Positions 1-43,239 of a stretch of 43,239 bases of DNA are shown here, in pieces. Under the pieces are notes generated by a model. That model did not search any database and was not told the DNA's origin. It saw nothing but the letters and a program-made list of their open reading frames with translations. The translations under genes and the position numbers were made by a program. How positions within the stretch are numbered: the stretch's first letter is position 1; each line of letters opens with the position of its first letter. Origin of the DNA: Crocinitomicaceae bacterium (GTDB lineage Bacteria > Bacteroidota > Bacteroidia > Flavobacteriales_D > Sanyastnellaceae); assembly GCA_002720375.1 (NCBI GenBank), contig PBIE01000014.1, positions 22,102-65,340 of the forward strand, written 5' to 3'.

Positions 1-1122
1 GTGGAAGCCCATGTCAGGGAGCAGGGAATTCACATGGTTATCGTCGGTCCTGAGGCGCCCCTAGCCGCGGGTATCGTTGACCATTTTGCCAAGGCCAAAG
101 GGCTCGAGTCTTTGGCGGTAATAGGACCGGGAAAGGAGGGGGCACAACTCGAAAGCAGCAAGAAGTTTGCCAAGGATTTCATGAAGCGACACCGTGTCCC
201 TACCGCGAAGTTCAGGACCTTTTCTAAGGGCCAGATTCGAGAAGCACTTGCGTTTCTCAAAACGATGAAGGCCCCTTATGTGGTCAAGGCCAGTGGTTTG
301 GCTGCTGGCAAAGGAGTGGTCGTTACAGAGGATTTGAAGGAGGCAGAAAAAACGGTGAGGGGCATGCTCAAGGGAGAGGCTTTCGGAGCCGCGGGAAAGG
401 AGGTGGTCATTGAGGAATTCTTGAAGGGTGTGGAAGTCTCCATGTTCGCCATGACTGACGGCGAGGCTTGGCGCCTGCTTCCCTCAGCCATGGACTACAA
501 GCGGATTGGTGAGGGTAATACTGGCCCAAATACAGGTGGGATGGGGGCCATCAGCCCTGTGCCCCACGTCACCCCGGAGTTCATGGAAAAGGTCAAGAAT
601 CAAGTGGTGATCCCCACCATCCGGGGGATTCAACGGGATGGGATTGCCTACAAGGGATTCTTGTTTTTCGGTCTTATGAAAGTTCAAGGAGACCCCTACG
701 TCATCGAATACAACTGTCGTCTAGGAGACCCGGAAACCCAGGTTATTTTGCCCCTACTCGAGACGGATCTTTTGCACCTGATGGATGGTCTGTCCAATGG
801 TCTCCTGTCCGAAATTGGTGTGTCGCTCTCATCCAAGGCTGCTGCCACAGTTACCCTCGCTAGTCAGGGATATCCCGGGCAATATTCCAAGGGCGCTTCT
901 ATGGGACTTCCAGGGCCTGCGGATATGGATGAAGGCCAGCTTCTTTTTCATGCGGGCACAAGAGAGGATGGGGACAGTGTCGTCACCCATGGAGGGCGTG
1001 TTCTGGGGTGCGTTGGCCTTGATACTGAACTGGAAAATGCGGTCAAAAAAGCCTATGCTCTTGCGGACAAAGTGGAATACAAAGGAAAAACCCTGCGTTC
1101 CGACATTGGCACCGTAGGGTGA
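1..1122 (+). CDS. purD: Phosphoribosylamine--glycine ligase (GARS), 5'-truncated by window edge
   Basis: PurD joins 5-phosphoribosylamine and glycine with ATP to give GAR, the second step of de novo purine synthesis, in the cytoplasm. The 373 visible residues lack roughly the first 50 of a usual 420-430 residue protein. The sequence opens in the N-terminal domain just before the conserved VGPEAPLAAG segment (residues 15-24), so the GTG at base 1 is an internal codon and the true start lies upstream of the window. The ATP-grasp domain follows, with the nucleotide-binding KASGLAAGKGV loop at about 96-106, then the EYNCRLGDPE metal/ATP motif and the C-terminal domain ending near DIGTVG. The stop is intact. 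It faces the small minus-strand gene that ends 33 bases downstream; I see no clear hairpin in that gap. purQ of the same pathway lies 3.7 kb further on, not in the same operon. Confidence 0.95.
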   Translation: MEAHVREQGIHMVIVGPEAPLAAGIVDHFAKAKGLESLAVIGPGKEGAQLESSKKFAKDFMKRHRVPTAKFRTFSKGQIREALAFLKTMKAPYVVKASGLAAGKGVVVTEDLKEAEKTVRGMLKGEAFGAAGKEVVIEEFLKGVEVSMFAMTDGEAWRLLPSAMDYKRIGEGNTGPNTGGMGAISPVPHVTPEFMEKVKNQVVIPTIRGIQRDGIAYKGFLFFGLMKVQGDPYVIEYNCRLGDPETQVILPLLETDLLHLMDGLSNGLLSEIGVSLSSKAAATVTLASQGYPGQYSKGASMGLPGPADMDEGQLLFHAGTREDGDSVVTHGGRVLGCVGLDTELENAVKKAYALADKVEYKGKTLRSDIGTVG

Positions 1123-1155
1123 TTTCAGAAAGGACTTTAATCTTGAAACCGGGCG

Positions 1156-1344
1156 TCAGATGATGTCGCCGTTTTGCCGTGCCTGTTCGGTATACTGGCG
1201 TTGTTTGCGAAGCCAAAAGACCAAGCCGCAAAGGCCCAAGACAATGACACCAAGATTGAAAGGAGCGAGAATCGGGACCAAAAGGTTCTCGAATGTCCAC
1301 TCAACGAATTTCCCAATGGGGGTGATGACGTCTTGGAGGTTCAT
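1156..1344 (-). CDS. Small single-pass membrane protein (DUF6341-like)
   Basis: This 62-residue protein has an amphipathic N-terminus (DVITPIGKFVEWTFENLLVP), one hydrophobic membrane segment at about 31-45, and a charged tail (RKQRQYTEQARQNGD). In Flavobacteriia a similar small protein of unknown function (DUF6341 as I recall it) sits next to purD and a DUF6427 gene. Here the neighbours are the same, which supports it being a real gene, although the family match is from memory. I chose the ATG at 1344; a TTG seven codons upstream (1365) is possible but leaves almost no promoter space. The gene is convergent with purD and divergent from the DUF6427-like gene, only 39 bases from that start. Function unknown. 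Confidence 0.7.
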   Translation of the reverse strand: MNLQDVITPIGKFVEWTFENLLVPILAPFNLGVIVLGLCGLVFWLRKQRQYTEQARQNGDII

Positions 1345-1383
1345 TGTCAAGATTTGCTGTAACAAAAATAATCACCTTTGGGC

Positions 1384-2289
1384 ATGCTTCGGCTCCTTCA
1401 GTCCAATCAACCCGCTGCTTGGGTCGTCGTGCCGCTGACTGCGGCCTTGTTGTGGTGTATTTCGGCCATGGAGCGCGGGGCGATTCCCGGAGGAGAGGAG
1501 GCCCTCGCTTTCGCGGGTGTTCTGGCCTCTTCCCGTGCGATTCACATGGCCCATCTTGAATCGAGGATGAGAACCCGCCCCAACTCCATTCCGGGCTGGG
1601 TCTTTGTCTTGTGGGCTGTCCCGTTAATTGCCTGCTCTCCTGTCCGGATGTGGTGGTCCGGGTTGTTTGTCTTGGTGGCGCTTCGTTTTGCACTGCGCTT
1701 GCCTGAAGAGGAATCGAATCGAAAACAGCTGTTGTTTTGGGTGGGCCTCTGTCTGGGCATTGCTGGGGTGCTTTGGCATTCCATGTCGGTGTGGAGTCTG
1801 TTCCTTCCACTGGGTTGCATTGGCCTGCGGCCTTTTCGTGCAGCAGAAACCCTGTCGCTTCTTCTTGGTTTGGCTGCTTCTTGGGGAATGTGCTGGGTCC
1901 TTCCGTGGTTGTTTCGTGTTCCGTTTCCCTTTGTTCAGTTTGAAGCTGGAATGCATTGGGCTGATTGGCGCATTCTGGGGGTCTGGGTTCTTGTGGCGTG
2001 CACAGGGTGGTTGTTTCGACAGCAATCACTTGTAAGAGCTACGGCTCGGCAGCGGTCGGCGAGGCGCTTGACACAATGGATGTCGGTTGCCGGATTCGGT
2101 CTGGCCCTTTTGGGAGGCTCGTGGGGGGCGCAGTGGTCGATATTGTTTGCATTCGGGGGCGCTTTGTTTTGTACTTGGACTGCGGGTTGGTGCTGCCCAC
2201 CAAGGTGGAAGGGAACCCCATACGTTCCATGGGCGTTGCTCATTTTGGCCGCGATTTCCGCTGCATGGCCCTCGGTTTCTTTTTGGTGA
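1384..2289 (+). CDS. Polytopic membrane protein (DUF6427-like)
   Basis: This 301-residue, very hydrophobic protein carries about eight to ten predicted membrane segments and few charged loops. Its N-terminus (MLRLLQSNQPAAW), a central LFVLVALRFALRLPEEE stretch and neighbours (purD, small membrane protein) match the layout of the DUF6427 family, whose function is unknown. The ATG at 1384 was chosen over a TTG two codons earlier. A weak -10-like CACCTTTG (1373-1380) ends 3 bases before the ATG, so the message may be leaderless. Codon use is rich in tgg and tgc. Family assignment is moderate; the membrane topology is clear. Confidence 0.75.
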   Translation: MLRLLQSNQPAAWVVVPLTAALLWCISAMERGAIPGGEEALAFAGVLASSRAIHMAHLESRMRTRPNSIPGWVFVLWAVPLIACSPVRMWWSGLFVLVALRFALRLPEEESNRKQLLFWVGLCLGIAGVLWHSMSVWSLFLPLGCIGLRPFRAAETLSLLLGLAASWGMCWVLPWLFRVPFPFVQFEAGMHWADWRILGVWVLVACTGWLFRQQSLVRATARQRSARRLTQWMSVAGFGLALLGGSWGAQWSILFAFGGALFCTWTAGWCCPPRWKGTPYVPWALLILAAISAAWPSVSFW

Positions 2290-2322
2290 AACCTTAGTGT
2301 GCCCGAGGCCGTAAGGGCCCCC

Positions 2323-4812
2323 ATGAAGCACATCTCCACTGTTCTTTTCGTTGTTTTTTTGTCCACAGCTTCAGCGCAGACAGGCGGGAGTGATGTGGCC
2401 TCCAGTGGTGTGGTGGCGTCCACAAACAGTGGTCTTTGGACAAATCCATCCAATTGGGACTGTGACTGCGTGCCAGAAGCATCTCACGAGGTAACCATCT
2501 TGGATGGACACGCCATTGAGGTCGGCGCCGCGGACACAGTCAGGGTAGAATCCATGTCCATATCCACAGGTGGAGCGCTCATACTGTCAAATGATGTTCA
2601 GCTTGAATTGACGGCGTCATTGGCATCGAATGGCGACGTGCATGGCACTGGCCGCGTGGCCTTTGTCGGCGAGGGGCCCCAGACCTGCGGACCCGCTGTC
2701 TTGAAGGTCCTCGATTGTGGAGTGGGGCAGCTCACATTTGTGGATTGGGTCACTGTAACGTCCGTTTTGGACCTCTCCACCGCAAATGTGTCGACTGAGG
2801 GCTTTCTGGTGCTGGAAGGCGATGCGGGCATTACATCTGCCGGAGGCACATTGTCCGGTGATGTGGAGCGGCGATTCGATTGGACCAAGACCAGCCCGTA
2901 TACACATCAAATGGGGGTAGGAATGAAAGGGGCTGTTGCCAGTTCCATTTTGGATCAGCCTGGCGCAGCCTATGCCAAGCAATGGCTGGAGGCGGGCACG
3001 ACCTACCTCAGTCTGGTGGGTACGGATACATTGCTGAACGGAGAGGGCTATACATGCTCCCTGCCGGTTGGAACTTATAGCTACCAGTTTGAAGGCGAAG
3101 CGGTCCTGAATGCGGACTTGGCAATTTCGGCTGAGGCAGCCAGTGCCTCTTGGCGCGGCTGGAACCTGTTGTCGAACCCCCTGACGGGATTTGTCGATTT
3201 GGCTGCGACCTCAACCGCCGGCCCGGGGTCTTTGGGTGCCCTGTATCAGTGGGTGGACACCTTGCAGACATGGGTGGCCCAGGTGGGTGGTGTGGGTCAG
3301 TATGGTCGGGCAGGCATATTGGCGCCCGGAGAGGCGTTCTGGACGATTGCGGACACAGCGTTCTCTTGGTCTTTTGACGAGATGGGTCTTGTTGAGCAGG
3401 CTGCATGGAAGTCCCAATCGGAAAGGCTCCCGGAAAGCCTCTTGGCTTTGGAAATCAATGACGGTCTGATGACGGAACAGTGTGCCATCCTCATTGGCGG
3501 AGGCAATGTTGATTTTAATCGGTCTGAAGACGCACCATTTTCTGCCGCTTTCAGAGGGCGAAACAACCTGGATTTTTATTCCCAAACTTCTGACTCTGTT
3601 AATGTGATGGTCAATAAGACCAGCAATGAGAGTCAAACCATCCCCTTGTGGCTTAAGGCGGGGTCGGGTTCATTGTTAACGCTGCAGGTGCCAGACCTAG
3701 CGTCCAACCTTTGCTTGGTTCTTGAGGATGTTGAAACCGGGTGGACGGGGGGCATTGAGCCTGGGTTCAGCTACGAATTTTCCACGACGACATCCTCTGA
3801 CCATCACCGGTTTAATCTCTTGGTCGCCGGTGCGATAACTGCGGAGGTGTCCGATGCCGCTTGCGAGAGCGCCCAAGATGGTGCAATTGCTATCGAGGGG
3901 CCAGATTTGACCACCAGTTTTTCGCTTGTTGATGCGTTTGGAAATCCCGCTGGGACTTTTGCGGGGGAGGGCAGCGCTGGAACCTATAGCGGCTTGTCTG
4001 CAGGAACGTATACTATTACTGCCTTGACAGAAGGTTGCGCCGACATTGCCCAGTCTGTAGAGGTCGGTGGCAGTGGGGCGGGTGACTCCCCGTTTGATAT
4101 CGTGGCGATGCTCGATCATATCGGGTGTTACGAAGATGAAGGTGGCGTGTCCCTGGCCATTGAGGGTGGTGTTTCGCCCTATACCGTGTCTTGGAGCCAT
4201 GGTGTTGAGGGAAACAATATCGATGTGGTTCAGGCCGGCATTTTCTCAGCCATTGTAACAGATGCTGCTGGTTGCCAGGACTCCACCTTTGTTGAAGTGC
4301 TCGCGGCACCTCACGTTCAGGCCAATGTTGAACTGGATGAACCCGTGGTGACCCTCATCGACGGTTTGGCCGAAGTTGGCTTTGTGAACACCAGTACGGG
4401 GGCGACGTCTTATCAGTGGAGCTTTGGCGATGGCTATACCAGTTCGGAAGAGCAGCCTGTGCATGCCTACACTGCGGGCGGTTCTTACACGGTCGGGTTG
4501 AATGCATGGAATGACTACTGCTCCGACACACATCAAATCGTTGTGACAGTTGAGGTTCTCAGCACCATTGGGTCTATTTCGAGTGGCGTAGAACCCCGAA
4601 TTGAACGCCGTTTGGACGGGTGGTCTGTGGTCCATCCAGGGGAGTCTTTCTCACTGGAGGTGTTTGATTTGACAGGCCGGCAAGTGCACCAGGTTGGAGG
4701 GTTGGCCGGTGTGCCTGTGCAACTGAATTCAGCTTCAATTCCGGCTGTGGCCCTGATCCGTTGGGTGGGCGAAAACTCAGGCCGGCAAAAGACTTGGCGA
4801 TTGGCCCGTTGA
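2323..4812 (+). CDS. Secreted PKD/SprB-repeat protein with T9SS-type C-terminus
   Basis: This 829-residue protein begins with a signal peptide (MKHISTVLFVVFLSTASAQ, cut after residue 18). The N-terminal part (about 35-185) opens with SGLWTNPSNWDCDC, typical of Bacteroidota surface proteins carrying a beta-helical domain. A middle region with WRGWNLLSNPLTGF (about 278-290) resembles segments before T9SS cargo tails. Two SprB-like repeats (about 503-582 and 588-660) each contain a GxYxxxxTxxxGC-type signature. A PKD domain (about 675-745) has YQWSFGDG and YTVGLNAWN. The last 70 residues (FDLTGRQVH...WRLAR) resemble a type A T9SS sorting domain, which would direct it to the cell surface through the T9SS. 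The porG gene at 15858 shows that secretion system is present. The ATG at 2323 gives a clean signal peptide; a GTG eight codons earlier does not. The ligand or substrate cannot be told; no catalytic motif seen. Confidence 0.85.
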   Translation: MKHISTVLFVVFLSTASAQTGGSDVASSGVVASTNSGLWTNPSNWDCDCVPEASHEVTILDGHAIEVGAADTVRVESMSISTGGALILSNDVQLELTASLASNGDVHGTGRVAFVGEGPQTCGPAVLKVLDCGVGQLTFVDWVTVTSVLDLSTANVSTEGFLVLEGDAGITSAGGTLSGDVERRFDWTKTSPYTHQMGVGMKGAVASSILDQPGAAYAKQWLEAGTTYLSLVGTDTLLNGEGYTCSLPVGTYSYQFEGEAVLNADLAISAEAASASWRGWNLLSNPLTGFVDLAATSTAGPGSLGALYQWVDTLQTWVAQVGGVGQYGRAGILAPGEAFWTIADTAFSWSFDEMGLVEQAAWKSQSERLPESLLALEINDGLMTEQCAILIGGGNVDFNRSEDAPFSAAFRGRNNLDFYSQTSDSVNVMVNKTSNESQTIPLWLKAGSGSLLTLQVPDLASNLCLVLEDVETGWTGGIEPGFSYEFSTTTSSDHHRFNLLVAGAITAEVSDAACESAQDGAIAIEGPDLTTSFSLVDAFGNPAGTFAGEGSAGTYSGLSAGTYTITALTEGCADIAQSVEVGGSGAGDSPFDIVAMLDHIGCYEDEGGVSLAIEGGVSPYTVSWSHGVEGNNIDVVQAGIFSAIVTDAAGCQDSTFVEVLAAPHVQANVELDEPVVTLIDGLAEVGFVNTSTGATSYQWSFGDGYTSSEEQPVHAYTAGGSYTVGLNAWNDYCSDTHQIVVTVEVLSTIGSISSGVEPRIERRLDGWSVVHPGESFSLEVFDLTGRQVHQVGGLAGVPVQLNSASIPAVALIRWVGENSGRQKTWRLAR

Positions 4813-4837
4813 TTCTCCCTCGGGATTGCGAACTTCG
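4809..4837 (+). promoter_or_regulatory. Putative purQ promoter with inverted-repeat -10
   Basis: A TTG (4809-4811) is followed after 18 bases by GAACTTCG (4830-4837), which matches the Bacteroidota -10 consensus TAnnTTTG at 4 of 6 fixed positions. The element lies inside TTGCGAACTTCGCT (4826-4839), which holds the inverted repeat GCGAA-C-TTCGC. The same 14 bases recur at 7635-7648 with identical spacing to a start codon. If this is the -10, transcription begins at or within a base or two of the purQ GTG. The -35 TTG overlaps the stop codon of the preceding gene. Confidence 0.4.
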
Positions 4838-4842
4838 CTGAT

Positions 4843-5538
4843 GTGAAAGTCGGCGTCATCACCTTCCCAGGGTCCAATTGCGACCACGATATGGAATATG
4901 CCCTCGGCACGGAACTCGGGTTCCAGGTCGAGCGGCTCTGGCACAAGGACCGCGACCTCAAGGGGGTCGACCTTGTGGTTTTACCTGGTGGATTTAGCTA
5001 TGGAGACTATCTCCGAAGCGGAGCCATCGCGCGTTTTTCTCCCATAATGGATGAAGTGGTTTCCCATGCTGGACGGGGCGGTCTCGTCCTTGGCGTGTGC
5101 AATGGTTTCCAAGTCCTGTGTGAAGCAGGTCTTTTGCCCGGGGCTCTTCGCCACAATGAAAGTCGGAAGTTCATTTGTCGCAATGTCCTGCTTCGGGCGG
5201 AATCATTGATGGCGCCCATGACAGCGGGGTTGCCCGATGGCCAGCCGCTCTGTATCCCTATCGCCCATGGGGAAGGCAACTACACCATAGACGATGCTGG
5301 CCTCGACGCACTCGAAGACGGCGATCAAGTTTTATTCCGCTATTGCGGACCGGACGGCGGCATTGAAGATGAGTTCAACCCAAACGGGTCCGTGGACCAC
5401 ATCGCTGGGGTATGCAATGCGGGAGGAAATGTGTTTGGCATGATGCCGCATCCTGAACGAGCCTGTAGCGAAGCCCTTGGAAACACCGACGGCAGGGCTA
5501 TGCTTCAAGCGCTCTCTACAGCAGTTGCGGCGGTCTAA
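4843..5538 (+). CDS. purQ: Phosphoribosylformylglycinamidine synthase, glutaminase subunit
   Basis: PurQ hydrolyses glutamine and channels ammonia to PurL, which makes FGAM in step four of purine synthesis. The 231 residues form a class I glutamine amidotransferase: FPGSNCD near the N-terminus, oxyanion region LPGGFSYGDYLR (47-58), nucleophile Cys86 in GVCNGFQ, and the His203-Glu205 pair in PHPER. Length is normal for a stand-alone PurQ. A separate PurQ implies the three-part PurL-PurS-PurQ enzyme rather than the single long PurL. Neither purL nor purS is in the window. The start is GTG; an ATG two bases upstream is out of frame. No Shine-Dalgarno is present and the putative promoter abuts the start. 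Confidence 0.96.
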   Translation: MKVGVITFPGSNCDHDMEYALGTELGFQVERLWHKDRDLKGVDLVVLPGGFSYGDYLRSGAIARFSPIMDEVVSHAGRGGLVLGVCNGFQVLCEAGLLPGALRHNESRKFICRNVLLRAESLMAPMTAGLPDGQPLCIPIAHGEGNYTIDDAGLDALEDGDQVLFRYCGPDGGIEDEFNPNGSVDHIAGVCNAGGNVFGMMPHPERACSEALGNTDGRAMLQALSTAVAAV

Positions 5539-5589
5539 GCAGGATTGACAATTCGCATCGGGCTCAAGATCACCTTGGTTCAGATTTGC

Positions 5590-5622
5590 TTGGTGGTTGG
5601 GAACATGAATGGGTTAAGTTTG
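5590..5622 (+). promoter_or_regulatory. Promoter for dxs
   Basis: TTG (5590-5592) and TAAGTTTG (5615-5622) are separated by 22 bases. The second element matches the Bacteroidota housekeeping sigma -10 consensus TAnnTTTG at every fixed position, and the spacing falls in the known 17-23 range. Transcription would start near 5628, giving a leader of about 30 bases before the ATG at 5658. This argues against the upstream in-frame TTG at 5586 as the dxs start. Confidence 0.6.
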
Positions 5623-5657
5623 TTCCTACCTCACTCCCGCAATTATCGGGTCAACCC

Positions 5658-7601
5658 ATGTCCGACCAACCATACGCCGCAGGCCCCCTTCTCTCGAAAA
5701 TCACAGAGCCAGCAGACCTGCGCCGTGAATTCGGTGTTGAGGACCTACAACAGGTTTGCGATGAGTTGCGACAGTTCATCGTCGATGTCGTCAGTGAAAA
5801 GGGGGGCCACTTTGGTGCCAGCTTGGGCGTTGTGGAGTTGACTGTTGCCTTGCATTATGTCTTCAATACGCCCGAAGACCAAATAGTCTGGGACGTTGGG
5901 CATCAAGCCTACGGGCACAAGATTTTGACGGGTCGCCGCGACCAGTTTCACACCAACCGGGTGCACAAAGGCCTTAGCGGGTTTCCCAAGCGGAGCGAGA
6001 GCCCTTATGACACTTTTGGGGTCGGACACAGTTCCACCAGCATAAGCGCTGCATTGGGCATGTCGGTGGCCAACAAGTTGAGGGGTGGAAAGCAGCAGCA
6101 CATTGCTGTGATTGGCGATGGCGCTATGACTGCGGGCCTCGCCTTCGAGGGGCTAAATCACGGGGGCTGGCAAGACAATGACATGATTGTGGTGCTCAAC
6201 GACAATTGCATGTCGATTGACCCCAATGTTGGCGCGTTGAAGGACTACCTCACCGACATCACGACTTCGCACACTTACAATCGGGTCAAAGAAGATTTGT
6301 GGCAGTTGTTGGGCAAGGTGTCCAAATTTGGACCCGATGCCCAGACAATTGCATCCAAGGTGAGCGATATGGTCAAGGGCTCCTTGCTTAAACAATCTAA
6401 TCTGTTCGAATCGCTCAATTTCCGCTACTTCGGCCCCATTGACGGCCACGATGTAGAACAGGTCGAGCATGTTCTCAGGGACCTCAAGGACATTCCAGGC
6501 CCGAAGCTTCTGCACCTTATTACCACAAAAGGAAAGGGCTATGCACCGGCGGAGGCGGGTTCTCCCACCAAATGGCACGCACCCGGTCTGTTCAACAAAA
6601 ACACCGGTGAAATCATCAAGGTCGCACTGAAGTCACCGGAGCCACCGAAGTATCAAGACGTTTTCGGCCACACCATCATTGAGCTCGCAGAAAAAGACGA
6701 GCGCATTGTGGGCGTGACCCCAGCCATGCCGACGGGATGCTCCTTGAAGTTCATGATGGAGGCCATGCCAGATCGCGCCTTCGACGTGGGTATCGCTGAA
6801 CAGCATGCCGTGACCTTTTCCGCAGGCATGGCCACCCAGGGGCTCGTTCCGTTTTGCAACATATACAGCTCCTTTATGCAGAGGGCTTATGACCAGGTCT
6901 TGCACGACGTTGCGCTTCAAAAGCTGCATGTAGTGTTCTGTTTAGACCGTGGTGGTTTGGCAGGTGCAGATGGGCCGACCCACCACGGGGTCTTCGACCT
7001 CGCCTACATGCGGTGTGTCCCCAACATGATTGTCTCTGCTCCGATGAATGAGGAAGAGTTGCGGAACCTTATGTTCACCGCTTCCGCTGATGATCACGGA
7101 CCATTTAGCATCCGCTATCCTCGGGGCAAAGGCGTGATGACCGATTGGAAAACGCCACTTCGCAAAATCAAGGTTGGTACGGGCCGTCGGGTGCGAAGTG
7201 GAGAAGACATTGCCATCCTTGGCATCGGCCATTTGGGCAACCATGCCCTTCAGGCGGCTGAACAGCTCGAGGCGGACGGAATCTCTGCTGCCATGTACGA
7301 CATGCGTTTTGTCAAGCCCATCGATGAGACCCTTCTGCACGAGGTCTTTGGCAAGTTTGACAAGGTGATCACGGTCGAGGACGGTTGTATTCAGGGAGGC
7401 ATGGGCAGTGCTGTTCTCGAGTTTGCTGCTGATCAAGGATACACCGCGCGGGTGGTCCGTCTCGGTGTGCCGGACCGTTGGATCGAGCACGGCACTCAGG
7501 CTGAATTGTACTCCGAGTGTGGCTACAACGTTGATGACATTGCCACCGCTGCACGAAAGCTGGTTGGGGTTGTGCATTCCGGCGCCCAAAAAGCAGGCTG
7601 A
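5658..7601 (+). CDS. dxs: 1-deoxy-D-xylulose-5-phosphate synthase
   Basis: DXS condenses pyruvate and glyceraldehyde 3-phosphate to DXP, the entry step of the MEP isoprenoid pathway; it depends on thiamine diphosphate and Mg2+. The 647-residue product has the usual length. The N-terminal TPP domain carries GHQAYGHKILTGRR (81-94) and the GDGAMTAG metal/TPP motif (153-160) ending in NDN. The pyrimidine-binding domain has DVGIAEQHAVTFSAGMA, and a transketolase C-terminal domain follows. The ATG at 5658 was preferred to a TTG at 5586 because family members start shortly before this point and a consensus promoter lies between the two. Isoprenoid users in the window are uppS (16843) and the prenyl synthase (38027), so supply and use are not in one operon. 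The gene is well conserved with no oddities. Confidence 0.97.
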   Translation: MSDQPYAAGPLLSKITEPADLRREFGVEDLQQVCDELRQFIVDVVSEKGGHFGASLGVVELTVALHYVFNTPEDQIVWDVGHQAYGHKILTGRRDQFHTNRVHKGLSGFPKRSESPYDTFGVGHSSTSISAALGMSVANKLRGGKQQHIAVIGDGAMTAGLAFEGLNHGGWQDNDMIVVLNDNCMSIDPNVGALKDYLTDITTSHTYNRVKEDLWQLLGKVSKFGPDAQTIASKVSDMVKGSLLKQSNLFESLNFRYFGPIDGHDVEQVEHVLRDLKDIPGPKLLHLITTKGKGYAPAEAGSPTKWHAPGLFNKNTGEIIKVALKSPEPPKYQDVFGHTIIELAEKDERIVGVTPAMPTGCSLKFMMEAMPDRAFDVGIAEQHAVTFSAGMATQGLVPFCNIYSSFMQRAYDQVLHDVALQKLHVVFCLDRGGLAGADGPTHHGVFDLAYMRCVPNMIVSAPMNEEELRNLMFTASADDHGPFSIRYPRGKGVMTDWKTPLRKIKVGTGRRVRSGEDIAILGIGHLGNHALQAAEQLEADGISAAMYDMRFVKPIDETLLHEVFGKFDKVITVEDGCIQGGMGSAVLEFAADQGYTARVVRLGVPDRWIEHGTQAELYSECGYNVDDIATAARKLVGVVHSGAQKAG

Positions 7602-7614
7602 TCGTTTCTTTTGT

Positions 7615-7646
7615 TTGTTCGGATGCCCCGGACCTTGCGAACTTCG
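7615..7646 (+). promoter_or_regulatory. Putative promoter/operator of the DUF2480 gene
   Basis: TTG (7615-7617) is followed after 21 bases by GAACTTCG (7639-7646). The latter is inside TTGCGAACTTCGCT (7635-7648), identical over 14 bases to the element before purQ and, as there, exactly 3 bases from the start codon. The core GCGAA-C-TTCGC is an inverted repeat of two 5-base arms, which could be a repressor site or simply a shared -10 context. Confidence 0.4.
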
Positions 7647-7651
7647 CTAGT

Positions 7652-8155
7652 ATGGACGACCCCATCCGGAATCGCATAGAGGAGAGCGGCTTGGTCCAGC
7701 TCGACCTTGCTGCTTTGCTTCGGGAGCGCACGCTGAGAAACCTCGATTTGGCGCCTCAACTGTGGCAGGGCTTGGCAATCCGTGAGCGCGAATTCCGCAA
7801 TTGGTTGAAGGGCCTTGATTTGGCCCCATTCGAGGGGGCTGATGTGGCTGTGCATTGCAGTACGGAAGCCATTGTGCCAGAGTGGGTTTGGATGCTCGTT
7901 ACGTCTAAGTTGCAGGGGGTGGCGAGCAGCGTTCACGACTGTGCTCCAGCGGGTCTTGAGGCCGCGGTCTTGCACCGCATCGCGGAGGAGTTGGACCCAA
8001 CCACATTCGAAGGCAAGCGCGTGGTGGTCAAGGGCTGCGGATTGAAGTCAGGGGCGGGTCCGGCCATGCGCATTGTGGAGCGCCTTCAGCCGGTGGTTAA
8101 GTTGCTCATGTTTGGAGAGCCCTGCAGCACCGTTCCCGTGTACAAGTCCCGCTGA
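7652..8155 (+). CDS. DUF2480 family protein
   Basis: This 167-residue soluble protein matches the Bacteroidota family DUF2480 along its whole length. Signature segments are GLVQLDLAALL near the N-terminus, HCSTEAIVPEWVWMLV (68-83), VVKGCG (125-130) and KLLMFGEPCSTVPVYK near the end. Cys69, Cys129 and Cys158 plus His68 fall in the most conserved blocks and could bind a metal; that is inference. In many flavobacteria I recall DUF2480 lying beside suf iron-sulfur genes, which hints at an Fe-S role. Here it stands between dxs and polA with its own putative promoter. There are 50 bases to dxs and 55 to polA, so co-transcription with either is possible. Biochemical function is unknown. Confidence 0.88.
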   Translation: MDDPIRNRIEESGLVQLDLAALLRERTLRNLDLAPQLWQGLAIREREFRNWLKGLDLAPFEGADVAVHCSTEAIVPEWVWMLVTSKLQGVASSVHDCAPAGLEAAVLHRIAEELDPTTFEGKRVVVKGCGLKSGAGPAMRIVERLQPVVKLLMFGEPCSTVPVYKSR

Positions 8156-8210
8156 GAATGGCCATTTAGGGGCGAACCAAGCGAAGGTTACAGCCTAATT
8201 TGCTTGTCCC

Positions 8211-11066
8211 ATGTTGACCGCTGAATCCGACAAGAAGCTTTTCCTTCTCGACGCCTACGCCCTCATTTTCAGGGCCTACTACGCCTTCATCCGGAACCCA
8301 AGAATCAACAGCAAGGGCCAGAACACCAGCGCTGTTTTCGGCTTTACCACCGCTGTGCTGGACATATTGAAAAATGAGAATCCGACCCATTTGGCTGTCG
8401 TTTTCGACCCGCCCGGACCGACGTTCCGGCATGAGCAGTACGGCGAATACAAGGCCAATCGAGAAGAAACACCAGAAGACATTCGCGCCAGTGTGCCCCG
8501 CGTTCTCGAGGTGGCGGCGGCCATGCGAATCCGGACCATCACCATTCCGGGTTATGAAGCAGACGACACCATTGGTGCATTATCCGTGATGGCCGAGCAG
8601 GCCGGTTTTGATGTTTACATGATGACGCCTGACAAGGACTTTGGTCAATTGGTGACGGAAAAAGTGCGCATGTTTCGTCCAGGTCGCTCGGGAAATCCAC
8701 CTCAAGTTTGGGGTCCTGCCGAAGTTTGCGAACGGTTCGGCATCGAACGCACTGAACAGGTCATTGATTTGCTCGGCTTAATGGGGGACAGTGCCGACAA
8801 CATTCCCGGAGTACCAGGAATAGGCCCCAAGACGGCGGCCAAGCTGCTCAATAAGTATGGGTCCATGGAAACGCTGTTGGATTCCACAGCGGATTTGAAG
8901 GGCAAGCAAAAGGAAAACCTGGAGACCTACCGGGAGCAAGCGCTCTTGTCCAAGCAGTTGGCGACCATTGCATTGGACGTTCCCGTTGAGGCTGACTTCG
9001 AGAACATGCGGGTTGAGAATCCAGATGCGGAGAAGTTGGCTGCCGTGTTCGAGTCATTGGAGTTCCGTACGTTGTCCCGCCGCGTATTGGGCGATGTTGC
9101 CGTGCCGAAAGCGGATACCGCAGAATCAGCTGAAATTCCAGCCACTTCCACTGGGGAGGCACAGATGGATATGTTTGGCGGAGGCAGTGGCGATTCCATC
9201 GTGACGGCCGAGTCTGTTGGGGGGCCTGTTTCCATTGACCGCGAATCTGTCGATTACCGGATGGCGAACACCCCCGCACTGAGGGCGGAGCTCATTGGGC
9301 TCCTTGACACATGTGACCGCTTCGCATTTGATACGGAAACCACCGGCTTAGATGCTAGAACAGCGCGGTTGGTGGGCATGAGCTTCAGTCTTGCAGAAGG
9401 CACGGGCTGGTATGTCCCTGTCCCACTCGGTTCTGACGACTCGCCCCAAAGAGAGCAGGCGGAGGTGCGTTCTCTGCTCGGTGAATTCAATGCCATTTGG
9501 GCTTCGGAAGAAAAAGAAATCGTTGCCCAGAACTGGAAGTACGACCACAAGATCATGCTGGGGGTGGGGGTCGTTGTGCGCTGCCGCGTCTTTGACACCA
9601 TGCTGGCCCACTATGTGCTTCAGCCGGACTTGAAGCATGGAATGGACTATTTGGCGGAGACCGAGCTGGGTTATCGGACAATTCCCATCACCGACTTGCT
9701 GGGCAAGAAAGGGAAGAATCAAAAAACCATGGCTGATATCCCACCGGAAGAGGTGGTGGATTACGCCTGCGAAGACGCGGACATTACCCTTCGTCTCGCG
9801 GACACTTTTGGCGGCCGGATGCCTGAGGGGAGTCCGGAGCGGCGCATTCTGGAAACCATCGAGATGCCCCTGGTGCCAGTCTTGGCGGATATGGAGCTCG
9901 AGGGAGTGAGGCTCGATGCTGAAGCCATGCAAACCATGGCGTCAGGTCTGGAAGAAGATCTGAGGAAATTGACGGACTCGATTCAGTCGCACGCCGGCGT
10001 GCCCTTTTCCATCGACTCGCCGCGCCAGCTCGGGGAGGTCCTATTCGACCATCTTGCTATCACCGACAAGGCCAAGAAGACCAAAACCGGTCAGTATGCT
10101 ACCGGGGAGGACATTCTCCAGAAGTTGGTGGATACACACCCCATTGTCGCGCAGGTACTCGAATACCGACAGCTCAATAAGCTTCTTTCTACCTATGTGC
10201 GGCCCCTCCCGGAATTGGTGGATTCAACCACGGGCCGGGTGCACACGCAGTACATGCAGGCAGTGGCCGCAACGGGCCGGCTCAGCAGCACTCGCCCCAA
10301 TCTGCAGAACATTCCCATTCGAACAGCGAGGGGCCGAGAGATACGGAAGGCTTTCGTCCCGCGCGATGAGAATCACGTGCTGCTTGCCGCCGATTACAGT
10401 CAAGTAGAATTGCGCATTGTGGCCGCTTTGAGCGGAGACAAGGGGCTGTGCCAGGCCTTCCTCGACGGCGCTGATATTCACACGGCAACAGCTGCTAAGG
10501 TCTTCGGTGTGGCCCCGAGTGAAGTGGACCGGGGTCAGCGCAGCCGAGCCAAGGCAGTCAATTTCGGCATTCTTTATGGGCAGGGGGCCTTCGGGTTGGC
10601 TGAAACCCTGAAGATTCCTCGCCGCGAGGCCAAGGGAATTATCGAGGCATACTTCGCGGAGTTTTCTGAACTCAAGTCCTATCAAACCCGGGTGGTTGAG
10701 GAGGCAAGAGAAAGGGGCTATGTCGAGACCGTCCTCGGCCGGAAGCGATGGTTACCGGACATCGCGTCAGCAAATGCAGTCGTTCGCGGGTTTGCTGAGC
10801 GCAATGCCATCAATGCACCTATACAAGGGTCTGCAGCCGATATCATCAAGGTGGCAATGGTGCGCATTCAAAAGGCCCTTAGCGATGGCGGATTTGGGGC
10901 CAGGATGATTTTGCAGGTCCACGACGAATTGGTGTTCGACGTGCCCAAGGGCGAGGCTGAGGCCATATCAGCGCTGGTTAGGGAGCATATGGAAGGCGCT
11001 GTGCAGCTTGCCGTTCCACTGGAGGTTGAAGTCCAGACAGGGGCAAATTGGCTCGAGGCCCATTGA
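8211..11066 (+). CDS. polA: DNA polymerase I
   Basis: Pol I fills gaps and removes RNA primers in replication and repair. All three domains are present in 951 residues. The 5'-3' exonuclease domain (about 10-300) has YEADDTIG and GDSADNIPGVPGIGPKTA. The proofreading domain (about 350-540) keeps its DEDD residues: DTETTG (D374, E376), NWKYDHK (D445) and YACEDAD. The polymerase domain (about 550-951) has motif A LAADYSQVELR (D728), the O-helix RAKAVNFGILYG with F785, and motif C VHDELVF (D905, E906). So proofreading should be active. The linker between exonuclease domains (about 300-345) is rich in Ala, Ser, Glu and Gly. The ATG at 8211 is preceded by TAATTTG (8196-8202), an imperfect -10 that would give a very short leader. 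Confidence 0.98.
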   Translation: MLTAESDKKLFLLDAYALIFRAYYAFIRNPRINSKGQNTSAVFGFTTAVLDILKNENPTHLAVVFDPPGPTFRHEQYGEYKANREETPEDIRASVPRVLEVAAAMRIRTITIPGYEADDTIGALSVMAEQAGFDVYMMTPDKDFGQLVTEKVRMFRPGRSGNPPQVWGPAEVCERFGIERTEQVIDLLGLMGDSADNIPGVPGIGPKTAAKLLNKYGSMETLLDSTADLKGKQKENLETYREQALLSKQLATIALDVPVEADFENMRVENPDAEKLAAVFESLEFRTLSRRVLGDVAVPKADTAESAEIPATSTGEAQMDMFGGGSGDSIVTAESVGGPVSIDRESVDYRMANTPALRAELIGLLDTCDRFAFDTETTGLDARTARLVGMSFSLAEGTGWYVPVPLGSDDSPQREQAEVRSLLGEFNAIWASEEKEIVAQNWKYDHKIMLGVGVVVRCRVFDTMLAHYVLQPDLKHGMDYLAETELGYRTIPITDLLGKKGKNQKTMADIPPEEVVDYACEDADITLRLADTFGGRMPEGSPERRILETIEMPLVPVLADMELEGVRLDAEAMQTMASGLEEDLRKLTDSIQSHAGVPFSIDSPRQLGEVLFDHLAITDKAKKTKTGQYATGEDILQKLVDTHPIVAQVLEYRQLNKLLSTYVRPLPELVDSTTGRVHTQYMQAVAATGRLSSTRPNLQNIPIRTARGREIRKAFVPRDENHVLLAADYSQVELRIVAALSGDKGLCQAFLDGADIHTATAAKVFGVAPSEVDRGQRSRAKAVNFGILYGQGAFGLAETLKIPRREAKGIIEAYFAEFSELKSYQTRVVEEARERGYVETVLGRKRWLPDIASANAVVRGFAERNAINAPIQGSAADIIKVAMVRIQKALSDGGFGARMILQVHDELVFDVPKGEAEAISALVREHMEGAVQLAVPLEVEVQTGANWLEAH

Positions 11067-11219
11067 CGGATTGAGGGTTGCGCAATAGGCGTATTCCCAC
11101 GGGGCTTCGGAACAGCACCGACAACATCCACCTTTCGGCGAGGATAACTTTCCCAAGCTCTGCCCGTGAATGCCGCGGTGGGGAGTCTATTTGTCTTTAA
11201 CAACCAACTTGGAATCTCT

Positions 11220-12146
11220 ATGAGAAGAGCATTTGACCGAAAGACGCCCCAGCGGCTTGCCCCCGTATGGATGGCCTTGCCCCTGTTGTTCCTATTTGGC
11301 TGCGGCGAAGGCCCGCAGGCTGACGAAGGAGGAGCCGAAGACGCACCTCAAGTGGAGATGGATGCGGAGGGGATGATGCCCGCCCGCCGCCAAAAGGCCT
11401 TTAAAAAGATCTTTCACGCTGTACCGTCTCCAATCGAAACGGCATTGCTGCTCGAGCGGAGCGGAATTCGATTTGATGCCAATGCCCTCAATCCGATTGA
11501 CAAAGCGATGGGCTACTCGACAACGGCTTCCCAAGCTGTTAACCTCGGTATTTATGCAGGGGACTTGAGTTACAGTGTCATTTTCAATCAGAACCAGCAG
11601 TCGGTGGACTACCTCAACACCTGCCGGCGGCTTTGTGACGGGCTGGGCGTGGGGGACCTCATCGATGGTGACCTCATCGAGCGCGCCAACAGCAATCGCG
11701 ATGTTCGAGACTCACTCGTGCAAATCGTGACGGAGACATTCTATGATCTCAATGCGCGGTTCCGCGAGAATGGCATGGAGGAAGTGAGTGGCCTCATGGC
11801 AGCGGGCGGATGGATTGAAGGGGTCTATCTCGGCACGCGCAACCTCGCCTCATCTACCGAGGACTTGAAGCTGCGCATTGCGGAGCAGAAGATGACGTTG
11901 GACAACTTGATTGGCTTGATTGACAGCTACCCACCGACTGGTGCATTGACCCGCATGAAGCGCCTACTCAGTCGCCTTGAGTCGGTATACGCAAACGTGA
12001 AAATCACATACAACGAAGCAGCAGCAACTGCCGCAGAGGATGGAACGGTGGTCATCAGCGGAGGCCCTGATGTGCAATTCGACGATGCCGCTTTGGAAGA
12101 AATTGCCAACGCAGTTGCCAAGATTCGTAACCTCTACACCCAATGA
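11220..12146 (+). CDS. Uncharacterised lipoprotein of a conserved Bacteroidota pair
   Basis: The 308-residue product begins MRRAFDRK and has a hydrophobic stretch ending in a lipobox (LFLFGC, Cys at about 28), followed by an acidic Gly/Glu/Asp-rich linker, so it should be a lipid-anchored envelope protein. The body is mainly helical, with conserved-looking NLGIYAGDLSYSVIFNQNQQ, RRLCDGLGVGDLID and AGGWIEGVYLGT segments. I recall similar unnamed proteins in many Bacteroidota followed by a small secreted protein, as here. The gene overlaps the next by four bases (ATGA), which suggests translational coupling. I chose the ATG at 11220; a GTG 18 codons earlier would put a non-signal extension before the lipobox. 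The 153 bases upstream hold a TCTATTTG (11186-11193) that may be a weak -10, and nothing else I can name. Function unknown. Confidence 0.8.
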   Translation: MRRAFDRKTPQRLAPVWMALPLLFLFGCGEGPQADEGGAEDAPQVEMDAEGMMPARRQKAFKKIFHAVPSPIETALLLERSGIRFDANALNPIDKAMGYSTTASQAVNLGIYAGDLSYSVIFNQNQQSVDYLNTCRRLCDGLGVGDLIDGDLIERANSNRDVRDSLVQIVTETFYDLNARFRENGMEEVSGLMAAGGWIEGVYLGTRNLASSTEDLKLRIAEQKMTLDNLIGLIDSYPPTGALTRMKRLLSRLESVYANVKITYNEAAATAAEDGTVVISGGPDVQFDDAALEEIANAVAKIRNLYTQ

Positions 12147-12601
12147 ACGTAATGTCCAACGCCATGACTGCGATCAAGAAATTCTCCCTCGCTGCATTTT
12201 CCCTTCTTATGGTGCTTTTCTGCGCCTCCGAGGCGGATGCCCAATGCCGGACATTCACAAAGAAGCGCTGCCTTCCCCAACTGGAGGACTACGTGCAAAA
12301 CGACAACTACAACACAGCTGTTCTTATTCCCGGGGATGAGGCGGAGCTCGAACTCACCTTTTTTGGTGACCGTGCCTATCGATTGTTGGTGTGTGGCCAC
12401 CCTGTCTTGGGTGATTTGACCTTCCAGGTGCTAGACAGCCGTGGAAACGGCATTTATGACAGCACGGACAAAGACGACAATCACTTTGACTTTCGTGTGG
12501 CCAATACGCAACAGATGACGGTACGCGTGCAAGTGCCTGCATCTGATGCGGTCATCGAGCACGAAGGTTGCGTGAGCATCATGGTCGGCTCCAAAGGCTG
12601 A
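12143..12601 (+). CDS. Small secreted protein paired with the upstream lipoprotein
   Basis: This 152-residue protein has a signal peptide (hydrophobic FSLAAFSLLMVLFCASEADA, cut before QCRTF). The mature part of about 115 residues looks all-beta, with two early cysteines (QCRTF, KRCLP), a third in LLVCGHP and one near the C-terminus in EGCVSIMVG. Acidic DSTDKDDNHFDF resembles a calcium-binding or exposed loop, but no named motif fits. The ATG at 12143 overlaps the stop of the lipoprotein gene. An internal ATG at codon 8 is also possible. A strong terminator follows, so the two genes form a closed transcription unit. Likely location is periplasm or outer membrane. Function unknown. Confidence 0.78.
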   Translation: MNVMSNAMTAIKKFSLAAFSLLMVLFCASEADAQCRTFTKKRCLPQLEDYVQNDNYNTAVLIPGDEAELELTFFGDRAYRLLVCGHPVLGDLTFQVLDSRGNGIYDSTDKDDNHFDFRVANTQQMTVRVQVPASDAVIEHEGCVSIMVGSKG

Positions 12602-12621
12602 TTAATCACTTTAAATATTTT

Positions 12622-12656
12622 GCGCCCGATTGGTCATGCCGGTCGGGCGTTTTTTT
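12622..12656 (+). terminator. Rho-independent terminator
   Basis: CGCCCGA (12623-12629) pairs with TCGGGCG (12643-12649), with a 13-base loop and wobble pairs on either side, followed by seven T (12650-12656). It closes the lipoprotein/secreted-protein unit. The opposite strand has only a short interrupted T run (rev. of AAATATTTTG) after the hairpin, so it may work weakly for the convergent hydrolase gene that ends at 12660. Confidence 0.85.
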
Positions 12657-12659
12657 GAG

Positions 12660-13433
12660 TTAAATCAGAAAGGCCTCCACGTTCTCGGAGAAAGCGTCGG
12701 GGTTCTCTGCGTGCAGCCAATGGCCTGCTTCAAGTCCCTTGGCTTGCAACATTGGGAAGTGCTGCTTCAGGGCCGCCAGTCCACGGCCAACGACATATTC
12801 ACTGCGGGTACCATAAAGGGCAAGACAGGGGCAATCAATAGTACCCAAGGGAAGAAAGGCAGTCATGTCTGCCAAGTGACGGCGAAGAACTGGCAGGTTG
12901 TAGCGAAATGCGAAGCGGTCTGGCGTTGCCCGGTACAACCCTTTTAGGAGGAATTGTCGCAATCCCGGATCGGGTATGGATTCCGCGAGTGCCGAGTCGA
13001 CGTCTTGCCTTCGTTCGAACCGAGCAAGGTCGAGCTCAGAAAGGGCATCAAACAAAGGCGTGTGGTTCGGAGGGTAGGCGATGGGGGCCATGTCCGCGAT
13101 GATCAAGCGGCCGCATCGGCTGGGGTGACGGTCTGCAAAATGCATAACAGTTTTACCCCCCATACTGTGTCCAAGCAAGTCGGCATTCTCGATTCCGAGG
13201 TGGTCCATCGTATCGAGCAGGTCCACCACCATATCGGGATAGATGTGGCTCGGATGATGCGGGCTCCGACCGTGATTTCGTTGGTCGACGAGGATGACAG
13301 CTCGGTCTTTGGCCCATCTGTTCCCGAGGGTTTGCCAATTGTCAGATGAGCCGAGCAAGCCGTGAAGCACGATGAGGGGCGTTTTGCCTTTAGGGGCTCC
13401 CGATTCGCCCAGTTTACGGTGGAAGAGGACCAT
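12660..13433 (-). CDS. Alpha/beta-hydrolase, YbfF-like esterase
   Basis: The 257-residue product is a single-domain alpha/beta-hydrolase. The oxyanion motif LHGLLGSSDNW (23-33), the VDQRNHGRSPH strand-loop, the nucleophile elbow GHSMGGK (Ser90), DMAPIAY with Asp114, and GHWLHAENP near the C-terminus (general base His) match the E. coli YbfF family, whose triad is Ser89-Asp113-His234. YbfF-type enzymes cleave short acyl esters and thioesters; the natural substrate is not known. The ATG at 13433 is two bases after the pdxJ stop, so the two genes are probably one transcript, with the hydrolase as the distal gene. It meets the terminator at 12622-12656 tail to tail. Confidence 0.9.
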   Translation of the reverse strand: MVLFHRKLGESGAPKGKTPLIVLHGLLGSSDNWQTLGNRWAKDRAVILVDQRNHGRSPHHPSHIYPDMVVDLLDTMDHLGIENADLLGHSMGGKTVMHFADRHPSRCGRLIIADMAPIAYPPNHTPLFDALSELDLARFERRQDVDSALAESIPDPGLRQFLLKGLYRATPDRFAFRYNLPVLRRHLADMTAFLPLGTIDCPCLALYGTRSEYVVGRGLAALKQHFPMLQAKGLEAGHWLHAENPDAFSENVEAFLI

Positions 13434-13435
13434 GG

Positions 13436-14170
13436 TCAGTTTCTCGGCCTTAAAGCCTCCTTGTATTGTCCTACTGCATTTTGGAGACCGAGATACAGGG
13501 CGTCGGAAATGAGGGCATGCCCGATGGATACTTCTGCGAGGTGGGGAATTGAAGCGGCGAAATGGGCGAGGTTTCGGAGGTTTAAATCGTGTCCGGCATT
13601 CACGCCGAGTCCCACAGAATGTGCGGTGGACGCGGCCTCGGCAAAGGGCGCCACAGCCAAATGGGCATCTTTAGCAAAACCAACTGCATAGGCTTCAGTG
13701 TACAATTCGACTCTGTCCGCACCCAGCGCTGCAGCTGCGCGTATGAGAGCATCATCTGTTTCGATGAACAAGCTCGTCCGTATGCCGGCTTGACGGAATT
13801 GATCAAGGACAGGGCGAAGCCGTTCTGCTTCTTCTATAGTATCCCACCCGGCATTGGAGGTCAGGACATTGGGGGGGTCGGGGACCAACGTGACCTGTTC
13901 GGGTTTCACGGCAAGAACAAGGGCTATGAAATCTTTAGAAGGGTACCCTTCAATATTGAACTCAGTGTGGACGACTGGACGAAGGGACCGAACATCATCA
14001 TAGGTAATGTGACGGGCATCTGGCCGGGGGTGGACGGTGATTCCGTCTGCGCCCCATTGTTGGATTCTGCGCGCGGCCTCTACAGGACAGGGGACGCTTC
14101 CACCCCGCGCATTGCGGAGTGTGGCCACTTTGTTGATGTTGACGCTCAGTCGCGTTGGGAAAGTTTCCAT
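13436..14170 (-). CDS. pdxJ: Pyridoxine 5'-phosphate synthase
   Basis: PdxJ condenses 3-amino-2-oxopropyl phosphate (from PdxA) with DXP to make pyridoxine 5'-phosphate in the DXP-dependent vitamin B6 route. DXP is the product of dxs at 5658, so both uses of DXP appear in this genome. The 244-residue TIM barrel starts LSVNINKVATLRNARGG, then GADGITVHPRPDARHI, TEFNIEG, VTLVPDPPNVLTSNAGW, RVELYTEAYA and GLGVNAGHDLN, all expected catalytic or phosphate-binding segments. An upstream ATG at 14191 is also in frame, but 14170 fits the family start better. It is divergent from the CBS-domain gene, with a shared control region of about 50-70 bases holding GAGTTTTG (minus strand, 14219-14212), a possible -10. 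Confidence 0.96.
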   Translation of the reverse strand: METFPTRLSVNINKVATLRNARGGSVPCPVEAARRIQQWGADGITVHPRPDARHITYDDVRSLRPVVHTEFNIEGYPSKDFIALVLAVKPEQVTLVPDPPNVLTSNAGWDTIEEAERLRPVLDQFRQAGIRTSLFIETDDALIRAAAALGADRVELYTEAYAVGFAKDAHLAVAPFAEAASTAHSVGLGVNAGHDLNLRNLAHFAASIPHLAEVSIGHALISDALYLGLQNAVGQYKEALRPRN

Positions 14171-14243
14171 GGACGGGGGTCGGCAGGACATCTGCTCGAC
14201 TGCTAATTTCGCAAAACTCTTTACCTGGAGTTGACTTTAGTCC

Positions 14244-14897
14244 ATGCACGCAGCTAGCATTACCAACCCTGAGCTTATTTCGCTCGACCCCGGAGACACC
14301 TTGGACAAGGCGCTGCGCGCCATGGATGAACTCAAGGTGGAGCACTTGCCCGTCTGTGCCGAGGGCAGGTACCTCGGTCTGGTGGCAGAACAACACCTTC
14401 TCGACCAAGAGGGAGAGGTGCCTTTTCTGACCAATGTGCAATTGATGCCGGTCATGGTCGCACCGGGCCAGCACTTTCTCGAGGTGGTGGACGTGTTGTG
14501 CGAAGCGGAGGTGAGCATCGTACCCGTGGTCGAAGAGGGGATTTTGGTTGGCAGTATCGACAGGGCCCACCTTTGGAAGGCATTCCATCACAGCCTTACC
14601 CCCTACAGCGAGGGCAGCATCTTGACCTTGGAGGTGCCTTGGAAGGACTACAGTCTCGCACAGATATCCCATCGGGTCGAATCGGAGGGAGTGAAGATTC
14701 TTCAAGTTTTGGTCAGCGACGGAACCCAGTCCGATCATGCTGAATTGGCCCTTCGGTTGTCCACCCGAGACATTGAGAGTCTGATTGATTCCTTGAGGCG
14801 ACACGGGTATGCAGTTAGCGCATTTTACCGAGCAGAGGAGTATGCGGAAGACATGAAGAAGCGCATGGCGGCCTTCTTACGCTACATGAACACTTGA
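14244..14897 (+). CDS. CBS-domain protein
   Basis: The 217-residue product has two CBS motifs (about 8-57 and 65-118: DTLDKALRAMDELKVEHLPVCAEGRYLGLV and FLEVVDVLCEAEVSIVPVVEEGILVGSID), which usually bind adenine nucleotides. A C-terminal ACT-like half (about 125-217) ends RRHGYAVSAFYRAEEYAEDMKKRMAAFLRYMNT. In Bacteroidota this protein is typically the gene before nadK and after pdxJ in opposite orientation, as here; the gap to nadK is only 4 bases. That order suggests it senses a nucleotide related to NAD(P) or the envelope operon, but this is inference. It is the first gene of the eight-gene plus-strand run ending at murI. TAATTTCG (14204-14211), one base off TAnnTTTG, lies 32 bases before the ATG. 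Confidence 0.88.
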   Translation: MHAASITNPELISLDPGDTLDKALRAMDELKVEHLPVCAEGRYLGLVAEQHLLDQEGEVPFLTNVQLMPVMVAPGQHFLEVVDVLCEAEVSIVPVVEEGILVGSIDRAHLWKAFHHSLTPYSEGSILTLEVPWKDYSLAQISHRVESEGVKILQVLVSDGTQSDHAELALRLSTRDIESLIDSLRRHGYAVSAFYRAEEYAEDMKKRMAAFLRYMNT

Positions 14898-14901
14898 AAC
14901 G

Positions 14902-15846
14902 ATGGCCCAACGCCCAGAAGTTCGAACAGTCTTAATCCATGGCAAAGCCTTGGATGGTGGCCTCATCGCTCGGATTCAACCCGTCTTCAACCTGTTGGAG
15001 ACCCGCAAAATCAGCCGGTTTTTGACGGAGGCTTATGCAGAACTACTCACTGACAACGGTCTGGATTGGGCTTCTATGGGCATGCATTTGCATCAACCGG
15101 ATACCTCGCCTGTGCCGGACATGGTGTTGTCCCTCGGAGGGGACGGAACGGTGCTCGAGACGGCATCCATGAAGGGTGCAGAGGCCATTCCGGTTCTGGG
15201 GATTAACACCGGCAGGCTGGGGTTCCTGGCCCACGTGCCGCTTGAAGAGGCCGAATCCCTTTTGGGAGGCATCCTGTCCGGGGGATACACAGTGGAGGAA
15301 AGGAACATGTTCTCGGTCGAATTTCCCGGCCTTGGCATAGAGGCTGAAGGGGTGGCCCTTAACGAGGTCACGGTCCATCGGCGCGATGTTGCCAGTATGA
15401 TTCGGATTTCGGTTCACCGCGATGGGACCTTCATCAATCGGTATTGGGCGGACGGGCTCATCGTCTCCACAGCCACCGGGTCAACAGCCTATTCCTTGAG
15501 TTGCGGGGGCCCCATTGTACACCCAGCCAGCGATGCGATTGTACTCAATCCCATTGCCCCGCACAACCTTAACGACCGCCCTTTGGTGATTCCCGCGGAC
15601 GGAACACTCGAAATCGTGGCCGAGGGTCGGGACAACCATCTGATGGTCACACTGGACACGCGTTCGCACAAGGTGGCCGTCCCCGCGAGGTTCTTGGTGC
15701 GCAGGGCAGACCGGCCGTTCCTGCTCGTTCAATTGCCGGGTGGAGACTTCATTGAAACTGTTCGCAGGAAGCTGCACTTGGGTCTGGACGGCCGAGAGGG
15801 TCCATCCAGCGCCGGCTCACACGAAATCAATTCGGATTTGCGTTAA
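14902..15846 (+). CDS. nadK: NAD kinase
   Basis: NadK phosphorylates NAD to NADP in the cytoplasm. The 314 residues contain the GGDGT catalytic/ATP motif (79-83), NTGRLGFLA, the ALNEVTVHR segment and the glycine-rich GLIVSTATGSTAYSLSCGGPIV block with the conserved GSTAYS. Length fits Bacteroidota NadK plus a 20-30 residue C-terminal extension (LGLDGREGPSSAGSHEINSDLR) of low complexity. The ATG at 14902 is 4 bases after the CBS gene, and porG begins 11 bases after the stop, so it lies within an operon. Confidence 0.96.
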   Translation: MAQRPEVRTVLIHGKALDGGLIARIQPVFNLLETRKISRFLTEAYAELLTDNGLDWASMGMHLHQPDTSPVPDMVLSLGGDGTVLETASMKGAEAIPVLGINTGRLGFLAHVPLEEAESLLGGILSGGYTVEERNMFSVEFPGLGIEAEGVALNEVTVHRRDVASMIRISVHRDGTFINRYWADGLIVSTATGSTAYSLSCGGPIVHPASDAIVLNPIAPHNLNDRPLVIPADGTLEIVAEGRDNHLMVTLDTRSHKVAVPARFLVRRADRPFLLVQLPGGDFIETVRRKLHLGLDGREGPSSAGSHEINSDLR

Positions 15847-15857
15847 GTTCTCACCCG

Positions 15858-16727
15858 ATGGCCATGTTACCTCCGCTTCGCTCCCTGCTTGCCTTCATGG
15901 TTCTGCTGTTGATGGTGCAGTCGAGTGCTACGGTTTCCGCGCAGAGCAAGTTTGAAAAGAGCAAGACCATGGGTTTTGCAATCGGTACTGGTTATTATCT
16001 GGGAGAAATGAACCCCAATGGCCATTTTAAGGGTCGGTTTCAGCCGGGATTTGGAGGGTTTATGCGGTTCAACATAAACCGCCGTTTTGGTATTCGCGCA
16101 GCAGTGCACAGAACCAACCTCCTCTATCACGATTCGGATTCAAACGACCCTTGGATTGCCAACCGGAATCTGCACTTCCGAAACGCCATCACGGAGGGGT
16201 CTGTTGTGGCTGAGTTCAACTATTCTCGATACCAGATTGGAAACACCAAGGATCGGTTTACAGGGTACCTTTTTGCTGGTCTGTCCTTGTACAGCCACAT
16301 GCCAGAGGCAGAAATCGATGGCATTTGGTATGCACTGCAACCCCTCGGGACCGAGGGGCAGGGCACATCGAGCGCTAACGCGGGCAATCGCTATGCGACC
16401 ACAGGATTTGCTGTGCCCTTTGGCTTCGGCTTCAAATTGAACCTAGGCCATTTCTCAGCCCTGAATTTTGAGTGGGGCATGCGGAGGACATGGACGGACC
16501 ATTTGGATGACGTCGCCGGCTATTATGCCAGTCTTGCTGTACTCGAGGAAGAGGCAGGCCAACTGTCTGAATTGCTGAGTGAGTCACGTATTGAGCGGGA
16601 GGGTAACCTCGAGGACCCAGTTGGCCAAATGAGAGGGTACAATGGCCTCGACGACCGGTTTGCTGTCATGAGTGTGTCGTTCACCTTTCGAATCGACAAG
16701 TCGCCAACCACCTGCTGGGAACGTTGA
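15858..16727 (+). CDS. porG: PorG-like outer-membrane beta-barrel protein (DUF6089), T9SS component
   Basis: The 289-residue product has a signal peptide (hydrophobic core LLAFMVLLLMVQSS, cut after VSA near 28). Alternating strands then form a small outer-membrane barrel: GFAIGTGYYLGEMNP, FMRFNINRRFGIRAAVH, TGYLFAGLSLYSHMP, FAVPFGFGFKLNLG and a C-terminal FAVMSVSFTFRI ending close to the chain end. Its place directly before uppS-bamA-ompH-ompH equals that of porG in Porphyromonas gingivalis, where PorG anchors the PorK/N ring of the T9SS to the outer membrane. Identification therefore rests on size, topology and synteny; sequence identity in this family is low. The PKD protein at 2323 is a likely cargo of the same system. 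An alternative ATG is two codons downstream. Confidence 0.8.
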   Translation: MAMLPPLRSLLAFMVLLLMVQSSATVSAQSKFEKSKTMGFAIGTGYYLGEMNPNGHFKGRFQPGFGGFMRFNINRRFGIRAAVHRTNLLYHDSDSNDPWIANRNLHFRNAITEGSVVAEFNYSRYQIGNTKDRFTGYLFAGLSLYSHMPEAEIDGIWYALQPLGTEGQGTSSANAGNRYATTGFAVPFGFGFKLNLGHFSALNFEWGMRRTWTDHLDDVAGYYASLAVLEEEAGQLSELLSESRIEREGNLEDPVGQMRGYNGLDDRFAVMSVSFTFRIDKSPTTCWER

Positions 16728-16842
16728 CGGTCTGTGTGATTAGGTGAAAAACTCCCAAAGACGGGCGTCGAGCGAGGAACTACCTTGCAGGGCACTTTTC
16801 GCCGAGCCACCTTCGCCACGCCTAAGGCAATTGACAAACACC

Positions 16843-17592
16843 ATGGTTGATTCCGCCACCGATGCCAATCCATTGCCACGCCACGTGGCCGTCATCATGG
16901 ATGGCAATGGCCGGTGGGCGCGTGAGCGTGGAGAAGATCGCGTTTTTGGTCATGCTCATGGTGTGGAAAGTGTTCGGGCGATGGTCCGAGCTGCAGGAGA
17001 ATTGGGCGTAGAATTCCTCACACTGTACGCGTTCAGTACAGAAAATTGGTCGCGTCCACAGGAGGAGGTCAATGCCCTGATGGAGTTGCTGGTTCGCAGC
17101 CTTGCTGGAGAAGTTGAAGAGCTGGTTTCCCAAGGGGTTCGCTTGCGTTCCATTGGTGCTTTGGACAGTTTGCCCGAGTCGTGTCGGAGGGCCCTGCATG
17201 ATGTGGAGGAAAGGACAGCGGATTGTACGGGATTGAATCTCATTCTCGCGTTGAGTTACAGCGGCAGGTGGGAGATCACAGAAGCAATAAAGGGCATCGT
17301 GCAATCGGGAATCAAGGCAGAAGCCATCGACGAAAAGGGCCTTCGCCAGTTCATGTGTATGCCCGACGTACCGGACCCGGAGTTGCTAATCAGAACCAGT
17401 GGCGAACAGCGGTTGAGCAATTTTCTGCTTTGGCAATTGGCCTATTCTGAACTTCACTTTACCCCCGTCATGTGGCCGGATTTTAGAGAAGACCACTTCC
17501 GTGCGGCCATTCATGAATTTAGGGGGCGAGAGCGCCGTTTTGGTCGAACTGGAGAACAAATGCACCATGCAACGAATGCGGGGGACAGCTGA
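16843..17592 (+). CDS. uppS: Isoprenyl transferase (undecaprenyl diphosphate synthase)
   Basis: UppS adds isopentenyl units in cis to farnesyl diphosphate to form the C55 lipid carrier for peptidoglycan and O-antigen. The 249-residue product has HVAVIMDGNGRWARERG with catalytic Asp20, FGHAHGVESVR, TLYAFSTENWSRP, LILALSYSGRWEI and RTSGEQRLSNFLLWQLAYSEL, all family signatures. The ATG at 16843 was chosen because the preceding in-frame 33 codons from a GTG (16744) look like untranslated sequence and family members start a few residues before HVAVIMD. The resulting gap after porG is 115 bases, the largest inside this run, and may hold a secondary promoter, but I see no good TAnnTTTG. bamA begins 4 bases after the stop. 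Confidence 0.95.
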   Translation: MVDSATDANPLPRHVAVIMDGNGRWARERGEDRVFGHAHGVESVRAMVRAAGELGVEFLTLYAFSTENWSRPQEEVNALMELLVRSLAGEVEELVSQGVRLRSIGALDSLPESCRRALHDVEERTADCTGLNLILALSYSGRWEITEAIKGIVQSGIKAEAIDEKGLRQFMCMPDVPDPELLIRTSGEQRLSNFLLWQLAYSELHFTPVMWPDFREDHFRAAIHEFRGRERRFGRTGEQMHHATNAGDS

Positions 17593-17596
17593 ACGA

Positions 17597-20134
17597 ATGA
17601 AAGAGCAAGGTGTCGCTTGGTTCTGGGTAGTGGTCCTTGTTTTGGGTTTGGCATGGCCAATGCAATCGCAGATTGTGGAAACCGCGATTGACCTCGCCGT
17701 TCCCTCCGACTATCGCATTGCTGGATTGACCGTACTCGGCGCAGATTTTACGGATGTTCAGGCGGTCAAGTTGTTCAGCGGTCTTCAGGTGGGTGATGAG
17801 GTCACCATCCCAGGCGACCGAATTAGCGATGCCGTCCGCAACCTTTGGGACCAGCGACTTTTCAGCGATGTGTCCATCGATTTGGCGGAGCGGCGGGGAG
17901 ACGATGTCTACCTCGTGATTCGGGTAAAGGAAATGCCGCGTTTGACAAAGTATGGTTTCAGCGGGATCAAGCGCGGAGAGCAAGAGACCCTGAGGGGCAA
18001 GTTGGATTTGGTTCGGGGTCAAATTGTCAATGAGAACCTCAAGGTCACAGCGCGGCGCATTCTCGAAGACCATTACATCGACAAGGGCTTTTTCGACGCC
18101 AAGGTCACCGTTACCGATACGAAGGACAGTCTTTTGGAAAATGCTTCTCGGGTGGACATACACGTCGAGAAAGGGATGAAAGTGAAGGTTGGCGAGATCC
18201 GAATCTCTGGAGCCAGTGCGGTGCCAGAAAAGGCACTGAGGCGCAAGATGCGCAACGTGAAGGAGCGCGCATGGTGGCGAATTTTCAAAGCGTCCAAGTT
18301 CCTCGAAGAAGAGTTTAGTGCCGACCTCGATGCCATCGTTGCCCATTACAGAGAAAAGGGGTATCGCAACGCTCGGATTGAGAAGGACAGCCTCTATCGA
18401 ACGCCCGAAGGGGACTTGGGTATCGCCGTGGAGATTGACGAGGGGGGACAATTTCATCTCCGAGAAATCACCTTTACGGGAAACACCAAATACACGAGTG
18501 GACAGCTGGATAGCTTGCTCGGCTTCCAGCGCGGGGACTTGTATGATGTGGCAGAGCTGGAGAAGCGTCTGTTTATGAACCCAAAAGGCATTGACCTGAG
18601 CACGCTTTACAGCGATGATGGCTACCTGACCTTTCAGGCCATACCCGTTGAGGTGCGCGCAGAGAACGACAGCATCGATCTGGAGGTGCGGCTCGTGGAG
18701 GGAAAGCAATTCCGAATTGGGCGGGTGGATGTTCGGGGCAATACCAAAACCAGCGACCACGTCATTCGCCGTGAGATTCGAACCATGCCCGGGGATTTGT
18801 TCAGTCGCACGGACGTGATTCGGACCCAGCGCGAACTCAGCCAGCTGAACTATTTCAACCCCGAGGCCTTTGGAATTAACCCCATACAGAACCCCGAGAA
18901 CGGAACGGTTGACATCGAATACGTGGTGGAGGAAAAGCCAACGGACCAAATTGAACTCCAAGGGGGATGGGGCGGTGGCCGAATCGTTGGTTCCTTGGGC
19001 GTAACGTTCAACAATTTTGCCGTGGGCAAGGCATTTAAAAAGGGGTCGTGGCGCCCGGTGCCCATGGGAGATGGACAAAGGGTGAGCGTCCGCGCTCAGT
19101 CCAACGGTCTCTTTTTTCAGAGCTACAATGTGAGTTTTACCGAGCCGTGGCTGGGAGGCAAGAAACCGAATGCACTGACTGTGGCGGCATGGCGGTCTAT
19201 ACAGTCTAATGGTCAGCCCAAGCGCATTGAAGGGGAGGACAACCCCAACCGCCAGACCCTCATGATTACCGGGGTTTCAGCCTCTATTGGACAACGATGG
19301 AACAAACCGGACGACTGGTTCGTGGTCAACGCAGGCCTCAGTTACCAGCACTTTGACTTCGACCAGTACAACAGCGGACTTTTCAGCTTTACCGATGGCA
19401 AGTCCAACAACATCGCGCTCAACATAGTGGTGAGCCGAAACTCTGTAAGCGATCCAATCTTCCCAGTCTGGGGCTCCGAGGTCCGGCTCAACATTAAGGC
19501 GACTCCACCATATAGCCTGTTCCAACCCGACCGCAATTGGAGCGCTTTGGATGACCAAGAGCGGTTTCGCTTCGTCGAATATCACAAGTGGAAGTTTGCG
19601 GCCAACTGGTACACACCGCTCACCACGGGTGGGGGAGAAAACCCAAAGTCACTGGTGTTGCGCACCTATTTCGGTGGGGGCATTATTGGCCAATACAACC
19701 GGCAAATCGGGTTGTCTCCCTTTGAGCGTTTTTATCTAGGAGGCGTATTTCTTAGCGGGTTTGTTCTCGATGGACGTGAAATCGTGTCACTGCGGGGCTA
19801 TGACAACCTCTCTCTGACTGCACCTGATCAGAACACTGGTGCGGGAGCGATTACCAGATACGGTGCGGAGTTGCGCTACCCCCTGAGTACCAACCCGAGC
19901 GCAACGATATACACCATGGCGTTCCTAGAGGCGGGCAACACATGGGAGACGGGTGATGGCTTCAATCCATTCGATGTATACCGCTCGGGGGGTATCGGCA
20001 TGCGCATTTTCCTTCCCATGTTTGGCCTTCTGGGGCTGGACTACGGATGGAGGTTTGACGATGTGCCCATTGCCCCATCTATGGCCCGTGGTCAATTCCA
20101 CTTCTCGATGGGCATGAACATCGGTGATTTGTAA
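17597..20134 (+). CDS. bamA: Outer-membrane protein assembly factor BamA
   Basis: BamA folds and inserts beta-barrel proteins into the outer membrane. The 845-residue product has a signal peptide (WFWVVVLVLGLAWPMQSQ), five POTRA domains (about 40-112, 115-195, 196-284, 287-370 and 373-447; each ends in a strand such as VYLVIRVKE or VDIEYVVEEK), and an Omp85 barrel (about 455-845) opening with LQGGWGGG. The loop-6 motif reads SLRGYDN, i.e. RGY in place of the classical RGF. The chain ends GQFHFSMGMNIGDL, a variant of the usual C-terminal aromatic signal. The ATG at 17597 lies 4 bases after uppS. In-frame ATGs upstream (from 17501) overlap uppS and would bury the signal peptide. Chaperones for BamA follow directly (two ompH genes). 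Confidence 0.96.
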   Translation: MKEQGVAWFWVVVLVLGLAWPMQSQIVETAIDLAVPSDYRIAGLTVLGADFTDVQAVKLFSGLQVGDEVTIPGDRISDAVRNLWDQRLFSDVSIDLAERRGDDVYLVIRVKEMPRLTKYGFSGIKRGEQETLRGKLDLVRGQIVNENLKVTARRILEDHYIDKGFFDAKVTVTDTKDSLLENASRVDIHVEKGMKVKVGEIRISGASAVPEKALRRKMRNVKERAWWRIFKASKFLEEEFSADLDAIVAHYREKGYRNARIEKDSLYRTPEGDLGIAVEIDEGGQFHLREITFTGNTKYTSGQLDSLLGFQRGDLYDVAELEKRLFMNPKGIDLSTLYSDDGYLTFQAIPVEVRAENDSIDLEVRLVEGKQFRIGRVDVRGNTKTSDHVIRREIRTMPGDLFSRTDVIRTQRELSQLNYFNPEAFGINPIQNPENGTVDIEYVVEEKPTDQIELQGGWGGGRIVGSLGVTFNNFAVGKAFKKGSWRPVPMGDGQRVSVRAQSNGLFFQSYNVSFTEPWLGGKKPNALTVAAWRSIQSNGQPKRIEGEDNPNRQTLMITGVSASIGQRWNKPDDWFVVNAGLSYQHFDFDQYNSGLFSFTDGKSNNIALNIVVSRNSVSDPIFPVWGSEVRLNIKATPPYSLFQPDRNWSALDDQERFRFVEYHKWKFAANWYTPLTTGGGENPKSLVLRTYFGGGIIGQYNRQIGLSPFERFYLGGVFLSGFVLDGREIVSLRGYDNLSLTAPDQNTGAGAITRYGAELRYPLSTNPSATIYTMAFLEAGNTWETGDGFNPFDVYRSGGIGMRIFLPMFGLLGLDYGWRFDDVPIAPSMARGQFHFSMGMNIGDL

Positions 20135-20205
20135 GCGCAGGCGCGAAACCCATGGAGTTGAACGTTGAGCACCCGATGCACCCTATTTTTGATGACCATC
20201 ACGCC

Positions 20206-20892
20206 ATGCGTAGTCTTCGATTTCTTTTTCCGGTTCTCCTGCTGTTCTGCTCGCTGAATGCCGGCGCACAGAAGTATGCTTATGTGGATACCGAGTACAT
20301 TTTGCAGCACCTTCCCGAATACTCAGAGGCCCAAAAGGAGTTGAACAGCCTCGCCTCAGGTTGGCTTGATGAAATCGAAGAGAAGTATGAGGCAGCCAAT
20401 CAGCTTGAAACGGCGTACCGCGCCGAGCGCGTTTTGCTGACGCCTGAGATGCGCCGAAAACGCGAGGAGGAGATTACAGGGAAGCGAACAGAGGCGACGG
20501 ACATGCAAAAGGCCAAGTTCGGCGTGGAAGGTGAGCTTTTCCAGAAGCGGCAGGAGCTGATACAGCCGATTCAGGAGCAGTTGTTCCAAGCGCTTAAGGA
20601 CCTTGCAGGACAGCGCCAGTACATGGTTATTTTCGACAAAGCCAAGGAAAGCAACATGCTCTACACCAACCCCAAATACGATGTGTCGGATCGCATCATC
20701 AAGGAATTGGGCTACAAGCCTGGAGAAATTGTGGGTGAAGAAGAGACCGATGACGAGGAGAAGGGCAAAAGCTTACAGGACCGAATGAACGACGCCCTCG
20801 ACAAGGGCAAAGGCAAACTCGACGAGCGCAAACAGCAAATCACCAACCGGGTTAATTCCGGAATCAAGGGCGGTGGCCGTCCAAAGCAGTGA
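20206..20892 (+). CDS. OmpH/Skp-family periplasmic chaperone 1
   Basis: The 228-residue product has a signal peptide (MRSLRFLFPVLLLFCSLNAGA, cut before QKYAYVD) and the Skp/OmpH signature: a first strand KYAYVDTEYILQHLPEY, a long charged coiled coil (about 40-130), and a closing YMVIFDKAKESNMLYTNPKYDVSDRIIKELG. It goes beyond the usual family end with about 50 acidic then basic residues (EEETDDEEKGKSLQDR...GGGRPKQ). Skp traps unfolded outer-membrane proteins and passes them to BamA. The ATG at 20206 yields the signal peptide; an in-frame ATG 18 codons earlier does not. The second ompH begins 34 bases after the stop. Confidence 0.92.
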   Translation: MRSLRFLFPVLLLFCSLNAGAQKYAYVDTEYILQHLPEYSEAQKELNSLASGWLDEIEEKYEAANQLETAYRAERVLLTPEMRRKREEEITGKRTEATDMQKAKFGVEGELFQKRQELIQPIQEQLFQALKDLAGQRQYMVIFDKAKESNMLYTNPKYDVSDRIIKELGYKPGEIVGEEETDDEEKGKSLQDRMNDALDKGKGKLDERKQQITNRVNSGIKGGGRPKQ

Positions 20893-20926
20893 CCAATTGA
20901 CTGCTAAACCAAACACGATACACAAC

Positions 20927-21439
20927 ATGAAATTTACGATTACCAAAGGCCTAATGGTGGCCGCGTTGTTCTTTACCTCTGCAGCCTCTGCTCAGGTTAT
21001 GGAAGCCAAATTTGGTCACATCGATACGCAGGCATTGCTGGAGGCGATGCCCGAGCGAAGCAACATCCAATCGGAAATCGAAGGCGCAGCAGCCCAATAC
21101 GAGCAGGAAATTGTTCGCATGCAGGGAGAGCTTGAGGCCAAGGTTGCAGAGTATCAGCAGAAGGCGGAGTCTTGGCCTACAGCAATCCGCACCCAGAAAG
21201 AGCAAGACATAACTCAGGACCAGCAGGGTTTAGAGCAGTTTTATGCCACGGTTCAGCAAGAATTGGGCATGCTGGAGCAGAGCTTGCTGGAGCCGATGAT
21301 TGAGCGGGCCCGCACAGCCATTGAGGAGGTGGGCGCCGAGGAAGGCTTCACCTACATCTTTGACACATCTATGGGCTCCACGGTATACAACGGGGGTGAG
21401 GATGTTCTCGCGCTCGTCAAGGTCAAGCTTGGGCTCTGA
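20927..21439 (+). CDS. OmpH/Skp-family periplasmic chaperone 2
   Basis: This 170-residue protein is a second Skp homologue. It has a signal peptide (MKFTITKGLMVAALFFTSAASA, cut before QVMEAK), then KFGHIDTQALLEAMPER, a coiled coil rich in Glu and Gln (about 45-125), and EGFTYIFDTSMGSTVYNGGEDVLALVKVKLGL. It is shorter than the first copy and lacks that copy's charged tail. Tandem ompH genes behind bamA are the normal Bacteroidota arrangement; the two may form separate trimers or one mixed chaperone. The 3' end overlaps the murI start by 38 bases. Confidence 0.93.
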   Translation: MKFTITKGLMVAALFFTSAASAQVMEAKFGHIDTQALLEAMPERSNIQSEIEGAAAQYEQEIVRMQGELEAKVAEYQQKAESWPTAIRTQKEQDITQDQQGLEQFYATVQQELGMLEQSLLEPMIERARTAIEEVGAEEGFTYIFDTSMGSTVYNGGEDVLALVKVKLGL

Positions 21440-22262
21440 AGCCCCCATCGGAATTTTCGATTCGGGCATCGGTGGCCTGACGGTGGCCGATGCACTGTCG
21501 CGCGCATTGCCCCTAGAACAGTTGCGTTATTTCGGGGACACGGCCCACATGCCCTATGGCGATAGGTCCCCTGATTTGGTTCGGGCCTGGTCGGTTCGCA
21601 TCGCGGAGCACCTGCTCGAGCAGGGATGCAAAGCCTTGGTCATCGCGTGTAACTCTGCATCGGCATCTGCCGCTTCAGCTGTGAGGGATGTTGCAGGAGA
21701 TGGCATTCCCGTCATCGATGTCATTGCACCTGTTGTCGCTGCTGTTTCGAGACAGGGTCGGCGTCATATTGGCGTCATCGGAACGCGAGCCACGGTGGGC
21801 AGCGGCATCTATGGAAGAACCCTTCGTGCTGCAATAGAGGAAGCAGAAGGGACTGCCGAGGTGGAAGAATGGGCGACACCATTGTTGGCGCCCTTGATTG
21901 AAGAGGGATGGCAAGACCATCCCCTGATGGAGCCGGTTCTGTTGTCATACCTCGAGGCCGCCGGATGGAGCCACGGCACCGACTGTGTATTGGACGCCCT
22001 TATCCCAGGCTGCACCCATTACACTTTGGCCATGCCCATGCTTCAGCGCGTTTTGGGAAACGGCGTGGAGGTTATTGATGGGCCGGGTATCGTGGCAGAG
22101 TCCGTTCGATTCAGGCTGGGCGAACAGGGACTGCTGCGCAGTGTCCCAGCTCAGGGAAACCATCAGTTTTCCGTGAGTGACCTGACGCCCAGTTTCGGCG
22201 CATCGGCATCCCGTTTTTTTGGTGATGGTATCGATTTGAAACACGACCCCATCTGGGCCTAA
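21402..22262 (+). CDS. murI: Glutamate racemase
   Basis: MurI interconverts L- and D-glutamate, supplying D-Glu for peptidoglycan. The 286 residues include GIFDSGIGGLTV (Asp20-Ser21), YFGDTAHMPYG, the first catalytic cysteine in ACNSASAS (Cys83) and the second in GCTHY (Cys204). The family core starts at APIGIFDSG, so the gene must begin inside the end of ompH 2. The ATG at 21402 gives a 14-residue Ser/Arg-rich leader and a 38-base overlap; a TTG at 21429 would give a shorter overlap and a more typical N-terminus. The stop is 4 bases from the stop of the convergent gene on the minus strand. Confidence 0.95.
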   Translation: MFSRSSRSSLGSEAPIGIFDSGIGGLTVADALSRALPLEQLRYFGDTAHMPYGDRSPDLVRAWSVRIAEHLLEQGCKALVIACNSASASAASAVRDVAGDGIPVIDVIAPVVAAVSRQGRRHIGVIGTRATVGSGIYGRTLRAAIEEAEGTAEVEEWATPLLAPLIEEGWQDHPLMEPVLLSYLEAAGWSHGTDCVLDALIPGCTHYTLAMPMLQRVLGNGVEVIDGPGIVAESVRFRLGEQGLLRSVPAQGNHQFSVSDLTPSFGASASRFFGDGIDLKHDPIWA

Positions 22263-22266
22263 GGGT

Positions 22267-22800
22267 TTATTCTTGTTTAAACCAAGCCGCGTATTCGCGG
22301 TAGCGCACTGCTGTCGCAGACAGGTGCTTTCTCAGCGTTGACCCCACGGACTTTACTTTCCTTGCGGGCACCCCAGCCCAAAGTTCACCCGCTCCGATGC
22401 ACGTGCCCTCAAGAACCACAGCTCCTGCGGCCACCACGGCCCCTTCGCCCACAATGGCATGGTCCATGACAACGGCGCCCATGCCGATGAGAGCCCCGGC
22501 TTCCACGGTGCACCCGTGAACAATTGCGTTGTGTCCGATGCTTGCCTCATCGCCTATTGTGAGGCTTGTCTTTTCCCAAGTTCCGTGAAGCACCGCACCA
22601 TCTTGGACATTGACACGGGAGCCGAGTCGTATGGCGCACACATCTCCGCGCACGACCGCTCCAAACCAAAAACTGCAATCATCTCCAGTGACCACGTCTC
22701 CGACAATGGTGCAGTTGGGGGCAAGCCAGTTCCCCTCGCCGAAATGCGGTTCTTTTCCTCGTACAGCGAGCACCACAGCTTTTTGGTTGGTGGTATTCAT
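22267..22800 (-). CDS. Gamma-carbonic-anhydrase-like hexapeptide-repeat protein
   Basis: The 177-residue product is a left-handed beta-helix protein of the YrdA/PaaY/CaiE group. Repeats such as APNCTIVGDVVTGDDCSFWFGAVVRGD, RVNVQDGAVLHG, ASIGHNAIVHGCTVEAGALIGMGAVVMDHAIVGEGAVVAAGAVV show the period-six pattern. His residues in VLHG, GHNAIVHG sit where gamma-carbonic anhydrases bind zinc or iron, so it may hold a metal; whether it hydrates CO2 cannot be told. Family members usually end with a helix, here LRKHLSATAVRYREYAAWFKQE. The ATG at 22800 is used; a TTG seven codons upstream (22821) would overlap the comM stop. It is the last gene of the minus-strand block and meets murI tail to tail. Confidence 0.9.
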   Translation of the reverse strand: MNTTNQKAVVLAVRGKEPHFGEGNWLAPNCTIVGDVVTGDDCSFWFGAVVRGDVCAIRLGSRVNVQDGAVLHGTWEKTSLTIGDEASIGHNAIVHGCTVEAGALIGMGAVVMDHAIVGEGAVVAAGAVVLEGTCIGAGELWAGVPARKVKSVGSTLRKHLSATAVRYREYAAWFKQE

Positions 22801-22817
22801 GCGACAAAATTCGGCCT

Positions 22818-24422
22818 TCAACTCGAGAATAAACTCGGACGGTTGTCATCGGTGTCCCACGCATCGATACCTTGTCCTGCGCGGCGGTGGGACAGTGCTT
22901 CGGCGATATGACTGGCCTCCACGCGGTCGGCTCCCTGCAGGTCGGCGATGGTGCGTGCCAGGCGAAGGATGCGGTCATGGCTTCTGGCGCTGAGTTCGAA
23001 GCGCTCTGTACAAGAGGCCATGAGTCCCCTTTCCTTTTGTCCCAATGCGAGCACATCATGGAGATCTTCACCAACCAACTGGTGGTTGGCTTCCCCTTTG
23101 GGGTTGCGTTCCATCTGCCGTTGCCTGGCCTCCAAAACGCGGTTGCGAAGGGACTGCGCAGCATGCAGCCGTTCTTTTCTCTCGAGACGTCCTTTGGCAC
23201 CCAGCGCAGGAAGGAGCAACCGGGGATCGACAGGGTCAACCTGGAGGTGGATGTCAATGCGGTCCAAGAGGGGGCCACTGATGCGTTGCAGGTAGCGCTG
23301 ACGGGCATGTTTGCTGCAGGTGCATCTCGATCGGTGTTCCGCGTCCGCCCTGTACCGTCCGCATGGACAGGGATTCATGGCGGCCACCAGTTGGAAGTCG
23401 GCTGGGAAGACCACTCTGGCCCGCGCCCGGCTGACGGTGATCTCTCTGGATTCGAGCGGTTGTCTTAGCACCTCCAATACGTGGCGGGGCATCTCTGGGA
23501 GTTCATCGAGGAACAGCACACCCGCGTGTGCCAGACTTATTTCTCCCGGACGGGGGTCGGAGCCCCCGCCCACCAAGGCGACATCGGAAATGGTGTGGTG
23601 TGGGCTTCGAAACGGGCGCTCGAGAATCAACTGGTTCTCCTTGGCCGTCTTGTTGGCTACTGAGTGAATACGGTTGACCGATAGGGCTTCTTTTGGGTTC
23701 AGCGGTGGCAGTAGTCCAACCATCGCTTTGGCAAGCATCGTTTTGCCTGTGCCCGGAGGGCCCACCATGCAAAGATTATGACGTCCTGCTGCCGCGATGG
23801 CGATGGCCTCAACTCCGCGTTTTTGACCCCGTATTGCGACCAAGGGTTCCAGACTGAATGTGGAACGCGCGGAGATCAGGTCCGACAAGTTTCGCTGGAC
23901 AATTGGGAGCGGCGTGGTGTAAGACAAGTGGTCCAAAACATCCCGCAGATGATCGGCTGCATGGACGGTTACCTCTTCAAGCAAACCTGCCTCCAGTGCC
24001 GATTCTTTGGGCAGAATGACCGGACCTACATTGGGCGACCGGGCCACTTCGGCCAATGCGAGGCCGCCCCGAACCGGCCGCAGGGCGCCATCCAGAGCGA
24101 GCTCTCCCATGCTCAAGATGTGTTCTACTGGACCCGCGTCAATCTGCTCTGAGGCCGCCAAGATGCCCAGGGCGAGGGGCAGGTCATATGCCGCACCCTC
24201 TTTACGCAATCCGGCTGGAGCGAGATTGATGGTGATGCCTTTTCCCGGCCATCGAAACCCCAGTTGCTCAATGGCGCTTTTGATGCGCTGTTGGCTTTCT
24301 CGCACGGCACTGTCTGGCAGGCCGACCATGAGAAAGTGGATTCCACGGTCCACGCGGACCTCCACAGTGACGGGCACTGCATCAACGCCCTGAAGGGCGG
24401 CGGCATGGAGTCGGACGAGCAA
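22818..24422 (-). CDS. comM: ComM/YifB-family AAA+ ATPase (Mg-chelatase-like)
   Basis: ComM is a hexameric helicase that drives branch migration during natural transformation. The product, about 534 residues, has the N-terminal S5-like domain (VTVEVRVDRGIHFLMVGLPDSAVRESQQRI), Walker A GPPGTGKTMLA, FRSPHHTISDVALVGGG, Walker B GVLFLDELPE, the NPCPCG zinc-like segment with RCTC, and the C-terminal Mg-chelatase domain with RSHDRILRLARTIADL. There is no in-frame ATG before the family core. TTG at 24422 gives MLVRLHAAALQGVDA, which lines up with the family start. TTG at 24440 would overlap the gmhA stop as TTGA. Upstream sequence in the same frame back to 24548 lies inside gmhA and is not coding here. 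So the start is non-ATG and its exact position uncertain. Confidence 0.9.
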   Translation of the reverse strand: MLVRLHAAALQGVDAVPVTVEVRVDRGIHFLMVGLPDSAVRESQQRIKSAIEQLGFRWPGKGITINLAPAGLRKEGAAYDLPLALGILAASEQIDAGPVEHILSMGELALDGALRPVRGGLALAEVARSPNVGPVILPKESALEAGLLEEVTVHAADHLRDVLDHLSYTTPLPIVQRNLSDLISARSTFSLEPLVAIRGQKRGVEAIAIAAAGRHNLCMVGPPGTGKTMLAKAMVGLLPPLNPKEALSVNRIHSVANKTAKENQLILERPFRSPHHTISDVALVGGGSDPRPGEISLAHAGVLFLDELPEMPRHVLEVLRQPLESREITVSRARARVVFPADFQLVAAMNPCPCGRYRADAEHRSRCTCSKHARQRYLQRISGPLLDRIDIHLQVDPVDPRLLLPALGAKGRLERKERLHAAQSLRNRVLEARQRQMERNPKGEANHQLVGEDLHDVLALGQKERGLMASCTERFELSARSHDRILRLARTIADLQGADRVEASHIAEALSHRRAGQGIDAWDTDDNRPSLFSS

Positions 24423-24436
24423 AGAAGAAGCAGGCC

Positions 24437-25015
24437 TCAAGCGCAATGCGCCTCGATGCAATCGATAAAGGCATGGATGCACTGAATGTGCACCTCTTGA
24501 ATTCGGTCTGCATATCCAGACCACGGAACCCGGACCTCCACATCGCAAAGTGGAGCCAGCGCGCCACCGTTGTTGCCAGTGAGACCGACCACGGCCATTC
24601 CCGCTTGCTTGGCTGCCCCAGCGGCGCGGACCACATTGGCTGAATTTCCGGAGGTGGAGATGGCCAAAAGAACATCGCCTGGCTGCCCCATTGCTTCCAC
24701 GAAACGAGAAAACACGTGTTCGAAGCCGTGGTCATTGGCCACGCAGCTCAAGTGGGATGGGTCAGAAATGGAGATGGCTGGGAGGGCCTTTCTGTCGTCG
24801 CGGTAGCGCCCAGTCAGTTCCTCTGCGAAGTGCATGGCGTCACACATGGAGCCTCCGTTGCCGCATGACATCACCTTGCCGCCAGCACCAATGGCCTGCG
24901 CCATGGCCTGCGCCGCGGCTTTTACAGCGGCTAGGCAGGTGGGGTCTGCCAGAAAGGCCTGTTGGACCTTCTTTGCTTCTTCAAAATGTCGGTTGATGCG
25001 GTCGGCGTGTTCCAT
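24437..25015 (-). CDS. gmhA: Phosphoheptose isomerase (D-sedoheptulose 7-phosphate isomerase)
   Basis: GmhA converts sedoheptulose 7-phosphate to D-glycero-D-manno-heptose 7-phosphate, the first step to ADP-heptose for lipopolysaccharide. The 192-residue SIS-domain protein closely follows E. coli GmhA: SCGNGGSMCDAMHFAEELTGRYR (50-72), ISDPSHLSCVANDHGFEHVFSR, GDVLLAISTSGNSANV and YADRIQEVHIQCIH. The zinc ligands seen in E. coli (His61, Glu65, Gln172, His180) are all kept. The residue after GGS is Met57 where E. coli has His. No other heptose gene (hldE, gmhB) is in the window. The gene lies 81 bases from dsbD and leads into comM without a gap. Confidence 0.93.
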   Translation of the reverse strand: MEHADRINRHFEEAKKVQQAFLADPTCLAAVKAAAQAMAQAIGAGGKVMSCGNGGSMCDAMHFAEELTGRYRDDRKALPAISISDPSHLSCVANDHGFEHVFSRFVEAMGQPGDVLLAISTSGNSANVVRAAGAAKQAGMAVVGLTGNNGGALAPLCDVEVRVPWSGYADRIQEVHIQCIHAFIDCIEAHCA

Positions 25016-25096
25016 GTCCGAAAGGTGCGCGGTGCAAGCTAGGGCCTGACAGGGGTTGTGTGGGAGTGGACCATCGTTTTGCCCGTGTCCTGTTCT

Positions 25097-27586
25097 TCAT
25101 TTACCCGCTTCGAAACGCGCGTAGTTCTCTTCGAGGAAGTCGATGAACTTCTGCGGATCCGGATCATATCCGACGCCATCACCCAGTGCCTCTCCATCCT
25201 GATCAATCATGACGTAGAAGGGCTGGGCATTGGTTCCGAATCGCGATGCCTGTAGGTAGGTCCATTTGTTGCCTACTGTGCGGATGCGGAAGTCCTTTCC
25301 ACCGAATTCTTCTACCCTTTGCTCTTCTTCTGGCAACGCTTTACGTTCGTCGACATAGAGTGAAACCAAAACGGCTTCCTCACTGAGGTACTTGGCCACA
25401 GTCGGATTGGGCCACACTTGCTCCTCCATCTTTCGGCAATTGACGCAGGCCCATCCCGTAAAATCGAGAATCATAGGCTTGCCCTCAGCACGTGCCGCTG
25501 CAAGGCCTTCTTCATAGTTCCTGAAGCGGGCTTCAATATGACCTGAAGTGGCGTGGTCACCTCCTGTTCCTATGTGAGCACCACCGCCGACACCACCGCT
25601 GCTTTCAGCGTAAAACATGGGTGGCGGGAACCCAGAAATCAGGTTGAGGGGAGCGCCCCACAGGCCCGGCACCATGTAAATGGCCAGAACGAGGAATGTT
25701 GTTCCTAGGCCCCAGCGCCCGACGCTCAGCCGTTCCAGTTTGCTGTCGTGTGGAAAGCGCAACCCACCGAACAGGTATACGGCGATGCACAAGGCAATGG
25801 CAATCCAGATGGCGATGAAAAGTTCTCGTTTCAGTAGGCCCAGTTGCAAAACAAGGTCCGCGTTTGAGAGGAATTTGAAGGCAAAACCAATTTCGAGCAG
25901 GCCCAAAACCACTTTGACGCTGGTCAACCAACCTCCGCTTTGGGGCAGAGAGTTGAGCCAACCAGGGAAAGCACTGAATAGTGCGAAGGGAATGGCCAAA
26001 GCCAGAGAGAAGCCGAACATCACCGCAATGGGGCCACCGAAATCTCCAGCGGCGGCGCCAGCCAATGCGCTGCCGACTAGTGGGCCTGTACAACTGAAAC
26101 TGACGATGGCCAAAGTGGCCGCCATGAAGAAAATGCCAATCAATCCGCCACGGTCTGCTTGGGCATCCACTTTGTTGGCCCAGCTGGAAGGCAGTTGAAT
26201 CTCGAAAGCTCCCAGGAAGCTGATGCCAAACACGACCAACAGCAGGAACAGGAAGAGGTTGAAATAGGGGTCTGTGCTGATGAGGTTCAACACATCCACC
26301 CCAAACACCGCGGTCAGCAGCAGTCCGAGACCGGTGTAGATGAAAATGATGCTGGCGCCGTATATCAGGGCGTTTCGGATGCCTTCAGCACGGGTCTTCG
26401 ATTGCTTCGTGAAGAAGCTCACGGTCATGGGAATCAGGGGAAACACGCAGGGCGTGAATAAGGCGGCAAAGCCCAGCCCCATACCAAGCAAAAACAGGAC
26501 AAAAAGCCCATCGCCCATTTCTCCCTCCTTTCCGGATTCCGCGATTGACCCCTCATCTCCGGGGCACAGTTCGGGGACCGGTTCGTTCGTCGCCTCATCG
26601 AGAGAGAGGTGAAATTCAACGTCCGGCGGGAAGATGCACTTCGTCTCATCGCAGGCCATATAAGTCAGCAGACCATCTATGCTTTCGGGTCGATCCCCGG
26701 TCCAGTTCAATTCTAAAGCCCAGCGCGCAGTACCCTTAAAAGACCTTACTTCCTTGTCGAAGTTGGGATCGTAATGCAATTCCGGTGTGCATTCCCGGAG
26801 GCCGCCCGAAACCACTGTCTCTGCATCAAGGGCAAAGGAGGTGGGAATGGGCCCGTCCATTGGGTCATTGTCATGGCTATATACATGCCAGCCCTCCTCA
26901 ATTTGGGCTGTCGCGACCAACGTCGCGCTATGATCACCACTGGCGTGCAGCACAATGTCCCACTTGACCGGATCATACATGCCCATGGGGGCCTCCTCTT
27001 CGTCTGAACCCCAGGGGTCAGCGTGTCCGCCAGTATCGCAGTAATCGGGCTTGGCGCTTTCCGGTTTGATGTCGGACAGAGAGAGGTAAAAGTCCACATC
27101 CTCAGGCGGCAGGCATTTGCTGTCGTCGCAGACCATGAAGGTCAGATAGCCTTTGACCGATTCCGGAATCGTGCCAGGGAAAGAAAGCGTGTGCACCCAG
27201 TGGACGTCATCTTCGAAGAAGAGCAAGTCCAGCATGAAGTTGGGATCATACTCGAGGTGGGGCTCGCATTCGGCCGCAGCTGTGTCTGTGGTTTGTACCC
27301 CTTCGGTTTCGATTGTGAAGGACGTTGGAATGGGCCCGTCGAAAGGGTTCAAAAATTGGCTGTAGACATGCCATCCCGGTTCGACCGTGGCGTGAAAGTC
27401 GAGGTCGAGGGTGCCATCTCCGTTGTCATACAGGTGGAAATCCCACTGGACGGGGTCGTGGATTTGGGCGGTCGCGGGGATGCTGGCTCCAAACAGGAAT
27501 ACGAGCAGCACAGCGGAAAGGAAATGCAGGGGCTTCACGGGCACGTTGCTTTGCAGGCGGGAAGATAACGCCGCATTGTCCCTCAT
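25097..27586 (-). CDS. dsbD: DsbD-type thiol:disulfide interchange protein with duplicated alpha domain
   Basis: DsbD carries electrons from cytoplasmic thioredoxin across the inner membrane to periplasmic thiol proteins. The 829-residue product has a signal segment (LHFLSAVLLVFLFGASIPATA), then two tandem DsbD-alpha domains (about 44-172 and 204-330). Each has DPVxWD, EGWHVYS/PGWHVYS, GPIPTSF, YDPNF and a CxxxxC pair (Cys153/158, Cys312/317). The membrane domain (about 360-655) has eight or more helices with Cys380 (FTPCVFPL) and Cys499 (SFSCTGP). A C-terminal thioredoxin domain has WACVNCRK (Cys714/717). Most homologues have a single alpha domain, so this one is longer. An acidic linker joins the two copies. 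The ATG at 27586 is used; GTG codons 14-16 residues later are alternatives. Membrane location is certain; the partner set is not. Confidence 0.93.
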   Translation of the reverse strand: MRDNAALSSRLQSNVPVKPLHFLSAVLLVFLFGASIPATAQIHDPVQWDFHLYDNGDGTLDLDFHATVEPGWHVYSQFLNPFDGPIPTSFTIETEGVQTTDTAAAECEPHLEYDPNFMLDLLFFEDDVHWVHTLSFPGTIPESVKGYLTFMVCDDSKCLPPEDVDFYLSLSDIKPESAKPDYCDTGGHADPWGSDEEEAPMGMYDPVKWDIVLHASGDHSATLVATAQIEEGWHVYSHDNDPMDGPIPTSFALDAETVVSGGLRECTPELHYDPNFDKEVRSFKGTARWALELNWTGDRPESIDGLLTYMACDETKCIFPPDVEFHLSLDEATNEPVPELCPGDEGSIAESGKEGEMGDGLFVLFLLGMGLGFAALFTPCVFPLIPMTVSFFTKQSKTRAEGIRNALIYGASIIFIYTGLGLLLTAVFGVDVLNLISTDPYFNLFLFLLLVVFGISFLGAFEIQLPSSWANKVDAQADRGGLIGIFFMAATLAIVSFSCTGPLVGSALAGAAAGDFGGPIAVMFGFSLALAIPFALFSAFPGWLNSLPQSGGWLTSVKVVLGLLEIGFAFKFLSNADLVLQLGLLKRELFIAIWIAIALCIAVYLFGGLRFPHDSKLERLSVGRWGLGTTFLVLAIYMVPGLWGAPLNLISGFPPPMFYAESSGGVGGGAHIGTGGDHATSGHIEARFRNYEEGLAAARAEGKPMILDFTGWACVNCRKMEEQVWPNPTVAKYLSEEAVLVSLYVDERKALPEEEQRVEEFGGKDFRIRTVGNKWTYLQASRFGTNAQPFYVMIDQDGEALGDGVGYDPDPQKFIDFLEENYARFEAGK

Positions 27587-27628
27587 CCGTTGCCAGTCAC
27601 GCCAACGCCTGTCAAGTTCGGAGGCAGT

Positions 27629-28363
27629 TCAGATGGCAATCTCTTGTCCGGGTGAGAGTCCAAACCGACGCCGGAACCAGCCTGCTCCGAGATAAACGAG
27701 TGGTGTGTCCACTGCCGCCACAAGGACCTTGAAACCAAAACCATTGAGCAGAAGAGATCCAAAAAGGCCCCATTTGATTTCACCCACAGCACAGAGCAAA
27801 AACAGCACGACCAGGGTGTCCACGAATTGAGAGGGGATGGTCGAGAAGTTGTTTCGCAGCCAAAGCATTCGCCCCCCTGTGCGCACTTTCCAGAAATGAA
27901 AGATGCGGACATCCAATAACTGTGCGAGCAGGTAGGCAGCCATCGATGCGCCCACTGCGAGTGCGGTCTGACCAAAGACGTGGTCGAATTGGCCGTCTGT
28001 GACGGGGGACCAATCGGTTGCCGTTGCGGAGCCTGCAAGGGTAATGACCAGAAGGGTGAGGATGGACGCGGCCAGTCCAGCTTTCACCACATCGTCCGCC
28101 CGTTTGCGTCCATACACCTCGCTGATGATGTCGGTCACGAGGAAAGTCAAGGGATAGGGCAACAGACCCACACTGGCCTCAAATGTGTAGTCCAGTCCGG
28201 GAAGGGACCACGCAAAGAACTTTCGGAACGCGAGGTTGCAGGTGATCAGACTCGACACGAAAAGGGCGGCCAACAGGAGATAAAGGCCGAGTGCAAACTC
28301 GCGCTCATGTTCACTGGATAGGGCCTTGGGTTTGGCGAGGTCGTGTCCGCGTGTCGGCTTCAT
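27629..28363 (-). CDS. Queuosine-precursor transporter (YhhQ/VUT family)
   Basis: The 244-residue integral membrane protein has six to seven hydrophobic helices and matches the YhhQ family, which imports queuosine precursors (preQ0/preQ1) for tRNA modification. Signatures are LYLLLAALFVSSLITCNLAFRK, YPLTFLVTDIISEVYGRKRADDVV and RNNFSTIPSQFVDTLVVLFLL. It lies 12 bases after tilS, another tRNA-modification gene, so co-transcription fits. A perfect -10 (TAATTTTG, minus strand) at the tilS stop could give it an extra promoter. dsbD starts 42 bases downstream. Confidence 0.9.
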   Translation of the reverse strand: MKPTRGHDLAKPKALSSEHEREFALGLYLLLAALFVSSLITCNLAFRKFFAWSLPGLDYTFEASVGLLPYPLTFLVTDIISEVYGRKRADDVVKAGLAASILTLLVITLAGSATATDWSPVTDGQFDHVFGQTALAVGASMAAYLLAQLLDVRIFHFWKVRTGGRMLWLRNNFSTIPSQFVDTLVVLFLLCAVGEIKWGLFGSLLLNGFGFKVLVAAVDTPLVYLGAGWFRRRFGLSPGQEIAI

Positions 28364-28370
28364 TGCGCAG

Positions 28371-28378
28371 CAAAATTA
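28371..28378 (-). promoter_or_regulatory. Possible internal -10 element before the queuosine transporter
   Basis: Read on the minus strand, TAATTTTG matches TAnnTTTG fully and ends 7 bases before the transporter ATG. Its first three bases are the TAA stop of tilS. No TTG lies 17-23 bases upstream, so the -33 half is missing or weak. If used, the transcript would have almost no leader. Confidence 0.35.
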
Positions 28379-29743
28379 GTTGGGGAACCAATGAAGGGTA
28401 AGAATGTCAAGGCCTGTGGGAGAGACGGTCTCGGGCAAAGCGACCCTTCGGTCAATTCTATGGCCCACGAGCCATGCGGGATGTTGTTCAGCATCCTCGA
28501 GAAGCAGCATTTGGGGCCGTGATGCGTGGGGAACCTTGCGTTGCGTCAGGATGTCTGAAACGGTCTGTTGTCCGTCCATTCCCAATGGGGCAATCCGGTC
28601 ACCCGACAACCAAGGACGCAGGGTCAGTGGCCCTTTTAAGGCGCAAAGATTCAATTGGGCGGTGTCTTCGTTTTGGTCAATATCAGGTCGCTTGGTCACG
28701 TGACATACAGACCATTTCAGGGTGCCTTGAGGCGTGTGAATTTCCCCTTCTTTGTCTGAGTGTGGGTTGAGGGATTGTGGCCAGTTGAGTGGCGCATCGG
28801 AGGGGGCAAGGGACATGGCCAGGAGGCGGTCCCGTTCCCTCAGGATACGGTGGGATGAGGTGGAGCAATACTTGCCAGTTTCGGTGTCCGGTTCGGCGAG
28901 GGAAATCAGGGCGTCCAATTGACCCGCGACCGCCCCGAACTGTGATCCCCATAGCGAGATTAGATGTCGTGGTGACGGGGCAGATTTAACAATCGAAAGA
29001 GGGAGCTCTTCAGGTTTCACGCCTGCGAGCAGGTCCAGCGTGGACGTACGCCATTCCATTGCGAGGCGGGCCGCTCGGTTCAAACCTACATCCCATCCGG
29101 GGCGAAGAGCGTCGAGTAGGGGCACAAGTTCGCAGCGGATTCGGTTGCGCAAATGCTGGGGGTCGAGGTTCGAAGCATCTTCACGCCACGCCTGTCCCTT
29201 CTGGTGAAGGGCATTCAATAGGGTCTCCCGGGTCAAGTCAAGGAAGGGCCTGCCGATGGCAAAGCCACGTTCTGTATTCCAAGCCTCCATGCCCCGCCAA
29301 GCATCGGGACGCGTACCGCGGATAAGGTGGAGCAACTGGGTCTCGCGCTGGTCGTCCGCATGATGTCCAGTCAACAGAATGCCACCAGCTCCCACCTTCT
29401 GATCGAACCATGAATACCGTTCCGCTCGCGCGGCGGCTTCCAACCCTTGACCTGTCCTTTCCGCCTTGGCGGCGAGACCATGGGCCAGGTGGACTTGAAA
29501 GGCACATCCCAAGTCGTGGGCGGCGCGTTCAACGAAGTCTCGGTCAGCGCCTGATTCAGGTCTAAGCCCGTGGTCCACGTGCAACACGGTGACGTCTAGT
29601 TCCATAGCACAGGCCGTCAGCAGCAACGCCATACTATCCGCACCTCCCGAGACAGCCAAGGCCACCGGAGTTGGCTCCGCCCAACCGTTTGCGGTCAGCA
29701 GGGAGCGAAGCGAATCGGTCAACGGTGTCCATTCATCGGCCAT
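28376..29743 (-). CDS. tilS: tRNA(Ile)-lysidine synthase
   Basis: TilS converts C34 of the CAU anticodon of tRNA-Ile2 to lysidine, so that it reads AUA. The 455-residue product has the PP-loop VALAVSGGADSMALL (SGGADS at 32-37), the VLHVDHGLRPESGADRDFV segment, GHHADDQRETQLLHLIRGT, and a C-terminal domain with PWLSGDRIAPLGMDGQQTVSDILTQRKVPHASRP, which binds the tRNA acceptor. It starts with ATG one base after the pabB stop, so both are in one operon. Length is normal. Confidence 0.95.
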   Translation of the reverse strand: MADEWTPLTDSLRSLLTANGWAEPTPVALAVSGGADSMALLLTACAMELDVTVLHVDHGLRPESGADRDFVERAAHDLGCAFQVHLAHGLAAKAERTGQGLEAAARAERYSWFDQKVGAGGILLTGHHADDQRETQLLHLIRGTRPDAWRGMEAWNTERGFAIGRPFLDLTRETLLNALHQKGQAWREDASNLDPQHLRNRIRCELVPLLDALRPGWDVGLNRAARLAMEWRTSTLDLLAGVKPEELPLSIVKSAPSPRHLISLWGSQFGAVAGQLDALISLAEPDTETGKYCSTSSHRILRERDRLLAMSLAPSDAPLNWPQSLNPHSDKEGEIHTPQGTLKWSVCHVTKRPDIDQNEDTAQLNLCALKGPLTLRPWLSGDRIAPLGMDGQQTVSDILTQRKVPHASRPQMLLLEDAEQHPAWLVGHRIDRRVALPETVSPTGLDILTLHWFPN

Positions 29744-29744
29744 C

Positions 29745-31070
29745 CTACTGCAAGGTCGGAGATTCTATGGCGCCAAGTGCATCCAAAACAGCCTTGTCCT
29801 TCAGTTGGGTTTCGTCCCACTCGGCTTTTTCGCGTGCCAAGGCGGTGATGGCGCCACCCACATGTACACTCCAGCGCTTTGAACGCCTGTCTACCAGTGC
29901 GGTTCGAATGACCACATTGAAGTCGAAGTCTCCAGCACCTCCGCGGCCATCTGGATCTGCCCAACCGATTGCGCCAGAGTAGAGCCCACGGCGCACAGGC
30001 TCCACTTCCGCAGCAATTTCCATGGCGCGAATTTTTGGCGCTCCGGTCATGCTTCCCATGGGAAATGCGGCGTGCAGGATGTCCGCAAATCCCTTGTCTT
30101 CGCGGACAGAGCAGGTCACCGTGGATACCATCTGGTGCACATTTTGAAAGCTGTGGATACCACATAGTTCTTCTGCTTCTACAGTCGAAGGACGGGCGAC
30201 TTGGCTGAGGTCGTTTCGGACTAAGTCAGCAATCATTATGTTTTCTGCGCGCTCTTTCGGGTCGGTTTGCAATGCCTTGGCGAGGGCCGCGTCTCTCTCA
30301 GGATCGGGATGGCGTGCAGTGGTGCCTTTGATGGGTTGACTGATTAAGCGGTCTCCTTCGCGCCGGAGAAACCGCTCAGGGCTGGCGCAAAGGATGTCGA
30401 CATCCTTCCATTGAAGCAGTGCGGAGAAGGGGGCTGAGGTCTGGCGTGTCATCCTTTGAAATGCAGCCTTTGGACACCAGTCCTCGGAGAGTTTTCCGCT
30501 GATTTCCCGACAGAGGTTCAATTCATAGATGTCGCCCCGGAGGATGTGATTGTGCACCCGGGAAAAGGCGGCTCCATAGGCCGTTCTGTTGAGGCTGCTG
30601 TACCCTGAAATCATAGGCTGTTGAGAGGCATCGACTTCTTCTCGAGCATTTGAGTGAATGGCCGCCTCCATGCGGTTTGACAAAGTCGAACCCGGGCGGA
30701 CGAGCCATTCCAGATGGGTTTCCTCAGCGGTTGTTTGAAAGGACAGGACCCCCTCGGGCTCTGTCCAATGCACGGCAGGCAAAGCCACGGCCACATCGCT
30801 TTGGTCAGGCAGATCCAATAAGGGGTGGGCGCGCGTTTGGTCGTAACCAATCCACCCGAAACATCGGCCCGAGGCAGCTCCGACAAAGGAGGCGATCTGA
30901 CGGTAAGCATCAGGGTCAGCGGCAGGAATGCTGAGCGTGCGCTTGTTCCCGACGACCAAGAAGCCGTGAAGGCCGTTCGTTCCGCGAGTGGCGTCGAGGA
31001 ACAGCCAGCGTTGCTGGTCAGAAAGGCCGGTCAAATCTGGAACCGGAAGCGTGTTCTGAGTGGTGGACAC
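29745..31070 (-). CDS. pabB: Aminodeoxychorismate synthase component I (PabB)
   Basis: PabB converts chorismate with ammonia to 4-amino-4-deoxychorismate for p-aminobenzoate and folate. The 441-residue product has the chorismate-binding core: GDIYELNLCREI (179-190), ASPERFLR, QPIKGTTARHPD (245-256), ENIMIADLVRNDL, SFQNVHQMVSTV and PMGSMTGAPKIRAMEIAAE. Lys248 in PIKGT is the residue that marks PabB, where anthranilate synthase TrpE has Ala (PIAGT), so p-aminobenzoate rather than tryptophan is indicated. No glutaminase partner PabA is nearby. The start is GTG at 31070, 3 bases after the hemH stop; there is no ATG in a suitable place. Confidence 0.92.
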   Translation of the reverse strand: MSTTQNTLPVPDLTGLSDQQRWLFLDATRGTNGLHGFLVVGNKRTLSIPAADPDAYRQIASFVGAASGRCFGWIGYDQTRAHPLLDLPDQSDVAVALPAVHWTEPEGVLSFQTTAEETHLEWLVRPGSTLSNRMEAAIHSNAREEVDASQQPMISGYSSLNRTAYGAAFSRVHNHILRGDIYELNLCREISGKLSEDWCPKAAFQRMTRQTSAPFSALLQWKDVDILCASPERFLRREGDRLISQPIKGTTARHPDPERDAALAKALQTDPKERAENIMIADLVRNDLSQVARPSTVEAEELCGIHSFQNVHQMVSTVTCSVREDKGFADILHAAFPMGSMTGAPKIRAMEIAAEVEPVRRGLYSGAIGWADPDGRGGAGDFDFNVVIRTALVDRRSKRWSVHVGGAITALAREKAEWDETQLKDKAVLDALGAIESPTLQ

Positions 31071-31073
31071 CGT

Positions 31074-32108
31074 TCAAAGATGGCGTCGGATTAGATTGGT
31101 CACCGCATCTGCCCAATCATCTTCGGCGTTGAGGCTGGGGACGAGGTCAAGGTGCTCACCACCGTCCGCTTCGAAAATCTCGACGTATTCCTCTCCGATT
31201 TCTACCGTTGTCTCTAGGCAGTCGGCTACGAATGCCGGTGAGAAGACCAACATTCGTTTATCTCCCGCTTTGGCGCGCTCCTCGACAACCTTGTCGCTGA
31301 ATGGCGTGAGCCACTTTTTGTCGAGACGGCTTTGGAAGGCCACTGAGTAACGGTTTTTTGGAATGCCCAACCTGTCGGCCAGTGCTCGTGTTGTGGCGAA
31401 GCAGGTGGCCTTGTAGCAGAACTTGTTTTCCTCGTTGATTTCCGATTCGCAGCCGTGGTTTGCGCAACGGCGGTCTTCGTAGACCTTGTCGACCTGTCGC
31501 GTGGGCACGCCATGGTAACTGAAGAGGATGTGGTCGTAGCTCTCTAAATCAAAAGATTTTGCTCGGTTTTCGAAGCAAGAGAGGTAGCCGTCATCGTCCC
31601 AGTATTGGCTTATCATCCGCACTTCTGGAATGACATACCACTTTGAAATTAGACGCATGGCCTCTTGGTGGGTGCTGCCTGTGGTGGCGGAAGCATATTG
31701 GGCATAGAGCGGAAGAATGACAATTCGGTCATAGCCACACTCGCGCATTTCCTCCAGAACTTTGGGCATTCCCGGGTTCTGGTATCGCATGGCGAAATGC
31801 ACTTGCAGTTCACCCAATTCGGGGTGAGCAGACGAGAGTGCGGCACAACGCTCAGCTACCTTTTTGGTCAACTCCAAGCCATACAGCAACAGGGGAGAAC
31901 CTTCTTTGGTCCACACTTTTTTGTACTCACGTGAACTTCGGAATCGCCGGAGCGGAGAAATGATGCCGCGCACGAGAATTTGGCGCGGGAGCCAGGGGAT
32001 GTCGATGACCCTCCCATCCGATAAAAACTCCGTGAGGTAGCGGCCAACTGCACCTGGCCCCGGGTTATCCGGAGTGCCAAGGTTGATAAGGAGAATGCCA
32101 GTCTTCAT
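31074..32108 (-). CDS. hemH: Ferrochelatase
   Basis: HemH inserts Fe2+ into protoporphyrin IX, the last step of protoheme synthesis. The 344-residue product has LINLGTPD, RGIISPLRRFRSSREY, MRYQNPGMPKVLEEM, the metal-site His199 in SYHGVP, SFQSRL-type VAFQSRLDKKWLTP and SPAFVADCLETTVEIGEE with the conserved Glu. Just after the active-site His lies a four-cysteine stretch (Cys215, 220, 231, 236; C-x4-C-x10-C-x4-C) that may bind a metal or an Fe-S cluster; I recall similar cysteines in other Bacteroidota ferrochelatases. It is followed by pabB after 3 bases and preceded by lpdA by 64 bases. Confidence 0.95.
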   Translation of the reverse strand: MKTGILLINLGTPDNPGPGAVGRYLTEFLSDGRVIDIPWLPRQILVRGIISPLRRFRSSREYKKVWTKEGSPLLLYGLELTKKVAERCAALSSAHPELGELQVHFAMRYQNPGMPKVLEEMRECGYDRIVILPLYAQYASATTGSTHQEAMRLISKWYVIPEVRMISQYWDDDGYLSCFENRAKSFDLESYDHILFSYHGVPTRQVDKVYEDRRCANHGCESEINEENKFCYKATCFATTRALADRLGIPKNRYSVAFQSRLDKKWLTPFSDKVVEERAKAGDKRMLVFSPAFVADCLETTVEIGEEYVEIFEADGGEHLDLVPSLNAEDDWADAVTNLIRRHL

Positions 32109-32172
32109 GGTTGCGGACGAGGTCGAACTCAGCTTTGAAACAATCGTTCACTGTCCGGGTTCGCTCCGAGAA

Positions 32173-33576
32173 TTAGATGTGCAATGCTCGGTCGCCCGTT
32201 GCGGCGAGGGCTGCTTCTTTGACCGCCTCAGTGAAGGTCGGGTGGGCGTGGCTCATTCTGGCCACATCCTCAGCAGATGCCCGGTATTCCATTGCGACGA
32301 CGGCCTCGGCAATCATATCGGCTGCACGAGGCCCACAGATGTGAACGCCGAGAATTTCGTCTGTCTCCGCATGGGCCAATACTTTGACTACGCCATCGGT
32401 GTCCATCGAGGCGCGGGCGCGACCAGATGCTTTAAAGGGAAAGCTTCCTGTTTTGTAGGCAATGCCGTCGGCCTTGAGTTGCTCTTCCGTTTTTCCTACC
32501 GCAGCCACTTCGGGCCAAGTGTAGACGACACCTGGGATGAGGTTGTAGTCGAGGTGCGGCTTTTGTCCCGCCATGTGCTCTACGGCACAGATGCCCTCTT
32601 CTTCAGCCTTGTGGGCGAGCATTGCGCCCTTGACCACGTCTCCAATGGCATAGATGTGCGACTGACCGGTGCGCAGGTGCGCGTCCACTTCGACGCGACC
32701 ACGAGAGTCGACGGCAATGCCGGCATTGTCCAATGAAAGGCCTTCTGTGTAGGGCTTTCGGCCCACGGCAACGAGGCAGTAGTCGGCTTCCCAAGTGACC
32801 TCATCTCCTTTCTTGTTGTCGGCTTTGACAACGGCTTTATCTCCCGCGTTGAGGACCTCTTTTACCCCGTGGGAGAGATGGAATTTCACGCCAATTTTTT
32901 TCATGGCACGCTGTAGCTCTTTACCCATGGTGCGGTCCATTGTCGGAATAATGGCATTCTGGTACTCGACCACGTGCACTTCCGTTCCGAGTCGGGCATA
33001 GACCGACCCGAGTTCGAGACCGATGACACCACCGCCGATGATGACCATTCGCTCAGGCAGAGCCGGCAGTTCCAGCGCCTCTTTGGATGTGATAATGCGG
33101 TCGCCATCCAGTTTGATAAAGGGCAAGCTGGCAGGTTCGGAGCCAGTGGCAATGAGGATGCGATCGGCCTGAATTTGTTCGGATTTTCCGTCTGCGGAAT
33201 TCACCGTCAGTGTATTCGCATCGACAAAAGAACCCCTCCCTTCAAGGACCGAAATCCCATTCTTTTCCATCAGGAAGTCGACCCCTGCAACAGTCTGGTC
33301 GACCACCTCTTGTTTTCGGGCAATCATCCTTGGGAAATCGATGCCCAAGTCGGAGACTTGAATGCCGTGAATTTCAAATTCCTTCTTGGCCTTCAAATAG
33401 TGTTCAGAGCTGTCGAGTAGGGCCTTGGATGGGATGCACCCGACGTTGAGGCAGGTTCCACCTAAGGTGCCGCGCTTTTCGATGAGCGCTGTTTTGAATC
33501 CAAGCTGGGCGCTGCGAATGGCAGCTACATATCCGCCTGGGCCGGCGCCGATGACCACGAGATCGTACTTGTCCAT
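32173..33576 (-). CDS. lpdA: Dihydrolipoyl dehydrogenase (E3)
   Basis: E3 reoxidises the dihydrolipoyl groups of 2-oxo-acid dehydrogenase complexes with NAD+. The 467-residue flavoprotein has the FAD motif VIGAGPGGYVAAIRSAQLG, the redox pair in GGTCLNVGCIPSKALL, NAD-binding VIIGGGVIGLELGSVYARLG, AIGDVVKGAMLAHKAEEEG, and the C-terminal catalytic HAHPTFTEAVKEAAL. It probably serves sucA-sucB at 39129-43196, although it lies 5.5 kb away on the other strand. It is divergent from the MMPL exporter with about 90 bases between start codons. On the minus side TACTTTAG, one base off consensus, is the only -10-like site I see. It is likely the first gene of the long minus-strand block. Confidence 0.97.
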   Translation of the reverse strand: MDKYDLVVIGAGPGGYVAAIRSAQLGFKTALIEKRGTLGGTCLNVGCIPSKALLDSSEHYLKAKKEFEIHGIQVSDLGIDFPRMIARKQEVVDQTVAGVDFLMEKNGISVLEGRGSFVDANTLTVNSADGKSEQIQADRILIATGSEPASLPFIKLDGDRIITSKEALELPALPERMVIIGGGVIGLELGSVYARLGTEVHVVEYQNAIIPTMDRTMGKELQRAMKKIGVKFHLSHGVKEVLNAGDKAVVKADNKKGDEVTWEADYCLVAVGRKPYTEGLSLDNAGIAVDSRGRVEVDAHLRTGQSHIYAIGDVVKGAMLAHKAEEEGICAVEHMAGQKPHLDYNLIPGVVYTWPEVAAVGKTEEQLKADGIAYKTGSFPFKASGRARASMDTDGVVKVLAHAETDEILGVHICGPRAADMIAEAVVAMEYRASAEDVARMSHAHPTFTEAVKEAALAATGDRALHI

Positions 33577-33668
33577 TGGATGCGAACGGTTGAGATGCTA
33601 AAGTAATTCGGCATAAGCTGCCTCACACGTTCGATTCGTGGGCTGTGCCTTTCCTTTGCCGCTCGACC

Positions 33669-36116
33669 ATGTGGTCTCGGCTCGCAACCTTCATCCTCAG
33701 GGGACGCCTCCCCATCCTGCTCGTCCTCGCGGCGATCACGGCCGGTATGGCCATGCGCATCGATGAGCTCGGGATTCGCTACAAATTTGGCGGGTTGCTT
33801 CCAGATGACGACCCGGCCTTGGTGGCATACAATGACTTTTTAGATGAGTTCGGCGAGGAAGGCAACGTCGTGGCATTGGGCATTCAAGATGGGCGGTTGG
33901 ACTCATTGGAGGTGTTCCAAGCTTGGTGGCATCTGGATTCGGTGTTGCGGTCCATTCGCGTTCCCGTTGACAGCCTTCGGCCCGATGGAACGCGATGGGA
34001 TACGCATGTGGTCGACAGCGTTTTTGGCTTTCGGACGGCGGTGGAACTGGTGAGGGTGGACGACCCAAAATCCTTTGCTGTTGAACCCGTGTTTCAGTCC
34101 CTACCCGAGACCCAGGTTGATCTGGACAGTGTGTTACTGCGCCTGCGGTCTCTCCCCTTTTACAAGGGATTCTTGCACACGGAGTCAGGGGCGACCATCC
34201 AGATGATTTATGTCAATGCGCCGCTCTTCAATTCGGAGAATCGAGGGCGCAGTGTGGAGTTGCTGGTAGAAGAGGTAGAGCGTTTTGAGGCGCAGACCGG
34301 CGTGGACGTGCACGTTTCGGGTTTGCCTTATATCCGAACAGAGGTCACGACCAAAATCAAACGGGAATTGGGTCTGTTCATCGCCCTCGCCGCGATGGTA
34401 ACAGCCCTCCTACTGTTGCTGTTTTTTCGCAATGTGGTGGTGATGACGGTGTGCATGATGGTGGTCGGCACTGGTGTGGTGTGGTCACTCGGTAGTATTG
34501 TGCTTTTCGGTTATCAATTGACCGCCCTCATGGGCCTCATTCCGCCGCTGATGATTGTGATTGGCGTGCCGAATTGCATTTACCTGCTCAACAAGTACCA
34601 CGCGGAATACAAGCGACATGGCAACAAGGGCTTGGCGTTGACCCGCATGGTGCGGAAGGTGGGCAATGCCACGTTCATGACGAACGCGACCACAGCGTTG
34701 GGTTTCGCGGCCTTTATGTTCACCACCAGTGATGTGCTCCAGCAGTTTGGGGTTATTGCGTCGGTCAACATCCTCGCGATGTTCTGCATTTCGCTGCTCA
34801 TTATCCCCGCGGTGTTCAGTTGGCTTCCACCACCGCGCAGCAGCCATGTTCGGCACCTCGATCGTCGCTGGGTTTCCCTTGTGGTGCAGCGGTTAGAAAG
34901 GGCGGTGAGCCACCACCGCAGGGCGGTGTACATCACGACGGTGGCGGTTCTGATTCTGGGGGGCTTTGGAATTTTGCAAATCAAGGTGACCGGCAATGTT
35001 GCCGGAGACCTTCCTCAAGAGGATGCTATTCTCACCGACCTGCACTGGTTTGAGGACAGGTTCGGCGGGGTGATGCCGTTTGAAGTCATGATTGAGACGG
35101 ACAAGCCGGGACAGGTGACCCAGCTGGCGTTTTTGAAAAAGGTGGAGCAGTTGCAACGCATTCTGGCGGAGGAGTCTCAGCTGTCAAGGTCCATGTCCAT
35201 TGTCGATGGACTGAAGTTGGCAAAGCAAGGATTTTTTAGGGGAAACCCTTCTCGCTACGCGTTGCCAACACGTCGGGAGCAGAGTTTTATGGGGCCATAC
35301 CTGAGCGGCACCAGTGGCACAGGGGTTGATGGGGGCGGCCGATTTGTGGATGAAGCGAAGACCATCACGCGGGTGACGGCCCAAGTCGCTGACATCGGAA
35401 CCAGAGAGATGGGGGAGCTTACCGAGCGGCTTCAGTCTCGAATCGACTCTATTTTCCCGCCAGAGAAGCACAACGTGACCCTGACCGGCACCAGCGTGGT
35501 CTTCGTGGAGGGAACCACGTATTTGGTCAAGAATCTTCTGATCTCCCTGGCACTCGCCGTGTTGGTAATCGCCACGGTGATGTCCATTTTGTTTCGAAGT
35601 GCGAGGATGGTGGCCATCAGCCTGCTCCCCAACCTCGTCCCGCTCATCTTCACGGCAGCCGCCATGGGGTATTTCGACATTGCGCTTAAGCCCAGTACGT
35701 TGTTGGTGTTCAGTATCGCCTTTGGAATTTCGGTGGACGATACCATCCACCTGCTGGCCAAATACCGTCAAGAGCTTGACCTTCACGGCTGGAACATGCG
35801 GGAGGCTGTGCTGCTTGCTGTGCGCGAGACAGGGGTCTCGATGATGTACACAAGCATCGTTCTGTTTTTCGGTTTCCTGATGTTCTTCGCTTCTGATTTT
35901 GAAGGAACCCGGGCGCTCGGCATCCTCGTTTCCACAACCTTGCTCGTCGCCATGCTGACGAACTTGGTTTTGTTGCCTTCAATGCTACTGGGTTTTGAGC
36001 GTTACATCACGGCGCAGACTTTCAAGGAGCCGCTTTTGGAGATCATCGATGAAGAGGATGATGTTGACATTGAGGAGCTCACCGTAGACGTGGGAAACCC
36101 CGGTACAAGGGGATAA
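33669..36116 (+). CDS. MMPL/RND-family membrane transporter
   Basis: The 815-residue product has the doubled RND layout: a first helix (LPILLVLAAITAGMAM), a periplasmic loop (about 30-230), five helices (about 235-395: LGLFIALAAMVTALLLLLFF, VVMTVCMMVVGTGVVWSLG, LIPPLMIVIGVPN), then the second helix-loop-helices half (about 425-790). The second half has FGISVDDTIHLLAKYR, where the acidic pair in helix 10 is likely used for proton coupling. It is shorter than AcrB and lacks an associated membrane-fusion protein and outer-membrane channel here, so it fits the MMPL/hopanoid-exporter-like group, perhaps moving lipids. The tail is very acidic (IIDEEDDVDIEELTVDV). ATG at 33669 was preferred to a GTG eight codons before. 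TTCCTTTG (33651-33658), one base off consensus, ends 10 bases before the ATG. Confidence 0.9.
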   Translation: MWSRLATFILRGRLPILLVLAAITAGMAMRIDELGIRYKFGGLLPDDDPALVAYNDFLDEFGEEGNVVALGIQDGRLDSLEVFQAWWHLDSVLRSIRVPVDSLRPDGTRWDTHVVDSVFGFRTAVELVRVDDPKSFAVEPVFQSLPETQVDLDSVLLRLRSLPFYKGFLHTESGATIQMIYVNAPLFNSENRGRSVELLVEEVERFEAQTGVDVHVSGLPYIRTEVTTKIKRELGLFIALAAMVTALLLLLFFRNVVVMTVCMMVVGTGVVWSLGSIVLFGYQLTALMGLIPPLMIVIGVPNCIYLLNKYHAEYKRHGNKGLALTRMVRKVGNATFMTNATTALGFAAFMFTTSDVLQQFGVIASVNILAMFCISLLIIPAVFSWLPPPRSSHVRHLDRRWVSLVVQRLERAVSHHRRAVYITTVAVLILGGFGILQIKVTGNVAGDLPQEDAILTDLHWFEDRFGGVMPFEVMIETDKPGQVTQLAFLKKVEQLQRILAEESQLSRSMSIVDGLKLAKQGFFRGNPSRYALPTRREQSFMGPYLSGTSGTGVDGGGRFVDEAKTITRVTAQVADIGTREMGELTERLQSRIDSIFPPEKHNVTLTGTSVVFVEGTTYLVKNLLISLALAVLVIATVMSILFRSARMVAISLLPNLVPLIFTAAAMGYFDIALKPSTLLVFSIAFGISVDDTIHLLAKYRQELDLHGWNMREAVLLAVRETGVSMMYTSIVLFFGFLMFFASDFEGTRALGILVSTTLLVAMLTNLVLLPSMLLGFERYITAQTFKEPLLEIIDEEDDVDIEELTVDVGNPGTRG

Positions 36117-36122
36117 TCAAAA

Positions 36123-36146
36123 GCGCGCTGACGAAAGTCATTGCGC
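36123..36146 (+). terminator. GAAA-tetraloop hairpin after the MMPL gene
   Basis: GCGC (36123-36126), then TGAC-GAAA-GTCA (36129-36140), then GCGC (36143-36146) fold into a ten-position stem with one wobble and one mismatch, capped by a stable C(GAAA)G loop. It lies 6 bases after the stop. No T run follows, so it would not act as a classical intrinsic terminator; it may stabilise the 3' end or work with Rho. Confidence 0.4.
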
Positions 36147-36216
36147 CTAGTGACCCTCGTCATTCGAATTGGTTGTGGAAAAGGGCTCATTGTGAGCAAC
36201 GCAGTTCCATTGGCCT

Positions 36217-37140
36217 ATGATTTCAATCCTTCCTTCCTCTTCAATCGCAATGGGCCGGCCCGTAAGGATTCCGGTCCCTCACAGCCTCCGCAAGGCCATT
36301 CCCTCAAGCGACCTTGCGGAGGCTGCATTGGCCAACGCTATTCAAGGTGTCGGCATCCCCTGTCTTGATTTGACTCGCCTCTCCCGTGTTTTGATGGGGT
36401 GTGAGGGCCACGCTGTTCTTGCCGCACCACGCTGCTGGACGGATGCTCAACTCCGCTGGGCATACGTTGTTTTGCTTCACCATCTCGGCGAAATCAATGG
36501 CCATTACGGCAAACTCTTTGACTTGCAGGAACGAGGTGTGGATGAAACGCCCCTTGGCTCACTTGTATCCGGGGCGAAAGCGAGGACAGCAATGCGCACC
36601 GACAGCAGTGATGCCCAATACAACCCGGACTTGGTGGCCTTTCTCTGTCTTCAACCTGGCACATCTGAAGGCCGTATGATGCTCGCCAATGCGCCGGCGA
36701 TGCTCGGGCGATTGCGTCAAACCCGGCCGGAATTGGAGCCGGTTGCCCGAATGGCTTGGCCCTGTCACATGGATGCGACAAACTTGGAAAGCGAAGAGAA
36801 GGCCACGACGAACAATGCGATTCCCATGTTCTCAGAGGATGCAAGCGGATTCGTTTTCAGATACACAAGGTCCAAGACAGAACGCGCCATGGTGAAACTG
36901 GGACAGCGGGTGCCAGCAGACCTGATGCGGCTGTTTGATTTTATCGATGCGGATATGGAGGCCCACGCCATTCGATTCGAGCTTTACCGCGGCGAAATGC
37001 TCTTCGTCAACAACCGCGAGACGGCTCACGGAAGAGAATCCATTGACTGTGGTCCGGGTATCGACCATCGGTGTCTTGTGCGCTCTTGGGTGGATGGATT
37101 TCTGGATTCCCACGCGCCAGCCTTGTCTCGGCGGGCTTGA
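36217..37140 (+). CDS. TauD/CAS-like 2-oxoglutarate dioxygenase homologue with altered iron site
   Basis: The 307-residue product matches the TauD/TfdA, clavaminate-synthase-like fold. The first ligand region reads [24 protein letters not shown] (125-148), where active enzymes have HxD/E in an xHTDxxxxxxxPDxxxLLC frame; here Arg127 replaces His and Asp129 remains. The distal part is intact: [14 protein letters not shown] (263-276) with His271, then [10 protein letters not shown] (283-292) with the 2-oxoglutarate Arg. One base change (cac to cgc) would explain Arg127. So the protein may bind iron unusually, or have lost oxygenase activity. ATG at 36250 is a second possible start. rmlA follows after 17 bases and the prenyl synthase overlaps rmlA, so it is likely the first gene of that unit. 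Substrate unknown; a small molecule or sugar-related role is guesswork. Confidence 0.75.
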
Positions 37141-37157
37141 ATCCGGAACTTGTCGGC

Positions 37158-38030
37158 ATGAAAGGCATTGTCCTCGCCGGCGGAAGCGGCACCCGGCTTT
37201 ATCCGATTACCAAGGCCATCAGCAAGCAGCTGATGCCCATCTATGACAAGCCGATGATTTACTACCCCTTATCCACGCTGATGATCAGTGGGATTCGGGA
37301 CATTTTGATCATTTCCACGCCGCACGACCTGCCCGGATTTCAGCGGCTACTGGGCGACGGCAGTCAATGGGGCTGTTCTTTTACCTATGTGGAGCAGAAG
37401 ATACCCGATGGGCTCGCACAGGCTTTCGTCCTCGGGGAGGAGTTCATCGGCGACGACAAGGTGGCCTTGGTTCTGGGAGACAACATCTTCTATGGGAGGG
37501 GGTTTGGCCGCATCCTTCGCGACAACACCGATATAGACGGCGCGGTCGTCTATGCCTACCACGTCAATGACCCCGAGCGCTATGGTGTGGTGGAATTTGA
37601 TGAGGAGGACAGGGTGCTGAGCATCGAGGAAAAGCCCGTTAACCCCAAGTCCAATTTTGCTGTCCCAGGATTGTATTACTACGACAATCGGGTGGTGGAG
37701 ATTGCCAAGAACTTGGAGCCCAGCTTACGTGGAGAATACGAGATAACCGATGTCAACAAGGCCTATCTGGAGATGGGGGAGCTGTTCGTTTCCAAGCTTC
37801 ACCGAGGTACGGCTTGGTTGGACACCGGAACCTTCAGGTCTCTCACTCAAGCCAGTCAATATGTTCAGGTCATCGAAGAGCGCCAGGGCAGGAAGATTGC
37901 CTGCCTAGAGGAAATTGCTTGGCGCATGGGCTTTATTGATACGGATCAGGCCCGGAGACTGGCCGATAAACTGGTCAAAAGTGGTTACGGCCAATACATC
38001 CACCAGCAGATTGATCGCGGGCTCTCATGA
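37158..38030 (+). CDS. rmlA: Glucose-1-phosphate thymidylyltransferase
   Basis: RmlA makes dTDP-glucose from glucose 1-phosphate and dTTP, the entry to dTDP-L-rhamnose and other deoxysugars. The 290-residue product has the nucleotide motif [69 protein letters not shown] and [11 protein letters not shown]. Typical RmlA length. The ATG at 37158 starts at MKGIVLAGG; in-frame upstream sequence overlaps the dioxygenase gene. rmlB, rmlC and rmlD are absent from the window. The stop overlaps the next start by four bases (ATGA), so the prenyl synthase is coupled to it. Confidence 0.96.
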
Positions 38031-39040
38031 CGACGCAGACCTTTGATGCACGGGCCGCGATGGAGGAATACCGCGCGGCATTCGAGTCGGGTTCTGAGGA
38101 CTTCTTTACCCGCTATCCAGATTCAGAGCTTTACGCGCCGGTTCGTTACCTAATGGGCCTTGGTGGAAAGCGATTGCGCCCGGTGCTGGTCATGGCGGCT
38201 TGTGAGGCATGCGGCGGCTCGAAAGATGAAGCTCTGCCCGCGGCGCTTGCGGTGGAGCTCTTCCACAATTTCACCTTGATGCACGACGACATCATGGATG
38301 AAGCCCCCTTGCGCAGAGGCCACGCTACCGTGCACGAGAAGTGGGGAGACAATCTGGCCATCTTATCTGGCGACGCCTTGCACGTCATGGCCTGTGAGGC
38401 CCTGCTTGATGCGCCGGAAGGCGCTCTTCCATCGCTCTTGCGCATGTACCACCGCACTGCCCTCGAGGTGTGCGAGGGACAGGAGCAGGATATGGCCTTC
38501 GAGACCCGCGATGAGGTCGCGCTGGAGGAGTACATGGAGATGATTCGGCTGAAGACCTCCGTACTGCTTGCAGCCGCCCTCTTCATGGGCGGGGCTTCAG
38601 CTGGTGCAGACACCGTTACCAGAGAGGCGTTGTATGCGTTTGGACTCCACGTTGGACTCGCTTTTCAACTTCAAGACGACTATCTCGACGCCTTTGGCAA
38701 CCCTGAAAACTTCGGTAAGCAGGTTGGCGGCGACATCCTCTCCGACAAAAAGACCTTTTTGCTGATTCGCGCCCTCGAAAAGGCAGGAGAAGCGGATTTG
38801 GAGTCGCTTCGGGCTGAGCTCGGCGCGAAACGCAAAGGCAAGGTGGAACGTGTGCTTGACATTTACCGCCGGTTGGGTGTTGATACGGAGCTGCGGAAGG
38901 CCATGGCCGATGAGGTTGCCTTGGCAGAGGAAGCCCTAATTCGAATGAAGGCCTCCCGTCCTGATGCCCTTGATGGATCGGAGGCCGCACTGGCCCTGCT
39001 CCAAGGCATCGCGGAGATGGTCACAGCCCGCTTGAATTGA
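38027..39040 (+). CDS. Trans-polyprenyl diphosphate synthase (FPP/GGPP type)
   Basis: The 337-residue product builds a linear prenyl diphosphate by head-to-tail addition of isopentenyl units. It has [11 protein letters not shown] (46-56), the first Asp-rich motif DDIMD (87-91), [13 protein letters not shown], and the second motif DDYLD (217-221) in [15 protein letters not shown], followed by [17 protein letters not shown]. An aromatic residue (Phe82) five places before the first Asp-rich motif and no two-residue insertion in it point to a short product (C15-C20), but chain length cannot be fixed from sequence. It would supply uppS, quinones or carotenoids. Start codon ATG overlaps the rmlA stop. 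After it, 88 bases hold the sucA promoter. Confidence 0.92.
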
Positions 39041-39101
39041 CCTGTTTGTCACTTCGTGTGCAACCTTTGATTTTCTCCGTGTGCAGGGCCTATGACGTCT
39101 G

Positions 39102-39109
39102 TACCTTTG
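39102..39109 (+). promoter_or_regulatory. -10 element of the sucA-sucB promoter
   Basis: TACCTTTG matches TAnnTTTG at all fixed positions. Transcription would start near 39115, giving a leader of about 14 bases before the ATG at 39129. A GTG (39079-39081) rather than TTG lies near the -33 position. A second, one-mismatch site AACCTTTG (39062-39069) lies 40 bases upstream. The TTG codon at 39111 would be upstream of the start point, so it is not the translation start. Confidence 0.5.
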
Positions 39110-39128
39110 TTTGTCGCAGAGCGATTCA

Positions 39129-41885
39129 ATGGACCTCCATTCCCATCTGAGCAACGCCGATCCGGCCGCAATTGAGGCCCTCTACCGGCAGTTTCTTGCC
39201 GACCCCAATTCGGTCGACCCGACGTGGCGGCACTTCTTTCTTGGTTTTGATTTCGCCCAACGGGTCTACGGTGAAGATGCCTTGGAATCTGGCAGCACAT
39301 CTGGGTCCGCCCATGGCGGTGCGGTGGCACCGAAAGAGTTTCGGGTGATCAACCTGATTCACGCATACCGGACCCGCGGCCATCTGTTCACCAAGACCAA
39401 CCCGGTTCGAGCCCGTCGCGACTACAGCCCCGATCTTAGCATCACTCATTTCGGGTTGGATGAGGCAGACCTCGATTCCGTTTTCGAGGCGGGAAGCGAA
39501 GTCGGAATTGGCGCAGCGTCTCTTCGCGACATCATCGCCCATCTCCAGGAGACCTATTGCCACAGCATTGGCATCGAGTACATGTATATCCGCGAGCCGG
39601 AAAGATGGGAGTGGTTCAAGGACCACATTGAGCTGGCCAACCGGCCCGTGCTCAGTGAGGCGGAAAAGAAGCAGATTTTTAAGAAGCTCAACCAAGCCAC
39701 CGTCTTCGAGGAGTTCCTTCAGAAGAAGTTCGTCGGTCAAAAGCGGTTCAGTGTAGAAGGGGGTGAAAGCCTGCTGCCAGCCCTCGATGCCATTGTCGAG
39801 CGGGGTAGCGAATTGGGTGCTGTGGAGTTCATTATTGGCATGGCCCACCGAGGTCGACTTAACACCCTGGCTCACATCCTCAACAAGCCTTACACGGACA
39901 TCTTCGAGGAGTTTGCAGGCAAGGCATACGATCACGGCGAGGACTTTGACGGCGATGTCAAGTACCACATGGGATACAGCACGGATTTCGAGGCCGACAC
40001 CGGGGTTCCCATTCACATTACGCTGGCGCCAAATCCCTCCCACTTAGAGGCAGTCGATCCTGTGGTGGAGGGCATGGCCCGCGCCCGAATTGACCGGGAG
40101 TACAAGGACGAAAAAGCCGTGGTGCCGATTTTGGTGCACGGCGACGCGGCATTAGCCGGACAAGGGGTGGTGTACGAGGTCGTCCAAATGGCCCAACTCG
40201 ATGGCTATCGCACCGGTGGCACAATCCATTTGGTGGTCAACAATCAAGTCGGCTTCACGACCAATTACCTCGACGCTCGCTCCAGCATATACTGCACAGA
40301 TGTCGCAAAGGCCACGCACTGCCCTGTATTCCATGTCAACGCGGACGACGCCGAGGCAGTGGTCACGGCTGTGCGCATCGCCCTAGAATACCGACAGCGA
40401 TGGCACCGGGATGTGTTCATTGATTTGCTTGGTTTCCGGAAGTATGGTCACAACGAAGGTGACGAGCCTAAGTTCACGCAACCCAAGCTTTACAAAGCCA
40501 TCCAGCAGCACCCGAATGCGAGGGAGTTGTACCTGCAGCAACTTGAGTCTGAAGGCTTGATGAACCGGACCGATGCAGAAGCCATGCGCGCTGTGGTGGA
40601 GGCCAAGCTGGACAAGGCTATGGAGGCAGCAAAAGCCTCGGAAAAAATTCACGTCACCAACTTTTTGGATGGCCTTTGGCAGGATTACCGGGTCAAGCAG
40701 CCCGGTGATGACGCCATGGAGGTGTGGACTGGGTTTGACCGGGATCGTCTTGGGCGCATCGCAGATACCCTGTGCAGCTTGCCTGAAGACAAGAAGTACT
40801 TCCGAAAGGTGATGAAGCTCTTTAAAGACCGTCAAGCCATGGTCCAAGGGGACCGTTTGGATTGGGGTCTGGGTGAATTGCTCGCCTACGGCACCCTGCT
40901 CGTGGAGGGTCATCCCGTACGGGTCAGTGGCCAAGACGTTGAGCGCGGCACCTTCAGCCACCGCCATGCCATCGTGAAGACAGAGGACACCGAGGAGGAA
41001 CGTATTCCACTGAATCACCTCGAGGAGGGACAGGAGACGTTGACCATCTACAATTCCCACCTGAGCGAGTACGGTGTGATGGGCTTTGACTTTGGGTATG
41101 CATATGGCACACCAGAGGGGCTGACCATCTGGGAGGCCCAATTCGGCGACTTCAACAATGGAGCTCAGATCATCATTGACCAGTTTCTCTCCGCTGGTGA
41201 AGACAAGTGGAATGCCCCCAACGGCCTTACTCTATTCTTGCCCCACGGCTACGAGGGCATGGGAAGCGAGCATTCCAGCGGCCGCATGGAGCGTTACCTG
41301 CAACTTTGTGCCGGAGACAACATGCAGGTCGCAAATCCGACCACCCCGGCCAACCATTTCCACCTTTTGCGCCGCCAAGTGCTGCGCCCATTCCGCAAGC
41401 CGCTTGTGGTTTTCACGCCAAAGAAGCTCCTCCGTTATCCCGATGCGATCAGCACCATGGCTGAGCTCGCTGAGGGCAAGTTTCAGGCGGTCATCGACGA
41501 TCCTCAGCGGGCAGGCAGCTCGGCGGAAAGTGTGAAGAATGTGGTATTGTGTTCTGGCAAGTTCTATTACGATTTGCTGGAGGAAAGAAAAAGACGTGTT
41601 CAGGCAGGGGAGATGGATTCTCTGGCCCTGGTGCGCCTTGAACAACTCTACCCTTTCCCCAACGCCGAGCTCGGGGCAGTCCTCGATCGTTACGAAGGGG
41701 CCACACTTTGCTGGGCACAGGAGGAGCCATCTAACATGGGGGCTTATGCCCACTTGCACCGCTTTGGACCGGGTGTCAAGCAGTTTTTCGCTCGTCCGGA
41801 ATCCGCCAGCCCAGCTGCCGGAAGCCCTGTGGTTCACGCCGAAAGGCACAACGCCGTCATTAATTCCGTTTTTGGTCTAGGTTGA
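39129..41885 (+). CDS. sucA: 2-oxoglutarate dehydrogenase E1 component
   Basis: E1o decarboxylates 2-oxoglutarate with thiamine diphosphate and passes the succinyl group to the lipoyl arm of E2 (SucB) in the TCA cycle. The 918-residue product starts with the E2-binding segment DPAAIEALYRQFLADPNSVDPTWRHFF. It then has RGHLFTKTNPV, FSVEGGESLLPALDAIVERG, GMAHRGRLNTLAHI, the TPP motif VHGDAALAGQGVVYEV...VVNNQVGFTT, GFRKYGHNEGDEPKFTQP, and the C-terminal domain GQDVERGTFSHRHA, EYGVMGFDFGYA. Length is normal. sucB follows after 45 bases and lpdA is elsewhere. The ATG at 39129 fits the promoter; a TTG at 39111 is less likely. Confidence 0.97.
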   Translation: MDLHSHLSNADPAAIEALYRQFLADPNSVDPTWRHFFLGFDFAQRVYGEDALESGSTSGSAHGGAVAPKEFRVINLIHAYRTRGHLFTKTNPVRARRDYSPDLSITHFGLDEADLDSVFEAGSEVGIGAASLRDIIAHLQETYCHSIGIEYMYIREPERWEWFKDHIELANRPVLSEAEKKQIFKKLNQATVFEEFLQKKFVGQKRFSVEGGESLLPALDAIVERGSELGAVEFIIGMAHRGRLNTLAHILNKPYTDIFEEFAGKAYDHGEDFDGDVKYHMGYSTDFEADTGVPIHITLAPNPSHLEAVDPVVEGMARARIDREYKDEKAVVPILVHGDAALAGQGVVYEVVQMAQLDGYRTGGTIHLVVNNQVGFTTNYLDARSSIYCTDVAKATHCPVFHVNADDAEAVVTAVRIALEYRQRWHRDVFIDLLGFRKYGHNEGDEPKFTQPKLYKAIQQHPNARELYLQQLESEGLMNRTDAEAMRAVVEAKLDKAMEAAKASEKIHVTNFLDGLWQDYRVKQPGDDAMEVWTGFDRDRLGRIADTLCSLPEDKKYFRKVMKLFKDRQAMVQGDRLDWGLGELLAYGTLLVEGHPVRVSGQDVERGTFSHRHAIVKTEDTEEERIPLNHLEEGQETLTIYNSHLSEYGVMGFDFGYAYGTPEGLTIWEAQFGDFNNGAQIIIDQFLSAGEDKWNAPNGLTLFLPHGYEGMGSEHSSGRMERYLQLCAGDNMQVANPTTPANHFHLLRRQVLRPFRKPLVVFTPKKLLRYPDAISTMAELAEGKFQAVIDDPQRAGSSAESVKNVVLCSGKFYYDLLEERKRRVQAGEMDSLALVRLEQLYPFPNAELGAVLDRYEGATLCWAQEEPSNMGAYAHLHRFGPGVKQFFARPESASPAAGSPVVHAERHNAVINSVFGLG

Positions 41886-41930
41886 CGACCTTGACACCTC
41901 ACCGATTCACAACCCCGATTTACATATACC

Positions 41931-43196
41931 ATGCCCATCCTTGAAATGAAGGTCCCCAGTCCAGGGGAGTCCATCTCGGAAGTGGAAATCGCCGCTTGGC
42001 TTGTGTCCGACGGTGACTACGTCTTCAAGGACCAGACCATTGCCGAGGTCGACAGCGACAAAGCCACGCTGGAGTTGCCGGCTGAAATGGCCGGGGTCAT
42101 TACGCTCAAGGCAGAAGAGGGGGATGTTGTGGCTGTTGGTGCTGTGGTGTGCCTCATTGATACGGATTCAGAGGCGCCAGCTGATGCGGCACCTCCTGCT
42201 GCCGTTCCTGCCGCCACGCCTGCTGCTGCCAAGCCAGCACCGGCACCAGCTCCAGTAGAGGCCCCCTCCTCCGCTCCAGTAGAGGCCAGTCACGCGACTG
42301 GTCACCCGTCGCCTGCAGCGCGGAAACTGATGGACGAGAATGGCCTTCAGGTAGGTCAGGTTGCTGGAACCGGCCCTGGGGGACGGGTATTAAAGCAGGA
42401 CGTGATAAGGGCAATGGCCGCGGGTATCCCGCAGCCACAATTGCCGGGCTCCGGTTGGTCTGGGTCCCGAGAGGTGCGCCGCGAGAAGATGAGCATGCTT
42501 CGCCGGAAAGTGGCCGAGCGGCTGGTTGGTGTCAAGAACGAGACGGCCATGCTGACCACTTTCAACGAGGTCGACATGAAGCCAATCATGGACCTTCGCA
42601 AGCGGTACAAGGACAAGTTCAAGGAACAGCATGGAGTCGGACTTGGCTTCATGGGCTTCTTCACCAAGGCAGTTACCTCGGCATTGGAGCTGTATCCAGC
42701 GGTCAATGCGATGATGGACGGCAAGGAAATGGTGATGCACGACTACGCCGATATCGGTATCGCCGTGAGCTCCCCGAAGGGACTGATGGTCCCTGTTGTG
42801 CGCAACGCCGAGTCCATGAGCTTAGATCAGATTGAGGGAGAAATCAAGCGCCTCGCCATTCGGGCGCGAGATGGCCAGATCACCGTTGATGAGATGACGG
42901 GGGGCACGTTCACCATTACCAATGGTGGCGTCTTCGGATCGATGTTGTCTACTCCCATCATCAACCCGCCTCAAAGTGCCATCCTCGGAATGCACAACAT
43001 TGTTGAACGCCCAGTGGCAATCAATGGCAAGGTTGAGGTTCGACCGATTATGTATGTCGCCCTTAGCTATGACCACCGCATCATTGATGGAAAGGAGAGT
43101 GTGAGTTTCCTCGTGGCGGTCAAGGAGATGCTTGAGAATCCTGAGCGCATGCTGTTCGGCTCTAAGGATCCGATGGAAGTCCTCCTCGGGTTGTAA
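41931..43196 (+). CDS. sucB: 2-oxoglutarate dehydrogenase E2, dihydrolipoyl succinyltransferase
   Basis: The E2 core protein moves the succinyl group from E1 to CoA. The 421 residues hold one lipoyl domain (about 1-78) with lipoyl-Lys44 in [10 protein letters not shown], a flexible Ala/Pro linker (about 80-125), the E1/E3-binding domain ([16 protein letters not shown]...[11 protein letters not shown], about 128-162), and the catalytic domain (about 185-421) with [42 protein letters not shown] and the active-site [11 protein letters not shown] single lipoyl domain is normal for SucB. E3 is probably lpdA at 32173. The gene is complete, 43 bases before the window end, which hold nothing recognisable. 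Confidence 0.97.
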
Positions 43197-43239
43197 TCGG
43201 GTGCCGGCGCGCAATCAACGAATCGCTTCGAACCTAGAC

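Follow-up and report, generated by a model that had tools for sequence, protein, structure and literature searches.

The TauD-like gene examined here encodes an arginine at the position of the first iron-ligand histidine, raising the question of whether it represents a new type of iron site, a protein kept for some other purpose, or a copy that has lost its function. Operon context, together with sites that are invariant across the order, makes it possible to tell whether an active site has been lost or newly formed, and corrects the tempting reading of a new iron site. The event is real but fairly ordinary: this is very probably a dead copy of a known family.

Arg127 in an intact TauD-like gene

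The gene lies in the window, meaning the whole stretch of DNA analysed (43,239 nucleotides), and the features that define it are:

36217..37140, + strand: orphan TauD-like dioxygenase gene, apparently catalytically degenerate (307 aa; from the ORF, PF02668 and AlphaFold2/Foldseek)
36595..36597, + strand: codon 127, CGC (Arg); relatives with sequence there have His, the first Fe ligand of HxD
37027..37083, + strand: retained C-terminal elements, distal His271 and Arg285/Arg289, in invariant columns

The preliminary description had proposed an intact reading frame and a TauD-like fold, and both are borne out. The ORF runs from ATG to TGA with no internal stops, and the protein matches PF02668 (TauD) over residues 88–291 with an E-value of 9.1e-14 and a score of 52 bits (cut-off 27 bits). 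AlphaFold2 and Foldseek together assign it a TauD-superfamily fold, a double-stranded beta-helix, with TtnM (7n7v) as the top Foldseek match. The predicted fold is like that of an HxD relative (mean pLDDT 76 for the window protein and 73 for the relative), and in both models pLDDT is low in the loop preceding the metal site, making them uninformative on alternative ligands. A GTG lying further upstream in a different frame was ruled out as the start; it is the ATG at 36217 that lines up with the start codon of the relatives.

The substitution itself is as first described. Codon 127 is CGC and codon 129 is GAC, giving a proximal motif of Arg127-Thr-Asp129 in place of the HxD Fe(II)-binding motif, which is absent from the window protein. 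The alignment column is unambiguous, with T-G-[MFY]-H-T-D-S in all relatives with sequence there, and T-A-M-R-T-D-S in the window; CAC to CGC is a single A-to-G transition. Alignment with the relatives located no HxD at any other aligned place in the window protein, so the R-T-D claim stands, and at the nucleotide level the body of the gene aligns without indels. The distal Fe-ligand His271 and the C-terminal Arg285 and Arg289 (RxxxR) are kept in invariant columns, in agreement with the earlier reading. His127, Asp129 and His271 would presumably make up the metal triad, and the arginine pair is taken to be the 2-oxoglutarate (2OG) binder, as expected for the family.

Distribution among relatives

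Relatives were sought in the genus, in the family (114 genomes), in 399 genomes of the order and in 395 of the phylum. Sequence covering the site was available for 24: 11 from the same genus, and 13 that belong to further genera and families within the Flavobacteriales. HxD is kept in 24/24, including 11/11 from the same genus, and no further RxD members were found among the 395 phylum or the 114 family genomes. The phylum sample yielded no match besides the window, and a scan of named genomes returned only Flavobacteriales MAGs. The suggestion that close relatives might share the arginine was therefore answered in the negative: as all relatives keep His, there is no RxD family, and Arg127 is lineage-specific within the collections searched. 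Considered with the missing partner genes and the 18 other substituted residues described below, H127R has the appearance of a function lost in this one lineage rather than of a new iron-site type.

A conserved operon and its missing partners

The surroundings of the gene comprise four features:

33645..36116, + strand: upstream flank, RND/MMPL-type exporter gene, syntenic in the genus
36129..36162, + strand: tandem palindrome TGAY-N4-RTCA N10 TGAY-N4-RTCA, operon leader site, 54 bp before the orphan TauD gene
36163..36216, + strand: deletion-junction region, where relatives have ~1.5 kb encoding a haem-oxygenase-like enzyme and a SAM methyltransferase
37161..38030, + strand: downstream flank, rfbA-type glucose-1-phosphate thymidylyltransferase gene, syntenic in the genus

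The window gene has kept the conserved position, with the MMPL gene on one side and rfbA on the other. The same flanking genes are present in nine same-genus contigs, with neighbours mostly 75–92% identical, and by synteny the window gene is the orthologue of the TauD gene of the genus, to whose members it is 49–56% identical. In ten same-genus relatives TauD is the last gene of an operon, preceded by a haem-oxygenase-like iron enzyme (247 aa, PF14518) and a SAM methyltransferase (255 aa). The arrangement spans several Flavobacteriales families (examples are L015:8262-10689 in G006 and L026:6960-9414 in G041). At the order-level loci the methyltransferase adjoins TauD in 13/13, and within the 1.5 kb flanks examined the haem-oxygenase-like gene lies beside TauD in at least 10/13.

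Both partner genes are absent at the window locus, where 36116 is the last position of the exporter gene and TauD begins at 36217. A search of the window's assembly (G000) found neither of the two; as this is ~65% complete, they could sit in unassembled sequence. The operon leader, which in the window runs directly into TauD, carries the tandem palindrome as TGACGAAAGTCA-N10-TGACCCTCGTCA at 36129-36162, and the same tandem pattern is found upstream of the operon in ten same-genus relatives. In this lineage a deletion probably took out the first two operon genes and joined the leader to the dioxygenase.

Variation at this locus is seen elsewhere in the genus. In G008 the whole operon has been cleanly lost, with ~50 bp separating the MMPL gene and rfbA (L030, G008:C3, between 168304 and 171679), which shows that members of the genus can do without it. 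The MMPL gene also adjoins rfbA in G003 (L032, G003:C313), where the operon may have another location, as a partial haem-oxygenase-like gene lies on a separate contig (G003:C415:11-385). Absence of the operon from G001 was considered and rejected in favour of a gap in the assembly, because two contig ends carry the beginning of the haem-oxygenase-like gene and the terminal part of TauD: contigs L029 (G001:C15 start) and L038 (G001:C27 end) break within the first and last operon genes. Contigs of G012 and G013 also end inside the operon, and strains that differ at this locus could account for the breaks in these three genomes.

Loss of other conserved residues

His127 is one of many conserved residues to have been substituted, and further features concern the remainder:

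36502..36597, + strand: first degenerate segment, codons 96-127 (R96H, V103L, D105E, P116L, K119G, T120A, G125A, H127R)
36676..36678, + strand: codon 154, ATG (Met); relatives have the Ser of GG-x-S
36763..36876, + strand: second degenerate segment, codons 183-220 (RDVxTPG to CHMDATN; YMRYW to YTRSK)

At the 49 order-invariant positions, defined as those invariant in 23 of the 24 relatives, the window protein differs at 19, and each relative at 0–2. A similar excess is found within the genus, where each sequence was left out in turn and invariance was taken among the other ten full-length members: such positions number 127 for the window, which departs from 31 of them, and the other members differ at 0–13 of theirs. 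By the same measure, the window's own neighbouring genes differ at 0–3%. Besides H127R and S154M, the motifs VSKTxAxTG, RDVxTPG and FRYMRYW are lost. Codons 96-127 account for 8 of 13 order-invariant residues lost and codons 183-221 for 8 of 11, the second segment including R183C, V185M, T187A, P188T, G189N, M217T and W220K. Compensating frameshifts behind these scrambled segments were rejected, the nucleotide alignment being without indels.

In related dioxygenases the position of Ser154 is taken by the GGDS/GGTS residue, as in the GGDS of gamma-butyrobetaine dioxygenase; this GGxS/T Ser/Thr is absent from the window protein, which has Met154 instead. From what is generally understood of the family, the serine is presumed to contact 2OG. 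With the first Fe ligand, this serine and three order-invariant motifs all substituted, no canonical active site remains. The loss of both the ligand and Ser154 makes Fe(II)/2OG chemistry unlikely, and judging from its residues the window protein is very probably unable to perform it.

The divergence of the gene is equally pronounced. The window TauD branch, at 1.11 substitutions per site, is by far the longest (0.20–0.45 in relatives), and the ratio of TauD to neighbour-gene branch lengths is 8.4 in the window and 1.9–5.3 in six of seven relatives; the seventh has a ratio of 12.4 and a very short neighbour branch. A codon-model branch test gave omega values of 0.11 for the background and 0.15 for the foreground; as the window's synonymous branch is saturated, these values carry no weight as to relaxed selection.

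An altered iron site, an artefact or an orphaned enzyme

Taken together, the window protein is probably an orphaned, catalytically dead copy on which selection ceased to act once the pathway had disappeared. Loss of the partners, presumably the earlier event, would have left catalysis without a use, and the active site would then have degraded; selection for catalytic activity would thereby have been released rather than redirected.

That the protein might be a working dioxygenase, in which another residue substitutes for His127 or activity is metal-free, is very improbable. In its favour, Asp129, His271 and Arg285/Arg289 are kept, but the change is shared by no relative, and Ser154 and the neighbouring motifs are lost too, which a ligand swap would not need. 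The preliminary description had asked whether another histidine, for example within residues 88–99, might reach the metal site, and this was not upheld: the histidines at residues 88–96 are unconserved or present in HxD-intact relatives, position 88 being variable, His89 occurring also in HxD-intact relatives, and His96 replacing an invariant Arg. A new or alternative working iron site in the window protein thus finds no support. Even less probable is an assembly or sequencing artefact in this metagenome-assembled genome. The assembly is fragmented and incomplete, and contigs break within the operon in several relatives; against this, the ORF is open and colinear with the relatives throughout, the changes are distributed along its length, and a single contig carries both syntenic flanks. 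Nor is H127R a lone base-calling error, because 18 more order-invariant residues have also changed, and the artefact reading is largely refuted.

The protein may be a retained pseudoenzyme, with its catalytic site lost and its fold selected for non-catalytic binding of a ligand or partner under the original operon control, although this appears rather unlikely. The ORF is intact with zero indels, the tandem operator is kept 54 bp upstream, and fold confidence is on a par with that of the HxD relative. The argument that an intact ORF speaks against simple decay has some force, as neutral simulation to the observed divergence, with indels ignored, gave a stop-free frame in only 7% of runs. Losses are also concentrated in the segments with catalytic motifs, most conserved positions elsewhere being retained: 19/49 order-invariant positions are lost, compared with 12/78 other genus-invariant positions (P=0.005), and losses cluster along the sequence, mostly in residues 96–127 and 183–221 (permutation P=0.007 and 0.026), although these signals of non-uniformity are modest and both segments were picked out post hoc. 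Without stops or indels, and with losses clustered at catalytic motifs, the pattern may thus reflect retention rather than plain decay, and suggests that the scaffold is still constrained. On the other side, the change is seen in one genome only, the window has the longest TauD branch by far, and the partner genes are gone. The fuller scenario, in which the metal site was lost after the pathway and the protein was kept under its old operator for a new binding or regulatory role, is unlikely. Under the favoured reading of an orphaned, disabled copy the protein may still be made, since fold and reading frame persist. Should selection turn out to maintain it, the protein would be a bacterial case of a TauD-fold pseudoenzyme whose origin coincided with the disappearance of its pathway.

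Comparison with known systems

The window protein shares with TauD/TfdA (PF02668) the fold, the Pfam match, the distal His, the RxxxR Arg pair and the Asp of HxD, but differs in the replacement of the Fe-ligand His by Arg and of the GGxS Ser by Met, and in the loss of motifs adjacent to the active site. TtnM, a hydroxylase of the tautomycetin pathway (PDB 7n7v), is the best PDB match to the HxD-relative profile (E=6e-13); it has an H-I-D motif, and its structural-alignment identity to the window model is only 15–16%. A further counterpart is the dioxygenase of the Flavobacteriales operon, of which the window protein is a syntenic orthologue with the same leader operator, but without the two partner genes and with 19/49 order-invariant residues substituted. 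A literature search found nothing on pseudoenzymes of the 2OG-oxygenase superfamily with a lost facial triad. Inactive JmjC-domain proteins such as JARID2 have a 2OG-oxygenase fold with substituted catalytic residues and no demethylase activity (PMC11241480); they belong to another family, and in JARID2 the substitutions are evolutionarily conserved and a regulatory role is known, whereas the window change is found in one genome. Paper searches found no description of the haem-oxygenase-like/methyltransferase/TauD operon, and this intact three-gene operon, which looks uncharacterised, may be the more useful lead.

The leader operator

The leader palindrome TGAY-N4-RTCA resembles TTGAC-N4-GTCAA, a motif proposed for HcpR (PMC1274295), and this resemblance suggests a regulator of the FNR/CRP type. 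The tandem palindrome occurs 1–5 times per genome in 15/17 genus genomes, and a reversed control pattern was found in none of the 17. Other palindrome sites adjoin genes for a nitric oxide synthase oxygenase domain, a carbonic anhydrase, a ferritin-like protein and DUF3575 proteins.
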